64,000 nucleotides of DNA, taken from contig FCNA01000129.1 of the NCBI GenBank assembly GCA_900018345.1, positions 1 to 64,000 of the forward strand, given 5' to 3'. The notes under the pieces are model-generated. The model did no database searches, was not told the origin of the DNA, and saw only the letters and a list, made by a program, of their open reading frames with translations. The translations under genes and the position numbers were made by a program. Each line of letters starts with the position of its first letter. Position 1 is the stretch's first letter. Source of the DNA: Clostridiales bacterium CHKCI006 (GTDB taxonomy: Bacteria; Bacillota_I; Bacilli_A; Erysipelotrichales; Coprobacillaceae). Of the stretch, positions 1 through 64,000 are shown in pieces.

Positions 1-2
1 TT

Positions 3-201
3 TATCCACCAGTTGACAGGAAAGGAGATGTGACGTATGTCATCGAACCAGCAGATAAGGATATACATCGACCAGGATTAGATCATTCGAGAGATCCAGA
101 AACTGAATAGACAAATCAGGCAATTAGATAATGAGATAGACAAGCTTCGTAAGGAGATCTCTTTCTCTTATGAAAATCAGTCTGATGATATTCGATTCTA
201 A
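3..201 (+). other. Unresolved end of an upstream coding unit (two overlapping frames)
   Basis: The frame opening at base 3 reads YPPVDRKGDVTYVIEPADKD and continues to a TAG at 108-110, so it looks like the C-terminus of a gene that starts before the window. A second frame has an AAAGGAG site and ATG at 37, meets TAG at 79-81, then stays open from 82 to TAA at 199-201. That last part encodes a lysine/glutamate/glutamine-rich, probably coiled-coil segment containing QLDNEIDKLRKEI. I do not recognise either protein. The arrangement could be a frameshifted or decayed mobile-element gene, or two overlapping small genes. Only the open frames are visible; function is unknown. Confidence 0.3.
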
Positions 202-203
202 AT

Positions 204-238
204 GCAATGGGGTTTCGGAAAAACCGAAACCCCATTGC
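204..238. terminator. Perfect 15-bp hairpin after the unresolved ORF
   Basis: GCAATGGGGTTTCGG (204-218) pairs perfectly with 224-238 around an A5 loop. It begins three bases after the TAA at 199-201, which fits a terminator, but no clear U-tract follows on either strand. A second, 7-bp hairpin (TTGTGGT/ACCACAA) lies at 254-274. Both could instead be element-end structures. Confidence 0.4.
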
Positions 239-323
239 CCTAGTCAATTTATCTTGTGGTGTCTCAAACCACAAATTCATTTATTGCCTATTTTCGAAAA
301 ACCACTAGTTATCTGAGAGACCC

Positions 324-348
324 GAAAAAAAAGAGCCGAAGCTCTTTT
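324..348 (-). terminator. Rho-independent terminator of the 79-aa gene
   Basis: On the minus strand AAGAGC-TTCG-GCTCTT runs straight into a T8 tract, a classical intrinsic terminator directly after the TAA at 351-353. Confidence 0.85.
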
Positions 349-350
349 CC

Positions 351-590
351 TTAACCAAAGAATCCGTCTGGCTGAATTGAGAAATACAGTGCCGCACCAC
401 CAGGTGATTTTTTGAATAAGCTCTTGCAGTAGTTAGCTGCTTCTTCAGGAGACATTTCAGTTTCACATTCGAAATAGCTCTTGATTCCTTTCTTTTCGAT
501 AAATTTACAAGAAATTTTGTCATCTTTGTAGCCATCAAAGAATCCAATAATTTTGTCAGCCATTGGGGTACTCATAATTAATTTAACCAT
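351..590 (-). CDS. Small hypothetical protein, 79 aa
   Basis: The family is not recognised. The predicted product is soluble, with no signal peptide or membrane segment. It has two cysteines near its middle (FECETEMSPEEAANYCKSLF) and a glycine/proline-rich tail ending GGAALYFSIQPDGFFG. A strong AAGGAGGA site lies 7 nt before the ATG, a good promoter is upstream and an intrinsic terminator downstream, so it is a monocistronic expressed gene. The promoter carries an AAAGCGCTTT palindrome between -35 and -10, like that near pfkA, which suggests carbon-source control (inference). A few alternative ATG codons exist inside; the one at 590 has the best ribosome site. Confidence 0.75.
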   Translation of the reverse strand: MVKLIMSTPMADKIIGFFDGYKDDKISCKFIEKKGIKSYFECETEMSPEEAANYCKSLFKKSPGGAALYFSIQPDGFFG

Positions 591-619
591 TGTATAATTC
601 CTCCTTGTTCTATACTCAT

Positions 620-648
620 ATTATACATCAAAGCGCTTTAAATTGAAA
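620..648 (-). promoter_or_regulatory. Promoter with palindromic operator in the spacer
   Basis: Minus-strand -35 TTTCAA (643-648), 17-bp spacer, -10 TATAAT (620-625). The spacer holds the 10-bp perfect palindrome AAAGCGCTTT (630-639), which matches the core of the CcpA cre consensus (AAARCGYTTT). Binding there would block polymerase. Confidence 0.65.
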
Positions 649-674
649 GCAATTCATGAAAAAAGGTGATGAAT

Positions 675-1790
675 TTATTCATCACCAAAAGAAACACCCA
701 TTGCTTTGGCAGCTCTGACAAGTTCACCATTTGGATCAACATGTTTCTGCTTACCAACCTTAGCCTGACCGATAACTTCTTCCAGGCTGACATAAGACAT
801 TTCTTCACCTTTTAAAGTGACCATGTTACCAAATAAGCCTTCATCGATCAGTTCACAAGCCTTAACACCGAAGCGGATCGATAAGATACGGTCATATGGC
901 TGAATATCGCCGCCGCGAATGATATGACCTGGATTGACAGAACGCACTTCGTGATTTGGAATGGCTTTTTCCAGATCATCAGCTACTTTCGCTGCTAAAC
1001 CAGAGTAACGAATTGGATCTGGTGAATCTTCTACGATCTTACCGATCACTTTCGTACCATCTGCATATTTTGCACCTTCAGCTACTGCGATCACTGTATA
1101 TGGGTAACCCTGTGCATCACGTTCTGCGACTTTTTTTGCAATATTTTCAATCGTAAATGGAATTTCTGGAATCAGTACAACCGAAGCATTTCCTGCTAAA
1201 CCGGCATATAAAGAGATCCAGCCAGCATCACGCCCCATTAACTCACAGCACATCACACGGTGATGTGATTTAGCCGTTGTATTCAAACGATCGATAAATT
1301 CCGTACCAACGGAAAATGCGCTGATAAAGCCATATGTCAGATCCGTTGCGGATAAATCATTATCCATTGTCTTAGGTACACCAATGACATTGACACCTTT
1401 ACGAGCAAAGTCACGGGCACTTGTTAAGGTACCATCGCCCCCCAGAACGACCAGTACATCGACACCGTCTTTTTTCAGGTTTTCTACGCCCACGTCTGAA
1501 ACGTCTTTTTTGACTTTCACACCGTTTTCTTCTACCAGATAGTCAAATAAATTATCCTTATTGGAACTGTAAAGGATGGTGCCGCCTTCTTTATAGATAT
1601 CTTCTACTTTGTCCAAAGTCAGCTCGATGTAATCGTTATTGTAAAGACCACGATAACCGAATACATAACCAATGACTTCATAACCATACTTTAAGATGGC
1701 TGTTTTGGTAATAGCACGAATGACAGCATTTAAACCTGGGCAATCTCCACCGCCTGTCAGCAATGCGATTTTTTTAATTTTTTTGTCCAT
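675..1790 (-). CDS. pfkA: 6-phosphofructokinase
   Basis: Phosphorylates fructose-6-phosphate in glycolysis. The 371-aa protein has the nucleotide loop GGGDCPGLNA near residue 14, GGDGT near 114, the catalytic PKTMDND near 137 and MGRDAGW near 180. GGDGT (Gly at the discriminating site) suggests ATP use, while Lys in PKTMDND rather than PGTIDND is typical of PPi-type and the mixed group III enzymes; the likely class is ATP-dependent group III. The start is set at 1790, where GGAGG lies 7 nt upstream; an upstream in-frame start at 1820 has no ribosome site. Monocistronic. Promoter and AGCGCT-type operators lie at 1826-1901. Confidence 0.93.
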   Translation of the reverse strand: MDKKIKKIALLTGGGDCPGLNAVIRAITKTAILKYGYEVIGYVFGYRGLYNNDYIELTLDKVEDIYKEGGTILYSSNKDNLFDYLVEENGVKVKKDVSDVGVENLKKDGVDVLVVLGGDGTLTSARDFARKGVNVIGVPKTMDNDLSATDLTYGFISAFSVGTEFIDRLNTTAKSHHRVMCCELMGRDAGWISLYAGLAGNASVVLIPEIPFTIENIAKKVAERDAQGYPYTVIAVAEGAKYADGTKVIGKIVEDSPDPIRYSGLAAKVADDLEKAIPNHEVRSVNPGHIIRGGDIQPYDRILSIRFGVKACELIDEGLFGNMVTLKGEEMSYVSLEEVIGQAKVGKQKHVDPNGELVRAAKAMGVSFGDE

Positions 1791-1825
1791 AAGCATCCCT
1801 CCGCGAATTTTTTCTAACATAGATA

Positions 1826-1901
1826 ATTATAGCGCTTTTAGCACAAATTTCAATATCTTTTTTAGCGTTTTCAATGCTTGAAAAAATTTAGCGAAGCGCT
1901 T
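1826..1901 (-). promoter_or_regulatory. pfkA promoter with three cre-like sites
   Basis: Minus-strand -35 TTGAAA (848-853 of 1,000s, i.e. 1848-1853), 16-bp spacer and -10 TATAAT (1826-1831). AAAAGCGCT overlaps the -10, TTGAAAACGCTAAAA lies just upstream (about 1861-1875), and AAGCGCTT sits at 1894-1901. All share the RCGY core of CcpA sites. The binding protein is inferred. Confidence 0.6.
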
Positions 1902-1918
1902 ACGCTTTTTTCTTTCAA

Positions 1919-1948
1919 AATAAAAACTTACCCTGACAGGTAAGTTAA
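1919..1948 (-). terminator. Terminator after maf
   Basis: AACTTACC/GGTAAGTT 8-bp stem with a CTGACA-type loop; on the minus strand it is followed by TTTTATTTT. It ends the pnp-maf transcript. Confidence 0.8.
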
Positions 1949-2502
1949 AATTGCATCAATTCACGGTAGAGCCTGGCAACAGGCAATCCGACAATATTAT
2001 TGTAGTCTCCTTCGATCTTTTCGACAAAGCGACAACCTAAGCCCTGAATCGCGTACGCTCCCGCTTTATCCTGCCATTCCAGACTATCCAGATAGTTATC
2101 GATCTCACGGGCCGAAAGCGGATAGAAATAGACCTTGCTGGCAGAACAGAAAGTCTCGCAGCTAGAAGCATCCATGATCGCCACACCGGTCACGACCTGG
2201 TGGACCTTGCCGGATAACGATTCTAAAAACTGGCGTGCCTGAGCTCTGTCATGTGCCTTGCCCATGATCCTATCATCGAGTGCAACCACTGAATCCGCGC
2301 CGACCACTAAACGATCTGGATGTCTAGCCAGCACCGCAGAAGCCTTCGCTTTGGCCAGCGCCATGATGCGCTGATCGAGCGGCAAAGCAGGATCCATCAC
2401 TTCTTCAATATCCGCTGGATCCACTTCATAGGCAATGCCAGCCTGCCTCAACAGTTCCTGTCGACGCGGCGAACGGCTGGCAAGAATGATCGGTTTATTC
2501 AT
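1945..2502 (-). CDS. maf: Maf-family nucleoside triphosphate pyrophosphatase
   Basis: House-cleaning pyrophosphatase of the Maf/YhdE fold (dTTP/UTP or modified nucleotides). The 185-aa protein opens [13 protein letters not shown], the signature phosphate-binding motif, and has VGADSVV (about residue 66) and GAYAIQGLG (about 145). The ORF could extend to 2598, but that would add residues inside pnp. The ATG at 2502 overlaps the pnp stop (2495-2497) and gives the canonical N-terminus, so translation is probably coupled to pnp. Exact substrate is not decided by sequence. Confidence 0.9.
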
Positions 2503-4669
2503 TTGGTTGAGACTCCTGTGGTTTAGCCGTTTCTGTCTCTTCTTTCTTGGCAGGCTGTTCTTTTTTAGGACGCGGCAGCAAGGCTTTACGTGACACATTC
2601 ACACGACCTTTTTCATCGATATCGGTCACTTTGACCTTCACGATGTCACCAATCTTTAAGACATCTGCTGGATTATTGACTCTTTCATGAGCAATCTTAG
2701 ATACATGAAGCAAGCCATCCGTGCCTTCGAACAATTCTACAAAGGCACCATATTTTTCCAGACGAACCACTTTCGCATCATAGATCTCGCCTACATGGGC
2801 ACGACGGGTGATCTTTTCAATCTGTTTTACAGCCTTCATAATAGATTCCATATCATGATGGTAGATGATCACACGACCGTCCTGCTCAATATCGATCTTA
2901 ACATCGTCCGCTTTTTCGATGATCTCATTGATGGTCTTACCCCCCGTACCGATCACATCGCGAATCTGATCAGGTTCAATGCGCATCTGATAAATCTTAG
3001 GTGCATATGGAGATAACTCCTCACGTGGTTTTTCAATGGCGCCTAACATGACTTCCATGATCTGCGCTCTGCCCACCTTGGCCTGCGCCAGCGCTTCCTG
3101 TAAGATCTCTTTGGTGATCCCATCGATCTTGATATCCATCTGCAGGGCACAAATCCCCTTTTTCGTACCGGCAACTTTAAAGTCCATATCGCCTAAATGG
3201 TCTTCCATACCCTGAATATCTGTCAGGATCGTATAGTCGTCTCCTTTTTTCACTAAGCCCATCGCAATCCCGGCTACAGGAGAGGAAATTGGCACACCGG
3301 CTGCCATCAAGGCCATGCTGCCTGCACAAATGGAAGCCTGGCTGCTGGAACCGTTGGATTCCAGTACTTCAGAAACGACACGAATCGTATATGGGAAATC
3401 TTCTTCGCTTGGTAATACCTGACTCAACGCGCGTTCGCCTAAGGCACCATGCCCGATCTCACGACGACCTGGAGATCCCATACGGCCTGTTTCACCGACA
3501 CAGTATGGTGGGAAGTTGTAATGATGCATGAAACGCTTTTGATCCTCCAGACCCAAGCCATCGATCTTCTGGTGTTCCCCGCTGGCACCTAAAGTACAAA
3601 CCGACAGCACCTGCGTCTCACCACGTGTAAACAGAGCCGATCCATGTACACGAGGCAGAAGATCAACCTGCGCATCCAATGGGCGGATCTCATCGATCTT
3701 ACGTCCATCCGGTCTGATCTTTTCTTCTGTAATCAAACGGCGCACTTCATCCTTTTCCAGATCATGTAAAATGATCCCAACCTGTTTCAACACCGCTTTC
3801 TTCTCATCTTCGCTGGCATATTCACGGTTCTCATATTCTGCCGTGACTTCTGCCATCAGATCATCGATAGCGGCATATCTTTCCAGTTTGCCCGGAATAG
3901 AGACCGCTGCAACCATGCGTGCTTTGGCTTTATCTGCCACTTCAGAGGCCAGGTCTTCATCGATGGTAAAGAGCGGAATTTCCATTTTTTCTTTACCGAC
4001 GGCTTCAATGATCTTTTCCTCGAAGGCAATCAGTTCTTTGATCTTTTCATGTCCAAACATCAGTGCATCAAGCATAACTTCTTCACTGACTTCTTTCGCA
4101 TCTGCTTCAACCATGTTGATGGCATCCTTTGTACCGGCTACCTCCAGGTTGATCTCGCTGCGTTCCATCTGTTCTGGTCCCGGATTGACAACAAACTCAC
4201 CATCCACCAGTCCGACATTCACACCGGCAATCGGTCCGTTAAAAGGAATATCAGAAATACATAACGCTAATGAGGCTCCCAGCATGGCTGCCATTTCAGG
4301 CGTGGCTTCCTGGTCTACAGATAAGACCGTGTTGACAACCTGTACTTCATTTCGGTAACCATCCGGAAATAAAGGCCGGATCGGACGGTCGATCATACGC
4401 GCCGTCAATGTGCCGTGCTCACTAGGGCGACCTTCACGTTTTAAAAATCCACCTGGAATCTTACCAACTGAATAAAGCTTCTCTTCATAGGTCACTGTCA
4501 AAGGAAAGAAATCAACGTCTTTAGGTTCCTTGCCCGTCACAGCGGTTGATAAAATAACGGTATCATCATAACGAACTAAAACAGACCCGTTGGCCTGCTT
4601 GGCTAATTCACCTGTTTCAATCTGCAGGGTCTTCCCGCAGAAATTTGTACTAAATACCTGTTTAGTCAT
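2495..4669 (-). CDS. pnp: Polyribonucleotide nucleotidyltransferase (PNPase)
   Basis: 3'-5' phosphorolytic RNA degradation in the RNA degradosome. The 724-aa protein has two RNase PH domains (about 1-220 and 310-540), a KH domain with the [10 protein letters not shown] loop near 560-615, and an S1 domain at about 618-690. A charged, Lys/Glu/Pro-rich tail ([15 protein letters not shown]) follows. The start is taken at 4669, 9 nt from GAGGTGG; 4675 and 4687 are alternatives. It follows rpsO, as in many Bacillota, but has its own promoter (TTGCCT, 18 bp, TATAAT around 4700-4730) after the rpsO terminator. maf overlaps its end. Confidence 0.95.
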
Positions 4670-4763
4670 ATTCATTTTCCACCTCATTTACTAACATTAT
4701 TCATTATAACATCAAATCTGGCGAAAAGGCAAAATAAATTGCTCCCATTCCTGATGCAACTAC

Positions 4764-4791
4764 AAAAAAAGGTAAGGCACAAGCCTTAACC
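4764..4791 (-). terminator. rpsO terminator
   Basis: GGTTAAGGC/GCCTTACC stem followed on the minus strand by T7; the stem begins within the rpsO stop region. Confidence 0.85.
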
Positions 4792-5052
4792 TCTTAATCC
4801 TAAGCGTTTAATTAATTCACGGTATGCTTCGAGATCCGTATTTCTTAAGTATTTTAATAAATTACGACGATGACCGATTTTCTTTAATAAACCGCGACGT
4901 GAATGATGATCCTTTGGATGTGTTCTAAAATGTTCATTCAGTTCGTTGATGTCTGCAGTTAATAAAGCAATCTGCACCTGAGCTGAACCAGTATCTGTTT
5001 CAGACACACCGTATTCTTTAATGATCTGTTCTTTTCTTTCTTTTGTTAACAT
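4786..5052 (-). CDS. rpsO: 30S ribosomal protein S15
   Basis: Binds 16S rRNA helix 22 in the central domain of the 30S subunit. 88 aa, the standard length, with the conserved stretches [25 protein letters not shown] and [13 protein letters not shown] at 5052 follows an AGGAGGAAATTGAA context. It has its own promoter (5138-5166) and a structured leader of about 80 nt, consistent with S15 autoregulation, which is common but takes different forms among bacteria. Divergent from the dehydrogenase gene at 5236. Confidence 0.97.
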
Positions 5053-5137
5053 TTCAATTTCCTCCTGTGATCATATACTTGGCAGACTCCAAGAGACGTA
5101 CTGAGGTCGAGCGTCACCTAGAAATCGCTGCTTGAAT
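5053..5137 (-). promoter_or_regulatory. rpsO mRNA leader, probable S15 autoregulatory element
   Basis: An 85-nt leader between promoter and start codon. It contains CTTGG-AGTCTG-CCAAG (around 5077-5092) and GTGACGCTCGACCTCAGTACGTC, which can fold upstream of it. The S15 assignment rests on position and foldability only. Confidence 0.45.
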
Positions 5138-5166
5138 AACATACCATGATTCCCTCAGAATGTCAA
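5138..5166 (-). promoter_or_regulatory. rpsO promoter
   Basis: Minus-strand -35 TTGACA (5161-5166), 17-bp spacer, -10 TATGTT (5138-5143). Confidence 0.75.
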
Positions 5167-5176
5167 TTGATTTTGA

Positions 5177-5204
5177 TTGATTTTCCCTCAAAATGACTTA
5201 TAAT
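5177..5204 (+). promoter_or_regulatory. Promoter of the beta-hydroxyacid dehydrogenase gene
   Basis: -35 TTGATT (5177-5182), 16-bp spacer, -10 TATAAT (5199-5204). It is back-to-back with the rpsO promoter, only about 10 bp away. The region repeats TTGATT three times. Confidence 0.7.
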
Positions 5205-5235
5205 GAAGACATAGCAATAAGAAAGGAAGATCATC

Positions 5236-6108
5236 ATGAAAAAAATAGGATTTATCGGTGTCGGCGTCATGGGAAAAGCCATGGTCAGAAACCTGATCAA
5301 ACATGGTTTTGATGTGACGATCTACACCCGGACAAAAGCAAAAGTCGAAGATCTGATTGCTGAAGGAGTCCCTTTTGTGGCGGATGTCAAGAGCTGTGCC
5401 CAGAATCAGGATGTTGTAATCACCATGGTCGGCTATCCTAGCGATGTCAAGGAAGTCTACTTTGGTAAAGAAGGCATCATTGAAAATGCGAAAGCAGGAG
5501 CTATTCTGATCGATATGACTACCTCCAGTCCTGATCTCGCTAAAGACATTGCCAAAGAAGCCAAAGCGCATCAGCTGGAAAGCCTGGATGCACCGGTTTC
5601 CGGTGGGGATACCGGCGCTAGAAATGGTACTTTAGCGATCATGGTTGGTGGCAGCAAGGATGCCTATGAAAAAGTCCTGCCGGTTTTTCAGGCTATGGGT
5701 CAAAACATCGTCTATGAAGGCCAGGCCGGGGCTGGACAACACACCAAGATGGCCAATCAGATTGCTTTGGCCGGAGCCGTTGCCGGAGTTGTCGAAGCTA
5801 TGACATACGCCAAACAGGCCGGTCTTGATGTCAAGACCATGCTCGACACGATCTCCACCGGTGCCGCCGGCAGCTGGCAAATGTCCAATACTGCGCCGCG
5901 CATGCTCTCTGGGGATATGAACCCTGGTTTCTATATCAAGCATATGATCAAAGATCTCAAGATTGCCATCGACCAAGCCGACCAGAACGGATTGGATCTT
6001 GAAGTGCTCGATACGGTCAAAGACATGTATGAAGACCTGGCCGATCGCGGTATGGAAGATCTGGGAACACAGGCCCTGATCCATTATTATGATGATAAAG
6101 CGCGCTGA
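5236..6108 (+). CDS. NAD(P)-dependent beta-hydroxyacid dehydrogenase
   Basis: Member of the 3-hydroxyisobutyrate dehydrogenase/tartronate-semialdehyde reductase (GarR/YihU) family, which interconverts 3-hydroxy acids and semialdehydes. 290 aa. Rossmann motif GVGVMG at residues 8-13, the substrate-binding signature DAPVSGGDTGARNGTL near 119, and the catalytic lysine in KMANQ near 171. ATG at 5236 has GAAAGGA upstream. Substrate cannot be fixed from sequence; garR and mmsB are both possible. Its last 22 bp overlap the convergent exporter gene, and the intrinsic terminator sits over the final codons. Confidence 0.88.
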   Translation: MKKIGFIGVGVMGKAMVRNLIKHGFDVTIYTRTKAKVEDLIAEGVPFVADVKSCAQNQDVVITMVGYPSDVKEVYFGKEGIIENAKAGAILIDMTTSSPDLAKDIAKEAKAHQLESLDAPVSGGDTGARNGTLAIMVGGSKDAYEKVLPVFQAMGQNIVYEGQAGAGQHTKMANQIALAGAVAGVVEAMTYAKQAGLDVKTMLDTISTGAAGSWQMSNTAPRMLSGDMNPGFYIKHMIKDLKIAIDQADQNGLDLEVLDTVKDMYEDLADRGMEDLGTQALIHYYDDKAR

Positions 6109-6932
6109 GCGCTTTTTTTTGACCAGTACAAACTGACTAAAACCATCCCCATCCCCAGACCAACAAATATATCAAAGCGTTCATGTAAAAAGATAAGTGA
6201 GCCTAAATAAGTAAACACAGGGGCGAGATTCATATAAAAACCGACTGCAACCATGGACATCCTGTTACCTGCTTTGATATAGACAAGCTGGATCAGTGCA
6301 AAACCAACGACTGAAAACAAACCAAACCAAAACCATTGAGATAGGCTCAGTGACAAAAAAGACCCCCATGCCCAACCTTCTAAAACATAAGCCGGTCCTA
6401 AAAGCAGCAAGCCACCCAAAAGCATGCTCCAAAATGAAATCACTAAACGATCCATCGATAGTTTCTGTATACGAGCCAGCGAAAGCTGATAACAGGCTAA
6501 CGACAATAGGATATAAAAGTGCCCAGTCTGAAACACAGACAGATCATAATGAATGCTCGTATAAAAACCAAACAGACAAAGTGCCAGACTCGCCCAGCTG
6601 GCCGGCGCCTGCCATGTCACCAGGCACATGATCAAGGGGCTCAAGGTATTTAACAGGGCGACCTGATTGCCTTCCAGAAGCTGCAGGCCATAAAAAGACA
6701 AGCCAAAATTCAAGCTCACATTCAATAATCCGATCATCCCTAGGCCAGGCAGCTGTCGATACGAAACGGTCAGCGGGACATGCTGCCATCTCGCGATCAC
6801 ATAAAGCACCAAACAGGACAGCAGGACACGCACGATTGCCAGATGATAAGGAGGGACACTGATCAGCGTCAGCTTCATGACGACGATGTTGAGTCCCCAG
6901 ATCAAACTGGCCAGAATGAGTTGTAAATGCAT
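6087..6932 (-). CDS. EamA/DMT-family transporter
   Basis: Drug/metabolite-transporter superfamily permease of 281 aa with about ten hydrophobic helices arranged as two EamA repeats (about 1-130 and 140-275); the repeat-end motif FLHERFDIFVGLGMGMVLVSL is near 250. Likely an exporter of amino acids or other metabolites; substrate unknown. ATG at 6932 follows GAGGTGATCCT. The gene lies downstream of the ribF terminator on the same strand and converges on the dehydrogenase gene. Confidence 0.85.
   Translation of the reverse strand: MHLQLILASLIWGLNIVVMKLTLISVPPYHLAIVRVLLSCLVLYVIARWQHVPLTVSYRQLPGLGMIGLLNVSLNFGLSFYGLQLLEGNQVALLNTLSPLIMCLVTWQAPASWASLALCLFGFYTSIHYDLSVFQTGHFYILLSLACYQLSLARIQKLSMDRLVISFWSMLLGGLLLLGPAYVLEGWAWGSFLSLSLSQWFWFGLFSVVGFALIQLVYIKAGNRMSMVAVGFYMNLAPVFTYLGSLIFLHERFDIFVGLGMGMVLVSLYWSKKSAQRALSS
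6097..6120 (+). terminator. Terminator over the end of the dehydrogenase gene
   Basis: AAAGCGC-GCTGA-GCGCTTT followed by T5 more; the last two codons and stop lie inside the hairpin. Confidence 0.85.
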
Positions 6933-6965
6933 AGGATCACCTCTATTTAGTTTGCGTCAGGCACA

Positions 6966-6992
6966 AAAAAAGATACTCATTTCTGAATATCT
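6966..6992 (-). terminator. ribF terminator
   Basis: AAAGATA...TATCTTT stem with inner TCA/TGA pairs, followed on the minus strand by T7. Confidence 0.8.
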
Positions 6993-7906
6993 TTGAATTT
7001 TTTGATAATCGATTCACGATCCTTGTGCAGCTGACGCACTAGCTGACCGACATTCTCAAAAGTAACATCCCCGCGCTCATAGAAATAGAAGGAGACTTTG
7101 ACAGGCTGATCATAAATATCCTCATGAAAATCAAAGAGATTGACTTCGATAGAAGGATGCTTGAGATCACCAAAAGTAGGATTGATGCCGACATTGGCCA
7201 TCCCCATGATCTTTTGTCCTGCCACTTCCAGATAGACCCCATACACCCCAAAAGCCGGTAAGACATAACCACTATAAGAGATATTAGCTGTCGGGAAACC
7301 TAAATCATGTCCGCGTTTTTTGCCATGAATGACTGTTCCCGAAATGCGAAACGGTCGTGACAATAGGCGATGCGCTTCTTCCATGTCGCCCTTTTGAATC
7401 AGCTGACTGATCCTCGAAGAGCTGACCTTCAAATGATGATCCTCATACTCAGCAATGACGCTGACCGCATAGCGCCCTAAAGACAGATCCTGTAAGGTCT
7501 GACTATTTCCCCTGCCTTGTTTGCCAAAGTAAAAGTCAAAACCACAAACCACATGTTTCACATTCATCTTGACAATAAATTCTTCGATAAAGGCTTCACA
7601 CTCCATGGCAGCGATCGCTGGACTGAAATCCAGGATCAAAAAATAATCAAAACCGAGGGATTCCAGAATTTCCGCACGATCCTTTAAACTGGTAATCAGA
7701 TGTTCCTCCTCGATCACGCCCAAGGTAAGCAGAGGATTCGGACTAAAAGAAAGGACTGCACTCTTTAAATGCTTATTATCCGCCTGATGCTTCACTTCTT
7801 TTAAAAGCTGCAGATGTCCTAGATGCAGACCATCAAAATAACCTACCGCTAAACACAAATCATCCTCCATGACTTGCGGCTGACTGCCAATATGAATGGT
7901 CTTCAT
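6977..7906 (-). CDS. ribF: Bifunctional riboflavin kinase/FAD synthetase
   Basis: Makes FMN and FAD from riboflavin. 309 aa. The N-terminal nucleotidyltransferase half has VGYFDGLHLGHLQLL (about 21-35), the HxGH-type site; the C-terminal riboflavin kinase domain (about 180-305) has GHDLGFPTANI and MGMANVGINPTF. ATG at 7906 overlaps the truB stop (ATGA), giving translational coupling in a truB-ribF pair, the usual Bacillota arrangement. Confidence 0.95.
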   Translation of the reverse strand: MKTIHIGSQPQVMEDDLCLAVGYFDGLHLGHLQLLKEVKHQADNKHLKSAVLSFSPNPLLTLGVIEEEHLITSLKDRAEILESLGFDYFLILDFSPAIAAMECEAFIEEFIVKMNVKHVVCGFDFYFGKQGRGNSQTLQDLSLGRYAVSVIAEYEDHHLKVSSSRISQLIQKGDMEEAHRLLSRPFRISGTVIHGKKRGHDLGFPTANISYSGYVLPAFGVYGVYLEVAGQKIMGMANVGINPTFGDLKHPSIEVNLFDFHEDIYDQPVKVSFYFYERGDVTFENVGQLVRQLHKDRESIIKKFKDIQK

Positions 7907-8751
7907 GAAAACAACCCCCTTATGCTTTTTAAATGTCCTTGTCCATCTGGACCATAGATGGCTAATAGTTTCCCCTGTTGATTATATACAGCCACTTGAT
8001 GATCAAGCCTAGAGGGGATCTTCTTACCCGTCACAACGATTTTTTCATCCTCTATGACCATTGAAGGAAAATGCGCCATCGCTGCTTCCATCGAGATCAC
8101 TTGTGCCTGCCCCGCTTCGATGGCTTCCAGACTCACACACTGCTTGAGATCATAATTTCCCGAAGCAAGACGAATCAAACTGGCCATATAGCCTGGATAA
8201 CCTAGCTGTTTAGCGATATCCACGCATAGGCTGCGAAGATAAGTCCCCTTCGAGACGACCGCTTCAAATTCGATGATGCCCTCTTCAAATGAAAGCAAAC
8301 GAATTGCCTCCACGTTGATCTCACGCGCTTCGATCTCCACTTGTTCTCCGGCCCGGGCATAGGCATACAGCGGTTTGCCGGCTTTTTTTAAGGCCGAATA
8401 GATGGGTGGCGTCTGCAGTGAAATCCCTAAAAAACGTTTCAGGCAATCCTCCACCCTCTCCCTGGTCAAATCATGGCGATACGGCATTTCTTCGACTATT
8501 TCCCCTTCCGCATCATAGGTTGTGGTTGCCTTTCCCAAAACCAGCTTGGCCCGGTAGCTTTTCGTATCCGCACTTAAAAACTGCAGCAGTTTGGTACCAC
8601 GATTGATCCCCAGTACCAGGACCCCGCTTGCCAGTGGATCCAACGTGCCGGCATGCCCTACTTTTTTAGTATGCAAATAACGTCTGACCTTATTCACGAC
8701 ATCATGACTTGTCATGCCGCTAGGTTTATTTACCAACAAAATACCGTCCAT
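7903..8751 (-). CDS. truB: tRNA pseudouridine(55) synthase
   Basis: Forms pseudouridine 55 in the tRNA T-loop. 282 aa, with GILLVNKPSGMTSHDVV at the N-terminus, the catalytic Asp in HAGTLDPLASGVL (about residue 39) and the RSLCVDIAKQLG motif near 175. A longer in-frame reading to 8859 exists but runs over the divergent promoter; ATG at 8751 has AAAGGGTGA 6 nt upstream and the canonical N-terminus. Overlaps ribF by 4 bp. Confidence 0.95.
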   Translation of the reverse strand: MDGILLVNKPSGMTSHDVVNKVRRYLHTKKVGHAGTLDPLASGVLVLGINRGTKLLQFLSADTKSYRAKLVLGKATTTYDAEGEIVEEMPYRHDLTRERVEDCLKRFLGISLQTPPIYSALKKAGKPLYAYARAGEQVEIEAREINVEAIRLLSFEEGIIEFEAVVSKGTYLRSLCVDIAKQLGYPGYMASLIRLASGNYDLKQCVSLEAIEAGQAQVISMEAAMAHFPSMVIEDEKIVVTGKKIPSRLDHQVAVYNQQGKLLAIYGPDGQGHLKSIRGLFS

Positions 8752-8814
8752 CAACTCACCCTTTCGTCCGTATAAGTTTAACATGTCTGTCCTTTTTTGA
8801 AAAGTCAAATGTTC

Positions 8815-8843
8815 TTGTATCCCTGCGCTTTCTAGTGTAGAAT
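8815..8843 (+). promoter_or_regulatory. Promoter of the TtcA-like gene
   Basis: -35 TTGTAT (8815-8820), 17-bp spacer, -10 TAGAAT (8838-8843). Predicted transcription start is only about 10 nt before the start codon. Confidence 0.6.
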
Positions 8844-8859
8844 AAGAGCGGTGATTCAC

Positions 8860-9603
8860 ATGACAATGAAAAAAGTACTCGGCTGTATACGTAAAGCCGA
8901 TCAGGATTTTGATCTCATCGCCGACAATGACCGCATTTGCGTGGGCGTATCAGGAGGAAAGGACTCTGTCCTGCTGCTCTATGCCCTCTCCTTATATCAG
9001 CGTTTTGCCGATGTTTCCTTCGAGGTCATCGGCGTCCATATCGAAATGGGCTTTCCTGATATGGATTTCTCCGAGATGGATGCCTTCTTTAAGGAAAAAG
9101 GCATTACCTGTTATCATGAACCGAGTCAAATCTATGAGATCTTAAAACTGAACCAAAAAAATGATGTCATTCAGTGTTCGCTCTGCTCCAAATTTAAAAA
9201 GGCCGCAGTTATTGAAGCCAGTAAGAAATATCACTGCACCAAGGTCGCTTTTGCACATCATGTTGATGATGCCATCGAGACGCTTTTCATGAACATGATC
9301 TACGGTGGCAAGATCAACACTTTTGCACCTAAGATGTACATGGATCGTACGGATACACGCTTTATTCGACCACTGATCTATGCCAGTGAAACAGATATTT
9401 CCAAAGCAGTCAAAGAGGCTTCCCTGCCCATCGTTCCGTCCACCTGTCCGGTGGATAAAAAAACCATGCGAGAAGAGATGAAGACACTGCTGAAAACACT
9501 CTATCATCGCTATCCTCAGGCCAAACACAATTTTGCCCTGATGTTATCCAATGAAGAGAATCTTGCCCTGTGGCATAAAACACCAAGAAAGAAGGAAAAG
9601 TAA
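8860..9603 (+). CDS. TtcA-like PP-loop tRNA thiolation protein
   Basis: ATP-pyrophosphatase of the TtcA/TtuA family, which thiolates tRNA. 247 aa. PP-loop SGGKDS near residue 32, then CSLC near 108 and a third cysteine in STCP near 196, the pattern expected for a [4Fe-4S]-dependent member. Start is ambiguous: GTG 8851, ATG 8860 or ATG 8866; 8860 lies 5 nt from GGTGA. Its stop overlaps the next ATG (TAATG), so it forms an operon with the M42 peptidase. It could be tRNA 2-thiocytidine synthase or a paralogue with another target. Confidence 0.8.
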   Translation: MTMKKVLGCIRKADQDFDLIADNDRICVGVSGGKDSVLLLYALSLYQRFADVSFEVIGVHIEMGFPDMDFSEMDAFFKEKGITCYHEPSQIYEILKLNQKNDVIQCSLCSKFKKAAVIEASKKYHCTKVAFAHHVDDAIETLFMNMIYGGKINTFAPKMYMDRTDTRFIRPLIYASETDISKAVKEASLPIVPSTCPVDKKTMREEMKTLLKTLYHRYPQAKHNFALMLSNEENLALWHKTPRKKEK

Positions 9604-10643
9604 TGGAATTTCAGTTTAAACAGGACGTCGTTGCCACCCTCATTCAGGAACTGATGGCCATCGATAGTCCAAGCGGCTATACTCAAAACGCTATCGCTTA
9701 TATTGAAAACAAAGCTAACGCTTACCAGCTTCCTTTCATGCGTACGCATAAGGGAAACGGCATCATCTATATGCCAGGACGGAATGCTAAAACGACCATC
9801 GGCGTATGCGCCCATGTCGATACCCTGGGATTAATGGTTCGCAGCATCAAAAGCAACGGGCGTCTTTGCTTTACCAAAGTTGGCGGACCGATCCTGCCTA
9901 GCTTAGATAGTGAATGGTGCAAGGTCTACACCCGCGAAGGGAAGGTCTATAGCGGAACCATCTACTCGACTAGCCCTGCCGCACATGTCTTTAAAGATGC
10001 TGCCAGCAAGGAAAGAACCGAAGATACCATGGAAGTCATCCTCGATGAAAAAGTCAAAAGTAAAGAAGAGGTCGAAAAATTAGGTATCCAGACCGGGGAT
10101 TATATCTGTTTTGATCCAAAAACGACAATTACTGAAAACGGCTTTATCAAGTCGCGTTTTCTGGACGATAAACTCAGTGTCGCCATCATTTTAGGTATCA
10201 TTGATTTCATGGTAGAAAATCACATCCAACCTGAAAACAATGTGAAATTCATGTTCTCCACTTATGAAGAAGTTGGACATGGCATGGCCTACATTCCTGA
10301 AGATATCACAGAACTTCTATGCGTGGATATGGGCTGTATCGGTCAGGACCTCAATTGCAGTGAATACGATGTATCCATCTGCGCCAAAGATTCCAGTGGT
10401 CCTTACGACTACCAGATGACCGGAGACCTGATTGCGTTGGCCAAAAAACATCAGTTACAGTATGCCGTTGACATCTATCCTTATTATGGTTCCGATGCCT
10501 CTGCCGCTTTACGAGCCGGTCATGATATCCGAGCTGCACTGATTGGTCCGGGCGTCTTCGCCAGTCATGGCTATGAACGTTCGACGATGGAAGCGGTCGA
10601 TCAAAGCATGCAGTTAGTTTATTACTATTTGACAAACCAATAA
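9603..10643 (+). CDS. M42-family aminopeptidase/endoglucanase-type metallopeptidase
   Basis: Cytoplasmic di-metal aminopeptidase of family M42 (FrvX/PepA-type). 346 aa. Metal ligands appear in order: His and Asp in CAHVDTLG (about residue 70), Asp in LDDKLS (about 187), Glu pair in YEEVGHG (about 221), Asp in VDMGC (about 241) and His in ASHGYERS (about 321). Follows the TtcA-like gene with a 1-nt overlap. Some family members were earlier annotated as glucanases; peptidase is the safer call. Confidence 0.88.
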   Translation: MEFQFKQDVVATLIQELMAIDSPSGYTQNAIAYIENKANAYQLPFMRTHKGNGIIYMPGRNAKTTIGVCAHVDTLGLMVRSIKSNGRLCFTKVGGPILPSLDSEWCKVYTREGKVYSGTIYSTSPAAHVFKDAASKERTEDTMEVILDEKVKSKEEVEKLGIQTGDYICFDPKTTITENGFIKSRFLDDKLSVAIILGIIDFMVENHIQPENNVKFMFSTYEEVGHGMAYIPEDITELLCVDMGCIGQDLNCSEYDVSICAKDSSGPYDYQMTGDLIALAKKHQLQYAVDIYPYYGSDASAALRAGHDIRAALIGPGVFASHGYERSTMEAVDQSMQLVYYYLTNQ

Positions 10644-10650
10644 AACAATG

Positions 10651-10681
10651 AAAAACCCCTCTTGAAGCAAGAAGGGTTTTT
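10651..10681 (+). terminator. Terminator of the TtcA-like/M42 operon
   Basis: AAAAACCC...AGGGTTTTT with inner CTTG/CAAG pairing around an AAG loop. Confidence 0.85.
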
Positions 10682-10739
10682 GCTTATCGATTAAAAGATA
10701 GATAACAACAAAGGGGTACCTCTACCTAGAAACAAACCG

Positions 10740-11294
10740 TCAGTCCGGTGTTTTTTCTTCATGATCGATCCGACGGATCACGCGCGCCGGATTACCGAAA
10801 GCCACCACACCTGCAGGAATGTCATGAGTCACAACACTACCTGCCCCAATGACACTGCCTTCGCCAATTGTTACCCCCGGTAAGATCACGCATTGACCAC
10901 CGATCCAGACATTTTTTCCAATCGAGACCGGTTTGCCATACTCTACATCATGCAGACGTTCAACAGGATCAATGGCATGGCAGGCCGTATAAATATGCGT
11001 ACCCGGACCAATCAGCGTATGCTCACCAATTGTTACCGGGCATACGTCTAAGATCACGCATCTCATATTCAGTAAAACATTTTTTCCCAGTGTAATATTG
11101 AATCCATAGTCACAATAAAAAGGCGGTCTGATCCAGAAATTGCCTTGCGTATGCAAAAGCTTACGCATCAGACGGGCACGCATATGGATCTCGTTGAATG
11201 GTTTTCGATTATAGCGGGTACAAATACGACTGGCTCGTGCCCTGGCATAAACCAGTTCCGGATCCGCCGCTCGATAGTTTTGCCCACTAATCAT
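10740..11294 (-). CDS. Hexapeptide-repeat O-acetyltransferase (Maa/LacA family), N-terminus interrupted
   Basis: Sugar O-acetyltransferase with a left-handed beta-helix. 184 aa from ATG 11294. Family marks: DPELVYARARA near the N-terminus, catalytic His in THIYTACHAIDP (about residue 106), and GKNVWIGGQCVILPGVTIGEGSVIGAGSVV. The ATG at 11294 has no ribosome site. Two in-frame ATGs at 11315/11318 sit next to a strong AAGGAGG, but a TGA at 11301-11303 separates them from the rest. The family normally begins with a short helix ending in KM(L/I)(A/S)G, which the upstream frame supplies around the stop. So this is probably a nonsense-interrupted start with reinitiation, a sequence error, or a recent pseudogene. 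Confidence 0.8.
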   Translation of the reverse strand: MISGQNYRAADPELVYARARASRICTRYNRKPFNEIHMRARLMRKLLHTQGNFWIRPPFYCDYGFNITLGKNVLLNMRCVILDVCPVTIGEHTLIGPGTHIYTACHAIDPVERLHDVEYGKPVSIGKNVWIGGQCVILPGVTIGEGSVIGAGSVVTHDIPAGVVAFGNPARVIRRIDHEEKTPD

Positions 11295-11331
11295 CCGTTT
11301 TCACTGTTTAAACATCATGACCTCCTTAACT

Positions 11332-11354
11332 AAAAAGCGGTTGATCACCGCTTT
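11332..11354 (-). terminator. corA terminator
   Basis: AAAGCGGTGATCAACCGCTTTTT on the minus strand: AAGCGGT/ACCGCTT stem with a GATCA loop running into T5, just after the corA stop. Confidence 0.75.
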
Positions 11355-12300
11355 AATGAAACATATCTTTCTTCTTGAAAATGAAGGTCGCAATCAGACA
11401 GGCAATGACAGCCAACAAGGTCGGGAACCACCACTCGGCAATTGGCAAACCTGTGACGTTCATACCGTAGAAGCTAAAAATAATATTTGGGATTGCCATC
11501 ACGATCGTAATGACCGTTAGAACCTTCATCACAATATTCAGGTTATTGGAGATAACAGAAGCAAAGGCATCCATGGTTCCAGATAGGATGTTGGAATAGA
11601 TGTTACACATCTCGATCGCCTGATGGATCTCAATCAGAACGTCTTCCAACAGATCTTGATCTTCTTCATAGAGCTTGATGAATTTGCCGCGCATGATCTT
11701 ATTGAGTGTGATCTCATCTGTCTTCAGAGAAGTGGAAAAATAAACCAGCGATTTTTCCAGACCCAGCATCTGAATCAATTCCTCATTACGCATGGATTTA
11801 TGCAGACGCTGCTCAGTTAAACTAGAAAGACGATCGATTTGTCTTAAGTAGATCTGATAGCGTTGCGAGATCCTCAGTAATAATAACAGTAAAAAGCGTG
11901 TCTTCATGGCCGTATTGATATTCCGAACCACCCCATTGGCCATATCATCGATATTAAGATTTTCATAAAGACACATTGTCACAATATAGCCTTTCATTAA
12001 GACCACACCTAATGGTAAGGTGGTATACTGAAGTGTATCTTTATCAAAACCTTCCTGGCTTTCTTCGTCGCTAGGATAGTCAATGATGACCAGCGTCTGA
12101 TTTTCATCATCATCGAAGTCAATATGTGAGCTTTCATCAAAGTCCAGCGAAGCGCGCACAAACTCTGGTAAGACACCAATCTTTTCAATCAGGAAATTTC
12201 TCTCTTCTTCACTTGGTGAGACCGCACTGATCCAGCAGCCAGCTTCCGGAGTCTGAATCTCACGCGTTACATTATCAATGGTTTTGTAGAATTTAAGCAT
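11353..12300 (-). CDS. corA: CorA-family divalent cation (Mg2+) transporter
   Basis: Homopentameric Mg2+ channel of the inner membrane. 315 aa: a long cytoplasmic N-terminal funnel domain, then two C-terminal helices, with the pore signature YGMNV near residue 285 and a basic tail KKKDMFH. ATG at 12300 has GGAGG 6 nt upstream. That ribosome site can be sealed in a hairpin in the leader (12307-12324), and a 23-codon ORF beginning MTPEPEPR ends 24 nt before the start, which strongly suggests leader-peptide control of translation. Monocistronic. Confidence 0.92.
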   Translation of the reverse strand: MLKFYKTIDNVTREIQTPEAGCWISAVSPSEEERNFLIEKIGVLPEFVRASLDFDESSHIDFDDDENQTLVIIDYPSDEESQEGFDKDTLQYTTLPLGVVLMKGYIVTMCLYENLNIDDMANGVVRNINTAMKTRFLLLLLLRISQRYQIYLRQIDRLSSLTEQRLHKSMRNEELIQMLGLEKSLVYFSTSLKTDEITLNKIMRGKFIKLYEEDQDLLEDVLIEIHQAIEMCNIYSNILSGTMDAFASVISNNLNIVMKVLTVITIVMAIPNIIFSFYGMNVTGLPIAEWWFPTLLAVIACLIATFIFKKKDMFH

Positions 12301-12306
12301 GCTTTT

Positions 12307-12343
12307 CCTCCTTTTGCAGGAGGATTAGTGATATGCCTCCTGC
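12307..12343 (-). promoter_or_regulatory. corA leader: mutually exclusive anti-sequestor and SD-sequestor hairpins
   Basis: Minus strand: GCAGGAGG (12336-12343) pairs perfectly with CCTCCTGC (12316-12323), an 8-bp hairpin lying in the last codons of the leader ORF. The same CCTCC can instead pair with the corA ribosome site: TCCTCC (12319-12324) with GGAGGA (12306-12311) around a 7-nt loop. Only one of the two can form. A ribosome occupying the end of the leader ORF would prevent the first. Confidence 0.7.
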
Positions 12344-12396
12344 CCTATTTGATTGTCTAAATGATGGTCTATTCTCGGTTCCGGTTCAGGAGTCAT
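12325..12396 (-). CDS. Leader peptide of corA, 23 aa, acidic/proline N-terminus
   Basis: Starts with ATG at 12396, preceded by AAGGTGATGAT, and ends with TAA at 12325-12327, 24 nt before corA. The peptide begins MTPEPEPR and ends GQEAYH. Alternating Pro/acidic residues at an N-terminus destabilise translating ribosomes when Mg2+ is low; E. coli MgtL (MEPDPTPLPRRR) works this way. Position directly before a Mg2+ transporter and the alternative hairpins over its 3' end support a sensing role. There is no homology to MgtL; the resemblance is in design. Too short for standard gene finders. Confidence 0.65.
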   Translation of the reverse strand: MTPEPEPRIDHHLDNQIGQEAYH

Positions 12397-12420
12397 ATCA
12401 TCACCTTCTTTCCGTCCCCC

Positions 12421-12449
12421 ATTATACTCAATTTTTTGAAAATTGGCTA
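12421..12449 (-). promoter_or_regulatory. corA promoter
   Basis: Minus-strand -35 TAGCCA (12444-12449), 17-bp spacer, -10 TATAAT (12421-12426). The start would be near 12414, giving a leader of about 115 nt. Confidence 0.65.
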
Positions 12450-12574
12450 CCCTTTTTAAACATAAAAGAACAATTAATCTTTTTTTAGCGCTTTCTTTAC
12501 CACTCGTTTACAAAAGCGTTTTGCTAGTTTCTTTGAAACATTCATGATAGAATGAAACAAAGGAGAGTGAAAGC

Positions 12575-12958
12575 ATGTTCGCAAACGATATTCTAAAAAA
12601 CAATCAGACCTTTGCCGTTATCGGAGTCAGTCCGGATCCCGAGAAATACAGTTATCGAATTTTCAAACGCCTGCTGGAAAATGGTTATCAAACCTATGGT
12701 ATCAGTCCACGTTATGAAAACATTGATGGCATACCGATCTATCCGGATCTCTCTTCTGTGCCAGCCAAGATCGAAGTCGCTGTCTTTGTCGTCAACCCTA
12801 AGATTGGTGCCACTTATGTCACACAGTGTCAAGAAGCTGGGGTTCAGTATCTCTGGATGCAGCCAGGAACCTATGATGATGCTTTGATAGACACGCTTTC
12901 CCAAAGTCAGATTCCTTACGTTTTAGACTGCATCCTGCAAAGATGCCCGGAAAAGTGA
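12575..12958 (+). CDS. CoA-binding domain protein (YccU-like)
   Basis: 127-aa single-domain protein with a Rossmann-type CoA_binding fold: TFAVIGVSPDPEKYSYRIFKRLLENGY at residues 12-38, VFVVNP near 69 and the family marker YLWMQPGTYDD near 89. Probably cytoplasmic; members bind CoA, but a reaction is not established. GGAGAG precedes the ATG. The upstream region holds AGCGCT (12487-12492) and AAAAGCGTTTT, cre-like motifs, and an extended -10 TGATAGAAT near 12546. Confidence 0.85.
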   Translation: MFANDILKNNQTFAVIGVSPDPEKYSYRIFKRLLENGYQTYGISPRYENIDGIPIYPDLSSVPAKIEVAVFVVNPKIGATYVTQCQEAGVQYLWMQPGTYDDALIDTLSQSQIPYVLDCILQRCPEK

Positions 12959-12986
12959 AAAATACGCCTATAAATTAAAAAAAGTA

Positions 12987-13015
12987 TTGACAGAAGCTAT
13001 CCTTTTTATTAAAAT
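12987..13015 (+). promoter_or_regulatory. rpsD promoter
   Basis: -35 TTGACA (12987-12992), 17-bp spacer, -10 TAAAAT (13010-13015), near consensus. Confidence 0.8.
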
Positions 13016-13183
13016 GTTGTGGTGCAATTAATGAGCAGCTCATGAAGTTCTGCCCCATGCGTTTATAACACTGTTTGCAAAGTATCTTGCTGCAATGAGA
13101 AATGCTTAATATAAACACACCGCAGATAATTCATGCCTGATGTCGTTTTTTGCTTAGGACAAAACGCATAAGGAGGAAACACA
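13016..13183 (+). promoter_or_regulatory. rpsD mRNA leader, probable S4 autoregulatory RNA
   Basis: A leader of about 160 nt before a strong AAGGAGG. Foldable pieces include GAGCAGCTC near 13033 and ACAAAACGC/GCGTTTATAAC-type complementarity. Monocistronic rpsD genes of Bacillota usually carry an S4-binding leader. Assigned by position; a covariance-model search would decide. Confidence 0.5.
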
Positions 13184-13783
13184 ATGTCACGTTATACTGG
13201 TCCAGTATGGAAAGTGTCCAGACGTTTAGGCTTCTCAGTTCTTGAGTCTGGCAAAGAATTAAACAGAAGAGCATATGCTCCAGGTCAGCATGGTCAAAAA
13301 AGAAAGAAAATGACTGAATACGGACTTCAGCTGGCTGAAAAACAGAAAGTTAGAAATATGTATGGTTTAAACGAAAAGCAATTCCACAACACTTTCGTTA
13401 AAGCATCTAAGATGGAAGGCGTTACAGGTTATAACTTCTTCTGTATGCTTGAATCCAGATTAGATAACATTACTTACCGTTTAGGTTTTGCGACAACTCG
13501 TCGTCAGGCTAGACAGTTAGTAAACCATGGTCATATCTTACTGAATGGTAAAAAAGCCAATATCCCTTCAATGCAGGTTAAAGTTGGCGATGTGATTACT
13601 GTTAAGGAATCATCTAGAAACTTAAAAGTCATCAAAGAAGCTTTAGAAGCTGTTGTTCATGTACCTGGTTTCGTTGAAGTTGATCCTGAAAAATTAGAAG
13701 GTAAATACTTACGTTTACCTGAAAGATCAGAATTAAATCAGGAAATCAATGAACAGCTGATCGTCGAATTCTACAATCGTTAA
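13184..13783 (+). CDS. rpsD: 30S ribosomal protein S4
   Basis: Primary 16S rRNA-binding protein of the 30S subunit and frequent repressor of its own mRNA. 199 aa, standard length for the zinc-free form. N-terminus [19 protein letters not shown]4 RNA-binding domain with [27 protein letters not shown] at about 91-117, and C-terminus QLIVEFYNR. Strong AAGGAGGAAACACA ribosome site. Confidence 0.97.
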
Positions 13784-13819
13784 TCTATTCATTTACTTCA
13801 TTTATTTACTCATGCACCT

Positions 13820-13842
13820 AAAAGCGCTTCGGCGCTTTTTTT
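13820..13842. terminator. rpsD terminator
   Basis: AAAAGCGC-TTCG-GCGCTTTT then T3 on the plus strand; usable in both directions. Confidence 0.85.
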
Positions 13843-13859
13843 CATTATACACCATACAA

Positions 13860-13886
13860 AAAAACCGCAGCTTTAAGCTGCGGTCT
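13860..13886 (-). terminator. Terminator of the EEP-family gene
   Basis: Minus strand ACCGCAGCTT/AAGCTGCGGT followed by T7, overlapping the last codons of the gene ending at 13873. Confidence 0.85.
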
Positions 13887-14700
13887 CACTTTTCTCAACA
13901 ACAGGTACATCTAACTCTACCATAACTGCCATGTGGTCAGATACTTTTTCCTCCTCACTCTGGAAATAACGTTCTGCCCGGATTGCCGGGTAACGATTAT
14001 CATTGGTAAAGACATAATCCATACGCAATGAAGCAAAGTGAACGGTCGTAAATCCGCGCGGATTGATAAAAGTTTCATCATGCAGCCCGTCAGGTCTGGC
14101 CACAAGATACTGATCGATATATCCTGCATCAACGATCTGTGTATAACATTCCGTATCTACATCGTTGCCAAAATCACCTGCAATCACGCTAAAGGTCTCT
14201 GCATCCTGCTTGACCCACTCATCCAGTTTGACGAACTGTTCTTTAAAAGGCTCATACTCGTCATCTTTCCAGCCCAGCTGACAAGAAAAAATATTCATCT
14301 TGATTCCATGGTAATCAATGACGGCTTTAAGAATCTTACGGCTTTTAAAAGTGAATGTATCATGTGTATGACTAATGTATTGAGTCACGACTTCAAGCAC
14401 CCGGTGTTTGGTCAGGATCGCAATCCCCTCTTCATAGATCTTAAACCCGTAATGGGATAAGTCCCAGGCAAAATGATAACTCTCATTTCCCAGTAGTTGA
14501 TTGACCTCATCGCATATCAGTTTCACGGCATTATCCTGACGAACATAGTTAGCCACCCGTGGTGCGTTAAAAGTCTGTGCAGCCTGACAAAAACAGACAA
14601 CATCGATCGCTTCATCTACGATCTTCTGGGCAATCCGCTTGAACTTAGCTTCCTGTTGATCCTCCTGATAGGTATGTAAGTTTAAAGTCATAATTTTCAT
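13873..14700 (-). CDS. Endonuclease/exonuclease/phosphatase-fold protein
   Basis: 275-aa single EEP domain (DNase I/sphingomyelinase-like metal-dependent phosphoesterase). Motifs: MTLNLHTY at the start, AGDFGND near 175 and the catalytic SDHMAV near 255. At the position of the metal-binding QE motif (normally xQEx) the protein has VVCFCQAA, so the usual Glu appears replaced by Gln. Metal binding or substrate may therefore differ. ATG 14700 is 6 nt from GGGGTGG. Promoter TTGGCA, 16 bp, TATAAT lies about 14731-14758. Physiological substrate unknown. Confidence 0.78.
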   Translation of the reverse strand: MKIMTLNLHTYQEDQQEAKFKRIAQKIVDEAIDVVCFCQAAQTFNAPRVANYVRQDNAVKLICDEVNQLLGNESYHFAWDLSHYGFKIYEEGIAILTKHRVLEVVTQYISHTHDTFTFKSRKILKAVIDYHGIKMNIFSCQLGWKDDEYEPFKEQFVKLDEWVKQDAETFSVIAGDFGNDVDTECYTQIVDAGYIDQYLVARPDGLHDETFINPRGFTTVHFASLRMDYVFTNDNRYPAIRAERYFQSEEEKVSDHMAVMVELDVPVVEKSETAA

Positions 14701-14792
14701 CTTCAACCACCCCAATCAAAATTTCTCTAATAACATTATACTATGATTCTTTGAATTGCCAAGTAAAAGCCCCATGAAAATTTTGTCAAAAC

Positions 14793-16154
14793 TTATACTA
14801 ATGCTTGTTTCTCCCATTTTCCGGAACGATAACGCCAGACAAAGAAAACCGCTCTGACACACCAGTCTAAGATCATCGCTACCCATACGCCAAAGACGCC
14901 CATACCTAAGTACTGACCTAAGATGTAGCTGAAAACAATACGACACACCCACATGGAGATCACGCTTGTCAGCATTGCGAATTTGACATCACCAGCAGCG
15001 CGGAAGACAGCCGGCAGCGCAAACGCAATTGGCCAAATAACGATACAGGAAATACCATGGAACCACATTAACCTTTCTGTTTCACTGGCAGTAATATCAG
15101 AAAGATTATATGCCTTTAAAATAAGTGGCATCAATGCCCAGGTAACTAAGACCATTGCAACCATGCAAAGATAAGCAATCTTAATCAGTTTCCTAGTATA
15201 ATAACGCACCTGCTCAAAATCATTAGCTCCGATACAACGAGATACGACCGTCGTAATGGCTAGCGATATCGACATGCCAGGCAATACCTGAAACTGAGCA
15301 ACGACATTGCCAACAGCATTGGCTGTGATTGCATAGGTACCAAAGGTCGAAACCAGGCTTAAAACAATGATTTTTCCTAATTGGAACATGCTGTTCTCAA
15401 GTCCATTTGGAACCCCGATATAAAGAATCTTACGGATCATCGTCCAATTAAACTTAAGCGAAAACCAATGTGTGATATGCAAAGGCAGATTTCTTTTTCT
15501 AAGCATGAAAACAATCAGCAGAGCTGCCACAACACGGGATATGAGCGTTGGGATCGCTACCCCCTCTGTACCAAAAGAAAAACCATAGATCAGGATTGCA
15601 TTCCCACAAACATTGATTGCATTCATGATCATCGACACTTGCATAGATACCTTCGAATTTCCCATGGAACGAAAAATAGCCGCACCGGCATTATAGACCG
15701 CAATGAACGGAATAGATGCCGAGACAATCATCAGATAAATATCCGCATGCGCTTTAACCTCCGGTGTGATCTGTCCAAAGACCACATTGAGGATCAAAGG
15801 CTTACAAATATAACAAACCGCCATGATCAGCATCGCCAATACGGCAACAAAATACACTAGCTGTTCACTAGCCTTACATCCTTCTTTATTGCGTTGCTGT
15901 CCTAGATACTGGCCGGCAACAACCGCACCACCGGTAGCCAGTGCCGCAAAAATATTGATCAATAAGACCATAATACTGTCTACCAGAGAAACGCCTGAAA
16001 CAGCTGCCTCACCAACTCTGGAAACCATGATCGTATCTGCCATTCCCACCAGAACAGCTAAAAACTGTTCAATAATCAACGGAATGACTAGACTGGCCAA
16101 ATCATGATTACTGAACAGATATGAATGATCTTGTGTCTTCGTATTCTCTCCCAT
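14793..16154 (-). CDS. MATE-family efflux transporter
   Basis: 453-aa membrane protein with about twelve helices in two MATE repeats. The signature GMADTIMVSRVGEAAVSGVSLVDS is near residue 35 and PNGLENSMFQLGK, the second-half counterpart, near 245. Exports drugs or metabolites by Na+ or H+ antiport. ATG 16154 follows GAGGTGAAAAAA; an upstream start at 16193 lacks a ribosome site. A cre-like AAACGCT overlaps the -10 TATAAT near 16175-16183. Confidence 0.9.
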   Translation of the reverse strand: MGENTKTQDHSYLFSNHDLASLVIPLIIEQFLAVLVGMADTIMVSRVGEAAVSGVSLVDSIMVLLINIFAALATGGAVVAGQYLGQQRNKEGCKASEQLVYFVAVLAMLIMAVCYICKPLILNVVFGQITPEVKAHADIYLMIVSASIPFIAVYNAGAAIFRSMGNSKVSMQVSMIMNAINVCGNAILIYGFSFGTEGVAIPTLISRVVAALLIVFMLRKRNLPLHITHWFSLKFNWTMIRKILYIGVPNGLENSMFQLGKIIVLSLVSTFGTYAITANAVGNVVAQFQVLPGMSISLAITTVVSRCIGANDFEQVRYYTRKLIKIAYLCMVAMVLVTWALMPLILKAYNLSDITASETERLMWFHGISCIVIWPIAFALPAVFRAAGDVKFAMLTSVISMWVCRIVFSYILGQYLGMGVFGVWVAMILDWCVRAVFFVWRYRSGKWEKQALV

Positions 16155-16246
16155 TTTTTTCACCTCAAGGCTAATTATAAGCGTTTCGTTCAATAAATAC
16201 TAGAATAAATCATAAAAATGTTAAATTTAGATTAAATACGGAAAAC

Positions 16247-16282
16247 AAAAATAGAAGTTGCTGATGCAACTTCTATTTTTCA
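16247..16282 (-). terminator. Aldo/keto reductase terminator
   Basis: Perfect AAAATAGAAGTTGC/GCAACTTCTATTTT stem around a TGAT-type loop, overlapping the stop codon; T5 follows on the minus strand. Confidence 0.85.
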
Positions 16283-17397
16283 AAATGAGCAGCAACTTCC
16301 TGTAGATGTTCGATAATCGGCAAATGCTGCGGACAAACAGCTTCACATTGTCCACATCCGATACATTCGCTCGCCTTACCGAAGGTCTTGGTCAGATTGG
16401 CATAATACTCTCCCTGTGGCGTCCAGCCTTTTTCTTTTATTTCCTGCATATCGGCGTTATAAAGCGAGAAATAACGTGGAATAGCAATACGCATTGGACA
16501 GCCATCCGTACAATAGGAACAGCCTGTACAAGGGATTACAATATTAGCGTTGATTGCCTCAACCACCTTCTTGATGACTTCGTGTTCCTGATCAGTCAAA
16601 GGCTTAAAATCCATCATATAAGCGGTATTATCTAATAATTGTTCCATCGTTGTCATTCCGCTCAAGACCATCATGACATTATCCAGACCAGCCGCAAAAC
16701 GAATAGCCCAGGATGGTACTGACATTTCCGGATCATAGGACTTGAAGAGATTCTCGACTTCGTCAGGCACTTTCGCTAACGTGCCACCTTTGACCGGTTC
16801 CATCACAATGACTGGCTTTCGATGTTTGGTTGCCACTTCATAACACTTGCGCGACTGCACCCCAGCACTCTCCCAGTCCAGATAGTTGATCTGCAGCTGA
16901 ACAAATTCAAATTCCGGATGCTCGGTAAGTACCTTATCCAATAATTCAGGACCATCGTGGAAAGAAAAGCCCATATGCTTGATCAGGCCTTTCTCTTTCT
17001 TCTCTTTGATCCAATTAAAGCAATCCAAAGATTCAAAGATGTCTAAACTGTGTGTGTTGATATCATGTAATAAATAGTAATCAAAATAATCAACACCCGT
17101 CTTCCTTAACTGTTCGTTAAAGATACGGTCGCGATCTTCCAGCGTCTTAATGAAGCCTGAGTGCAATTTCGTCGCCAACGTGTAACTATCGCGAGGATGA
17201 CGTTTCACCAATGCCTCACGGGCAGCATTTTCACTTTCAAAACCACAATACATCCAAGCCGTATCAAAATAAGTAAAACCTCTTTCTAAAAATGTATCGA
17301 CCATCTGTTTAACCAGTTCAATATCGACCTTAGATGGATCATCAGGATCCATAGAAGGTAATCGCATCAAACCAAAGCCTAATTTCTTTGCTGTCAT
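16273..17397 (-). CDS. Aldo/keto reductase with C-terminal [4Fe-4S] domain
   Basis: 374 aa. Residues 1-265 form an AKR TIM barrel: GFGLMRLP at the start, the catalytic Asp and Tyr in FDTAWMYCG (about 45-53), Lys in ATKLHS (about 74) and His in LLHDINTH (about 110). Residues 280-365 carry two ferredoxin-type clusters, [12 protein letters not shown] and [12 protein letters not shown]. This fused family is common in anaerobes and is thought to reduce carbonyls using ferredoxin electrons; substrate unknown. ATG 17397 with GAGGAG upstream. Same strand as the following flavoprotein but with its own unit. Confidence 0.88.
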
Positions 17398-17468
17398 ATT
17401 ACTCCTCCTCTACTCATCTTACATTATACAGTCTGGAGTGCACTCCAAGGCAAGTCTTATTTTTATTT

Positions 17469-18047
17469 TTATTCAATACGAAAGCCAAAATCATACGCTC
17501 GCTCCAAATGTCCGGTCTTATCGATTCCCGGCTTGCCATCAGTGGCGCCGCATCCGCCAGCCAGCAGCATTCCACGATCATGCATCCCGATGTAGTTGAT
17601 CAGAGCAAACCGATAATAAGAAACGGCTTGTTCAAAAGTCCAGAAATAATCATCCGCAGAAGTCATCAGTAAGACACATTCTTTTGGCGGATAGGCTTCA
17701 TAACGTCCCAGCGGTGGATCGGCATCTTCTTTAGCCAGGCTGTAGAAACGTTCAATCAAGGCTTTCATGCGTGCTGAGATAGTCCAAAAATACAGCGGAG
17801 AAGCAAAGGCAATCAGATCGGCTTGAGCAACCAGGGCAGCGACCTGATCAAAATCGTCCTTCTGAACACAGGGTTTGCCAAAACGACAGGCATTACATCC
17901 TAGACAGCCATTGACCTGATATTGCATCAATGAGATCAATTTCACTTCATGTCCTGCGTCTCTGGCTCCTTTGCAAAAAGCCTCTGCCAATTGACGGGTA
18001 TTTCCCATAGGCCGTCCACCAGTTAAGATAACTAAGATCCGTTTCAT
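17469..18047 (-). CDS. NADPH-dependent FMN reductase/iron-sulfur flavoprotein-like
   Basis: 192-aa flavodoxin-fold protein. GRPMGNTRQLAEAF at about 12-25 binds the FMN phosphate, and GCLGCNACRFGKPCVQKDDF near 47 is the cysteine motif of the Isf-type flavoproteins, which may hold an Fe-S cluster. SPLYFWTISARMKALIERFY near 84 is typical of the family. Start is ATG 18047 or the TTG just before it (18050). Likely a quinone, nitro or other two-electron reductase in the cytoplasm; substrate unknown. Confidence 0.82.
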   Translation of the reverse strand: MKRILVILTGGRPMGNTRQLAEAFCKGARDAGHEVKLISLMQYQVNGCLGCNACRFGKPCVQKDDFDQVAALVAQADLIAFASPLYFWTISARMKALIERFYSLAKEDADPPLGRYEAYPPKECVLLMTSADDYFWTFEQAVSYYRFALINYIGMHDRGMLLAGGCGATDGKPGIDKTGHLERAYDFGFRIE

Positions 18048-18105
18048 CAAATAATCACCATTCTCCTTTCTCTAAAAGAATGCCAGAGAGGCAATTTTTT
18101 CTCTC

Positions 18106-18129
18106 AAAAAAGGCGTCCAAAGACGCCTT
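18106..18129 (-). terminator. leuS terminator
   Basis: Minus strand AAGGCGTC-TTTG-GACGCCTT followed by T4; overlaps the stop region. Confidence 0.85.
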
Positions 18130-20509
18130 ACTTAACAACAATATTGACAATCTTATCTTTGACAATGATGATCTTGGCCACATTCTTGCCTTCAGTATGA
18201 TTTTTCACATTAGGCTGTGACAAGGCCAGTTCTTTGATCTCGTCCTGATCCATATCGATAGAAACCATCATCTTTGCTCTTAATTTACCGTTGACCTGAA
18301 CTCCCATCTCATGTTCCTGGCTGACAAGTTTAGATTCATCATAAGTTGGCCATTTCGCATAAGCAATGCTGCCTTCCTGACCTAATAATGACCACATTTC
18401 TTCCCCAAGGTGAGGAGCAATGCAGGATAACATCTTAATGAGATCTAAGGCATATGGACGATAGATCTTTTCTACCCGATAACATTCATTGACAAAGATC
18501 ATCATCTGAGAGATAGCCGTATTAAAATCAAGACTTTCATAATCTTCCGTTACTTTCTTCACCGTCTGGTTGTAGACACGATCCAACGCATGATCGTTTT
18601 CATCAGTCAGTTTATCCTGTTCAATAAAGATACGATAGACTCGATCCAACCATTTACGTGAACCGTCAACGCCGCTCTCATTCCATGGTTTGCTGGCTTC
18701 TAATGGTCCCATGAACATCTCGTAAAGACGTAACGTATCGGCACCATAAGCTTTGACAATATCATCCGGATTGACAACATTACCACGTGACTTAGACATT
18801 TTTTCACCATTTGCTCCAAGGATCATTCCCTGATGTCTCAATTTGTGGAATGGTTCCTTCACTGGTACAACACCTTTGTCATAGAGGTAATTATTCCAGA
18901 AACGAGAGTAAAGCAAATGACCGACGGCATGTTCAGGGCCACCAATGTAAAGGTCAACTGGTAACCAGTGTTCAAGCAATTGACGATTCGCTAATTCATC
19001 CTGGTTATTTGGATCGATATAACGCAAGAAATACCAGCTGCTGCCCGCACTTCCAGGCATCGTACTCGTCTCACGTTTACCTCCTTTATAGTTGACCCAA
19101 TCCACCGCTTTATCCAATGGAGAATCACCTGATTTACTTGGACTATAATCATCCAATTCTGGTAAGATCAATGGCAATTCTTCTTCTGGCAGCACTTCAT
19201 CATGATCATCATAATGAACGATCGGAATTGGTTCACCCCAATAACGCTGACGGGCAAAGATCCACTCGCGCAAACGGTAGTTGACCTGCTTCTTGCCGAC
19301 ACCTTTCTTTTCTAACCACTGAATCATGGTATCGATGGCTTCCTGCTTGCCCATTCCATTTAAGAAATCGCTGTTGATATGTAATCCATCTTCAGTGAAC
19401 GCTTCCTGACTGATGTCTCCGCCTTCAAGAACCGGAATGATCTCTAAACCAAATTTCTTGGCAAAAGCATAGTCACGTTCATCGTGTGCTGGTACAGCCA
19501 TGATTGCGCCTGTACCATAAGTAGCTAAGACATAATCACTGATCCAGATAGGGATCTCTTTTTGATTGACCGGATTGATTGCATAGGCACCGATAAAGAC
19601 ACCGGTCTTTTCTTTATTTAATTCAGTTCTCTCTAAATCTGATTTAGCGGCACATACCTTCTGATAGGCTTCCACTTCAGCCTTCTTATCCGCCGAGGTA
19701 ATCTCATTGACCAAAACATGTTCAGGTGAAAGCACACAGTAAGTGGCCCCAAAGAGCGTATCCGCTCTGGTTGTGAATACCGTAAACTGTTTATCCGTAC
19801 CGGCTACTTTAAAATCAACATGTGCCCCGACAGATTTACCGATCCAGTTACGCTGAATCTCTTTCGTGGATTCAGGCCAATCCAGATCATCAATCTGCGA
19901 AAGCAAACGATCAGCGTATTTTGGGATATCCATGACCCATTGACGCATGTTTTTACGAACGACCGGATAACCGCCACGCTCACTCTTTCCATCAATGATC
20001 TCATCGTTAGCTAAAACAGTCCCGAGTTCCTCACACCAGTTCACTGGCATATCTACATTTTTCGCTAAGCCGTCCTTGTACAATTGTTCGAAGATCCACT
20101 GTGTCCATTTGTAGAACTGCGGATCTGCTGTAGACACTTCCTTGGACCAGTCATAAGAAAAGCCAAGCATCTTTAACTGACGCTTAAACGTTGCAATATT
20201 TCGCTGTGTAAATCCTTCCGGATGATTTCCGGTCTTAATGGCATATTGCTCAGCAGGTAAACCAAAAGCATCCCATCCCATTGGATGGAGAACGTTATAG
20301 CCCTGCATTCTTTTAAAACGTGCAACAATGTCCGTTGCCGTATATCCTTCCGGATGTCCGACATGAAGACCTTGTCCGGATGGATAAGGGAACATGTCCA
20401 ATACATAATATTTTGGTTTAGAGAAATCCCACACGTCAGTTTCAAAAGTGTGATTCTCTTCCCAATACTTTTGCCATTTGGCTTCAATCTTCGTATGATC
20501 AAATGCCAT
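18128..20509 (-). CDS. leuS: Leucyl-tRNA synthetase
   Basis: Charges tRNA-Leu. 793 aa, bacterial type. Class I HIGH site in [15 protein letters not shown] at about 45-59, the CP1 editing insertion with [12 protein letters not shown] near 245, and the KMSKS loop in [10 protein letters not shown] near 570. ATG 20509 lies 9 nt from AGGAGG and gives the family N-terminus [16 protein letters not shown]; 20515 is an alternative. A leucine T-box leader precedes it. Its cognate tRNA-Leu genes occur at 33323, 33501 and 38944. Confidence 0.97.
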
Positions 20510-20533
20510 TTTCATACCCCTCCTCTGTAAAAT

Positions 20534-20746
20534 AAAAAAAGTCCTTAAGCTAAGGACGAATCATCGCGGTACCACCTTAGTTCATGCCTAAACATGCCCT
20601 CAAACTCTTAACGCGAGCAACGTGATACACTTTTGGCGTATCCATCTCCCAGGCGAGTTCACAAAGATGAACGGTCTATTTTCACCAGCCATAGACTCTC
20701 TGAAACGGATGCTTTGCTACTACTCCTGTTCACTGATTTTGATATC
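20534..20746 (-). promoter_or_regulatory. T-box leader controlling leuS
   Basis: Transcribed on the minus strand. It contains the T-box AAGGTGGTACCGCG (20565-20578) followed by the terminator GTCCTTA-GCT-TAAGGAC with T7 (20534-20557). Upstream, GAACTCGCC carries a CTC leucine codon (20655-20657) as the likely specifier in Stem I, near the AGTA turn. Uncharged tRNA-Leu would stabilise the antiterminator and allow leuS transcription. Confidence 0.93.
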
Positions 20747-20752
20747 ACAAGC

Positions 20753-20781
20753 ATTATAGCATAATTTTTATGGGTTGACCA
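20753..20781 (-). promoter_or_regulatory. leuS T-box promoter
   Basis: Minus-strand -35 TGGTCA (20776-20781), 17-bp spacer, -10 TATAAT (20753-20758). It overlaps the upstream region of the divergent radical SAM gene. A half-site TTGTGATATC lies just downstream (20741-20750). Confidence 0.6.
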
Positions 20782-20788
20782 GCGCTTA

Positions 20789-20808
20789 ATATCACAAATT
20801 TGTGATAT
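20789..20808 (+). promoter_or_regulatory. 20-bp perfect palindrome over the -10 of the radical SAM gene
   Basis: ATATCACAAATTTGTGATAT is perfectly self-complementary. Its right end forms part of an extended -10, TGATATAAT (20803-20811). This is a typical repressor-operator layout; the regulator is unknown. Confidence 0.7.
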
Positions 20809-20827
20809 AATACAAAGGGTGATTCAA

Positions 20828-21760
20828 ATGCAAAATCCATTTCCATATTCGTTGGATAATAAACGTTATCATACTTACAATTACTATTTAAAAAAACGTT
20901 ATCATCAAAAGGTTGCTAAGATCGGACTGGATGCCGGCTTTACCTGTCCCAATCGTGACGGCAAGGTCGGTGTAGGCGGCTGCATCTATTGCTCGGGTGA
21001 TTTTGTCAGACAACCCTCAGGCACCGACCTCATTCGTCAATTGACCGCCGGCTGTGAGATCATGCGTCACAAATGGCCGCAATGCCTGTTTATTGCCTAT
21101 TTCCAGTCCGGCAGCAATACCTATGGTCCTTTAAAGCGACTTCAGCAGTGCTTCGAACCCTTCGTTGGGCAAAGAGATATCGTCGGACTGAGTATCGCCA
21201 CACGACCGGATTGCTTATCCGAAGAAGTGCTGGATTACCTGGAAGATCTGGCTCGACGTACCGATCTGACCATCGAACTGGGATTACAGACCATCCATGA
21301 AAAAACAGCCCAGCTCATCAATCGCGGACACGATCTGGCCTGCTTTGAAGAAGCCGTGATCCAGCTGCGCAAACGAAAGATCGATATCGCTGTCCATATC
21401 ATCAATGGCCTGCCGTATGAAACGCCTGCTGACATGATCGCTACTGCACGCTATGTCGCCAAACTGGATATTCAGTTTTTAAAGATCCATATGCTCTATA
21501 TACTTGAAAACACCCCACTCTATCAAATGTATCAGTCTCAGCCCTTCCCCTTGCTTAGCAGAGAAGACTATATTCAGCTAGTCGTCGATCAGCTCGAATA
21601 CCTACCAGAGAATGTGGTGATTGAACGTTTGACCGGAGACGGCGATGCCAGTCGTCTATTCTACCCGCTATGGTCGATCAAAAAAGTGACCATCCTCAAT
21701 GACATCGATAAAGAATTCCTTCGTCGAAATACCTGGCAAGGAAAAAAGGCCATCCCATAA
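20828..21760 (+). CDS. TIGR01212-family radical SAM protein (YtqA-like)
   Basis: 310-aa radical SAM enzyme of the YtqA/YhcC group, described mostly from genomes. The cluster motif is of the expanded type CPNRDGKVGVGGCIYC (about 38-53) rather than CxxxCxxC, and VGLSIATRPDC follows near 118. ATG 20828 lies 5 nt after AGGGTGA; a GTG at 20819 is in frame but less likely. Divergent from T-box-leuS, with a palindromic operator over its -10. The reaction is not established here. Confidence 0.88.
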   Translation: MQNPFPYSLDNKRYHTYNYYLKKRYHQKVAKIGLDAGFTCPNRDGKVGVGGCIYCSGDFVRQPSGTDLIRQLTAGCEIMRHKWPQCLFIAYFQSGSNTYGPLKRLQQCFEPFVGQRDIVGLSIATRPDCLSEEVLDYLEDLARRTDLTIELGLQTIHEKTAQLINRGHDLACFEEAVIQLRKRKIDIAVHIINGLPYETPADMIATARYVAKLDIQFLKIHMLYILENTPLYQMYQSQPFPLLSREDYIQLVVDQLEYLPENVVIERLTGDGDASRLFYPLWSIKKVTILNDIDKEFLRRNTWQGKKAIP

Positions 21761-21761
21761 A

Positions 21762-21787
21762 AGACTGCTGCAGGCAGTCTCTTTTTT
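21762..21787. terminator. Bidirectional terminator after the radical SAM gene
   Basis: AGACTGC-TGCAG-GCAGTCT then C and T6 on the plus strand; on the minus strand it is followed by TTTTAT, so it can also end the candidate RNA at 21788-21898. Confidence 0.8.
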
Positions 21788-21898
21788 GCGTCCATACCGA
21801 CTTCTTGCAACTCACGCTTATATGTTGTGCCTTCTTCACCCGTCTATGCCTGGTAAGCCCCACGCTTCCTTTCTGACATCTCACGATGATACGGATAC
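21788..21898 (-). ncRNA. Candidate structured RNA of unknown type
   Basis: The minus-strand ends are complementary: GTATCCGTATC (21888-21898) can pair at 10 of 11 positions with GGTATGGACGC (21788-21798). Three of the pairs are G-U, so the plus strand would fold less well. Inside is CATC-GTGA-GATG (21877-21888), a GNRA-capped hairpin, and CAAC/GTTG pairing nearer the 3' end. A terminator follows at once. An overlapping basic ORF of 83 codons (21696-21947) has no recognisable family. No known RNA class was recognised. Confidence 0.35.
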
Positions 21899-21953
21899 AT
21901 TTTTTTAAGTGTCGTTGTCTGTTGTCTTTATTCATGATCAGATTCATTGAAGT

Positions 21954-21985
21954 AAAAAAACCGGGTCATTTCACGATCCCGGTTT
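21954..21985 (-). terminator. Terminator of the hpf transcript
   Basis: AAACCGGG...CCCGGTTT stem with a 12-nt loop followed by T7 on the minus strand. Confidence 0.8.
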
Positions 21986-22129
21986 ACATAGAAAGGTATG
22001 GCTGACCTTTCTTTTCACATTTGCATTTGTTCAGCCAGGAAAATCAGTCCAGCTTTCCTGTCTGTTTCGTTGCAAAATACCCAAATGCTTCAAGCCGCGT
22101 CTTCGAAATCAGCGTCTAGCGTTCGCCTG
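21986..22129 (-). other. Structured 3' region downstream of hpf
   Basis: The 144 nt between the hpf stop and its terminator hold no ORF but fold strongly on the minus strand. AGAAAGGT/ACCTTTCT (loop CAGCCAT) sits next to the terminator. GCATTTG/CAAATGC encloses CAGGAAA/TTTCCTG. GCTTGAAGC lies near the 5' side. It could be a 3'-UTR element or a processed RNA. The raiA-motif RNA class is known beside hpf/raiA genes, so a test against it is worthwhile; I cannot confirm it. Confidence 0.4.
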
Positions 22130-22669
22130 CTATTCGCCATCCGTTTCGATCAAACCATAATCGCCATCATAACGACGATAAACCACGCTGACACGATTAC
22201 TTTCTGTATCCAGATACACGAAGAAATTATGTCCAATCATTTCCATCTGCATAATGGCTTCTTCCAGATCCATTGGCTTAGGTGAGATATGCTTAGTCTT
22301 GACAACCACATCTTCTTCTGGCTGCTGCTCACTTTCAACAATGGTTGCCATATTGAAGGCCAGCTTATGATCCGGACTCTTGCGATCCAAACGTGTCTTA
22401 TACTTGCGGATCTGACCTTCCAGCTTATCAATCACATTATCAATCGCTGCGTAAAGATCATCTTCAATCACTTCCGCTCTCAGTAATACCCGACCCGTTG
22501 GAATCGTCACTTCGATTTTTTGTCCACGTGGGTAAACACGAACAAGTACCTTGGCCTCAATCTCGTCACTGTTCAAAAAATACTTGTCTAACTTGGATAA
22601 TTTCTGGTTAATTTTATTTTCAATCCCTTCCGTAATTGAAATGTTTTTACCTCTTACAGTAATTTTCAT
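22130..22669 (-). CDS. hpf: Long-form ribosome hibernation promoting factor
   Basis: Dimerises 70S ribosomes into inactive 100S particles in stationary phase. 179 aa, the long form typical of Bacillota. N-terminal domain about 1-100 (MKITVRGKNISITEGIENKI) and C-terminal dimerisation domain about 120-179 with KPMDLEEAIMQMEMIGHNFFVYLDTESN. ATG 22669 lies after AAAGGAGGTTATTTT. Monocistronic, with a TATAAT about 40 nt upstream. Confidence 0.95.
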   Translation of the reverse strand: MKITVRGKNISITEGIENKINQKLSKLDKYFLNSDEIEAKVLVRVYPRGQKIEVTIPTGRVLLRAEVIEDDLYAAIDNVIDKLEGQIRKYKTRLDRKSPDHKLAFNMATIVESEQQPEEDVVVKTKHISPKPMDLEEAIMQMEMIGHNFFVYLDTESNRVSVVYRRYDGDYGLIETDGE

Positions 22670-22764
22670 AAAATAACCTCCTTTATTTTCCTATCTTTAT
22701 TATACACTATTTTCATTGTGAAATCACGAAAAATGCAAACGAATTCATCGAAAGATTTTAGGAA

Positions 22765-22792
22765 AAACAAAAAGTCGAAAGCATTCGACTCT
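22765..22792 (-). terminator. metK terminator
   Basis: Minus strand AGTCGAA-TGCT-TTCGACT followed by T5. Confidence 0.85.
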
Positions 22793-22796
22793 TTGT

Positions 22797-23945
22797 CTAG
22801 GATATATATTTTTTTAGCGTTTCAACTTTATCGAGCTTTTCCCATGGCAGATTCAAATCACCACGGCCAAAATGACCATAAGCGGCAATCTGTCGATAAA
22901 GCGGACGACAGAGATCCAGTGACTGAATGATTCCCTTTGGTGTCAAATCGAATTGATCCTCAATCGCCTGCATGATCACATCGTGGCTCACATGTTCTGT
23001 TCCGAACGTCTCTACAAAAACACTGGTTGGTTTCGCTACACCAATCGCATAAGAGAGCTGAATTTCCATCTGATCAGCAAAACCTGCAGCAACCAGGTTC
23101 TTCGCCATATATCTGGCCATATAAGCAGCTGAGCGATCGACCTTTGATGGATCCTTCCCACTGAAAGCACCGCCGCCATGACGAGCATACCCGCCATAAG
23201 TATCAACGATGATCTTACGGCCAGTCAACCCGGTATCACCATGCGGCCCACCGATCACAAAACGCCCCGTAGGATTGATGTAAACCTGATAATCTGTATT
23301 CATATCATACTTTGAAACGACGTAATCCATGACCTCTTTTTTCAGATAATCTTTAAACGCTGCTTCATTGAAATCAGGATCATGCTGGACAGACATCAGG
23401 ATCGTCTCGATCTTTGGATGCTGACGATCCGTATAATCGATCGTTACCTGTGATTTCATATCCGGTCTGGCCCAACGGAATGCCCCGCTTTTACGCTTCT
23501 CTGTTGCAACGCGTACCAGCTGATGTGCAATAGAGATGGCTAAAGGCATATAACCTTCTGTTTCATTAGTCGCATAACCAAACATGATCCCCTGGTCTCC
23601 GGCACCACCAACTTCAACATTCGTTCCTAGCGCGATATCTGGTGATTGCGAGTCCAGAACGATGCGGATCTGACAATGGTCAGCATCGATTCCAAGACTG
23701 TCATCCGTATAACCGATGGATTTCATCACATCGCGTGCCACTTGCTCATAATTTACTTTTGCCTGTGTCGTAATTTCACCACCGATGACCACTAAATTCG
23801 TTGTCGCAAAAACCTCACAGGCAACGCGGCTGTTTGGATCCTGTTCCAGACAAGCATCCAAAATTGCATCCGAAATCTGATCACAGACTTTATCCGGATG
23901 TCCTTCAGAAACAGATTCTGAAGTAAATAAAACTTTCTTTGACAT
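22797..23945 (-). CDS. metK: S-adenosylmethionine synthetase
   Basis: Makes SAM from methionine and ATP. 382 aa with [21 protein letters not shown] at the N-terminus (ATP/Mg site), [12 protein letters not shown] near 112 and [19 protein letters not shown] near 255. ATG 23945 follows GGGGAGG; an upstream in-frame start at 23999 lies inside the riboswitch terminator and is rejected. Expression is controlled by a SAM-I riboswitch (23975-24117), giving product feedback. Confidence 0.97.
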
Positions 23946-23974
23946 TTTGCTTCCTCCCCTTCTGTTCAGTAAAT

Positions 23975-24117
23975 AAAAAAGCTTTCTAAGAGAAAGCAAA
24001 TTGTCGCTTTCTCTTATTGTTCAAGAATTGCTTCTTGCTTGGGTAAGGCACCTTCTTTCTTACAAAGGGTTGCCACCACGTCATCGATCCCAAATCTGGT
24101 GGTTCTGAATAAGAGAA
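23975..24117 (-). promoter_or_regulatory. SAM-I (S-box) riboswitch upstream of metK
   Basis: Minus strand. P1 is a perfect 10-bp pair, TTCTCTTATT (24108-24117) with AATAAGAGAA (24009-24018). Between them are the S-box core strings GATGACG, GGCAACC and AAGGTGCC, and a CCACCA/TGGTGG P3. The P1 3' strand continues into AAGAGAAAGC, which can pair with GCTTTCTCTT (antiterminator). The alternative is GCTTTC-TCTTA-GAAAGC-T6, the terminator (23975-23997). SAM holding P1 closed frees the terminator: an OFF switch. Confidence 0.92.
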
Positions 24118-24123
24118 CTTTTC

Positions 24124-24252
24124 CTATTTACTTTTTTTGATCTGCGCAACTTCTTCCTCATTCAAATCAGTCATACAGGCAACCAGTTTTTCCTCCATGC
24201 CAATGGATAAAAGAACACTGGCCACTTTTTGATTAGCGACTTGACGTTTCAT
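24124..24252 (-). CDS. 42-aa hypothetical ORF upstream of the metK riboswitch
   Basis: ATG 24252 to TAG 24124, ending 7 nt before the riboswitch P1. Sequence begins MKRQVANQKVASVLLS and ends EEEVAQIKKSK: amphipathic, charged, no membrane span. Not recognised. Its translation start context GGGTGATTCAAATG is identical over 14 nt to that of the radical SAM gene at 20817-20830. A TTGCAT/17/TAGACT promoter at 24329-24357 could drive it together with metK. The start lies in an imperfect hairpin (CCATC/GATGG plus flanking ATTTGA/TCAAAT). Confidence 0.5.
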   Translation of the reverse strand: MKRQVANQKVASVLLSIGMEEKLVACMTDLNEEEVAQIKKSK

Positions 24253-24328
24253 TTGAATCACCCATCTTAGGATGGCTGAAATCAAATAAAATATCCTGCC
24301 AATTCATGACATTTTTTGCGCTAGAGAT

Positions 24329-24357
24329 AGTCTATCATAAACCCATGCACAATGCAA
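24329..24357 (-). promoter_or_regulatory. Promoter for the 42-aa ORF/metK transcript
   Basis: Minus-strand -35 TTGCAT (24352-24357), 17-bp spacer, -10 TAGACT (24329-24334). No comparable promoter lies between the ORF and the riboswitch, only a weak TTGCGC/17/TAGGAA. Confidence 0.55.
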
Positions 24358-24384
24358 GAGAAACGCATATTAACTAAAATAAAT

Positions 24385-24411
24385 GACAAAGAGGGATCAA
24401 TCCTCTTTGTC
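24385..24411 (-). terminator. Terminator of the thiamine operon
   Basis: GACAAAGAGG/CCTCTTTGTC perfect 10-bp stem overlapping the thiD stop; an AT-rich ATTTATTTTAG follows on the minus strand. Confidence 0.7.
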
Positions 24412-25203
24412 AGTAAAGCAACTTTTTAAATCATAGCCATGATCCAACGGACCGCTGCCCTGACCAAGATCAAGCATGCTGGCAAGCGCCCCCGTCAAAT
24501 AAGCCTTTGCCTGTTTGATAGCCTGTTCCAGACCGGCCCCCTTGGCTAAATGGCTGGCAATTGCACTGGATAATGTACAGCCTGTTCCATGTGTATTTGG
24601 ATTGTCGATACGCTGACCTTTGAACCAAACAAACCGGCCATTCTGATATAACAAATCATTTGCTTCATTGATTTGGTGCCCACCCTTGCATAAGACCGCG
24701 CAGCCATACTTGTCACCAATCAGACGGGCAGCCTTTTCCATATCGTGTTCATCATTGACAGACATTTCAGCTAAGACCTCTGTTTCCGGAATATTGGGTG
24801 TGATCACCTCTGCCAAAGGTAATAGTTGCTGCTTTAAAACAGCAATTGCCTCTTCCGAGATCAGTCTTGCTCCGCTGGTTGCCACCATCACCGGATCCAC
24901 AACAATATGACTTGCCTGATATTCCTTTAACTTTTGCACAATGACCTCAATGAGCTCTCCTGAAGAAACCATCCCGATCTTAACGGCATCTGGGCGAATA
25001 TCGGTGAAGATGGCGTCCAGCTCATCAGCCAAAAACGCCGGGGTCACTTCCATGACCGAGCGTACACCGGTCGTATTCTGCGCTGTCAAAGCGGTCAGGG
25101 CACTCATCCCATAAACGCCGTTAGCCAGCATTGTCTTTAGATCTGCCTGAATACCTGCACCGCCGCTGGAATCACTGCCAGCAATTGTTAATACCTTTTT
25201 CAT
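24397..25203 (-). CDS. thiD: Hydroxymethylpyrimidine (phosphate) kinase
   Basis: Phosphorylates HMP and HMP-P to HMP-PP for thiamine synthesis. 268-aa ribokinase-fold protein: TIAGSDSSGGAGIQADLKTM at about 5-24, VVDPVMVATSG near 105 and the anion hole NPNTHGTGCTLSSAIASHLAKG near 205-226. ATG 25203 overlaps the stop of the upstream HAD gene (ATGA); it is the last gene of thiM-thiE-HAD-thiD. Confidence 0.95.
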   Translation of the reverse strand: MKKVLTIAGSDSSGGAGIQADLKTMLANGVYGMSALTALTAQNTTGVRSVMEVTPAFLADELDAIFTDIRPDAVKIGMVSSGELIEVIVQKLKEYQASHIVVDPVMVATSGARLISEEAIAVLKQQLLPLAEVITPNIPETEVLAEMSVNDEHDMEKAARLIGDKYGCAVLCKGGHQINEANDLLYQNGRFVWFKGQRIDNPNTHGTGCTLSSAIASHLAKGAGLEQAIKQAKAYLTGALASMLDLGQGSGPLDHGYDLKSCFTDKED

Positions 25204-25874
25204 GCTCTCCACTCTCCTTTGATCCACTTTTCCAGAGCGATCCTGTCCTGATTGATATCCTTTAAATAGAAACGGCTCAATGAACGCACCATCTGTTCGT
25301 CCTGACTGCTGTCTGTATCATAAATGCCGACGACAGGAAAACCAGCCTGACTGGCCGTTTGAACAGCATACAGCGCATCTTCAAACACCAGGATCTCTGA
25401 AGGCACCGCCTGCAGGATCTGACTAGCTTCAAGATAGATACGGGGCTGTGACTTCCCTGCGCCGACTTCTGAGCAAGTTAAGATCCGTAAAAACGCCTCC
25501 CGATAACCCAAGCGCAGCAACGCTTTTTCGATATGCTCATGATGACCCGAAGAAGCAATCACCATAGGAATCTGTTGCTGAATCAAAAAATCAAGCAAAG
25601 ATTGCATGCCGGGCTTAAAATCCACTTCCTCTGCATAAAAATCCGCAATCATATGTAAGATTTCCTGAATGATCTCAGCTGGATCCTGAGACAAATGATA
25701 ACGTTCCCGCATATAAGCAGCGCCTTCTTCAAAGCTCAGGGTAAACAGTTTTTCATTCAAGCCAGGTTCAGCATCCAGACCCAGACGACGCAAGTAGCGC
25801 GAACCTAGATCATGCCATGTCGGCATCGAATCAAGCAGTGTTCCATCCACATCAAAGATGGCTCCCTTAATCAT
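25200..25874 (-). CDS. HAD-superfamily phosphatase in the thiamine operon
   Basis: 224 aa, beta-phosphoglucomutase-like HAD. Nucleophile motif FDVDGTLLDS at residues 7-16, motif II VIASSG near 108, Lys in AGKSQPRIYLEA near 148 and acidic motif VFEDALYAV near 170. It overlaps thiE by 8 bp and thiD by 4 bp, so it belongs to the operon. Its operon place suggests hydrolysis of a thiamine intermediate such as thiamine monophosphate, to let a thiamine pyrophosphokinase work, but this is inference; sugar phosphates are the usual substrates of close relatives. Confidence 0.85.
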   Translation of the reverse strand: MIKGAIFDVDGTLLDSMPTWHDLGSRYLRRLGLDAEPGLNEKLFTLSFEEGAAYMRERYHLSQDPAEIIQEILHMIADFYAEEVDFKPGMQSLLDFLIQQQIPMVIASSGHHEHIEKALLRLGYREAFLRILTCSEVGAGKSQPRIYLEASQILQAVPSEILVFEDALYAVQTASQAGFPVVGIYDTDSSQDEQMVRSLSRFYLKDINQDRIALEKWIKGEWRA

Positions 25875-26511
25875 CTCTCATCATCTCCTCTATTTTTATT
25901 TTCAGCTCAGCCGTTGCCCTGCATATATCATCGGCAGCAAACACAGCTGAAATGACCGCCACACCAGCGAGTCCTTTTCCTTTCAATAATGAAACATTCG
26001 AGGTTTGGATCCCACCAATCGCAACAATTGGTAAAGGAATTTGTTCAGTCATACAGGCAAGTTCCTGCCAATCTAAGGCACTGGCATCATCTTTAGAAGA
26101 GGTGCTGAAGACAGCACCTGCCCCCAGGTAATCCGCTCCTTTGCGCCAAGCCTCCTTGGCCTCGTTTAAATTGTGACAGGAAACGCCGATGATCGCCTGC
26201 GGCCCTAAAATAGCACGCGCCTCATCCAAATCCTGATCATCCTGTCCCAGATGGACCCCATCTGCGCCTGCCCGTTTCGCTATGTCGACCCGATCATTAA
26301 TGATCAAAGGGACCTGATAGCGCGCACAGATTGGTTTGAGTGCCAGTGCCTCCTTTAGCATTTCTTCATCCGAAAGCGTCTTTTCACGCAGCTGCAGCAT
26401 GGTAGCCCCGCCTGCCAGTGCAGCTTCGACAACGCTCTCAAGCGAGCGTCCTTTGAGCCAGCTGCGATCGGTAATCGCATATAGCTGTAACTGATCTTTA
26501 GCGAACTTCAT
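25867..26511 (-). CDS. thiE: Thiamine-phosphate synthase
   Basis: Joins HMP-PP and thiazole phosphate to thiamine monophosphate. 214-aa TIM barrel: YAITDRSWLKGRSLESVVEAALAGG near 11-35, LQLREK near 40, NDRVDIAKRAGADGVHLGQDD near 73 and GVSCHN near 111. ATG 26511 lies 6 nt from GGAGG within the thiM end, overlapping thiM by 14 bp. Confidence 0.96.
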   Translation of the reverse strand: MKFAKDQLQLYAITDRSWLKGRSLESVVEAALAGGATMLQLREKTLSDEEMLKEALALKPICARYQVPLIINDRVDIAKRAGADGVHLGQDDQDLDEARAILGPQAIIGVSCHNLNEAKEAWRKGADYLGAGAVFSTSSKDDASALDWQELACMTEQIPLPIVAIGGIQTSNVSLLKGKGLAGVAVISAVFAADDICRATAELKIKIEEMMRDD

Positions 26512-27310
26512 AACGCGCCTCCTCATTCAGTGTTTCGCTTTTCATCAAACTGATCGCATCAATCAAATGATGGCGATAACTGGAATTGCCTGTCTCAGGC
26601 CGATAGGCCTTCTCCCCTGCGACACCCATACATGTCACGGCCGCCAAAGCTGCCTCCAACGGGGTGTGTGGATTGGCCGCCAAAAAGCCGCAAAGCAAAG
26701 CTGAAAGCTGGCATCCTGACCCAGAAATCTGTGCCATCTCCGGCCGTCCGTTCGTCACGATATAACATGTTTGCCCATCGCTGACAAGATCCAATGCGCC
26801 GGTTGCAATCACGATACTCCGAATCTGTTTAGCTAAAGACTTAACCAATGCAATTGCCTCATCGAGATGCGAAGCAGTAACCTGATCAGTCACGGATACA
26901 TCGATGCCATGTGCCTGACTGTGAACGTTAGCCAATGCCTTGATCTCAGACATATTTCCGCGCACAGCCGTAAAATGAAATGTCTCAAGCAGTTCGCAGG
27001 CGAACTGACGCCTCATTGCACTGACCCCGATCCCTACTGGGTCCAGTACCATCACATGCTGCAGCTGCTGCGCTTTTTTGGCTGCTAAACGCATGCTTTT
27101 CATCATTTCTTGATGCAACGTCCCCAAATTGAGAGTCAAGCCCTGGCTGATTGCAGTAATTTCTTCCACTTCCAGCGGATCATCTGCCATGATCGGGCTT
27201 GCGCCACTCGCTAAGAGAATATTCGCAACATCATTGATCGTTACATAATTCGTCAGACAGTGAATCAGTGGCCGCTGTTTTCTCACCTGTTCCAGACAAT
27301 CACCAATCAT
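26498..27310 (-). CDS. thiM: Hydroxyethylthiazole kinase
   Basis: Salvage kinase for the thiazole moiety. 270 aa: PLIHCLTNYVTINDVANILLASGASPIMADDP near 13-44, VLDPVGIGVS near 105, VRGNMSEI near 135 and GSGCQLSALLCGFLAA near 213. ATG 27310 lies 6 nt after GGAGGA; ATG codons further upstream coincide with the ribosome site. First gene of the salvage operon. Only 69 bp separates it from the previous terminator, with a TATAAT, and no TPP riboswitch is visible there. Confidence 0.95.
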   Translation of the reverse strand: MIGDCLEQVRKQRPLIHCLTNYVTINDVANILLASGASPIMADDPLEVEEITAISQGLTLNLGTLHQEMMKSMRLAAKKAQQLQHVMVLDPVGIGVSAMRRQFACELLETFHFTAVRGNMSEIKALANVHSQAHGIDVSVTDQVTASHLDEAIALVKSLAKQIRSIVIATGALDLVSDGQTCYIVTNGRPEMAQISGSGCQLSALLCGFLAANPHTPLEAALAAVTCMGVAGEKAYRPETGNSSYRHHLIDAISLMKSETLNEEARYEVR

Positions 27311-27360
27311 ATTCATTCCTCCATTTCCCATTAAGATGATTATACTATAGCTCAAAGTCA

Positions 27361-27393
27361 AAAAAAAGCATTCAAGTTTTATTTTGAATGCTT
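27361..27393 (-). terminator. Terminator of the NifU-like/MarR unit
   Basis: GCATTCAA/TTGAATGC stem around an AATAAAAC loop, followed on the minus strand by T8. Confidence 0.85.
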
Positions 27394-27864
27394 ATTCTCA
27401 TACTGTTTTAGATAGATCAGCCGCTGTTTTTGCATATTCCGATAGATTACACTCAACCGATCGAGCACCCACTCATAATCGTCTCCTTCAAAAGGAGCCA
27501 AGATGATCCTTTCTAGTCGCTGATGGAACTGCTCGTGGATGCTCAGCGCATCTCTGCCTTTTAATGTCAAGGCAAGCAAAACAATTCGCTTATCCGTCGG
27601 ACTCTTATGCCTTTCCAAAAAACCTTTCTGAACGATACGATTCACTGAAGTAGTCAGCGTCCCCACCGTGACCATCAAACGACGCGCAACATTCGTCATC
27701 GTTGCCTCCGGTTCAAGGTAGACCGCCTCAATCACGTGCATCTCTGACATCGACAGTTCTTTATACTTGCTATTTTTTAAATACAGCTCCTGAATCTCCA
27801 TCCCAAGAGAAAATAAATCACAGATCAGTCCCATGACTTTCGATCGTTGGTTTGGTTCAGCCAT
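27379..27864 (-). CDS. MarR-family transcriptional regulator
   Basis: 161-aa winged-helix repressor. Helix-turn-helix region MTNVARRLMVTVGTLTTSVNRIVQKGFLER at about 56-85 and wing KSPTDKRIVLLALTLKG near 87-103. The pattern SMSEMHVIEAVYLEP...TMTNVARRL resembles FabT, the fatty-acid synthesis regulator of Bacillota, but no fab genes are in view. Located 12 bp after the NifU-like gene, probably co-transcribed. Confidence 0.88.
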   Translation of the reverse strand: MAEPNQRSKVMGLICDLFSLGMEIQELYLKNSKYKELSMSEMHVIEAVYLEPEATMTNVARRLMVTVGTLTTSVNRIVQKGFLERHKSPTDKRIVLLALTLKGRDALSIHEQFHQRLERIILAPFEGDDYEWVLDRLSVIYRNMQKQRLIYLKQYENKHSK

Positions 27865-27876
27865 ATCGCATCATCC

Positions 27877-28122
27877 TTAAATCGCCCGTACTTCAACAAT
27901 ACCAGGTACTTCTTCGATCAGCACCTGTTCAACGCCGTCTTTTAAGGTGGCATCAATTAATGAACATCCTGCACAGGCTCCTAACATATGCACATAAACA
28001 ATTCCGTCGCGTAAGCCCACATATTCGATATCTCCACCGTCATGCTGCAGATACTTACGCAGTTTTTCAATCGTATCAACAACCATTTTTTCTTTTTCAC
28101 TCATGAATTCTCTGTCTTCCAT
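27877..28122 (-). CDS. NifU C-terminal domain protein (Nfu-type Fe-S carrier)
   Basis: 81-aa single NifU-C domain with the cluster-binding CxxC in LGACAGCSLIDATLKDGVE at about 52-70 and HDGGDIEYVGLRDG near 27-40. Carries or delivers [4Fe-4S] clusters; would act with the SUF system at 44162-48961. Start taken at 28122, about 8 nt from AAAGGA; 28128 and 28143 are alternatives. Promoter TTAGCA/18/TATAAT lies near 28205-28235. Confidence 0.9.
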   Translation of the reverse strand: MEDREFMSEKEKMVVDTIEKLRKYLQHDGGDIEYVGLRDGIVYVHMLGACAGCSLIDATLKDGVEQVLIEEVPGIVEVRAI

Positions 28123-28270
28123 ATCCATTTCCTTTCTGTTCATCTATGCTACATTCGTTTCGTTTTATTTCATATCAGGACATGTATGCCCTTTTCTGAA
28201 TCATTATAGCATATTTTCAATGCATTTGCTAAAAAAAAGTGTTATAATATGAGCAAATGGAGGTGTTGGC

Positions 28271-28663
28271 TTGAAAACAAAGATTGCAGTGGGTGATATC
28301 ATTGAGGTTTCCATCACTGGCATTCAGCCCTATGGCGCTTTTGCGCTGCTTCCTAATGGAGACAGTGGGCTGATTCACATATCTGAGATTTCTGATAAAT
28401 TCGTACGGAATATTGAAAGTTTTGTGCATTTAGGAGAAAAAATTAATGTAAAAGTGCTGGATTTTGATACACATACCCATCAGGCAAAGTTGAGTTTAAA
28501 GGCAATCGATACGCGCTTGAAACGGCGGGAGAAACGCACCACTTACCGTCATCCCAGACGTCCGATCAAAGAAACACCGAAAGGGTTCGCACCTCTAAAA
28601 GAAATGCTGCCCGTTTGGATAGCAGAATCTACGATCATGCAGGAGGAGAAACAAAGTGATTAA
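28271..28663 (+). CDS. S1-domain RNA-binding protein (CvfD/YugI-like)
   Basis: 130 aa. Residues 3-75 form one S1 domain ([35 protein letters not shown]...[14 protein letters not shown]); the rest is basic and disordered-looking. Small S1 proteins of this kind bind ribosomes or regulate translation in Bacillota. TTG start at 28271, 7 nt after GGAGG. Overlaps the pgi start by 8 bp, so the two are translationally linked. Confidence 0.88.
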
Positions 28664-29936
28664 AGTTAATTTATCAAATGCATTGCTTAAGGAAGATCTT
28701 TCAAACTATAAAGATCAGGTGGCTACACTTCACAACGTTTTAAAGGACAAGACTGGAGCCGGAAATGACTTTTTAGGATGGATGGATTGGCCTGTTGATT
28801 ATGATAAAGAAGAATTAGAACGCATCATCTCTGTTGCCGCTAAGATCAGAGAAGAAGTGGATGTATTATTAGTATGCGGTATTGGTGGCTCTTATTTAGG
28901 TGCCAGAGCTGCAATCGAAGCCATCAACGGCTTATTCCCAACCAATAAAGTTCAGATTATCTATGTAGGAAATACCTTCTCATCCAACTATATTTCACAG
29001 GTCATCGAATACATTAAAGATAAAGAATTCGCCATCAACTGTATTTCTAAATCAGGTACGACAACCGAGACGTCGATTGCCTTTAGAATTTTCAAAGAAA
29101 TCGCAGAAGAACGTTACGGCAAAGAAAAAGCACGTGAAAGAATCATTGCGACAACTGACAAAGAGAAAGGCGCTTTAAAGACCCTTGCCACTAACATGGG
29201 ATATGAGACTTTCGTTATCCCTGATGATATTGGAGGTCGTTATTCCGTTTTAACGGCTGTTGGTTTATTCCCAATCGCTGTTGCTGGTATTGATGTTCGT
29301 GCCATGCTGCAGGGTGCTGCAGATGCCAGAGCAAAATATGATGATCCTGATCTGATGACCAATGAATGCTATCAGTATGCAACGGCACGTCATATCTTAG
29401 CTAAGCAGGGCTACAAGGCTGAAATGTTCGTCACTTACGAATTACAATTAGCTATGGTCGCAGAATGGTGGAAACAGCTCTTTGGTGAATCTGAAGGAAA
29501 AGAAAACAAAGGAACTTTACCAACCAGCGGTACTTTCTCAACCGATCTGCACTCTTTAGGACAGTTCATTCAGGAAGGTTCAAAAGTTTTATACGAAACC
29601 GTCTTACGTATCGAGAAACCACAAAGTGATCTGGAAATCCCTAGTGATCCAGACAACTTGGATAATTTAAATTATCTGGCAGGGAAGACAGTGGATTACG
29701 TCAACAAAAAAGCTTGTGAAGGAACCATCGATGCGCATACAAATGTAGGCGGTGTACCAAATATCGTCATTGACCTCGAAAAAATGGATGCTTATGGCTT
29801 TGGTTATATGGTCTTCTTCTTTGAAAAAGCATGCGCCCTTTCTGTTTACATGTTAGGTGTTAACCCATTCAACCAGCCTGGTGTTGAAGTTTATAAAAAG
29901 AATATGTTTAAATTATTAGGTAAACCTGGTGCCTAA
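28656..29936 (+). CDS. pgi: Glucose-6-phosphate isomerase
   Basis: Interconverts glucose-6-P and fructose-6-P. 426 aa, the short Bacillota form. [16 protein letters not shown] near 70, [14 protein letters not shown] near 130 (phosphate-binding), [16 protein letters not shown] near 190 and [10 protein letters not shown] near 360. GTG start at 28656, 9 nt after AGGAGG. Second gene after the S1 protein; supplies the substrate of PfkA. Confidence 0.97.
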
Positions 29937-29937
29937 G

Positions 29938-29970
29938 CCAAAAAGGAATCGATGACGATTCCTTTTTTTA
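29938..29970. terminator. Terminator between pgi and a convergent GNAT gene
   Basis: AAAAAGGAATCG-ATGA-CGATTCCTTTTTTT; usable on both strands. Confidence 0.85.
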
Positions 29971-30435
29971 CAAGCGCTTTTGAACTAATGTCCCTTCATC
30001 TAAAACAGTCTCAACAATCGTAAAACCACTGTCAAGAAATAAATGCAATGAGGGATTATCCGAAGCAAGCAAATCATAGACTACCCTCAGCCCTGCTTCT
30101 TTGGCTGCCTGACACAGCAAAGCTAAGCCTGCCCGTCCATAACCACGATTGCGTTCACTGGCTTTAACAATGACATTCAGCATATATTTATCCATTTCCA
30201 TATCATAATGCCAAGCGACCTCACCCACGCAGCATTGCCGCTGCGGATCATACAAATAACGATAAAAATGATCCGGTTCATGCATCCAGCGCGCATACCA
30301 GTCCAACCAGCGTTCCTTTCCAAAAGAGATACAGCCACCATAAGCGTGATTGTAAGCCATCGTCTCTGGATCAGCCAGCAGTTCTTGCCTGAATGTCAGC
30401 TCAGCTAATTTTGGTTTATAGAGTACTAACCCCAT
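29968..30435 (-). CDS. GNAT-family N-acetyltransferase
   Basis: 155 aa. Acetyl-CoA binding segment SERNRGYGRAGLALLCQAAKEAGL near 97-120 (Q/RxxGxG/A-like) and the C-terminal FLDSGFTIVE. ATG 30435 follows AGAGGGGTGAAAAG. Substrate unknown. Its promoter is nearly the same in layout and spacer sequence as that of the next GNAT gene (30652). Confidence 0.82.
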   Translation of the reverse strand: MGLVLYKPKLAELTFRQELLADPETMAYNHAYGGCISFGKERWLDWYARWMHEPDHFYRYLYDPQRQCCVGEVAWHYDMEMDKYMLNVIVKASERNRGYGRAGLALLCQAAKEAGLRVVYDLLASDNPSLHLFLDSGFTIVETVLDEGTLVQKRL

Positions 30436-30454
30436 CTTTTCACCCCTCTTCCCC

Positions 30455-30482
30455 ATCTTATAACAAACAAGCGAACGATCAA
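30455..30482 (-). promoter_or_regulatory. Promoter of the first GNAT gene
   Basis: Minus-strand TTGATC (30477-30482), GTTCGCTTG-starting 16-bp spacer, TAAGAT (30455-30460). Confidence 0.55.
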
Positions 30483-30651
30483 GACAAAGGATCAGTCACA
30501 GCCAATCTCTATTTCAAAGCCCTCTTACCACGTTTCTAACCAGCCCATGCAAAAGCAATGCCTAGAAAAGAGTACAAGCGTTCGTTCTGCACGAGAACAG
30601 CACCGTATCAAGGCATATTTCTGCTCTCACAATAATTCACCATATTATCTG

Positions 30652-31116
30652 TCAGTAGTCTTTTATCATTGTTAAAAAAGCATACATACCACCATTAGAA
30701 CGACGATTCGTGATTTCAGTTTCTTTAAATCCACATGAACGATAGACCTTTATCGCTCTTTGATTAAAGCATGCTACATTCATGATGAGCCTGTCAAATG
30801 AATAATGCTGTTCTATAAACCGGATGATTTGCATGACATACGTCTTCCCCTTGCCTCTGCCGCAAATATCCGGTCGCATTCCTAACCCAATCTCAATGGA
30901 CGCACCCTCCCGGATGACACAAAAAAATCCAATCAGTTCATTGTTTTCTAATACCTCATAGTGATCATTTACATTTCTTCGATCTTCATCAATAAATTCA
31001 GCATAATCTTCTTCATCCGCCGTCATGTCATAAAAAGAATAAATATCATCATATTTCCAATCATCAGCAATTTCCAAGGCATGTGCATGGGTTAAAGTTC
31101 TGAATTCGAGCATCAT
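30652..31116 (-). CDS. GNAT-family N-acetyltransferase
   Basis: 154 aa, RimI/RimJ-like fold. Acetyl-CoA loop GLGMRPDICGRGKGKTYVMQII near 78-99 and the terminal NQRAIKVYRSCGFKETE. ATG 31116 lies 8 nt after GGAGG; a GTG at 31125 is in frame. A leader of about 120 nt includes two hairpins (CGAGCAGGCTCG and AAATGAA/TTCATTT). Substrate unknown. Between this gene and the previous promoter (30483-30651) no gene is seen. Confidence 0.82.
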   Translation of the reverse strand: MMLEFRTLTHAHALEIADDWKYDDIYSFYDMTADEEDYAEFIDEDRRNVNDHYEVLENNELIGFFCVIREGASIEIGLGMRPDICGRGKGKTYVMQIIRFIEQHYSFDRLIMNVACFNQRAIKVYRSCGFKETEITNRRSNGGMYAFLTMIKDY

Positions 31117-31245
31117 GTTCACCACCTCCTATTTGTATTTTCACTCACGGTACGCACTTCAGATCAAATGAAGGCGTTTCATTTTGATTTTCTAAGAGCG
31201 AGCCTGCTCGTTTTAGCTAGGCAGCCATAACCTCCTCTTACCTTC

Positions 31246-31273
31246 ATTTTACACGTTGCAAGCAAACGGTCAA
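31246..31273 (-). promoter_or_regulatory. Promoter of the second GNAT gene
   Basis: Minus-strand TTGACC (31268-31273), GTTTGCTTG-starting 16-bp spacer, TAAAAT (31246-31251). Confidence 0.65.
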
Positions 31274-31301
31274 GAAAAAAGACCGGCCAAAGCCGATCTA
31301 T
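31274..31301 (-). terminator. Terminator of the Cof-type HAD gene
   Basis: AGATCGGC-TTTG-GCCGGTCT followed by T5 on the minus strand. Confidence 0.8.
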
Positions 31302-32113
31302 TATAGGATATGAGCAAAGATATAATTTCCGATACCATCATGATCATTGTCATCTGTCAGGGCATCGGCAACACTCTTCGTTTTCTCACTGCCATTGGCC
31401 ATGACAACACCAACACCTGCATTCAGTGTCATATCATAGTCATTGTCTGCATCTCCGAAGGTCACCGCTTCTTTAATATCAATACCATGAGCCCCTAAGG
31501 CTTCGATCAGTCCTGCTGTCTTCGAAATACGTGGATCCATATACTCATAGAGTTCATTGGCTGTCTTTAAAGACGCAGATTTAAATTCATCGCTATGGAA
31601 AGTTTGACTTCTTTCAACAACCTTATCCATATATTCTGGATGACAGATAATGATCAGCTTTGCTTTAGGTTCTTTCAAGTAATCTTTGAAATCGACCACT
31701 TCATAAGGCACCCGGTCACCTGTTGCCAGCATTTGAATGAGTTCGTCATCCTTAGGCGAATAAAGGATACCGTTTTCAGGAATCGCAAAGTTAACTTCCA
31801 TATCAGCATAGTGCTCCATGATCATGGCAATCAACCGACCATCCAATGGATAATTGGATTTAGCCTGATCCAAACAATAGTCATAAATTTCAGCTCCACC
31901 GGTTCCAACAATGATGTCGACTAATCCTTCAATCCCCCACACCTTGAGCAGTGTCTTAACACTATTGACATCTCTTCCTGTTGATAAGCCGAAAAGGATC
32001 CCTTTTTCACGTGCTTTGCGGATCGCATCGACCGTATGTTCAGAAACGACTCCCTGACTATTTAATAAAGTTCCGTCTACATCACACATGATTGCTTTTA
32101 CATTCATTTTCAT
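31301..32113 (-). CDS. Cof-type HAD-IIB phosphatase
   Basis: 270 aa. Nucleophile CDVDGTLLNSQG near 9-20, GLSTGRD near 42, Lys in SKTAGLIEAL near 200 and the acidic motif TFGDADNDYDM near 222. Dephosphorylates sugar phosphates, flavin or pyridoxal phosphate in relatives; substrate not predictable. ATG 32113 or 32107. An AAAGCGCTTT palindrome lies upstream at 32157-32166, suggesting catabolite-linked control. Confidence 0.88.
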   Translation of the reverse strand: MKMNVKAIMCDVDGTLLNSQGVVSEHTVDAIRKAREKGILFGLSTGRDVNSVKTLLKVWGIEGLVDIIVGTGGAEIYDYCLDQAKSNYPLDGRLIAMIMEHYADMEVNFAIPENGILYSPKDDELIQMLATGDRVPYEVVDFKDYLKEPKAKLIIICHPEYMDKVVERSQTFHSDEFKSASLKTANELYEYMDPRISKTAGLIEALGAHGIDIKEAVTFGDADNDYDMTLNAGVGVVMANGSEKTKSVADALTDDNDHDGIGNYIFAHIL

Positions 32114-32156
32114 CCCAACCTTTCTTTAACACTTTATATGATTCCAAGAATTAAAG

Positions 32157-32166
32157 AAAGCGCTTT
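32157..32166 (-). promoter_or_regulatory. AAAGCGCTTT palindrome upstream of the Cof-type gene
   Basis: Perfect 10-bp palindrome identical to that at 630-639, located just before a possible -10 TATAAA. cre-like; the regulator is inferred. Confidence 0.5.
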
Positions 32167-32259
32167 AGTATTTTTTGATAGATTTTTTTCACACATCTTT
32201 TTCAATTTGTCTGATATTGAAAGAAAAATGTTAAAATGAATAGATTGAATCTGTTATAA

Positions 32260-32384
32260 TAGATCTAGAACAAATCAAGCACAGCTTCAACGCTTGATTC
32301 CATGCATGTCTTTCATTGTACGTATGGATAGATCGACATCAGGCTTGCTTACATAGATTAATAGAAAGGAAAAGGTATACTGAG
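32260..32384 (+). promoter_or_regulatory. Long leader of the 32429 GNAT gene
   Basis: A TATAAT at about 32253-32258 is followed by AATCAAGC/GCTTGATT (8-bp hairpin) and about 100 nt without an ORF before a small upstream ORF. No known riboswitch core was recognised. Confidence 0.4.
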
Positions 32385-32432
32385 ATGACCTTATCATGCG
32401 TCATTGATCGTCTATACCCCGTAATACGATGA
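32385..32432 (+). CDS. 15-codon upstream ORF overlapping a GNAT start
   Basis: ATG 32385 with AAAGGAAAAGG upstream, reading MTLSCVIDRLYPVIR to TGA at 32430-32432. The TGA overlaps the GNAT ATG (ATGA). The GNAT start has no ribosome site of its own, so its translation should depend on this ORF. Both ORFs begin MTLSxV with different codons. Confidence 0.5.
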   Translation: MTLSCVIDRLYPVIR

Positions 32433-32890
32433 CATTGTCTTTAGTACCTGTTAAACAGGAACAAAAAACAAAACTTTTTTCTCTCCTGCAGTTTTCTTTA
32501 TATGAAGAAAGTGCCACAGATGGTAATCACATCAACGAGAACGGCTATTTTGATTATCCTTATTTTGAAGCTTACTTTAATGATGCATTGCGCGAAGCCT
32601 ACTTCATCCAATCCGACAACACCTGTGTAGGCATGGTCATGCTTCATCCATATACTTGCCAACAGCCCGGTTACACGATTGCTGAGTTTATGATCCTACC
32701 TGCCTATCGACGGCGTCATATCGGCTATCAGGCAGCACTGGCAGCCCTTGGGCTGCATCCAGGCTACTGGGAGATCAGTCCTGCCTCAGGGAGTGAACAG
32801 GCAGCCCATTTTTGGAAAAGCGTACTGCAAAACCCACCTATACATGACTGTCAGTTTGATGGAGAAACATATTCTTTTATCTTTGCATAG
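32429..32890 (+). CDS. GNAT-family N-acetyltransferase
   Basis: 153 aa. The acetyl-CoA segment AEFMILPAYRRRHIGYQAALAAL lies near 85-107, preceded by FIQSDNTCVGMVML. Long N-terminal part with acidic and aromatic residues. ATG 32429 lacks an SD and overlaps the stop of the 15-codon upstream ORF, so translation is probably coupled. Substrate unknown. No gene is seen between its end and the tRNA operon terminator. Confidence 0.8.
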   Translation: MTLSLVPVKQEQKTKLFSLLQFSLYEESATDGNHINENGYFDYPYFEAYFNDALREAYFIQSDNTCVGMVMLHPYTCQQPGYTIAEFMILPAYRRRHIGYQAALAALGLHPGYWEISPASGSEQAAHFWKSVLQNPPIHDCQFDGETYSFIFA

Positions 32891-33038
32891 CAGCACCAAA
32901 AAGGAGATCATGATCCTAAAGACCATGAAGCTCCCTGATAACAGTAATACCCAAAAAAATTTCTAAAGAACTATCATCAACCATATAGTTCCATGAAACA
33001 CACTTCAAATCCTGTAAGCAGCATAGATAAAAAATACA

Positions 33039-33069
33039 AAAAAATAACTTGAAACAAATTTCAAGTTCA
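33039..33069 (-). terminator. Terminator of tRNA operon 1
   Basis: AACTTGAAA/TTTCAAGTT around a short loop, then ATTTTTTT on the minus strand. Confidence 0.8.
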
Positions 33070-33082
33070 GATCTTTATACAA

Positions 33083-33158
33083 TGGTGGAGGCTAACGGGC
33101 TCGAACCGCTGACCCTCTGCTTGTAAGGCAGACGCTCTCCCAACTGAGCTAAGCCTCC
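33083..33158 (-). tRNA. tRNA-Val (TAC)
   Basis: 76 nt including encoded CCA. Acceptor GGAGGCT/AGCCTCC, anticodon loop CTTACAA. Last gene of operon 1 and identical to the copies at 33946 and 39383. Confidence 0.97.
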
Positions 33159-33161
33159 AAA

Positions 33162-33237
33162 TGGTGACCTGTACGGGATTCGAACCCGTGAATGCATGCG
33201 TGAAAGGCATGTGAGTTAACCGTTTCTCCAACAGGCC
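33162..33237 (-). tRNA. tRNA-Glu (TTC)
   Basis: Anticodon stem-loop CATGC-CTTTCAC-GCATG; CCA encoded. Confidence 0.97.
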
Positions 33238-33239
33238 AT

Positions 33240-33313
33240 TGGAGCGAGTGATGGGAATCGAACCCACGTAGTCAGCTTGGAAGGCTGAAGTTCTACCATT
33301 GAACTACACTCGC
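33240..33313 (-). tRNA. tRNA-Gly (TCC), copy 1
   Basis: 74 nt, anticodon stem-loop TCAGC-CTTCCAA-GCTGA, CCA encoded. Identical to the copy at 33420. Confidence 0.97.
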
Positions 33314-33322
33314 AAGTATGTA

Positions 33323-33411
33323 TGGTGCCCGGAGCCGGAGTCGAACCGGCACGGATTTTTACGTCCGCAGGATTTTAAGTCCTGTGCGTCTACCAATTTC
33401 GCCATCCGGGC
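33323..33411 (-). tRNA. tRNA-Leu (TAA), variant 1
   Basis: 89 nt with a long variable arm, anticodon loop CTTAAAA. Acceptor GCCCGGA/TCCGGGC. Confidence 0.97.
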
Positions 33412-33419
33412 GGCAAAAT

Positions 33420-33493
33420 TGGAGCGAGTGATGGGAATCGAACCCACGTAGTCAGCTTGGAAGGCTGAAGTTCTACCATTGAACTACACTCGC
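33420..33493 (-). tRNA. tRNA-Gly (TCC), copy 2
   Basis: Identical to 33240-33313; part of a tandem Leu-Gly duplication about 180 bp apart. Confidence 0.97.
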
Positions 33494-33500
33494 ATATGAA

Positions 33501-33589
33501 TGGTGCCCAGGGCCGGAGTCGAACCGGCACGGATTTTTACGTCCGCAGGATTTTAAGTCCTGTGCGTCTACCAATTTCGCCACCTGGGC
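33501..33589 (-). tRNA. tRNA-Leu (TAA), variant 2
   Basis: Same body as 33323-33411 but acceptor GCCCAGG/CCTGGGC: two base pairs changed, both by compensatory substitutions. Confidence 0.97.
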
Positions 33590-33596
33590 TAATAAA

Positions 33597-33672
33597 TGGT
33601 GACCCGCAGGCGATTCGAACGCCTGACCCTTTGATTAAAAGTCAAATGCTCTACCGGCTGAGCTAGCGGGTC
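33597..33672 (-). tRNA. tRNA-Lys (TTT)
   Basis: Anticodon stem-loop TTTGA-CTTTTAA-TCAAA; inside the 488-bp direct repeat. Confidence 0.97.
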
Positions 33673-33676
33673 TTCT

Positions 33677-33752
33677 TGGCTGGGATACCTGGACTCGAAC
33701 CAGGGAAATGACAGAGTCAAAGTCTGTTGCCTTACCGCTTGGCTATATCCCA
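33677..33752 (-). tRNA. tRNA-Gln (TTG)
   Basis: Anticodon stem-loop ACAGA-CTTTGAC-TCTGT; CCA encoded with discriminator G. Confidence 0.97.
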
Positions 33753-33768
33753 TCCTCACATAAAAAAA

Positions 33769-33852
33769 TGGTGGAGGAGGGCGGATTCGAACCACCGAAC
33801 CCTCAGGAACTGATTTACAGTCAGCCGCGTTTGGCCACTTCGCTACTCCTCC
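33769..33852 (-). tRNA. tRNA-Tyr (GTA)
   Basis: 84 nt with long variable arm; anticodon loop CTGTAAA. Confidence 0.97.
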
Positions 33853-33859
33853 AGCTTCA

Positions 33860-33935
<76 letters not shown>

Positions 33936-33945
33936 ATATTTTGAA

Positions 33946-34021
33946 TGGTGGAGGCTAACGGGCTCGAACCGCTGACCCTCTGCTTGTAAGGCAGACGCTC
34001 TCCCAACTGAGCTAAGCCTCC
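33946..34021 (-). tRNA. tRNA-Val (TAC), first gene of operon 1
   Basis: Identical to the Val genes at 33083 and 39383; nearest to the operon promoter. Confidence 0.97.
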
Positions 34022-34042
34022 ATCTCTCGTTGACGCTCATAT

Positions 34043-34071
34043 ATATTACCATACCTTCTTTTTTTCGTCAA
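34043..34071 (-). promoter_or_regulatory. Promoter of tRNA operon 1
   Basis: Minus-strand -35 TTGACG (34066-34071), 17-bp spacer, -10 TAATAT (34043-34048). GTTGACG and CGTCAAC flank the -10 as an inverted repeat. Confidence 0.75.
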
Positions 34072-34111
34072 CACCTTTTTTGCAAAAAAATACATTTTTA
34101 TACTTCTGGAT

Positions 34112-34139
34112 AAAAGGAGCATGACGCTCCTTTTATTTC
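34112..34139 (-). terminator. Terminator of the chbG-lmbE unit
   Basis: AAAAGGAGC/GCTCCTTTT stem with a short loop, on the minus strand followed by AT. Confidence 0.75.
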
Positions 34140-34885
34140 TTTAATAATGCTTTCATTGCTGTTGGAATCGCAAAACAATGGGTATGAACACTGGATAAGA
34201 GCTTTAGCCTTTCCGCATACTGATAATCTGTGCCATCAGCCACTAACGCATAAAAGGCCTTAAAGCTCTCTAAAGTTTGGCGATCGACCTGTGTTTTATG
34301 CTTTAAGATGGCTTCACACTTCAGATCCATCCAGTCACTGATATCTAAGATCGTATTATCATCTGCAGTGAAGTAAAAACCGATAATATCCGGACTGAAT
34401 GCATCGGCATGTTTCGCATGATCTTCAAATGGATAATAGATCTGTCCGCATCGCATATAAGCTTCCTGAACAGCTCGACCAACCTGAATGTGAACCGGAT
34501 GCATCTCATCAGGCAACTGTGGATCAACCGTGAAAATTGCCTGTGGTTTGACTTCACGGATGATACGGACAAGCTCTTTGACCAGCGTTTCATGGATGAT
34601 CGGGCGATTATCATGATAACCCAGGCACCCTAAATTAACAACACCTAGAACATCCATTGCATTTTGGGCTTCTATCTTACGTATCTTACCGAGTTCTTCC
34701 GGTTCGATCGTTTTGCTTCCACCTCTGCCTTCCGTGACTGTCAATCCGTAAACCGGAATCCCTTGGTGGCTCAAGTAAGCCATCGTCCCACCAGCACCGA
34801 TCTCATTATCGTCAGGATGCGGCTGAATGAAGAGCGCGCTTTGAATATCCTCCAGCTTTGGATAAGCAATTGATGATAGATCCAT
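34133..34885 (-). CDS. PIG-L/LmbE-family deacetylase
   Basis: Zn-dependent N-acetylglucosamine-type deacetylase. 250 aa, with the signature FIQPHPDDNEIGAGGTMAYL near 19-38 (His, Asp, Asp ligands) and the second histidine in DEMHPVHIQVG near 125. ATG 34885 follows GGGAGGCGTATCGAT, 14 nt after chbG. A second sugar deacetylase directly upstream suggests joint work on acetylated amino sugars such as chito-oligosaccharides or peptidoglycan pieces (inference). Confidence 0.87.
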   Translation of the reverse strand: MDLSSIAYPKLEDIQSALFIQPHPDDNEIGAGGTMAYLSHQGIPVYGLTVTEGRGGSKTIEPEELGKIRKIEAQNAMDVLGVVNLGCLGYHDNRPIIHETLVKELVRIIREVKPQAIFTVDPQLPDEMHPVHIQVGRAVQEAYMRCGQIYYPFEDHAKHADAFSPDIIGFYFTADDNTILDISDWMDLKCEAILKHKTQVDRQTLESFKAFYALVADGTDYQYAERLKLLSSVHTHCFAIPTAMKALLKK

Positions 34886-34899
34886 ATCGATACGCCTCC

Positions 34900-35658
34900 C
34901 TATTTCTTAGTTAATGCTTCATAACCAACCAGTTCAATTTGATGATCCTGGATCCACTGACCTATTTTTTCACTCATAAAGACATGCGCATCATAGACTC
35001 TGCCGGTCGTCAGACTAGAAATTTGCAGGATCTCATAGTCTACATAACCCGGATGGCACGCATATTCATAAATCCGATCACTTTCCAGATCTTCTTTTGA
35101 AAATAGCTCTATGACTTTTTCAGGAGTAGCAAAACTGTTAAAGTCAAAAAGCATCTTCGCCTCAGGAATCACATAATCAACATCCGGATGATTCCCTGAA
35201 GGAAGTGTAAAGAAACGCCGAACAGGAAGATCATATTCGCGCGATAACTGACAAACAATCGCTTCTGCGCCACGAATCTGTTCGATGCCATGATGTGAAT
35301 TGATATGTGTTGGTTTCTGTCCCGTCAAAGCGATAAAGCGCTCCATCTGGGCTCTTAATTCGCATTCCATTTCCTTCACATCCACCATTGAACTGTCTTT
35401 GAGCATATTCTTGTTGAAGGTTCCGTCTGCCTTTACCAGACTTGGGCAATCAGTTAACGGCTTACCGACCGTCAGGTTCAGATGAATCCCTACACTCAAC
35501 TTCGGATAAGCCTTCATCAGCTCACTGGCTTCCTTTGCAGCCGGCATGTTTACCATCATGCTCGTACTAGACAGATAGCCCTTGCTAAAGCAATCGATCA
35601 TCGCGGCATTCACGCCTCTTGTAATCCCAAAATCGTCACCGTTCATAATTAATTTCAT
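34900..35658 (-). CDS. YdjC/ChbG-family carbohydrate deacetylase
   Basis: 252 aa. The metal site motif MNGDDFGITRGVNAAMIDC sits near residues 5-23, HINSHHGIEQI near 120 and CHPGYVDYEI near 205. Deacetylates diacetylchitobiose-type substrates in relatives (ChbG). ATG 35658 lies after GGGAGGTGTTGATC; ATG 35667 is alternative. Operon with the LmbE-type gene, set within the segment bounded by the tRNA repeats. Confidence 0.87.
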   Translation of the reverse strand: MKLIMNGDDFGITRGVNAAMIDCFSKGYLSSTSMMVNMPAAKEASELMKAYPKLSVGIHLNLTVGKPLTDCPSLVKADGTFNKNMLKDSSMVDVKEMECELRAQMERFIALTGQKPTHINSHHGIEQIRGAEAIVCQLSREYDLPVRRFFTLPSGNHPDVDYVIPEAKMLFDFNSFATPEKVIELFSKEDLESDRIYEYACHPGYVDYEILQISSLTTGRVYDAHVFMSEKIGQWIQDHQIELVGYEALTKK

Positions 35659-35712
35659 GATCAACACCTCCCATATTCACTATCCTTAGTATACCACACT
35701 TTCTCATGAATG

Positions 35713-35738
35713 ACAAAAAAGACCAAGCGGTCTTTTTA
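35713..35738 (-). terminator. Terminator after the second MATE gene
   Basis: AAAAAGACC-(AAGC)-GGTCTTTTT hairpin on the minus strand. Confidence 0.8.
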
Positions 35739-35740
35739 CA

Positions 35741-37078
35741 TCAAATAAGCTTGTCCCAGTGGATCTTACGATAATAAACATAGAATATCAGAGAACTCAG
35801 TGTCCATGTGAGCGGATAGGCCCAGAAGACAACTTGGATCTCCGGAATAAACTGTGTCACAATGGTAATATAGGTCACGCGGATCAGACACCAACAAATC
35901 AACATGACTAGCATCGGTACAATGGCCTTTCCGGCACCGCGTAAGATCCCGGCTGCACAATGTGAAAATGCCAATAAGCAATAAAACAACGTGACTGTAC
36001 GTGCATGCAGCGTTCCATACTGAATCACTTCCGGTGTCCGATCAAATAAAGCAATCAGAGTTGGCGCGAAGATATAGATACCGATACCAACTGCTTCTGC
36101 CAGCAATACCGAACATAAGAATCCATATCTGGCTCCCTTCTTCGCACGTTCCGGCTTTTTAGCCCCCAGATTTTGCGAAATATAAGTCGTCATCGCTAAG
36201 GCAAAACAAGTAATCGGTAAAAAGCCGAATCCTTCAATCTTGGCATAAGAACCACTGCCAGCGACGGCCATCTTCCCAAAACTATTGATATGGCTCTGTA
36301 CAACGACATTGGCTAAAGAAATAATCGAGTTCTGCACTCCCGCTGGCAATCCATTGGTAATGATCTGGCGCAGCATAGGCCAATCAAAACGGATCGCACG
36401 TAAGCTGACACGATAACCTTCCTGTGTACGCATCAGATGTCCTAAACAAAGAAGCGCACTCACCGTTTGTGAGATGATCGTTGCCAGAGCTGCTGATCCA
36501 ACCCCACCATTAAAAAATGTAATAAATAAAATATCTAATACGACATTGGTTACTGATGAAATAATCAGATAATACAGTGGATGACGACTGTCTCCTACTG
36601 CCTGAAGGATCCCCGAAAGCGCATTGTAAAGCACAAAAGCTAATGATCCCAGAAAGTAGATCTGAAAGTAAGTGATCGAATTGGGCAGCACATCGTACGG
36701 CGTCCCAATCAAAACCAGCAGGCGCGGTGCTAAAAAATAGCCACCAATCGTCAATATAACCCCTGCTGCCAAAGCGAAGGCAATCGTCGTATGAATGGCT
36801 TTTTGGACCATTTTTGAATTACCGCCACCATAATAACGTGATACAACGACCCCAGCCCCTACCGAGATTCCATTAAAAAAGCCCACCAGCAAGTTGATAA
36901 TATTGCCAGATGAACTGACAGCTGCCAATGCAGCGCTTCCCAAAAAGTTGCCGACAATCAGTGAGTCAGCTGTGTTATATAGCTGCTGGAAAAGATTTCC
37001 AAAAAATAAGGGGATGGCAAAAAAGATGATCCCCTTAAAAATAGTTCCCTCTGTCATCGAATATGTTTTCGCAGCCAT
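35741..37078 (-). CDS. MATE-family efflux transporter
   Basis: 445 aa, about twelve membrane helices; QQLYNTADSLIVGNFLGSAALAAVSSSG near 31-58 is the MATE signature, with GVQNSIISLANVVVQSHINSFG as its second-half partner near 248. Closest in look to the DinF/VmrA-type group, different from the pump at 14793. ATG 37078 has GAGGGGG upstream. Promoter TAGCCA/17/TATAAT near 37109-37137. Substrate unknown. Confidence 0.9.
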   Translation of the reverse strand: MAAKTYSMTEGTIFKGIIFFAIPLFFGNLFQQLYNTADSLIVGNFLGSAALAAVSSSGNIINLLVGFFNGISVGAGVVVSRYYGGGNSKMVQKAIHTTIAFALAAGVILTIGGYFLAPRLLVLIGTPYDVLPNSITYFQIYFLGSLAFVLYNALSGILQAVGDSRHPLYYLIISSVTNVVLDILFITFFNGGVGSAALATIISQTVSALLCLGHLMRTQEGYRVSLRAIRFDWPMLRQIITNGLPAGVQNSIISLANVVVQSHINSFGKMAVAGSGSYAKIEGFGFLPITCFALAMTTYISQNLGAKKPERAKKGARYGFLCSVLLAEAVGIGIYIFAPTLIALFDRTPEVIQYGTLHARTVTLFYCLLAFSHCAAGILRGAGKAIVPMLVMLICWCLIRVTYITIVTQFIPEIQVVFWAYPLTWTLSSLIFYVYYRKIHWDKLI

Positions 37079-37156
37079 GATCATTCCCCCTCTTTACATG
37101 TCTTCTATAATTATAGACCTTTTCCAACTGATTGGCTAAAAAATTTTCACAAATAC

Positions 37157-37195
37157 AAAAAAAGAAACGCGTCTTTTCGACCCGTTTCCATTCGA
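37157..37195 (-). terminator. fucO terminator
   Basis: GAAACG..GTC/GAC..CGTTTC stem followed by T7 on the minus strand. Confidence 0.75.
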
Positions 37196-37202
37196 TATGA
37201 TA

Positions 37203-38348
37203 TTACAGCAAAGAACGATATAGATCTTTGATTTCTGAGACACTTGTGTCACGAGGATTGCCTGGGCAGCAGGCATCTGCCAGAGCAGATTCGCTCAGGA
37301 AATCCAAATCCTCTTCCTTAACAATCTCTTTTAAGTCCGCAGGGATACCAACATCCTTAGATAACTGTTTAACTGCGTTAACAGCTGCCTGACGATATTC
37401 CTCCTGGCTCATACCTGTCGTATCAACACCCATCGCTTCAGCGATATCTTTATATTTGCTGCCTGTATAAGGAGCGTTATAAGCCATCACAGTTGGCAGA
37501 ATAATTGCGTTGGCCACACCATGTGGTGTATCATACAGAGCCCCTAACGGATGAGCCATCGAGTGTACCAGACCTAGCCCGACATTAGAAAAGCCCATAC
37601 CAGCAACATACTGACCTAAAGCCATCCCTTCACGTCCCTCAGGTGTATTTTCTACCGCTCCTCTTAAATGTTTTGCGATGATCTCAATGGCTTTCAGATG
37701 AAACATATCCGATAATTCCCAGGCACCCTTGGTAATATATCCTTCGATTGCATGCGTCAAGGCATCCATACCCGTTGCTGCAGTCAGACCCTTAGGCATG
37801 GTAGACATCATATCTGGATCCACAAATGCGACAACCGGAATGTCGTGAACATCGACACATACCATTTTACGATCTTTTTGGGCATCGGTGATGACATAGT
37901 TGATCGTTACTTCAGCTGCTGTACCCGCTGTCGTCGGAACCGCAAAGATAGGGGTACAAGGATTCTTCGTTGGGGCAACGCCTTCCAGACTTCTTACATC
38001 TGCAAATTCAGGATTACGGTCAATAATACCGATGGCTTTTGCAGTATCCATTGAACTACCACCACCGATGGCGATGATATAATCTGCTTCAGCCTGATGC
38101 AAAGCTTCAACACCATGCTGTACATTTTCAATCGTTGGATTTGGTTTGATGTCTGAATAAACTTCATAAGCTAAGCCCGCTTCATCAAGCAGATCTGTTA
38201 CCTTTTTGGTCACACCAAACTGAATCAAATCCGGATCAGAGCAAACGAGTGCTTTCTTGAAACCACGCGCCTTGGCTTCAGTCGTGATTTCGTTGATTGC
38301 TCCTTTACCATGATAACTCGTTTCATTTAAGACAAATCGATTTGCCAT
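37203..38348 (-). CDS. fucO: Lactaldehyde reductase (iron-type alcohol dehydrogenase)
   Basis: Reduces L-lactaldehyde to 1,2-propanediol during fucose/rhamnose fermentation. 381 aa. Very close to FucO over its length: NPEFADVRSLEGV near 117, PTTAGTAAEVTINYVITD near 142, CVDVHDIP and the metal histidines in HAIEGYIT and HSMAHPLGALYDTPHGVANAI near 260-285. ATG with AAGGAGG. TTGTTT/17/TAAAAT promoter. No fuc/rha catabolic enzymes lie nearby, so it may serve general aldehyde disposal. Confidence 0.9.
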   Translation of the reverse strand: MANRFVLNETSYHGKGAINEITTEAKARGFKKALVCSDPDLIQFGVTKKVTDLLDEAGLAYEVYSDIKPNPTIENVQHGVEALHQAEADYIIAIGGGSSMDTAKAIGIIDRNPEFADVRSLEGVAPTKNPCTPIFAVPTTAGTAAEVTINYVITDAQKDRKMVCVDVHDIPVVAFVDPDMMSTMPKGLTAATGMDALTHAIEGYITKGAWELSDMFHLKAIEIIAKHLRGAVENTPEGREGMALGQYVAGMGFSNVGLGLVHSMAHPLGALYDTPHGVANAIILPTVMAYNAPYTGSKYKDIAEAMGVDTTGMSQEEYRQAAVNAVKQLSKDVGIPADLKEIVKEEDLDFLSESALADACCPGNPRDTSVSEIKDLYRSLL

Positions 38349-38459
38349 ATTTTAGGCCTCCTTCATATTGATAATTCTATTTTAACACCACCCTTTTGTG
38401 AAAACAAGCACAAAGAACGAAAGTTTGTTGCTTTAAAGTAATCCCTTTCAATTCTTGGC

Positions 38460-38484
38460 AAAAAAGAAAGATCTAATCGATCTC
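38460..38484 (-). terminator. Terminator of the 98-aa gene
   Basis: AGATC-GATTA-GATCT running to TTTCTTTTTT on the minus strand; the stop codon lies in the loop. Confidence 0.7.
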
Positions 38485-38769
38485 GGACTGCTTCAAAAAC
38501 AATCCCGTCACCGCTCGATTGCCTTCAAGATCTCGCACGACCACTTTCAAATGATAACAGATACTCGGATCTAAACGGTAATCCAGCCAGCTGCTGCAGC
38601 GCTCAGTCATCCGATACTCATGCAGAAAAACGACCTTGTCATTCTCATATAAGTATACCTGTACCGAACGCAATAACATATCATTGATGCCATCCAGCTC
38701 CCAGCTAACCAAAGGCAGATGAGTCTCTACTTCAGAAGGATAAGTGACTTTAAGATTTATAATACGCAC
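38473..38769 (-). CDS. Stand-alone Ig/FN3-like protein, 98 aa
   Basis: Resembles the beta-sandwich domain that precedes bacterial alpha-L-rhamnosidases: LPLVSWELDG near 19, SSWLDYRLDPSICYHLKVVVRDLEGN near 60-85. No signal peptide, no catalytic domain. GTG start at 38769, 7 nt after GGAGG. Own promoter region and terminator, so it looks expressed. It may be a leftover of a larger glycosidase or a small carbohydrate-binding protein. Family call is by pattern only. Confidence 0.6.
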   Translation of the reverse strand: MRIINLKVTYPSEVETHLPLVSWELDGINDMLLRSVQVYLYENDKVVFLHEYRMTERCSSWLDYRLDPSICYHLKVVVRDLEGNRAVTGLFLKQSEID

Positions 38770-38829
38770 ATTGACGCCTCCATTCTAACCGCTTACTCAG
38801 ATATATTATATCAAAATTACGTCAAAAAA

Positions 38830-38896
38830 GATAAAAAAATGGTATTTCATCTGAAATACCACCCAAATAAAAAAAGATGAATCTCCATCTTTCTTT
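38830..38896 (-). terminator. Tandem terminators after tRNA operon 2
   Basis: Two hairpins: AAAGATG/CATCTTT with T7 (about 38873-38896) and GGTATTTCA/TGAAATACC with T7 (about 38834-38855). They follow a T21 tract that directly abuts the last tRNA. Confidence 0.8.
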
Positions 38897-38922
38897 GTAA
38901 TAAACAACAAAAAGGAATGACC

Positions 38923-38943
38923 AAAAAAAAAAAAAAAAAAAAA
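38923..38943. repeat. Homopolymer run of 21 A (T21 in the tRNA transcript)
   Basis: 21 consecutive A residues adjoining the CCA end of tRNA-Leu (TAG). The minus-strand RNA would carry U21. Confidence 0.9.
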
Positions 38944-39027
38944 TGGTGCGGGCGACAGGAATCGAACCTGCACGCCGTAGGCGCTAGATCCTAAGTCTAG
39001 TGCGTCTGCCAGTTCCGCCACGCCCGC
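38944..39027 (-). tRNA. tRNA-Leu (TAG)
   Basis: 84 nt, anticodon stem-loop CTAGA-CTTAGGA-TCTAG, acceptor GCGGGCG/CGCCCGC. Unique to operon 2. Confidence 0.97.
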
Positions 39028-39033
39028 ATGTAA

Positions 39034-39109
39034 TGGTGACCCGCAGGCGATTCGAACGCCTGACCCTTTGATTAAAAGTCAAATGCTCTACCGGCTGAGC
39101 TAGCGGGTC
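39034..39109 (-). tRNA. tRNA-Lys (TTT), repeat copy
   Basis: Identical to 33597-33672. Confidence 0.97.
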
Positions 39110-39113
39110 TTCT

Positions 39114-39189
39114 TGGCTGGGATACCTGGACTCGAACCAGGGAAATGACAGAGTCAAAGTCTGTTGCCTTACCGCTTGGCTATATCCCA
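39114..39189 (-). tRNA. tRNA-Gln (TTG), repeat copy
   Basis: Identical to 33677-33752. Confidence 0.97.
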
Positions 39190-39205
39190 TCCTCACATAA
39201 AAAAA

Positions 39206-39289
39206 TGGTGGAGGAGGGCGGATTCGAACCACCGAACCCTCAGGAACTGATTTACAGTCAGCCGCGTTTGGCCACTTCGCTACTCCTCC
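39206..39289 (-). tRNA. tRNA-Tyr (GTA), repeat copy
   Basis: Identical to 33769-33852. Confidence 0.97.
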
Positions 39290-39296
39290 AGCTTCA

Positions 39297-39372
<76 letters not shown>

Positions 39373-39382
39373 ATATTTTGAA

Positions 39383-39458
39383 TGGTGGAGGCTAACGGGC
39401 TCGAACCGCTGACCCTCTGCTTGTAAGGCAGACGCTCTCCCAACTGAGCTAAGCCTCC
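39383..39458 (-). tRNA. tRNA-Val (TAC), repeat copy
   Basis: Identical to 33946-34021. Confidence 0.97.
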
Positions 39459-39569
39459 ATCTCTCGTTGACGCTCATATATATTACCATACCTTCTTTTT
39501 TTCGTCAACACCTTTTTTGTTTTTTTTGATACTTTGCTTCCTTACGGCTCATTCTATGATATTGGTCAA

Positions 39570-39626
39570 ATAAAAAAGTCCATAGCGAATTGGTATCATC
39601 CAAGATACCATCGCTATGAACAAATG
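39570..39626 (-). terminator. Terminator of the methyltransferase-yitT unit
   Basis: Long stem CATAGCGA.TGGTATC with GATACCA.TTCGCTATG, then GACTTTTTT on the minus strand. Confidence 0.75.
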
Positions 39627-39627
39627 A

Positions 39628-40491
39628 TTATTTTGATAAGTATTCCTTGCAGGCCGTGAAGCCTCTTCCACGTACTTCGTTCGCTGCACTGACAATCATG
39701 AAAGCACCTGGATCGATATCAAGCACACGTCCCCTCAATTCCGGCAGCTCGCGATGCGTAATGACAGTCAAAATAACCGGCCGTTCTTCTTTTTTAAAGC
39801 CTGTCTGAGCTTTTAATAAAGTCGATCCGCGATCTAATTCATGAATGATCATGTCATTGATCTTTTCATGCTCATGTGAAACAATGAAAACTTCTGTTTG
39901 CGATTGTCCAATCATCAAGACGCGATCAAGCACCAGGGTATAGCACAAAACCAGTAAAATACCATAAAGGATCATCTCTATATTAGTAAAAGAGGCCTGA
40001 AGAAGCAAGATCAGAAAGTCAAAGACATACATCGTCACCGAGATCGACAATCCCCACAGTTTATTGGCAATCAATGGCGGGATATCCATTCCTCCTGTCG
40101 AAGCATGGCAGCGAATAACGATGCCAATAGCGATTCCAATCAGGGCGCCTCCAAACAGCGTCGCTAATAGCGGATCAGAGGTCAATGAATGATAACCGAT
40201 TCCCTTTTCCAAAACAGTTAGGATCAGCGGGTAGTAAAAAGTACTGACCAGCGTCGTGAGCGCAAATTGTTTGCCCAGGATCAGCAAGCCGACAAAAAAC
40301 ATCAATAGATTAAAGACGGTTACAAAACTAGATAATGGGATCTCAAAAAAGTGCTGAAAAGCCAGACCCAGACCGGTCGTTCCCCCGGTGATCAGCCCAG
40401 TAGGCACGATAAACAGAACAACCCCTAAGGCATAAAGGGTATTGCCTAATAAAATCCCTGCTAATTGAATGATAATCTTCTTCATGCTCAT
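39628..40491 (-). CDS. YitT-family membrane protein
   Basis: 287 aa. Residues 1-170 hold about five helices of the YitT/DUF161 domain (ALGVVLFIVPTGLITGGTTGLGLAF near 20-44; STGGMDIPPLIANK near 130). The last 80 form the soluble DUF2179 domain (KAQTGFKKEERPVILTVITHRELPELRGRVLDIDP). Function is not settled for the family. ATG 40491 overlaps the upstream stop (ATGA). Confidence 0.88.
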   Translation of the reverse strand: MSMKKIIIQLAGILLGNTLYALGVVLFIVPTGLITGGTTGLGLAFQHFFEIPLSSFVTVFNLLMFFVGLLILGKQFALTTLVSTFYYPLILTVLEKGIGYHSLTSDPLLATLFGGALIGIAIGIVIRCHASTGGMDIPPLIANKLWGLSISVTMYVFDFLILLLQASFTNIEMILYGILLVLCYTLVLDRVLMIGQSQTEVFIVSHEHEKINDMIIHELDRGSTLLKAQTGFKKEERPVILTVITHRELPELRGRVLDIDPGAFMIVSAANEVRGRGFTACKEYLSK

Positions 40492-41963
40492 GCTTTTCTC
40501 TCAATAATATACAAATATCCCGAACGGATCTTCGAATGGATGATACGGATCCGCTTGACAAGCTGACAAGAGGCTGCATGATCATCCAGTAATTCTTTCA
40601 TCCAACGATGCTCAGTCGTATAAAGAAAAGCCTTACCGCCTACTTTTAAGAAATCAGGCATACGTCTAAACAGCGTCACATAGATCTCCCGTGTTTCTTC
40701 CAGATCCTGCTGACTGGTTCCGGTCGGCAAAGCCGACAGGATCTCATCAAAAGAACGTCGATGCGTAAATGTGGCTAACGGCCGTCCAACAAACTGCACC
40801 GGTGCATGAGCCTGGTCGGCATTATAGCGAGCCTTATTCAAGATATCCTCGCTCTTGGCAAGCCCCAGCATAAAGCGCGGGGTATCGACCATCGCACGCT
40901 CGATCAACAGTACGCCATCGTTGCAGACTGGATCAAGGATCTCCCCTTTCAAAGAGGCATAATCCAGGACATATGAATTAATCAGCGCTGCAGTTTCCGG
41001 AGCCAGAGAAGACGAACTAACGGCTTTTCGATAAGTGAAGCGCGGATCTTTGATGGTCATCAGACGCAAATAGACCACACAGGCGCCCTGTTTATTCTCA
41101 TGGAGATAAAACTCAATTTCGTAGTCGGAAGGCTGATTGACCAGACGCCCCTGGCTGGCGATTTCGAGCTTCTCTGCGACCTCGCGCAGCTGTTCATGAT
41201 CATGGGCATGCAGACGGAAACGATAACTCTTTTCCCCCTGGTGACATGAATCCAAAAATGAGAGAATCAAAGGTTTTGATAATCCATCGACCAATGTCGT
41301 CAGCTTGAAATCCGGCAGCTTTAAAACTGGAAAATATAGCGCATTGAATAAACGATACGCAAAGAGCGCCTCAACATCCTGAGTACGAACCTGTACCCCA
41401 AGGGCCACCTTTTTAGTTTCATAACCCGTCATCTCATCCATCAGCCGTTCCTGATGTCCCTGATAAGTTGAAAGAACAACCGGTACTTCTTTTATCAGTC
41501 CTGTAAAAATATGGCATGCCAGCTGACGATAAGGTTTCAACAGCTGTCTGAGAATACGCAGTTCCTGCGTATAATGTTTGGCATTTTCGCCATCTAAAAG
41601 CGTCGTCATTTCTTTCTCACGTTGCTCAAGCGTTGTCAGATCTTCTGTGAGATCAAAGCTTTCCAGACATTTAAGCATGCCTGGACGCACAAAAAGCTGT
41701 GTCTCGTGCAAGTAAGTATCGCGCAAAAGAGGATAATATTGAACATTCTCCGTCTTGGCCAAAAGCTGGCAGGCCAGTCGCCTGATCTTAGGATCCTCAT
41801 TTTGGGTACACGCAACAAGCAGATGATCATTCAGCGCTAACTCTTCTTGAAATATGTCCAAACTTTCAGCATCCTGAATCTGTTCACGCAAAGCCAACAG
41901 GTTCTGACGCAAAGTTTCATTTGAAACAGCCGTCTGTAATGAGGCGTAGATCGTGTGCTTCAT
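40488..41963 (-). CDS. HEAT-like/THUMP/UPF0020-type methyltransferase homologue
   Basis: 491 aa. N-terminal 130 residues are helical and HEAT-like (NEDPKIRRLACQLLAKTENV). The middle (about 190-330) looks like a THUMP-type RNA-binding region (KSYRFRLHAHDHEQL). The last 170 form a Rossmann methyltransferase related to Trm14/RlmL: motif I LDPVCNDGVLLIERA near 365 and, where N/DPPY or DLPFG is expected, SALPTG near 425. The weakened catalytic motif raises doubt about activity. ATG 41963 is 9 nt from GGAG. Followed by yitT with a 4-bp overlap; a 25-nt promoter element shared with 49058 precedes it. Confidence 0.65.
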   Translation of the reverse strand: MKHTIYASLQTAVSNETLRQNLLALREQIQDAESLDIFQEELALNDHLLVACTQNEDPKIRRLACQLLAKTENVQYYPLLRDTYLHETQLFVRPGMLKCLESFDLTEDLTTLEQREKEMTTLLDGENAKHYTQELRILRQLLKPYRQLACHIFTGLIKEVPVVLSTYQGHQERLMDEMTGYETKKVALGVQVRTQDVEALFAYRLFNALYFPVLKLPDFKLTTLVDGLSKPLILSFLDSCHQGEKSYRFRLHAHDHEQLREVAEKLEIASQGRLVNQPSDYEIEFYLHENKQGACVVYLRLMTIKDPRFTYRKAVSSSSLAPETAALINSYVLDYASLKGEILDPVCNDGVLLIERAMVDTPRFMLGLAKSEDILNKARYNADQAHAPVQFVGRPLATFTHRRSFDEILSALPTGTSQQDLEETREIYVTLFRRMPDFLKVGGKAFLYTTEHRWMKELLDDHAASCQLVKRIRIIHSKIRSGYLYIIERKA

Positions 41964-41992
41964 AAGCATCGACTCCTTTCTTTTTCCTTCTA

Positions 41993-42017
41993 AACTATAA
42001 CATAGTTTTAAAAAAAA
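41993..42017 (-). promoter_or_regulatory. Shared 25-nt promoter/operator element, copy 1
   Basis: Minus strand: eight Ts then AAAACTATGTTATAGTT, identical to 49058-49082. Contains the inverted repeat AACTAT-GTT-ATAGTT, here extended to AAACTAT/ATAGTTT. Confidence 0.6.
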
Positions 42018-42028
42018 GAAAATGAATT

Positions 42029-42883
42029 TTACTTGCGGAGAACTGGCAGCTGACAGGGACCGGACAGTCTGTCATAAAGGTATTCCAGGAAAGTCGCATA
42101 GCTCTGCCTTTTATGCATGAGTTGTTCCATCGGCAAAGGTTGTTTTTCAGTCATGAAATAATACTTTTCAACGACATCATAAAAATGACTCGGGTAATAT
42201 AAGCGGGCCAGTAAATAACGTTGTTCAAAGTCAGTCAGACCTGTTTTAAACGTATAGTCAAGAACAGTCTGTTCATCGATCAGTGAAGCTTTATACAGCT
42301 CTGTGACATTGCGAACGCGATGATCACACGTTAGATTATCCAAAGCAAAGCAATTCGTTCTGTTCAGTGAAAAAAGGCGTTTACAGGCTAATGAACGCAG
42401 CAAAGGCATTCCGCTATAATCTAACACCAGATCATTCAGCATGGCAATCGCCGTTTCTGCCAACCCGTTATAATAAAGCGCTAAAGGATATAGACTAGCG
42501 TAATAAGGATTGGACACCTCTAGTTCGCTTAAGAAGCGCCTGGCTACAAAATCCACATTTTCGATCCATTTTTCCCGAATATCCTTCAGATTCTGAGTGC
42601 CAAAGAAAGCAGGTTGTGAACTGATGGACAGGATCTCCTGGACACTTAAAGGCTGCGGGTCCTCTTCAACCAGATACCAGTTTTGTGTCAATAGATGATT
42701 TTCCAGATTCGGTACGACTGTTAAGTACGCCCTTTGCTGATTCAAACAGCTGTATCTGTTGACCAATTCCTGCTCGGAGAGTTCGGTCTGGCAAACCTGA
42801 TACATTTTGGCATGGCAGGTAAAATGCCTTTCATCCAGCCAGGAAGGCACCATCCCATACCAGGCTGCAATCCAATCATTCAT
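42029..42883 (-). CDS. Probable YutH-like spore coat protein (kinase-fold homologue)
   Basis: 284 aa. Two stretches match what I know of YutH/CotS-type spore coat proteins: NPYYASLYPLALYYNGLAETAIAMLNDLVLDY near 124-155 and FEQRYLLARLYYPSHFYDVVEKYYF near 222-246. The N-terminal kinase-like part is short and lacks clear catalytic motifs, so it is likely structural. ATG 42883 overlaps the yunB end by 8 bp, and the partner is also a sporulation gene. No curated domain could be checked. Confidence 0.5.
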   Translation of the reverse strand: MNDWIAAWYGMVPSWLDERHFTCHAKMYQVCQTELSEQELVNRYSCLNQQRAYLTVVPNLENHLLTQNWYLVEEDPQPLSVQEILSISSQPAFFGTQNLKDIREKWIENVDFVARRFLSELEVSNPYYASLYPLALYYNGLAETAIAMLNDLVLDYSGMPLLRSLACKRLFSLNRTNCFALDNLTCDHRVRNVTELYKASLIDEQTVLDYTFKTGLTDFEQRYLLARLYYPSHFYDVVEKYYFMTEKQPLPMEQLMHKRQSYATFLEYLYDRLSGPCQLPVLRK

Positions 42884-43559
42884 TTGTTTGACCTCCTAAA
42901 TAAACCTCGGGGACCCTTCCTTTCACCAAACGCAAGGCCACCGGAAAGGTATATTCTGATGGGTAGATTTCATGAAAAAAAGGCAGTACCATCTCCTGAT
43001 TCATGGTCACCCGGACACTGATCTTGACCATGGTATCGTTAATGCCATAATCCGTTACTTCGGTCAAGATCTCCTGGGAAAAATTCGTCATTGTTTTGAA
43101 GCGAACAGGAATCTGGATACCAAGCCAGGATAGCAAAGGAAAAGAGAGCGCTGTCTCTAAGGGTACACGGCCGACCACTCCTTGCTCAGTGCTGATTTTC
43201 TCCAGGACCCTCTCATAACGGGAATCATCCTTCGCCTGATAATGACCTAACTGTACCTGATAGATCGTTGACTCAGCATCATAAACAAGCTGGTCAGCCA
43301 GCTGATTTAAACTGGTCATATCATATTCAATACTTAAGATCTCGCCCTTTTCATCACGATTGACAATGATCCAATCCGTCAATGCCTCACTGGTAAAGAT
43401 CTCTCTTTTATAGTGAACCAGCACTGCACTGGTAAACTGTTCAATCTGCATCCGACCATAGTCATCTAAAATAGGCAGCATCTGCGTATATAAAGCCACC
43501 ATTCCAACGCATAAGCAGGCGATAATCAGGACCAGCAATCCTTTTTTCCATTTTTTCAT
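42876..43559 (-). CDS. yunB: YunB-family sporulation protein
   Basis: 227 aa. One N-terminal membrane helix (KGLLVLIIACLCVGMVALYT at 5-24), then the YunB domain: GRVPLETALSFPLLSWLGIQIPVRFKTM near 137-164, YGINDTMVKISVRVTM near 177 and FPVALRLVKGRVPEVYLGG at the end. In Bacillus YunB is a sigma-E-dependent spore-formation protein. ATG 43559 follows AAGGGGTGAGTAC; a start at 43586 is less likely. First gene of a pair with the YutH-like gene. Confidence 0.8.
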   Translation of the reverse strand: MKKWKKGLLVLIIACLCVGMVALYTQMLPILDDYGRMQIEQFTSAVLVHYKREIFTSEALTDWIIVNRDEKGEILSIEYDMTSLNQLADQLVYDAESTIYQVQLGHYQAKDDSRYERVLEKISTEQGVVGRVPLETALSFPLLSWLGIQIPVRFKTMTNFSQEILTEVTDYGINDTMVKISVRVTMNQEMVLPFFHEIYPSEYTFPVALRLVKGRVPEVYLGGQTNE

Positions 43560-43597
43560 GTACTCACCCCTTCTATTTCTATGCATATCCTGTCTAA

Positions 43598-43627
43598 AAT
43601 AGAAGAAGCCAGCCCTAAGGCCGGCTA
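43598..43627 (-). terminator. SUF operon terminator
   Basis: AGCCGGC/GCTGGCT (one G-U pair) hairpin with TCTTCTATTTT downstream on the minus strand, around the stop of the cyclo-ligase gene. Confidence 0.6.
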
Positions 43628-44178
43628 AAAGTCAATACTTGTTTTTCAGTAATAATCTGGTCAAGTGGCTGATCATGCGCATACACCTGAAAGGTCCCTT
43701 CCTGAAAAGCATATGCGAGTCCGATGGTCGGACAGGGATACAGCGCTAAATAGCGATCATAATAACCGCCACCCATGCCTAAACGATTGCCCCTGGCATC
43801 AAATGCAACTATAGGTACCAGCATGAGATCCAGCTGAACAGCCAGTCTATGACAGGTTTCCAATGGTTCAAGAATACCAAAGTGCCCCTTTGCAAGACAT
43901 GCAGCGCCTGATATTTCATAAAAATCCATCATCTTGCCATTAACTCTAGGCACATAGACGTGCTTGCCTCTTCGCAGACAGTCCTCCAGGATGGCTCTGG
44001 TTGCAACTTCCTGGCGGACATCTAAATACAGCGCGATATGTTCAGCTGAAAGATAAACCGGACAGGTTTGCAGATGCCGAAAGATAAAAGAAGACAGCTG
44101 TTCGACTTCCTCTGAAGTCAACTGCTGCCTTTTTTGCAGGATCATCCGACGTAAGGTCTGATTATCCAATACTATCAC
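43615..44178 (-). CDS. 5-formyltetrahydrofolate cyclo-ligase
   Basis: Converts 5-formyl-THF to 5,10-methenyl-THF with ATP. 187 aa; the ATP-loop [16 protein letters not shown] near 10-25 and the C-terminal signature [16 protein letters not shown] near 134-149. GTG start at 44178 lies within the end of sufB (17-bp overlap), making it the last gene of the SUF operon; a TTG at 44169 is also possible. Confidence 0.9.
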
Positions 44179-45565
44179 TCATATCCAGTTTCAACAACTG
44201 ATTCAGCTCAACAGCGTATTCCATTGGCAGTTCGCGACTAAATGGTTCAATAAAGCCCATGACGATCATTTCCGTTGCCTGAGCCTTAGTCAGACCACGG
44301 CTCATCAAATAGAACAATTGATCTTCTGAAACCTTGGATACTGTTGCCTCATGTTCAATCACAGAATCACCGTTACGTACTTCATTGACCGGAACTGTAT
44401 CACTTGTGGAGATCGCATCGAGGATCAAGGTATCACATTCAACCTTACTTTTCGCTTTGGCTGCCTTAGGATTATGCATAACCATCCCACGATAGTTCAC
44501 TTTTCCGCCATTACGCGAAACCGATTTAGAAATGATCTGACTGCTCGTATGCGGTGAGAGGTGAATCATCTTGGAACCTGAATCAATGATCTGGCCGCGA
44601 TCCGCAACCGCAATCGTGATACATGAACCACGGGCACCTTCTTCCGCTAAGATGCAAGCAGGGTACTTCATGGTCACTTTAGATCCGATATTTCCATCGA
44701 CCCATTCCATGGATCCATTTTTATAGACCTTGGCGCGCTGCGTAACCAGATTATAAATATTTTTTGACCAGTTCTGAATCGTTGTATAGCGGCATTTCGC
44801 ACCTTCCAGAACCACAATTTCGACGACTCCGGCATGGAGGGAATCCTTCGAATATGAAGGGGCTGTACAGCCTTCAACATAGTGGATGTCCGAACCCTTA
44901 TCGACGATGATCAACGTTCTTTCAAACTGTGCCATTCTCTCAGAGTTGATTCTAAAATAAGACTGCAGCGGCTTATCCAGGGTAATCCCAGGGGGAACAT
45001 AGATAAAAGATCCTCCTGACCAGACCGCACCGTTTAACGCAGAGAACTTATTGTCATTATACGGTATGACCGTATCGAAGTACTTTTTAAAGATCTCCGG
45101 ATATTCTCTTAACCCGCTGTCGATATCCAAGAAGATAACCCCTTTTTCACGGACTTCTTCAAGCATGTTGTGATAGACGACTTCTGATTCATATTGAGCA
45201 CTGGCACCAGCTAAAAACTTCTGTTCAGCTTCCGGGATCCCCAAGCGATTAAACGTATCCTTGATCTTTTCAGGGACTTCATCCCATTTGTCCGTCAGAT
45301 TATCACTTGGGCGATTATAATACGTATATTCATCAAAATTCATTTCACTGAGATCAACGCCCCAGGTAGGCATAGGTTTCTCCAGAAAACAGCGCAGTGA
45401 TTTCAAGCGATATTCCAGCATCCACTCCGGTTCGTTTTTAATTCGAGAGATCTCACGGACGACTTCTTCATTTAATCCTTTACCTGTATTGAAAACAGAA
45501 ACATCCCCGTCGCTGAAATCATATTTCGCTTCATCGCTGAACGGAATCGCCTGCTTCTCAGTCAT
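44162..45565 (-). CDS. sufB: Fe-S cluster assembly scaffold SufB
   Basis: Scaffold subunit of SufBCD, which builds clusters. 467 aa beta-helix protein; [38 protein letters not shown] near 230-267 holds the conserved cysteines, and the C-terminus has the SufB/D marks [45 protein letters not shown] 45565 lies 8 nt from AGGAGG. Overlaps sufU by 8 bp. Confidence 0.96.
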
Positions 45566-46013
45566 CCTCATCCCCTCCTGTCTCATGATTAATGATCTTT
45601 TTCATTGCATTCCAGCCAAGGGTTGCACATTTGATCCGATTGGCCTGCTTATGTGTATTTTTAAAGACGATGGCTTCATCCAGGACTTCCGGATCATAAG
45701 GTCTTTCATAAATCATATTCATATATTGATCAATAATGGCTTTGGCTTCTTCCACACTTTTACCTTTCAGCAGTTCCGTCATGATAGACGTACTGGCTGT
45801 GCAGATAGCACAGGCCTCCCCATCAAAACGAATATCCTGAATTGTATCCTGATCAATATAGGCCTGGACATCGATATTATCGATGCAGGTACTTGAATTC
45901 ATATTCACTTGCTCATAACGTGCATCATCCTGCACTAGTTCATGGTTACGCGGATACTGATAGTGATCCATGATCACTTCACGCATCAGCATTGGATCAT
46001 CAAAAGAAGGCAT
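45558..46013 (-). CDS. sufU: SufU Fe-S assembly protein
   Basis: Zn-dependent sulfur acceptor that works with SufS. 151 aa. Conserved cysteines in [15 protein letters not shown] near 63-77 and in [12 protein letters not shown] near 130. Start placed at 46013 inside the sufS end, where AAAGGGG precedes by about 12 nt; longer reading to 46094 would run through sufS. C-terminus ETGGDEDD is acidic. Confidence 0.94.
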
Positions 46014-47226
46014 CGAGGAAGTCATCCCCTTTCTTACACACTTCGACAAATGCATCAATTTCTTCTTTCGTATTATAGAAATAGAAAGAAGCACGCACTG
46101 TCGTCGATACTTTCAAATATTCATCCAGGATTTTGGCACAATGCTGTCCGGCACGTACCGCAATCCCATATTTATTAAAGAGACTGGCTGCATCCTGAGA
46201 GAATACATTTTTAATATTGAAAGCGATTGGACCCATTTTTGCATCCGCATTATAGATCTCGACCAAATCAACTTCCTGCATTCTTTTCACCGCATAGGCA
46301 CGCAATTCTTCTTCATAGGCAGCAATCTGGTCCATTCCAATAGCCATCAGATAACGAACAGCTGCACCTAAACCTACAACGCCTTCAATATTAGGCGTTC
46401 CGGCTTCAAATTTTTCAGGTGGATTTTTCAGACTGACGACCCCACAGCTGTTGTAACGAGAGTTGCTTCCGCCTCCCAGGCGCGTTGGTGTCGTTTCTTT
46501 AAGCAAATCATATTTACCATATAAGACCCCGACACCCGTTGGTCCGCACATCTTATGTGCCGAAAAAACTAAAAAGTCCATATCCAGATCCTGAACATCC
46601 ACCGGCATATGCGGAACACTCTGGGCACCATCAATAACGACAATGATCCCGCGTTCATGCGCATAGTCACATATTTCTTTAACTGGCAAAACATGCCCTA
46701 ATACATTGGTTACATGCGCCAGCGCAATGATCTTTGTATGATCATTCACTGCGCGTTTAACCACCTCCATCTGGACACGACCTGTTTCGTCCAGATCGAT
46801 ATAATTCACTTGTGCACCGACTTCCCTGGCTACTTTAAACCATGGAAGCGTGTTAGCGGCATGCTCGGCCACACAGATCAAGATCTCATCCCCCTGACCA
46901 AGGTGGGTCTTCGCATACCCCTCTGCAATCAGATTCAATGAATCGGTTGCCCCGTAAGTAAAGACGATTTCCTTAGGGTTAGGCGCATTGATCAGTTTGG
47001 CCACATCCGCTCTGACCTGCTCATATTTGGTATCTACCACATAGCTGAGATCATAATCGCCGCGATGGGCATTTGCCGTATAATCGGACAGATAAGCGAC
47101 AATCTCATCGATCACTGGTTTTGGCTTAAAGGTTGTCGCTCCGTTATCTAAATAAATCAATGGTTTTCCCTGCATGGTCTTCCCTTGCAGCATTGGGAAA
47201 TCCTGACGAATTTTTTCGATATCCAT
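46000..47226 (-). CDS. sufS: Cysteine desulfurase SufS
   Basis: PLP enzyme supplying sulfur from cysteine. 408 aa. YLDNGATTFKPKPV near 25, PLP lysine in DFLVFSAHKMCGPTGVGVLYG near 215-235, and the persulfide cysteine in VRAGQHCAKILDEYL near 360. ATG overlaps the sufD stop (TAATG). Confidence 0.96.
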   Translation of the reverse strand: MDIEKIRQDFPMLQGKTMQGKPLIYLDNGATTFKPKPVIDEIVAYLSDYTANAHRGDYDLSYVVDTKYEQVRADVAKLINAPNPKEIVFTYGATDSLNLIAEGYAKTHLGQGDEILICVAEHAANTLPWFKVAREVGAQVNYIDLDETGRVQMEVVKRAVNDHTKIIALAHVTNVLGHVLPVKEICDYAHERGIIVVIDGAQSVPHMPVDVQDLDMDFLVFSAHKMCGPTGVGVLYGKYDLLKETTPTRLGGGSNSRYNSCGVVSLKNPPEKFEAGTPNIEGVVGLGAAVRYLMAIGMDQIAAYEEELRAYAVKRMQEVDLVEIYNADAKMGPIAFNIKNVFSQDAASLFNKYGIAVRAGQHCAKILDEYLKVSTTVRASFYFYNTKEEIDAFVEVCKKGDDFLDAFF

Positions 47227-48143
47227 TACGCATTCCCTACCTTTTTTTCCAGCATGGCTTCAAAACGTGTCGCTACTTCCTGATCATTCATCTTGGCAAT
47301 CGCCGGCAGCAGATAACCATAAGTAATCAGATGCATGGCCTGGGCCTTCGTCAACCCACGGCTTTGCAGATAGTATAGATGATCATCATCCATTCGACCG
47401 ACACCGGCAGCGTGGCTGGCTTTTACATCATAATCATCAATATAAAGATATGGGTTCGCTTTAGCGATACAGCCCTCATCAAGCACCATGATCTTACTTG
47501 TCTGATGCGTGCTGGTCAGATGCATGCCTCGTTCAATGCGACCGACACCATCAAAAACAAGACGTGCCTGGTCCTTAACGGCACCATAGTTTTCCATGTT
47601 GCCATATGTATTAGGGGCATGATGATTTAAGGTTACCGTAAAATGTTTACGATCCTTCTCTTTTGCCAGCGCCGCTAAAGAGAGTTCGACATGGGCGCCT
47701 TCCCCATCCAGCTCATAGACATACTGGCTGTTCTGATCGCCATCGGCAAGCTCACCATAACCGGCTTTCAAAGAAGCATCTCTTGCGACATGCACAGTTT
47801 CTGAAATCGTCAATTCACCCTGATGATCACTTTCGTTAACGAGGATCATCTCCACCTGGGCACCTTGACCAATCTGCATATGGCGTTGATACTGGCTTTG
47901 AGCATGAAGATGGCGGACTTCAACGAGTCTGACTGAAGCATTCGCCGCCACCTCATAGTTGAGTGTGAACTGACTTGCCTGTTGCTGATCAATGATAACC
48001 TGTAAGGTCACAGGTTCCATAGCATCAATCACCAGATCGAACGGCCCTTGTCCGGTGACACGAATGCCTGCACAAGTATCGTTTGTGACGATCCCTGTCT
48101 CATTGAAAACAACAGTATTGGCAATATGCGCGTAAGTATACAT
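47226..48143 (-). CDS. sufD: Fe-S cluster assembly protein SufD
   Basis: SufBCD scaffold partner. 305 aa, shorter than the usual 400 or so, with the beta-helix core and the conserved C-terminal [37 protein letters not shown] near 235-271. ATG 48143 overlaps the sufC stop by one base (TAATG); upstream ATG at 48173 lies within sufC. Confidence 0.93.
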   Translation of the reverse strand: MYTYAHIANTVVFNETGIVTNDTCAGIRVTGQGPFDLVIDAMEPVTLQVIIDQQQASQFTLNYEVAANASVRLVEVRHLHAQSQYQRHMQIGQGAQVEMILVNESDHQGELTISETVHVARDASLKAGYGELADGDQNSQYVYELDGEGAHVELSLAALAKEKDRKHFTVTLNHHAPNTYGNMENYGAVKDQARLVFDGVGRIERGMHLTSTHQTSKIMVLDEGCIAKANPYLYIDDYDVKASHAAGVGRMDDDHLYYLQSRGLTKAQAMHLITYGYLLPAIAKMNDQEVATRFEAMLEKKVGNA

Positions 48144-48961
48144 TATTGATGTGAGTTCACGTTGGCCGCACATGAACCTAATATCACTCTAGGTGTTTCT
48201 TTCTCTATTTCAATTTCTACCCCATACTCTTCTCTGATCCAGTCATAACCCTGTTCATCAATCTTCTCAATTAACTCATAACCACCGCTCAGGATGATAC
48301 GTCCATTGACCAGCACGTGAACATGGGTTGGCTTTACTAATTCAAACAGACGCTGATAGTGAGAAACCATGATACAGCCGAAGTCATCTGAACGCATGGA
48401 GTTAATGGCTTTCGCAACGATGCGTAAAGCATCGACATCCAAACCGGAGTCAATTTCATCGAGTAAAGCGAATTTTGGCTCTAAGAGCTTCATCTGTAAA
48501 ATTTCATTGCGCTTTTTTTCACCGCCGGAAAAACCTTCATTCAAATAACGGTGTGCTAAATTTTCATCCATCTCCAATTCCGCAATATTCTTTTCCAATG
48601 TTCGGATAAACTGGAATAATGAGATAGGTTTTTCACGTCTGGCATTCATTGCTGCCTTGAGGAAATCCGAATTGGTTACACCAGGAATTTCCTGAGGATA
48701 CTGCATGCCTAAAAATAAACCGGCTCTGCTGCGCTGGTCAACCTCCATGTCTAAAACATTTTGATCATCCAGCATAATTGAGCCTTCCGTAACAATATAT
48801 TTAGGGTGACCCATGATACTGGAAAGCAATGTAGATTTACCGTTTCCATTTGGTCCCATAAGTGCGTGAACCTCACCGGTTCTGACTTCTAAATCAACCC
48901 CTTTTAAAATTTCTTTATCGTCAATAGATACATGTAAATTCTGTATTTTCAAAGTTGACAT
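48143..48961 (-). CDS. sufC: SUF system ATPase SufC
   Basis: ABC-type ATPase of SufBCD. 272 aa. Walker A GPNGNGKSTLLSSIMG near 36-51, signature FSGGEKKRNEILQM near 143 and Walker B KFALLDEIDSGLDVDALR near 165. First gene of sufCDSUB-fthC; promoter TTGTCA/17/TACAAT at 48986-49014. The tail after residue 250 (RVILGSCAANVNSHQ) is longer than usual. Confidence 0.96.
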   Translation of the reverse strand: MSTLKIQNLHVSIDDKEILKGVDLEVRTGEVHALMGPNGNGKSTLLSSIMGHPKYIVTEGSIMLDDQNVLDMEVDQRSRAGLFLGMQYPQEIPGVTNSDFLKAAMNARREKPISLFQFIRTLEKNIAELEMDENLAHRYLNEGFSGGEKKRNEILQMKLLEPKFALLDEIDSGLDVDALRIVAKAINSMRSDDFGCIMVSHYQRLFELVKPTHVHVLVNGRIILSGGYELIEKIDEQGYDWIREEYGVEIEIEKETPRVILGSCAANVNSHQ

Positions 48962-48985
48962 ATTGATAGCCCCTTTCCTTTGTCT

Positions 48986-49014
48986 ATTGTACTAGAAAAA
49001 GTGTTTCATGACAA
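48986..49014 (-). promoter_or_regulatory. suf operon promoter
   Basis: Minus-strand -35 TTGTCA (49009-49014), 17-bp spacer, -10 TACAAT (48986-48991). Confidence 0.75.
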
Positions 49015-49057
49015 ATAATTCGCTTTAAAAAAAGAAGTTTTTTCAAAAATCGCAACC

Positions 49058-49082
49058 TTTTTTTTAAAACTATGTTATAGTT
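49058..49082 (+). promoter_or_regulatory. Shared 25-nt promoter/operator element, copy 2
   Basis: Eight Ts then AAAACTATGTTATAGTT, identical to the minus-strand copy at 41993-42017; AACTAT-GTT-ATAGTT at 49068-49082. The ribosome site follows within 6 nt. Confidence 0.6.
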
Positions 49083-49102
49083 ATCTTAAGGAGGTGAAGT
49101 CC

Positions 49103-50182
49103 TTGGAAGATATCAGAAAGTTTCTTAATAACCTGACAAACCGCAAACAAATGATCGTGCTCGTCAACGTTCTGGCAATCTGTGTTATCGTCTACTTGAT
49201 CTATGCTTCCTTTTCATTATGGGAAAATATTTTCAGTTTATGCATGACGATCATCAAACCATTTCTGATCGGTTTTATCATTGCCTATGCCTTTTCGCCT
49301 CTTGTCAACTATTTGGAGAATAAAAAAATGCCGCGTTGGCTGGCGATCACGCTTGTTGTATCTTTGCTTCTGGTGGCCGTAAGCTTACTTGTCATATCAC
49401 TGATTCCTATGCTCTATAATAAAGCACTGGAGCTCTCAGGTCCTTTAGTAGGCGGACTGATGGAACTGCAGGAACTGTCTAAAGAGTATTTAAACATTGA
49501 CATTTCCTTAATTGTCGACTCAGCCATCGAACAAATGACCCTCTGGTTTTCCAACCTCTCATTTATGGATACCACCTTCGGTCTGATTTCGACCATACTG
49601 GGAAAGATCGGTGGTTACATCATCAACCTGATCCTGGCCATCTATTTTCTGGCGGATTATCGTCGGATCCATCACTGGATCGGAAAGCTGGCAAAACGTG
49701 TCCACCCTAATTTTGCCTATTGTCTCAAGCGGATCGATCAGGAACTGATGAGTTATATCCAGGCCTTTTTAATTCTGATGGTGATCCAGGGTGCCATCTA
49801 CGCCGGCATCTATTTTGTGCTGGGTAACCCTAACTGGCTGCTGCTCGGCCTTTTGAGCGGTCTTTCGTGCATCCTGCCTTATATTGGTCCTTTGGCTGTT
49901 AATGCTTTGGGGATCATCACCACCCTGGGCATGCCCTTCTATAAACTGATCTTATTACTGGTAGCGATCTTTGTGCAGTCCAATCTGGATTCCTATTTTA
50001 TCACACCAAGAATCTATGCCAGCCGCATTGAGATCAAGCCGATCTGGACCATCTTTGGAATCATGACTGCATCGACCCTATTTGGTCCCTGGGGGATCAT
50101 CATTGCCATGCCGACGCTTGTCATCATTAAGATCACCACGCAAACCATCATGGAAATACGAACCCAAAAAAGGAGTATGTGA
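49103..50182 (+). CDS. AI-2E-family (PerM/YueF-like) membrane permease
   Basis: 359 aa with about seven to eight helices; family marks are KPFLIGFIIAYAFSPLVNYLE near 51-71, GNPNWLLLGLLSGLSCILPYIGPLAV near 246 and FVQSNLDSYFITPRIYASRIEIKPIW near 290. Relatives export AI-2, act as Na+/H+ antiporters or have unknown roles. TTG start at 49103, 8 nt after AAGGAGG; the GTG at 49094 overlaps that site. Divergent from sufC. Confidence 0.87.
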   Translation: MEDIRKFLNNLTNRKQMIVLVNVLAICVIVYLIYASFSLWENIFSLCMTIIKPFLIGFIIAYAFSPLVNYLENKKMPRWLAITLVVSLLLVAVSLLVISLIPMLYNKALELSGPLVGGLMELQELSKEYLNIDISLIVDSAIEQMTLWFSNLSFMDTTFGLISTILGKIGGYIINLILAIYFLADYRRIHHWIGKLAKRVHPNFAYCLKRIDQELMSYIQAFLILMVIQGAIYAGIYFVLGNPNWLLLGLLSGLSCILPYIGPLAVNALGIITTLGMPFYKLILLLVAIFVQSNLDSYFITPRIYASRIEIKPIWTIFGIMTASTLFGPWGIIIAMPTLVIIKITTQTIMEIRTQKRSM

Positions 50183-50199
50183 GATCGCATACTCCCTTT
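50170..50199. terminator. Bidirectional terminator
   Basis: GGAGTATG (50172-50179) with CATACTCC (50188-50195), flanked by A6 and T5; includes the permease stop codon and ends the tiny-ORF transcript from the other side. Confidence 0.85.
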
Positions 50200-50201
50200 T
50201 T

Positions 50202-50276
50202 CTACATAATGCCGCAAATGATCACAAGTAAAATAAAAAGTACAAGGATCATTGTCATGGTATGATCACAGGCCAT
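50202..50276 (-). CDS. Tiny one-helix membrane protein, 24 aa
   Basis: MACDHTMTMI then LVLFILLVIICGIM. ATG 50276 with GGAGG 9 nt upstream. The helix VLFILLVII closely resembles the core LIVVLFILLIIVG of the YjcZ/tiny-TM family of sporulating Bacillota, whose members are small spore-associated peptides. Follows the 38-aa relative by 20 nt; both are below usual gene-calling size. Confidence 0.65.
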   Translation of the reverse strand: MACDHTMTMILVLFILLVIICGIM

Positions 50277-50296
50277 TCTCATTCACCTCCTCATGC

Positions 50297-50413
50297 TTAA
50301 AAATGATTCTGGAAGCCGATGATAATGAGCAGAATAAATAGTACCAGGATACAGGCGCCGACTTTTCGATTCGGTCCCTGACATGGTGTTTGGCAGCCAA
50401 TCTCATTTTGCAT
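50297..50413 (-). CDS. Small one-helix membrane protein, 38 aa
   Basis: MQNEIGCQTPCQGPNRKVG, helix ACILVLFILLIIIGF, tail QNHF. ATG 50413 after AAGGAGGGGTGAACA. Same VLFILLIII core as its neighbour and the YjcZ family; a Cys/Pro N-terminus replaces the usual glycine-rich head. Probable membrane or spore-coat peptide; a TATTAT near 50437-50442 could serve as -10. Confidence 0.65.
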   Translation of the reverse strand: MQNEIGCQTPCQGPNRKVGACILVLFILLIIIGFQNHF

Positions 50414-50485
50414 TGTTCACCCCTCCTTATCACAGTAGTATAATATGGTTTTTTCCACTTTGATTTTGTGTTTTTGCCTAAGTTA

Positions 50486-50514
50486 TTGAAAATAAATGAA
50501 AAAAAGTTTATAAT
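50486..50514 (+). promoter_or_regulatory. Promoter of the twin foldase operon
   Basis: -35 TTGAAA (50486-50491), 17-bp spacer, -10 TATAAT (50509-50514). Confidence 0.8.
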
Positions 50515-50545
50515 AGAAACGCTACAAAAATGAAGGAGGGATTCA

Positions 50546-51496
50546 ATGAAATCCAAATCTAAGTTAGCTTTGATGCTAACCTGTATGCTGATGCTCTCAG
50601 CCTGCCAATCCAGTGATACCCAACAAGGTGCAGCAATCGCAACGATCAATGGGGAAAATATTTCAGCAACCCAGCTCTACGATGAACTGATCAACTCCAG
50701 CACCGGCAGATCGGCCTTCTTTCAGGAAATGATCCGTGAAGTGGTGACGACCAACTTCCCGATTACTGATGCCATGAAAACAGAAGCTGATATTACGATT
50801 GAAAATCTGCAGGATCAATATACCTCATACTATGGATCAGATGGAGAAACTTACTTAACCAATGCACTGACACAATCCGGTTTTGAGGACCTGGATGATT
50901 ACCGTCAGACATTGCTTTATTCCTTCCAGTTACAGGAATTCTTAAACCAATACATTCAGGATCATTTTGATGAGGTGTTCCAGGATTACTATGATACACA
51001 GCATCCTCGCTATGTCAGTCATATTCTGATCTCTATGGACGATCCGGATAATCCAACGGAAGAAGAACAGGCGAAACTCGATGAAGTGCAAAGCCGTTTG
51101 GATGCTGGTGAAGATTTTGCTACCCTGGCCAAAGAATATTCGGATGATACGACAGCCAGCGTAGGCGGTAACTTAGGCATCTGTGACTCCAGTACCTCTT
51201 TTGTGACTGAATTCTTAGACGCTGCCATGGCTTTAGAAGAAGGTCAGATCAGCGGACAGGTCAAGACTGATTATGGTGTTCACTTCATCAAAGTGGATTC
51301 AACAGATGCCGAAACCATGAAAACCGACTATCAGGTCTTAGAAGAACGTCTGCCATCATATGATACCTATATGATCTATCTGGCGATGCAGGATTACAAT
51401 GTAACGATTACTGATGAAACTTTAAAACAGATCTATGATGATCAGCTGCAAAGTTATTTAGACCAGCGTGCAGCTAATCGAGGGGAGGATGCTTAA
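50546..51496 (+). CDS. PrsA-like peptidyl-prolyl isomerase lipoprotein
   Basis: 316 aa. Lipoprotein signal KLALMLTCMLMLSAC with lipobox LSAC (Cys 20), SurA-type N-lobe, then a parvulin domain near 150-250 (RYVSHILISM..., GEDFATLAKEYSDD, GGNLGICDSSTSFVTEFLDAAMALEEGQISGQVKTDYGVHFIKV). Folds exported proteins outside the membrane. AAGGAGG before ATG. Forms an operon with a second, related lipoprotein one base away. Confidence 0.9.
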   Translation: MKSKSKLALMLTCMLMLSACQSSDTQQGAAIATINGENISATQLYDELINSSTGRSAFFQEMIREVVTTNFPITDAMKTEADITIENLQDQYTSYYGSDGETYLTNALTQSGFEDLDDYRQTLLYSFQLQEFLNQYIQDHFDEVFQDYYDTQHPRYVSHILISMDDPDNPTEEEQAKLDEVQSRLDAGEDFATLAKEYSDDTTASVGGNLGICDSSTSFVTEFLDAAMALEEGQISGQVKTDYGVHFIKVDSTDAETMKTDYQVLEERLPSYDTYMIYLAMQDYNVTITDETLKQIYDDQLQSYLDQRAANRGEDA

Positions 51497-51497
51497 G

Positions 51498-52379
51498 ATG
51501 AAAAAAGCAATTGCCGTTATGGCCAGCTTAGCACTGTTGACCGGATGTCAGTCCTCATCCTTTTCCGGACAAGTTGAAAACGGGAGTGAAGTCGTTTTAA
51601 CGAGCAACGATAACCTGAGTCTCACCCGTCAGGAGATCTACGAGACACTGGCCGAGAATTACGGTGCCAATCTGCTTTTGAATCAGGCTCTGCAGATTGC
51701 CAGCCAGCAAGAGGATATTGATGAAGAGGAACTGAATAATCGTGTACAGGAAACCGTAGACAACTACACCTCGATGATGGGCGATGATTTAGACAGCTAC
51801 GCACAGCAGAATTTAGGTTATGATACTTTTGAAGCCTATAAGGAAGACGTTCTTGTCCCAAGTACCCGTCAGCAGATGATGATTGAAAAATACTCGGAAG
51901 ACAATTTTGAAACTTTAGCGACAGAAAACAGCTATCGCAAATTATCATGGATCAAAGTGGCCGACGAAACGACTGCAATGTCCGTCCTGGCTGAATTAAA
52001 CAGTGGAGAAAAAACATTTGCTGAGGCAGTTACCGAATATTCGACAGATACCTCAACATCGAGTTCCGGTGGAGATTTAGGTGTTGTCTCTATTCTTTCC
52101 ACCGATGTCGATTCCTCTATCGCAAATTTGACACCACAATTGACCGCGATCTCACTCTATTCTGTACCGGTCTCTTTAAGTGATGGCAGCTATGCCATTA
52201 TCGATGTGGTTGAAACAGATCCTAACAACATGAAAGAAGAAGTTCTTGAGGATCTTCAGTCAAACGAGACCATTACCTCAGAAGCAGAGGCATATTATTT
52301 AAACAAATATAATTTCCAGGTCAATGAAAAAATATTGGCTGATGCCATTAAAGAAATCGATGAGGATTACCTCTCATAA
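51498..52379 (+). CDS. Second PrsA-like foldase lipoprotein
   Basis: 293 aa. Signal and lipobox LALLTGC (Cys at about 16), followed by serines as in the first copy. A parvulin-like segment near 145-225 keeps GEKTFAEAVTEYSTD and SSSGGDLGVVSI but is shorter and weaker than in the neighbour, so isomerase activity is less certain. ATG 51498 follows GGGGAGGATGCTTAAG and begins one base after the upstream stop; a longer in-frame start inside the previous gene is rejected. Confidence 0.82.
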   Translation: MKKAIAVMASLALLTGCQSSSFSGQVENGSEVVLTSNDNLSLTRQEIYETLAENYGANLLLNQALQIASQQEDIDEEELNNRVQETVDNYTSMMGDDLDSYAQQNLGYDTFEAYKEDVLVPSTRQQMMIEKYSEDNFETLATENSYRKLSWIKVADETTAMSVLAELNSGEKTFAEAVTEYSTDTSTSSSGGDLGVVSILSTDVDSSIANLTPQLTAISLYSVPVSLSDGSYAIIDVVETDPNNMKEEVLEDLQSNETITSEAEAYYLNKYNFQVNEKILADAIKEIDEDYLS

Positions 52380-52396
52380 AAGAAAGAAGGATATTC

Positions 52397-52804
52397 ATGG
52401 AAGACTGTGTTTTTTGTAAGATTGCCAATCATGTTTTTGAAAGTTCCTATGTCTATGAAGACGAGATCTGTGCAGCTTTTCTAGATCTCTCGCAAACAAC
52501 TTATGGACATACATTAGTTGTCCCTAAAAAACATATGACCAACATCCTTGATGCAGATGAGGAAACCTTGAGTCATTTGATCAAAGTTGTTGCTCGCCTT
52601 GCCCCAAAGATCGTCAAAGCGGTCGGCGCTCAGGGCTGTAACGTTTTAACCAATGCCAATGAAGCAGCCGGACAAAGTGTGATGCATCTGCATTTCCACA
52701 TTATCCCTCGTTTCAATGAAGAAGATGGTTTTCAAATGCAGTTTGCCAATCATGAAGGCATGTACGACCTTACCGAACTGGTTGAAAAAATCAAGAATGC
52801 TTAA
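52397..52804 (+). CDS. HIT-family nucleotide hydrolase
   Basis: 135 aa. N-terminal zinc-type CVFCKI and the histidine triad HLHFHII in QSVMHLHFHIIPRF near 95. Hydrolyses adenosine phosphoramidate or dinucleotides; Hit/Hinting proteins of this type are house-keeping. Third gene after the foldases with a 17-bp gap, probably same transcript. Confidence 0.93.
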   Translation: MEDCVFCKIANHVFESSYVYEDEICAAFLDLSQTTYGHTLVVPKKHMTNILDADEETLSHLIKVVARLAPKIVKAVGAQGCNVLTNANEAAGQSVMHLHFHIIPRFNEEDGFQMQFANHEGMYDLTELVEKIKNA

Positions 52805-52832
52805 AAGATGACTTCGGTCATCTTTTTTTCTT
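52802..52832 (+). terminator. Terminator of the foldase-HIT operon
   Basis: AAAAGATGAC-TTCG-GTCATCTTTT plus T3. Confidence 0.9.
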
Positions 52833-52906
52833 GTGCCATTATTCACATTTGTATTGTTTTCCTTTGTCAATTTGTGTATAATCATTAACGAATTGGAGGA
52901 AACAGC

Positions 52907-53662
52907 ATGAATGATATCGAAATGTTAAATAAAAAAGCGTTTACGAAATATGATCGTTGCACGCAAAAGCCTTTATCGTTTTTCTTTATGGCCGTCATGG
53001 CTGGCTTCTATTTAGGCGGCGCTCTGATCCTTTCCAATAGCTTAGGGGCCGTCTTTCAGTCCGTCAGTCCAGAAGTGGCCAAATTTCTCAATGCAGCGAG
53101 CTTTGGCGTCGGTCTGGTTGCTATCACTTCTTTAGGTGGAGAATTATTTACCGGCAATTGTCTGACGACCATTATCCCGGTCCTGGATGGTAAGTTACCT
53201 TTCCTGAAATTAAAATGGACCTGGATCATCTGCTTTTTAGGGAATCTCTTTGGAATCAGTTTTTTAGTTTTTCTATTCTATCTGAGTGGTTCTTTACAAG
53301 AAACGATCCAGCCTTATGTTCTGCAAACCTTCCAGACGAAATTGGCTGTCCCTGTAGGTCAACTTATCTTACGCAGCATTCTATGTAACTTCATGGTCTG
53401 CCTGGCTGCCTTTGCTTCCATGAAGATCAATGATGGCTTTACCCGCACGACCATCATGTTCTTAATGGTCATGGCCTTTGTTTTCGCAGGCATGGAGCAC
53501 TGCATTGCCAATATCGGTACCTTTACCCTGGCCTTGCTTTATGATTTCAGTTTCGCATCCCTAGGTCAAGTCATCATTCATATGATCATTTGTACCTTGG
53601 GTAATATTGTTGGAGGAAGCCTCCTATTTGCGATTCCTTTATACCTCTCTAATAAAAAATAA
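52907..53662 (+). CDS. Formate/nitrite transporter family channel
   Basis: 251 aa, six helices of the FocA/NirC/HSC fold. FMAVMAGFYLGGALILSNSLGAVF near 25, SLGGELFTGNCLTTIIPVLDG near 80 and MEHCIANIGTFTLAL near 196, whose His is the pore histidine. In a fermenter with pyruvate oxidation, formate export or uptake is the likely task; nitrite and hydrosulfide are alternatives. TGGAGG before ATG 52907. Confidence 0.9.
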   Translation: MNDIEMLNKKAFTKYDRCTQKPLSFFFMAVMAGFYLGGALILSNSLGAVFQSVSPEVAKFLNAASFGVGLVAITSLGGELFTGNCLTTIIPVLDGKLPFLKLKWTWIICFLGNLFGISFLVFLFYLSGSLQETIQPYVLQTFQTKLAVPVGQLILRSILCNFMVCLAAFASMKINDGFTRTTIMFLMVMAFVFAGMEHCIANIGTFTLALLYDFSFASLGQVIIHMIICTLGNIVGGSLLFAIPLYLSNKK

Positions 53663-53673
53663 GGATGTTTATC

Positions 53674-53700
53674 CTACCAGTCCGCTGGTAGGATTTTTTG
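53674..53700 (+). terminator. Terminator of the formate/nitrite channel gene
   Basis: ATCCTACCAG-TCCG-CTGGTAGGAT then T5. A further 9-bp inverted repeat GAATGCCCA/TGGGCATTC spans about 53730-53775 downstream. Confidence 0.88.
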
Positions 53701-53787
53701 TATTTCGGGTAAGCCTATCAGTCAGGAAGGAATGCCCATCTGACATGGATCACATGAATCATTGTGGGCATTCTTTTCCAAAAAAAA

Positions 53788-53828
53788 GCTCCCGATAAAC
53801 AATAAGACAACTGTCTATCAGGAGACTA
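53788..53828 (-). terminator. yhaM operon terminator
   Basis: CTCCTGATA/TATCGGGAG (one G-U) stem followed by CTTTTTTTT on the minus strand. Confidence 0.8.
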
Positions 53829-53840
53829 TTCAAAGCATCT

Positions 53841-54779
53841 CTACTTTTCTTTTGGTTTATAAAAACTGCGATTATCCAAAGGAAAGATCCGTTTTGTAAA
53901 ATGACCGGGTTCAACATTCTCTAGCGCTTTATCCAGCATATTGATCTTCGCATCCAGATTATCAATCATATAGATGACCTCTGCCTCACGAATTTGCGGC
54001 AGGACAGGAGAACCAAATTCCATTTTTCCATGATGAGAAAGCACGAGATGTTTTAAGATCGTCACACTTTCACCTTCTAACCCAAGCTCTTTTGCAGCTT
54101 CAGCGACCAGATTGGCGCCAATCGAAATGTGTCCCAACAGTTTTCCTTCCAGCGTATATTCCGGAACGACTGGGCCGCTCAATTCAATGATCTTACCTAG
54201 ATCATGCAATAAGATCCCGCCATACAGAAAATCCTTATTCAACGAGGGATGAATACCACATACTGCCTCTGCCATCTTCAGCATACATAACGTATGGTAG
54301 GCGAGTCCCGACACATATTCATGATGATTGCGCGAAGCTGCCGGATACCGCAGAAACGCTTGCATATGCCTTTCAAAAAGCGTGGAAACGATCAAAGCAA
54401 TGGCCTCATCATTCAGCTGATCAATATAACTTTGCAAGCCTGCTTGCAGCTGTTCCACAGATAAAGGAGATTGCTTCAGATATTGGATCTGCATTTCCGG
54501 ATCCGTCGATACAATATCAATCTTTTCTATTTTTAATTGTAATTCCTCTCCGTAGCGAATGACATCTCCTGTCACCTCAACCACACAACCCATTTTCAAG
54601 CTTTCCACTTGCTCTGGTTTAGCGTTCCAGAGCTTCGCATCGATCGTGCCGGAATCATCCTGCAATACCAGCGTCAGATAGGTCGCTTTATTATTACGTC
54701 CGATCATTACCTGACTGATCAGGCTGGAGAAAGTAATATGATTGTCTCCTGCCTGAAAGGCCTTAATCTTCTTCGTCAA
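53841..54779 (-). CDS. yhaM: 3'-5' exoribonuclease YhaM
   Basis: 312 aa. N-terminal OB-fold (about 10-100: SSLISQVMIGRNNKATYLTLVLQDDSGTIDAKLW) and an HD domain near 160-290 with YHTLCMLKMAE, LLHDLGKI and VLSHHGKMEFGSP, the metal site. Degrades RNA and DNA from 3' ends. TTG start at 54779, 8 nt after AAAGGAG, overlapping the upstream gene by 17 bp; last gene of the glycolipid operon. Confidence 0.92.
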   Translation of the reverse strand: MTKKIKAFQAGDNHITFSSLISQVMIGRNNKATYLTLVLQDDSGTIDAKLWNAKPEQVESLKMGCVVEVTGDVIRYGEELQLKIEKIDIVSTDPEMQIQYLKQSPLSVEQLQAGLQSYIDQLNDEAIALIVSTLFERHMQAFLRYPAASRNHHEYVSGLAYHTLCMLKMAEAVCGIHPSLNKDFLYGGILLHDLGKIIELSGPVVPEYTLEGKLLGHISIGANLVAEAAKELGLEGESVTILKHLVLSHHGKMEFGSPVLPQIREAEVIYMIDNLDAKINMLDKALENVEPGHFTKRIFPLDNRSFYKPKEK

Positions 54780-56757
54780 ATTGATGTCTCCTTTCCATCA
54801 TCGCCGTTTTGATCCAATCGTTTTGGAATCCTTTACGTGCGAGATAACTATAAACATGTGTGTCCAAGGCCTGATCACTATAACGCTTTGCATATTTTTG
54901 ATAGGCTTTTTCCATTTCCTTATGCAATAACTGCTTTTCAAGATCCTCATCTGTTTCAATCGTTACCTGATGCATTGCCTCCTCGATCACATCCTGTTCA
55001 AAACCGTTAGAGAATAAACGGTTGCGAATATTGTGGATCAGTGCGCCATGCGAGCGTGTTCGATTCTGATTAGACAGCTTACGAATCGTTTCCGCCGCAT
55101 TTTCAACTTCTATATCACGCGCATAGTTCTCCCTTAGACTCTCCAAAATATCCTGTGGAATGCCTTTTTCGCGCAGCTTTTGGAGCGCCTTACGGATTCC
55201 CATCCCCATGCGTGAAGCCTTGGCCAAATAATCCTTGGCATAGGCATAATCATCGATGAGATGCTTTTGCTCTAATAAGTGAATGATCATGTCCACATGC
55301 ACTTCATCCAATTCCTCACTACGAGACAGTTTTTCACTCATCTGAGCGCGCGTATAATCACGGCTTGTCAAGTATTTCAAGGCCTTTTTATAGCCTTTTG
55401 ATACAAATTCATAGTCCTTTAATTCTTCCAGACAAGCGCGATCGACCACTTTGCCCTTCTCTAGTTCATACCGCTGAATGATCGGCTCAGGCAAATGCAA
55501 GGACAGATCGATATCATCTGCTTTTAAGACGACATTATACATATGATCATGGCGCTCTGTGATTGAACTTACTTTATAGCTATAATGTTTATGGATGATG
55601 GCCTGTTCATAGACCTGGATCATCTTTTCATAGAATGTCTCACTAGTATATTGGCGGCTATCTATATATGCCTGTTGCTGTAATTGAGAAAAATCCTCAT
55701 GCATCAGACGTTCCACAATATCAGCCAGATCTTTTTCATCTTTGAAGAAATAGCCATTCTCACCATCTTTGATGACCCCTTCGAGGTTTTTATCAAAACG
55801 TGCCAGGACAGGCAAACCTGAAGCCATAGCTTCAATAAAGGTCAGACCCTGGGTCTCCGTGATAGAAGCTGAGACAAAGGCATCACTGACAAAATAATAG
55901 TAAGGAACGAGATCGGCTTTTTTAGGGCCGGCAAAGTAGATCATTTCATCCACCAGCAACGAACTAGCCTGCTCTTTAAGCTCATCGAGGGCTGGGCCGC
56001 CACCGACAATGAGCAGTCTGACCGGCAGATTCTTTTCTTTAAAATATGGCATCGCCTGAATGATGATATCGATACTTTTTTCTGAAGCTACACGCCCTAA
56101 GAAAGTCAGGACAAACTGACCTTCCTGGATGCCGCATTCTTCATAGACTCTAGCTAATTGAACTTGATCGGCATTTTTCTTTTCAAAACGGTCTAATTCC
56201 AGACCTGTCCCAATCACATGGATCTCATTTTCAATCCCGTAAGATTCAAGAATTTCTTTCGTTTTTGTTGAAGGTGCAATCAGTTCTGTACAGTTATCCC
56301 CATAGATACGACTAATTTTAGAAACGACCTTCTTCAACAATGGTTCGGTCGCTTCGATCTTCCCTAAACCAGGAAGATAATGGACATAGTCTTCATACTG
56401 TGTATGATAAGTGTAGACAACAGGGATATTGAGGATCTGAGCGGCAATCTTACCAAAGATACCAACGCTGAATTCAGTCTGAACATGGATCAGATCCAGA
56501 TTTGCCTGACGGATCATCTTCATCGCTTTAGCAGAATAGAAGTTTGCCAGCCGATAATTATAAAGCCATTTCAACTCAATACCGGACAGACGAATGATCT
56601 GACCGTCCTCTTCATAGTTTTCACCTGCACGTACTTCCGTCGTTACCACCAGGACCTCATGACCGTGCTTCATCAGCTCCTTTTTTAAAATATGGGAGGC
56701 TGTAGCCACCCCATTGATATCCGGTAAATATGTATCTGTGAAAATTCCGATTCTCAT
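54763..56757 (-). CDS. GT4 glucosyltransferase fused to RecX
   Basis: 664 aa, one uninterrupted frame. Residues 1-385 form a GT-B glycosyltransferase like monoglucosyl-diacylglycerol synthases of Bacillota/Mollicutes: GIFTDTYLPDINGVATA near 4-20, HTQYEDY, FLGRVASEKSIDIIIQA near 225, and the nucleotide-sugar motif ETQGLTFIEAMASGLPVLA near 305. Residues about 393-664 match full-length Bacillota RecX: a beta-rich head, CLEELKDYEFVSKGYKKALKYLTSRDYTRAQMSEKL, and three-helix repeats with MGIRKALQKLREKGIP and LARKGFQNDWIKTAM. Neighbours are glycolipid genes (4-bp overlap upstream). RecX inhibits RecA; why it is joined here is unknown. Confidence 0.88.
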   Translation of the reverse strand: MRIGIFTDTYLPDINGVATASHILKKELMKHGHEVLVVTTEVRAGENYEEDGQIIRLSGIELKWLYNYRLANFYSAKAMKMIRQANLDLIHVQTEFSVGIFGKIAAQILNIPVVYTYHTQYEDYVHYLPGLGKIEATEPLLKKVVSKISRIYGDNCTELIAPSTKTKEILESYGIENEIHVIGTGLELDRFEKKNADQVQLARVYEECGIQEGQFVLTFLGRVASEKSIDIIIQAMPYFKEKNLPVRLLIVGGGPALDELKEQASSLLVDEMIYFAGPKKADLVPYYYFVSDAFVSASITETQGLTFIEAMASGLPVLARFDKNLEGVIKDGENGYFFKDEKDLADIVERLMHEDFSQLQQQAYIDSRQYTSETFYEKMIQVYEQAIIHKHYSYKVSSITERHDHMYNVVLKADDIDLSLHLPEPIIQRYELEKGKVVDRACLEELKDYEFVSKGYKKALKYLTSRDYTRAQMSEKLSRSEELDEVHVDMIIHLLEQKHLIDDYAYAKDYLAKASRMGMGIRKALQKLREKGIPQDILESLRENYARDIEVENAAETIRKLSNQNRTRSHGALIHNIRNRLFSNGFEQDVIEEAMHQVTIETDEDLEKQLLHKEMEKAYQKYAKRYSDQALDTHVYSYLARKGFQNDWIKTAMMERRHQFDEED

Positions 56758-57794
56758 AATAATTCATCTCCTGTTCGGCGATTGATTTCGCGATTCAAAC
56801 TAAAAGTCAGCCCGCCTGCCAACATCACCAAATAATAGGTTGCAAAGCGCCAGATCAACATACTGGAAGACGCCATGACATTTCCCATGACATAGGAATA
56901 AAGCAAAACATAGGTTGCTTCACTTCCACCGCTCGCACCAGGGATAGGAATGAAGGACGTAATCATATAGATAAAGGCTGAGATTCCTACATAATCAAAG
57001 TATTCTGAGAAAGGCAACGATCTTCCTAATGAAAGCATTGTAAAGAATGGAATGCTGTAGAGGATCGTCAAGCGAATCAGGAATAAAACAAAAATAACGG
57101 CAATCGTTCCCTTATGCTTGGACATGATGCCTAATTCCCGCCGGAAATCTAAAATTTTCTGATCTAAATTCACCTTAGAAACCTCGTAGTTTTTCACAAT
57201 ATGCAACTTATGTCCAATCAGCAATACTGTTCCAGTCAAAAAACGCTGAAAGCGATGTGAGATTGCCCCAAACAGTAAGCCGAAAATAACGACTGCATTG
57301 ATGGCAAATCCAATCAAAGCCAGTGATACGAAGCTGGAAAATTCCGTATAGAATTTATTAAATTTAAAAATCAGGATCAAAAGCGTATAAAAAACCATCG
57401 CAATCTGATAAACGATGAAGTTCATCAGTAAAATGCCAATGCCGCTCGTCGTTTCTACACCCTGTTTTTTAAAGATATAGACCTGGGCAAACTGTCCGCC
57501 ACTTGCAAAAGGTGTGATTCCATTAAAGAAGCCACCAGAAAGCGCATTGACAATTCCTTGTTTTAAACGGTAGGTTTTCTTATAAATTCTGGCAAAGATC
57601 GTTAAGATCAAACCATCAAATAAATAAGGAACGATGGCCAGCAGAATGATGACTATGAGCCAGAAAACATCGATTCCGCCTAGTACCGCCATGATATCCT
57701 GATATTCCCCTCTTAAACTAAAGTAGATCGCAATGATCGCAAAGAGAATGATCCATAAAATGTTCAATGCGTATTTCTTAATGACTCGTTTCAT
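56754..57794 (-). CDS. Flippase-like membrane protein (LPG-synthase TM/UPF0104)
   Basis: 346 aa with about eight helices of the lysylphosphatidylglycerol-synthase membrane domain family (YbhN-like): GGFFNGITPFASGGQFAQVYIFKKQG near 91-116 and SFIPIPGASGGSEATYVLLYSYVMG near 280. No catalytic aminoacyl-transfer domain. Set between two glucosyltransferases with 4-bp overlaps on both sides, it probably moves glycolipids across the membrane (inference). Confidence 0.85.
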   Translation of the reverse strand: MKRVIKKYALNILWIILFAIIAIYFSLRGEYQDIMAVLGGIDVFWLIVIILLAIVPYLFDGLILTIFARIYKKTYRLKQGIVNALSGGFFNGITPFASGGQFAQVYIFKKQGVETTSGIGILLMNFIVYQIAMVFYTLLILIFKFNKFYTEFSSFVSLALIGFAINAVVIFGLLFGAISHRFQRFLTGTVLLIGHKLHIVKNYEVSKVNLDQKILDFRRELGIMSKHKGTIAVIFVLFLIRLTILYSIPFFTMLSLGRSLPFSEYFDYVGISAFIYMITSFIPIPGASGGSEATYVLLYSYVMGNVMASSSMLIWRFATYYLVMLAGGLTFSLNREINRRTGDELL

Positions 57795-58810
57795 AATTCG
57801 GCATCCTTTCTTTCAATCGCCTCCTGATAAACAGCCGCGAGCTGTTCACCAATCGCTTTGAATCCACGCGCCTCCGCTGTTTGATAACCGCATGCACTCA
57901 GATCTGGTAACTGTCCCTCGACCATCTGTGTGATCTTTGCGGCAAATTCGTCTTCTGTGTTAGCCATGTAACAGTTTTTACCATTAAATAACCAACCCTC
58001 ATAAACAGGAATATCTCGCACCAAAACCTTGCATTTGGCAGCCAATGCCTCTAAAACGACGATGCCTTCCGTTTCTTCACGGCTTGGAAAGAAGAAAACA
58101 TCAGAAGACATATAAGCGCCTAGAATAATGTCACCGGAAATATAACCGGGAAGGATCACGTTTTCTGGTTTATTTTCGATCCATTTACGGATATTTCCTG
58201 ACGGCATAGAGAGATTTTTATCCCCAAACCAGATAAAAGTATAATCGGGCAGCCTTTCAGCAACTGCGCAAAAAGTATCAAAGCCTTTGCGCTCAAAAAG
58301 CCAGCCGACCGACATGACCACTTTCTGATCATCGCGCAGCTGAAAATAATCTCTAAAAGCCTGTACCTTTGTCTGATCGTAGGTATAAATGTCAACATCA
58401 ATTCCGTTTGATATAGCATGGACCGGCTTATCAATGCCATATCCTTCAATCAGCTTCTTGGAATACTCTGTTGGCGTAACAATGACATCACCCATTGAAT
58501 AGAGATAAATCAACCATTTTCGCCATAAAGGGGCAATTGTGTTCGAAAAAGCAAAAGAATCACGAAAATCCTCCTCTGTGCTGTGCGCATGATAAACAAT
58601 GGGTTTATTCATTTTTTTGGCATATTTGATTTCCTTCATACTACCAAAGAAAACCGTATTGATATGTAAAACATCGTAATCTTTACAATCATGATCTTTC
58701 GAAAAATCAATATGATTGAGAGTCAGTGCCTTCATCTGATGCTCTAAAGCCTTCCCGATTCCAGACTTGGCAATTCCCTTTTCATTTTCAAAATAAAGTT
58801 TTACTTTCAT
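57791..58810 (-). CDS. GT4 glycosyltransferase, probable diglucosyl-diacylglycerol synthase
   Basis: 339 aa GT-B enzyme. KSGIGKALEHQMKAL near 15-29 resembles the alDGS/CpoA group that adds a second glucose to glucosyl-diacylglycerol. VLHINTVFFGS near 48, AHSTEEDFRDSF near 78, VGWLFERKGFDTF near 185 and SREETEGIVVLEALAAKC near 250. ATG 58810 follows GGTGATATT; the frame extends to 58849 without a ribosome site. First gene of the glycolipid operon with the flippase-like protein, the GT-RecX fusion and yhaM. Confidence 0.82.
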   Translation of the reverse strand: MKVKLYFENEKGIAKSGIGKALEHQMKALTLNHIDFSKDHDCKDYDVLHINTVFFGSMKEIKYAKKMNKPIVYHAHSTEEDFRDSFAFSNTIAPLWRKWLIYLYSMGDVIVTPTEYSKKLIEGYGIDKPVHAISNGIDVDIYTYDQTKVQAFRDYFQLRDDQKVVMSVGWLFERKGFDTFCAVAERLPDYTFIWFGDKNLSMPSGNIRKWIENKPENVILPGYISGDIILGAYMSSDVFFFPSREETEGIVVLEALAAKCKVLVRDIPVYEGWLFNGKNCYMANTEDEFAAKITQMVEGQLPDLSACGYQTAEARGFKAIGEQLAAVYQEAIERKDAEL

Positions 58811-58916
58811 AATATCACCATTTCTATTATACAAAAAAACACGATTCAATGAAAGTAAAAAGAAGCCGATTTCACATTCTTTAAAAAATACTAAGAATTT
58901 CTTTAAGCTTTTTTAG

Positions 58917-58949
58917 AGAAAAAAGGCCACTGATCAAATCAGTGACCTT
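58917..58949 (-). terminator. nifJ terminator
   Basis: AAGGTCACTGAT/ATCAGTGGCCTT hairpin followed by T6 on the minus strand. Confidence 0.85.
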
Positions 58950-58964
58950 AGAGATTGATGTTGA

Positions 58965-61900
58965 TTAAGCAGCCATTGCTTCAAGACGTGCACGACGTTT
59001 CTTCGCATCTTCTTCACATTTTGTCATCAGATCTTCAGCATGTTCAGGGTTGATCTTTAACAGCTGGTTGAAACGGTTCTCAGATAATAAGAACTCTCTG
59101 AATTTTGTGAAATCAGGTGTCTTAGAATCGATCTGTAATGGGTTTTTGCCTTCTTCTTCCAGGCGTGGATCGTATCTTAAGAGGTTGAAGTAACCACAAG
59201 CGATGGCTTTCTTTTGCTGCTGCTGATGGTTAGATAAACCGCCCTTGATACCATGTTCCATACAAGGTGAGTAAGCAATGATCAGAGATGGTCCGTCATA
59301 GCTTTCTGCTTCCTTGAAGGCTTTGATGGTCTGCATTGGATTTGCACCCATAGCTACCTGTGCAACATACACATGACCATAAGCCATAGCAATCTGTGCC
59401 AGGTCTTTTTTCGCAACACGTTTACCGCTGGCAGTGAACTTCGCAATCGAACCAGCCTGGCTTGATTTAGAAGACTGTCCACCTGTGTTAGAGTAAACCT
59501 CAGTATCTAAGACTAAGATATTGACATTTAAATCATTCGCAATGACATGGTCAACGCCTCCGTATCCGATGTCGTATGCCCAGCCGTCACCACCGACGAT
59601 CCATTGAGATTTCGTTACGAAATCACCTTTCATGTCAAATAAAGCTTTGATACCTTCGCATTTGCTTGCTTCAATGCCAGCAACCATGTCATCATATAAT
59701 GCTTTTTCTTTTTCATGGTTGCCTTTATTTTCAATATACTGTTCAAATGTAGCCTTCAGATCAGGTTCTACATCATTAATGTTTTCATTGATGATCTCCA
59801 GGATACGTTTTGTCTTATATTCGTTCGCTAATTTCATACCGAAGCCATATTCAGCATTGTCTTCGAATAATGAGTTAGCCCAGGCAGGTCCATGACCATT
59901 TTCATCCGTTGTCATTGGTGTAGATGGTGTAGAACCAGTGTAGATTGAACTACATCCAGTTGCGTTGGCAATAATCATATCCTCACCGAATAACTGTGTT
60001 GCTAAACGATAGTATGGTGTTTCACCACAGCCACCGCAGGCACCAGATACTTCGAAGTAAGGTTTCATGAAGCCGACACCTTTCGTTGTTGTTGTAGGAT
60101 ATTTATCTGTCTTATAAGTCACTTTCGTGTACATATAATCAGCCAGTTTTGCATGTGGTAATTCTTCATGAACAGGAACCATGCTTAAGGCTTTGTTGCC
60201 TCTCATACCAGGACATTCCGTTACACATAAGCCACAACCTACACAGTTATCTGGAGAAACCTGGATACGGTAAACCAGTCCATCAACGCCTTTACCCATA
60301 GGTTTTAAGACATCATTAGAAATATCTTCAGGTGCGTTCTTCACTTCCTCTTCAGTCATTAAGAATGCACGGATCGTAGCATGTGGACAAACCATGACAC
60401 AGTTATTACACTGGATACAGTTATCCTTATTCCATTTAGGTACTTCGATAGCAATCGCACGTTTTTCTTTGTAAGCCACACCTGAAGGCATTGAACCATC
60501 CATCTTTTCATCTGTGAATGCAGAGACTGGCAGGTCATAACCATCCAGCGCATTGATTACTGAAACGAATTCATCAAAATGTTCGTCACCAGTACGTTTT
60601 CTTGTGCTGGTTACTTCCAGATCAGCCCAGGTAGGATCAACACTGACTTCAACGATAGAATCCTTACCAGCATCGATGGCTTTGTAGTTCATCTGAACAA
60701 CAGCGTCACCTTTCTTACCATAAGATTTCTTCGCAGCCTGTTTCATGTAATCCACCGCTTCATCGATTGGCAGGATCTGCTGGTTCAAAGCGAAGAAGGC
60801 AGACTGCAGGATCGTATTGGTATGTCTTCCCATACCTAATTCACGTGCAATCTCATTGGCATTGATGATGTAGAATTTGGCTTTCTTTGTTGCCAGCTGT
60901 TTCTTTACCAGATTTGGCAGATAATCAACAATTTCTTCCTTAGAGAATTCTGTATTCAGTAAGAAAGTTCCGCCCTCTTTTAAGTTTTTCAGCATATCAT
61001 ACTTCAGGACATAGTTGTCTAATGAGCATGAGATGAAGTCTGCATGGTTGACATAGTAAGTTGCACGGATTGGAGAGTGTCCAAAACGTAAGTTAGAACG
61101 TGTCGCACCGCCAGCTTTCTTAGAGTCATAAGCAAAGTAAGCCTGAGAGTAAAGATCAGTATGGTCACCGATGATCTTAATAGAGTTCTTGTTTGCGGAA
61201 ACCGTTCCGTCTGAACCTAAACCGTAGAATAAGCAGGCTGTGTAGTCTGCACTTACACGGAAGTTTGGATCAGGTGTTAAAGATAAATGCGTCACATCAT
61301 CGTTGATACCGATCGTGAAACCATTGAATGGATTCTCAGAATCAAGATGGTCATAAACCGCTTTGATCTGCTGTGGTGTTGTATCCTTGCTGGAAAGACC
61401 GTAGCGACCACCGATGATCAAATCAAGATCAACATCTTTTAAAGCAGCCACAACGTCAAGGTATAATGGTTCGCCGGTAGCGCCCATTTCTTTGGTACGA
61501 TCTAATACCGCAATTTTCTTGACAGTAGCAGGTAAAACGGCTTTTAAATATTTCACAGAGAATGGACGATATAAATGAACTTTGATCAGACCCACTTTTT
61601 CGCCTGATTTTCTTAATTCATCGATCGTTTCCTCAATTGTTTCAGTAACAGACCCCATTGCAACAATGACTTTGGTTGCATCTGGATCACCATAGTATAC
61701 AAATGGTGCATAATGTCTTCCTGTAATATCTGAAATTTTCTTCATGTAGTCAGCAACGATTTCTACAACGGCTTCAAAGTGTTTATTCTGCGCTTCTCTG
61801 CCCTGGAAGTAGATATCATCGTTTTCAGCCATACCACGTTCAATTGGATTCGTGTGAGGGTTTAAAGCATTCGCCTTAAATTCCATCAGTGCTTCCTTAT

Positions 61901-62492
61901 CAAGCAAGCTAGCTAAAACATCATAATCCATGACTTCTACTTTCTGAATTTCATGAGATGTTCTGAATCCATCAAAGAAATGGATGAATGGCACATGAGC
62001 TTTGATTGCAGCTAAATGTGCAACACCACCAAGATCCATGATTTCCTGTACTGAGTGTGAGCAAAGCATCGGCATACCGATCTGACGACACGCGTAAATA
62101 TCCTGGTGATCACCAAAGATACTTAAGGCACGTGTAGCTAAAGAACGTGCAGCAACATGGATAACACCTGGCAACATTTCTCCAGCGATCTTGTATAAGT
62201 TAGGAATCATCAGTAATAATCCTTGTGAAGCAGTAAAAGTCGTCGCTAAAGCGCCACCCTGTAAAGCCCCGTGAACCGCACCAGCGGCACCTGCTTCGGA
62301 TTGCATTTCGACAACGTTTACGGCTGAACCAAAGATGTTCTTTCTTCCCTGGCTTGCCCAAGCTTCGGCGTTTTCTGCCATTGGAGAAGATGGTGTAATC
62401 GGATAAATTGCAGCAACTTCTGTAAAGGCATAGGCGACATGAGCGGCAGCTGTATTACCGTCCATAGACAAATACGTTTTTGCCATAGTCAT
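58965..62492 (-). CDS. nifJ: Pyruvate:ferredoxin (flavodoxin) oxidoreductase
   Basis: Oxidises pyruvate to acetyl-CoA and CO2, reducing ferredoxin: the central energy step of this anaerobe. 1175 aa single chain with all domains. YPITPSSPMAENAEAW near 35, domain with GSVTETIEETIDEL near 258, two ferredoxin clusters CIQCNNCVMVCPH and CVGCGLCVTECPG near 690-760, proximal cluster CGGCGETPYYR near 825 and TPP motif GDGWAYDIGYGGVDH near 970. Start is 62492 or ATG 62486, which is better spaced from AAGGAGG. Monocistronic. Confidence 0.97.
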   Translation of the reverse strand: MTMAKTYLSMDGNTAAAHVAYAFTEVAAIYPITPSSPMAENAEAWASQGRKNIFGSAVNVVEMQSEAGAAGAVHGALQGGALATTFTASQGLLLMIPNLYKIAGEMLPGVIHVAARSLATRALSIFGDHQDIYACRQIGMPMLCSHSVQEIMDLGGVAHLAAIKAHVPFIHFFDGFRTSHEIQKVEVMDYDVLASLLDKEALMEFKANALNPHTNPIERGMAENDDIYFQGREAQNKHFEAVVEIVADYMKKISDITGRHYAPFVYYGDPDATKVIVAMGSVTETIEETIDELRKSGEKVGLIKVHLYRPFSVKYLKAVLPATVKKIAVLDRTKEMGATGEPLYLDVVAALKDVDLDLIIGGRYGLSSKDTTPQQIKAVYDHLDSENPFNGFTIGINDDVTHLSLTPDPNFRVSADYTACLFYGLGSDGTVSANKNSIKIIGDHTDLYSQAYFAYDSKKAGGATRSNLRFGHSPIRATYYVNHADFISCSLDNYVLKYDMLKNLKEGGTFLLNTEFSKEEIVDYLPNLVKKQLATKKAKFYIINANEIARELGMGRHTNTILQSAFFALNQQILPIDEAVDYMKQAAKKSYGKKGDAVVQMNYKAIDAGKDSIVEVSVDPTWADLEVTSTRKRTGDEHFDEFVSVINALDGYDLPVSAFTDEKMDGSMPSGVAYKEKRAIAIEVPKWNKDNCIQCNNCVMVCPHATIRAFLMTEEEVKNAPEDISNDVLKPMGKGVDGLVYRIQVSPDNCVGCGLCVTECPGMRGNKALSMVPVHEELPHAKLADYMYTKVTYKTDKYPTTTTKGVGFMKPYFEVSGACGGCGETPYYRLATQLFGEDMIIANATGCSSIYTGSTPSTPMTTDENGHGPAWANSLFEDNAEYGFGMKLANEYKTKRILEIINENINDVEPDLKATFEQYIENKGNHEKEKALYDDMVAGIEASKCEGIKALFDMKGDFVTKSQWIVGGDGWAYDIGYGGVDHVIANDLNVNILVLDTEVYSNTGGQSSKSSQAGSIAKFTASGKRVAKKDLAQIAMAYGHVYVAQVAMGANPMQTIKAFKEAESYDGPSLIIAYSPCMEHGIKGGLSNHQQQQKKAIACGYFNLLRYDPRLEEEGKNPLQIDSKTPDFTKFREFLLSENRFNQLLKINPEHAEDLMTKCEEDAKKRRARLEAMAA

Positions 62493-62520
62493 TTTTCCTC
62501 CTTATTTTTCATATACTTTA

Positions 62521-62549
62521 ATTATACTACTCACTATTCATTTTTTCAA
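62521..62549 (-). promoter_or_regulatory. nifJ promoter
   Basis: Minus-strand -35 TTGAAA (62544-62549), 17-bp spacer, -10 TATAAT (62521-62526). Confidence 0.8.
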
Positions 62550-62570
62550 AATAATTTCACTTGTTTTATA

Positions 62571-62608
62571 AAAAAAACGGAAAGCGCATGCATTGCATTT
62601 ACTTTCCG
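62571..62608 (-). terminator. Terminator of the galU operon
   Basis: CGGAAAG...CTTTCCG stem with an ATGC/GCAT inner part, followed by T8 on the minus strand; overlaps the stop codon. Confidence 0.8.
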
Positions 62609-63087
62609 GCAATTTCGTAAGTATAATAGCCACCAAGGACAAAAATCAGGATCGTTAAGACGTGATTGGAAGCAAAACTTTGAAAGCCCAAACGGTAAAT
62701 ATCCGGTTCTAAGAGCAATGCAAAGAAACTTCCGCCACCGATCATAGATGACATACTGATTACGATCACAAATACATGACTCATATAGAGCGCAAACACA
62801 TAAAAGATGACACTCAGCCACGCTACTTTGGTATTTCCGATATGTGCCACTTTCTTCAGCGTTGAAGCAATAGCGATACCGACCAGGGCTAAAATAAACT
62901 GGAAATGGATATGAGTAATCGAAACAAATAATCCATAGAGAAAACCACAAGCTAGCGAGATCGATAACCCTGAAAAGATCAGCATGGCCCACTTTTTAGC
63001 ATCAAAGAAAGCGTCATTATTTTGACGGAAGTAACGTTTGGCTTCCTGCTGACGTCTTCTTTCTTCTAACTGTTCTTTAATCCCCAT
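62599..63087 (-). CDS. Membrane protein of unknown function
   Basis: 162 aa. A charged cytoplasmic head (MGIKEQLEERRRQQEAKRYFRQ) followed by about four hydrophobic segments (from residue 35 on: MLIFSGLSISLACGFLYGLF, FILALVGIAIAST, VAWLSVIFYVFALYMSHVFVIVISM, VLTILIFVLGGYYTY). Family not recognised. ATG 63087 overlaps the galU end by 11 bp; a start at 63111 is less likely. Co-transcribed with galU, so a cell-envelope link is possible. Confidence 0.75.
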   Translation of the reverse strand: MGIKEQLEERRRQQEAKRYFRQNNDAFFDAKKWAMLIFSGLSISLACGFLYGLFVSITHIHFQFILALVGIAIASTLKKVAHIGNTKVAWLSVIFYVFALYMSHVFVIVISMSSMIGGGSFFALLLEPDIYRLGFQSFASNHVLTILIFVLGGYYTYEIAGK

Positions 63088-63997
63088 CGTGTTCAAATCC
63101 TTTTTGAACAAGCGCCGAGATGTATTGCTGTACCTGATCTTTCAGATCCGGACGATCTAACGCAAAGTCAATGGTCGCTTTGATGAAACCAAATTTATCA
63201 CCGACATCATAACGTACCCCTTCAAAGTCATAAGCATAGACCGCCTGACGATCCATGAGACGTTTAATGGCATCCGTCAGCTGGATCTCACCGCCGGCTC
63301 CCGTTCCCTGCGTCTCTAACAGTTCAAAGATCTCAGGAGTCAATACATATCGTCCTAAAACAGCCAGCTGGCTAGGTGCTTCTTCCTGCTTAGGTTTTTC
63401 AACCATGTCTGTCAATTTGACTAAACGTCCGTTGGCAGGATGGGAAGCAGATGGACGAACGATACCATATTTATGTACGGCTTCTAAAGGGACCGTTTGA
63501 ACACCGACCACGCTTGCATGTACCTGCTGGTAGGCATCGATCAGCTGCTGAAGAGCAGGTTTAGAATGCTTATTGACAACCACATCATCTCCTAATAAGA
63601 TAGCAAATGGTTCATCACCAATAAAAGATTTTGCGCAAAGGATGGCATGTCCCAAACCTTTAGGCTCCTTTTGACGAATATAATAAATATTCGCCAGGTT
63701 CGCAATATCGTTGATCATCTTGACCTCTTTATCCTTACCTGAAGCCTTTAAGCGCTCTTCCAGCTCATAAGATTTATCGAAATGATTCTCCATGGAATGC
63801 TTATTGCTGTTGGTAATGATCAGGATCTCTTCGATGCCGCTCTTGACCGCTTCCTCAATAATATACTGGATCGTAGGTGTATCTACGATTGGCAGCATTT
63901 CTTTAGCTAACGCTTTGGTGGCTGGTAAAAAGCGTGTTCCCAGCCCAGCTGCCGGAATGACTGCCTTTCTTACTTTAGTTGTCTTCGTCATGTTCAT
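63077..63997 (-). CDS. galU: UTP-glucose-1-phosphate uridylyltransferase
   Basis: Makes UDP-glucose, the donor for the two glycolipid glucosyltransferases at 54763 and 57791. 306 aa. AVIPAAGLGTRFLPATKALAKEMLPIVDTPTIQYIIEEAV near 13-52, GHAILCAKSFIGDEPFAILLGDDVV near 113, VEKPKQEEAPS near 202 and GEIQLTDAIKRL near 240. Start is at 63997 or 63991; the upstream region is outside the window, so the choice and the promoter cannot be judged. Confidence 0.95.
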   Translation of the reverse strand: MNMTKTTKVRKAVIPAAGLGTRFLPATKALAKEMLPIVDTPTIQYIIEEAVKSGIEEILIITNSNKHSMENHFDKSYELEERLKASGKDKEVKMINDIANLANIYYIRQKEPKGLGHAILCAKSFIGDEPFAILLGDDVVVNKHSKPALQQLIDAYQQVHASVVGVQTVPLEAVHKYGIVRPSASHPANGRLVKLTDMVEKPKQEEAPSQLAVLGRYVLTPEIFELLETQGTGAGGEIQLTDAIKRLMDRQAVYAYDFEGVRYDVGDKFGFIKATIDFALDRPDLKDQVQQYISALVQKGFEHDGD

Positions 63998-64000
63998 TCT

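Follow-up and report, generated by a model that had tools for sequence, protein, structure and literature searches.

The window, a 64,000-nucleotide stretch of DNA from Clostridiales bacterium CHKCI006, exhibits a four-gene operon on the minus strand (Table 1). The gene order is an IagA/BgsA-family glycosyltransferase, with a likely ATG start at 58810, a flippase-like membrane protein, a fusion of a GT4 glycosyltransferase (GT) with RecX, and last a YhaM-like exoribonuclease; successive genes overlap by 4, 4 and 17 nt. The first-pass annotation had placed the fusion in a glycolipid operon, beside a flippase-like protein and a second glycosyltransferase. The PF03706, TIGR00374 and NF053513 matches agree with this setting, and by family resemblance the operon is of the glycolipid type (lipoteichoic-acid anchor). 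Elsewhere in the window (50546-52379, plus strand), two tandem genes for PrsA-type foldase lipoprotein-like proteins (peptidyl-prolyl isomerase-like) are followed by a HIT-family gene, as judged from their translations.

Table 1. Features of the operon that carries the GT4-RecX fusion
Feature	Position	Strand	Remarks
Terminator-like hairpin after yhaM	53789..53824	-	15 pairs and T-run
YhaM-like 3'-5' exoribonuclease	53841..54779	-	PF01966 and PF01336; PRK13480 381.7 bits, cut-off 460
GT4-RecX fusion	54763..56757	-	ATG at 56757; 664 aa; no internal stop
RecX half, residues 393-664	54766..55581	-	Beta-strand head and three three-helix domains
GT4 half, residues 1-391	55585..56757	-	PF13439 and PF00534; alpha-monoglucosyl-diacylglycerol-synthase-like
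Flippase-like membrane protein (LPG_synthase_TM)	56754..57794	-	PF03706 124.8 bits; TIGR00374 over cut-off
IagA/BgsA-family LTA-glycolipid-anchor glycosyltransferase	57791..58849	-	NF053513 483.6 bits, cut-off 460
Terminator-like hairpin of upstream gene, 5' limit of operon	58923..58949	-	12 pairs and T-run

The in-frame fusion and its domain limits are as the first-pass annotation had claimed. A single frame of 664 codons carries five Pfam matches over gathering score: Glyco_transf_4 (residues 14-190) and Glycos_transf_1 (209-360) in the larger half, then RecX_HTH1 (456-481), HTH2 (502-539) and HTH3 (609-653). The latter three score 47.7 (PF21982), 26.6 (PF02631) and 37.9 bits (PF21981), each against a gathering score of 26, as expected of a three-domain RecX. 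The best NCBIfam profile for the GT half is the alpha-monoglucosyl-DAG synthase NF049988 (residues 1-389, 258.3 bits, below its cut-off of 400). For the RecX half it is PRK14135 (residues 400-657), with 169.1 bits against an equivalog cut-off of 240 that is passed in none of the 295 genomes sampled in Erysipelotrichales.

The RecX half matches the solved RecX structures 3d5l and 3e3v. Since the alignment with 3d5l spans residues 403-606, the N-terminal head of RecX is included, and the claim of a full-length RecX stands. A structure search with the fusion returned the GT-B fold and GT4 enzymes for the larger half; RecX is absent among the 50 matches listed, all of which are matches to that half. 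The two catalytic glutamates of the E301-x7-E309 motif, expected of a GT-B GT4 enzyme, are invariant in 31 alignment rows. In the AlphaFold model (41-row alignment, mean pLDDT 88.7), the C-terminal helix of the GT (372-391) leads through about one residue directly into the beta-strand head of RecX from residue 393, and the joint region is modelled with high confidence. The pTM of 0.63 is moderate, and the relative placement of the two halves is not fixed by the model. Neither in the model nor among 81 fused proteins was a variable, disordered or flexible linker seen at the joint.

RecX usually occurs as a free protein that regulates DNA repair. Compared with RecX of the Bacillus subtilis YfhG type (264 aa), the fused RecX shares the head and the three three-helix domains. 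It differs in lacking its own start, in invariably forming the C-terminal portion of a GT4 frame rather than a separate small cytosolic protein, and in having no LexA-type box that we could find. The GT half resembles in its turn the alpha-monoglucosyldiacylglycerol synthases (MGS/BgsB-type GT4): it is a full-length GT-B GT4 enzyme with the invariant E-x7-E motif, adjoining a second glucosyltransferase of the IagA/BgsA family and a flippase-like protein. It differs from them in scoring below the NCBIfam equivalog cut-off and in carrying RecX at its C-terminus. From this homology and the IagA/BgsA neighbour, we predict that the GT half is a lipid glucosyltransferase acting on UDP-glucose and diacylglycerol; the RecX half is likewise predicted to control RecA filaments. 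We found no earlier description of a GT-RecX fusion in our search, which covered papers rather than the domain listings of public databases.

The fusion holds the only RecX of its genome. No separate recX, the presence of which the first-pass annotation had proposed to check, was found in the whole 3.33 Mb assembly (estimated 98.75% complete), in which the RecA gene is present. In the same genome no match to LexA exceeds the curated cut-off. Two short matches to the peptidase domain and weak N-terminal ones are all that there is, and SOS control of the usual kind may thus be absent or modified.

In an even, high-quality sample, 53 of 57 Erysipelotrichales genomes carry the full-length fused frame, which is absent from all 335 genomes sampled elsewhere in the phylum. 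The class sample likewise contains no fusion outside this order. Four Erysipelotrichales genomes lack the full fused frame: G043 has no close GT, the GT frame of G082 comprises 342 aa and lies close to the end of a contig, and G062 and G072 yielded no candidate. In the family of the window, 42 of 43 genomes yield a single RecX match each, nearly always within a frame of about 660-690 aa; the exceptions are G001, where the frame is broken inside the GT, and G007, where the contig ends. The fusion is found in Massilimicrobiota, Thomasclavelia, Sharpea, Erysipelothrix tonsillarum, Bulleidia extructa, Breznakia, Amedibacillus dolichus, Traorella and Lactimicrobium. The first-pass annotation had held that separate genes in relatives, together with a stop codon here, would speak against the fusion. 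Within the order this is not what is seen: the genes are separate in outgroup orders, which show the state before the fusion, and in a few nested re-splits. Some genomes of the window's family carry, besides the fusion, a second GT copy without RecX (G022:C89:57431-58582 and G021:C130:31968-33143).

The outgroups indicate what preceded the fusion. At 14 loci of outgroup Bacilli, the order flippase-GT-recX-yhaM is conserved wherever the contig reaches, and GT and recX are separate, overlapping frames. Here the GT sequence terminates with VYKRAIRRKW-stop or nearly so. The start codon of recX, frequently GTG, lies upstream of this stop codon and in a different frame, and its strong ribosome-binding site is located inside the GT gene. 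These gene pairs of other Bacilli orders thus share with the window the gene families and the neighbourhood of flippase and yhaM, but they make two proteins, recX having its own ribosome-binding site and start. The operon neighbourhood is therefore older than the fusion. Because the two genes overlap out of frame in the outgroup operon, we propose that they were fused by a frame change within the overlap. The joint spacing (window residues 375-397) is 22 residues in all 81 distinct fused proteins, an identity that suggests a single origin of the fusion.

Phylogenetic trees of concatenated GT, RecX and YhaM (120 and 50 rows) place every outgroup locus outside the clade of the order. The re-split loci L052, L053 and L056, as well as a 12-row clade without GT, are nested with high support inside the fused clade. 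The deepest unfused members of the order, L157 and L154, have a weak placement, either before the fusion or as re-splits. The trees are most simply read as a single fusion with a few later splits; given the position of these two loci, there may instead have been two fusions. The unfused frames in L154, L157 and G001 could also be sequencing errors. At L154:6172-6203 and L157:6145-6227, the difference between unfused and fused frames lies near A runs at the joint, consistent with a re-split, a sequencing error or slippage.

Several lineages have parted with one half or with the joint. The 12-row clade (g23) has kept RecX and YhaM with no GT alongside; at locus L041 only a GT remnant precedes RecX; and in one re-split subclade GT and recX are in overlapping frames, one of them by ATGA. 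Conversely, G114 exhibits a close GT whose sequence stops at the joint, in another gene context and with no RecX. In L057 (2446-4325; G001, a single-contig genome), a frame change interrupts the GT half, and what remains of the GT forms an open frame of 429 aa together with RecX; the interruption may be genuine or may reflect an error of long reads. At L058:2761-3918 (G084), RecX is extended at its N-terminus by about 115 residues without a match to the GT. Genomes G062 and G072, without either half, were considered as cases of linked loss, which would speak for coupling; they were left uncounted because no search returned any candidates from them. The halves being separable in evolution, the joint is not obligatory, though an advantage in the majority of lineages would still be compatible with these data.

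Strong purifying selection acts on both halves, with dN/dS between close relatives of 0.01-0.19 for RecX and 0.03-0.14 for the GT. The ratio of RecX to YhaM divergence rates is 1.60-1.69 in fused lineages and 1.62 in unfused outgroups, and 2.6 in the GT-less clade. The near equality of the former two implies that the fusion has neither relaxed nor tightened the constraint on RecX.

We regard it as probable that the frame is a true bifunctional fusion, fixed long ago, of neighbouring genes that overlapped and were coupled, and that each half keeps its own job. The ancestor of Erysipelotrichales would have possessed a glycolipid operon of flippase, GT4, recX and yhaM. The final stretch of its GT gene would have contained the start of recX, out of frame, and translation of recX would presumably have been coupled to that of the GT. 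A frame change in the overlap would then have abolished the GT stop, merging the two proteins into one. Since then RecX would have been made solely as the C-terminal half of a protein of about 76 kDa, the N-terminal half of which would be a peripheral-membrane glucosyltransferase of the UDP-glucose:diacylglycerol type. The one half would catalyse the first step of glycolipid synthesis and the other would control RecA filaments; the abundance of RecX would be fixed to that of the enzyme, and RecX would probably lie at the inner membrane face. The later re-splits and losses of the GT half suggest a fusion that is tolerated and not required. The sequences themselves show the fusion, its distribution, the overlap in the ancestral state, the lost internal start and the constraint on the two halves; both activities, the membrane location and the absence of proteolysis are predicted here from homology.

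The fused chain might instead be a precursor cleaved at the joint into free GT and free RecX, the fusion merely equalising their amounts. The nested lineages with separate genes or RecX alone presumably have a functional free RecX. With RecA filaments on the nucleoid, where B. subtilis RecX forms foci (PMC3527212), and a GT that should reside at the membrane, release would also be favoured. However, the joint, where a helix passes over a single residue into a strand, is confidently modelled, has the same spacing in 81 of 81 proteins and contains no variable or disordered linker, and we consider cleavage rather unlikely.

Another possibility is functional coupling: RecX would be tethered to the glycolipid enzyme in order to link recombination control with the state of the membrane, for example at sites of DNA uptake or division. 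Polar RecX foci have been observed in competent B. subtilis cells (PMC3527212). That almost the whole of a deep order has retained the fusion, with conserved halves and a fixed geometry, would also fit, as would the operon neighbourhood that predates it. Against this, the 12-row clade has RecX with no adjacent GT, G114 has a GT ending at the junction with no RecX, one clade has re-split the genes, and RecX evolves relative to YhaM no slower than in unfused outgroups. Sequences resembling the LexA-type box GAAC-N4-GTTC (at most one mismatch) occur in chance numbers only, with none at the operon start, and SOS control of the operon was accordingly rejected. The suggestion of the first-pass annotation that glycolipid production is tied to DNA damage thus finds no support: there is no such box, no LexA over the cut-off, and the halves are lost independently. 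We judge functional coupling quite improbable. To the wider proposition, that the RecX of a whole order is a membrane-tethered RecA regulator joined to the first glycolipid enzyme, with recombination control at or tuned by the membrane, we give little credence.

A third alternative is an internal translation start yielding free RecX besides the fusion. It is suggested by the outgroup recX genes, whose starts and strong ribosome-binding sites lie within the GT gene, and by an in-frame ATG near codon 405 in the window. We scored the best in-frame start near the joint of each of 81 fused genes for anti-Shine-Dalgarno pairing. The mean energy is -3.2 kcal/mol at the junction, -2.6 in control windows of the same genes and -9.8 at the true GT starts; separate recX starts average -6.0 overall and reach about -6 to -13 in outgroups. 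Junctions are barely better than controls (15% vs 11% at or below -6 kcal/mol), and the ATG in the window scores -2.1. These scores contradict the earlier idea of two proteins, as far as internal initiation is concerned, and make this alternative very improbable. The ancestral ribosome-binding site and start of recX are gone in the fused genes, and RecX is therefore expected to be made only as the tail of the fusion. Finally, an artefact joining two genes, conceivable in a draft assembly of 164 contigs, is of negligible probability because the same frame recurs in dozens of independent genomes, isolates and MAGs from two families, single-contig genomes included.

An order that includes common gut bacteria thus seems to produce RecX solely as the C-terminal portion of a lipid enzyme. 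The annotation, deletion and localisation of recX change accordingly in these organisms, where removing recX would also hit glycolipids. The locus further provides a clean natural example of overlapping genes that fuse and are later split again. A candidate for convergence in f8, another Bacilli family, proved to be a different fusion and not GT-RecX: at L200:1147-3099 (G386), and also in G540 and G350, the GT frames of about 650 aa consist of an alpha/beta-hydrolase-like N-terminal half followed by a GT4 of the same family.
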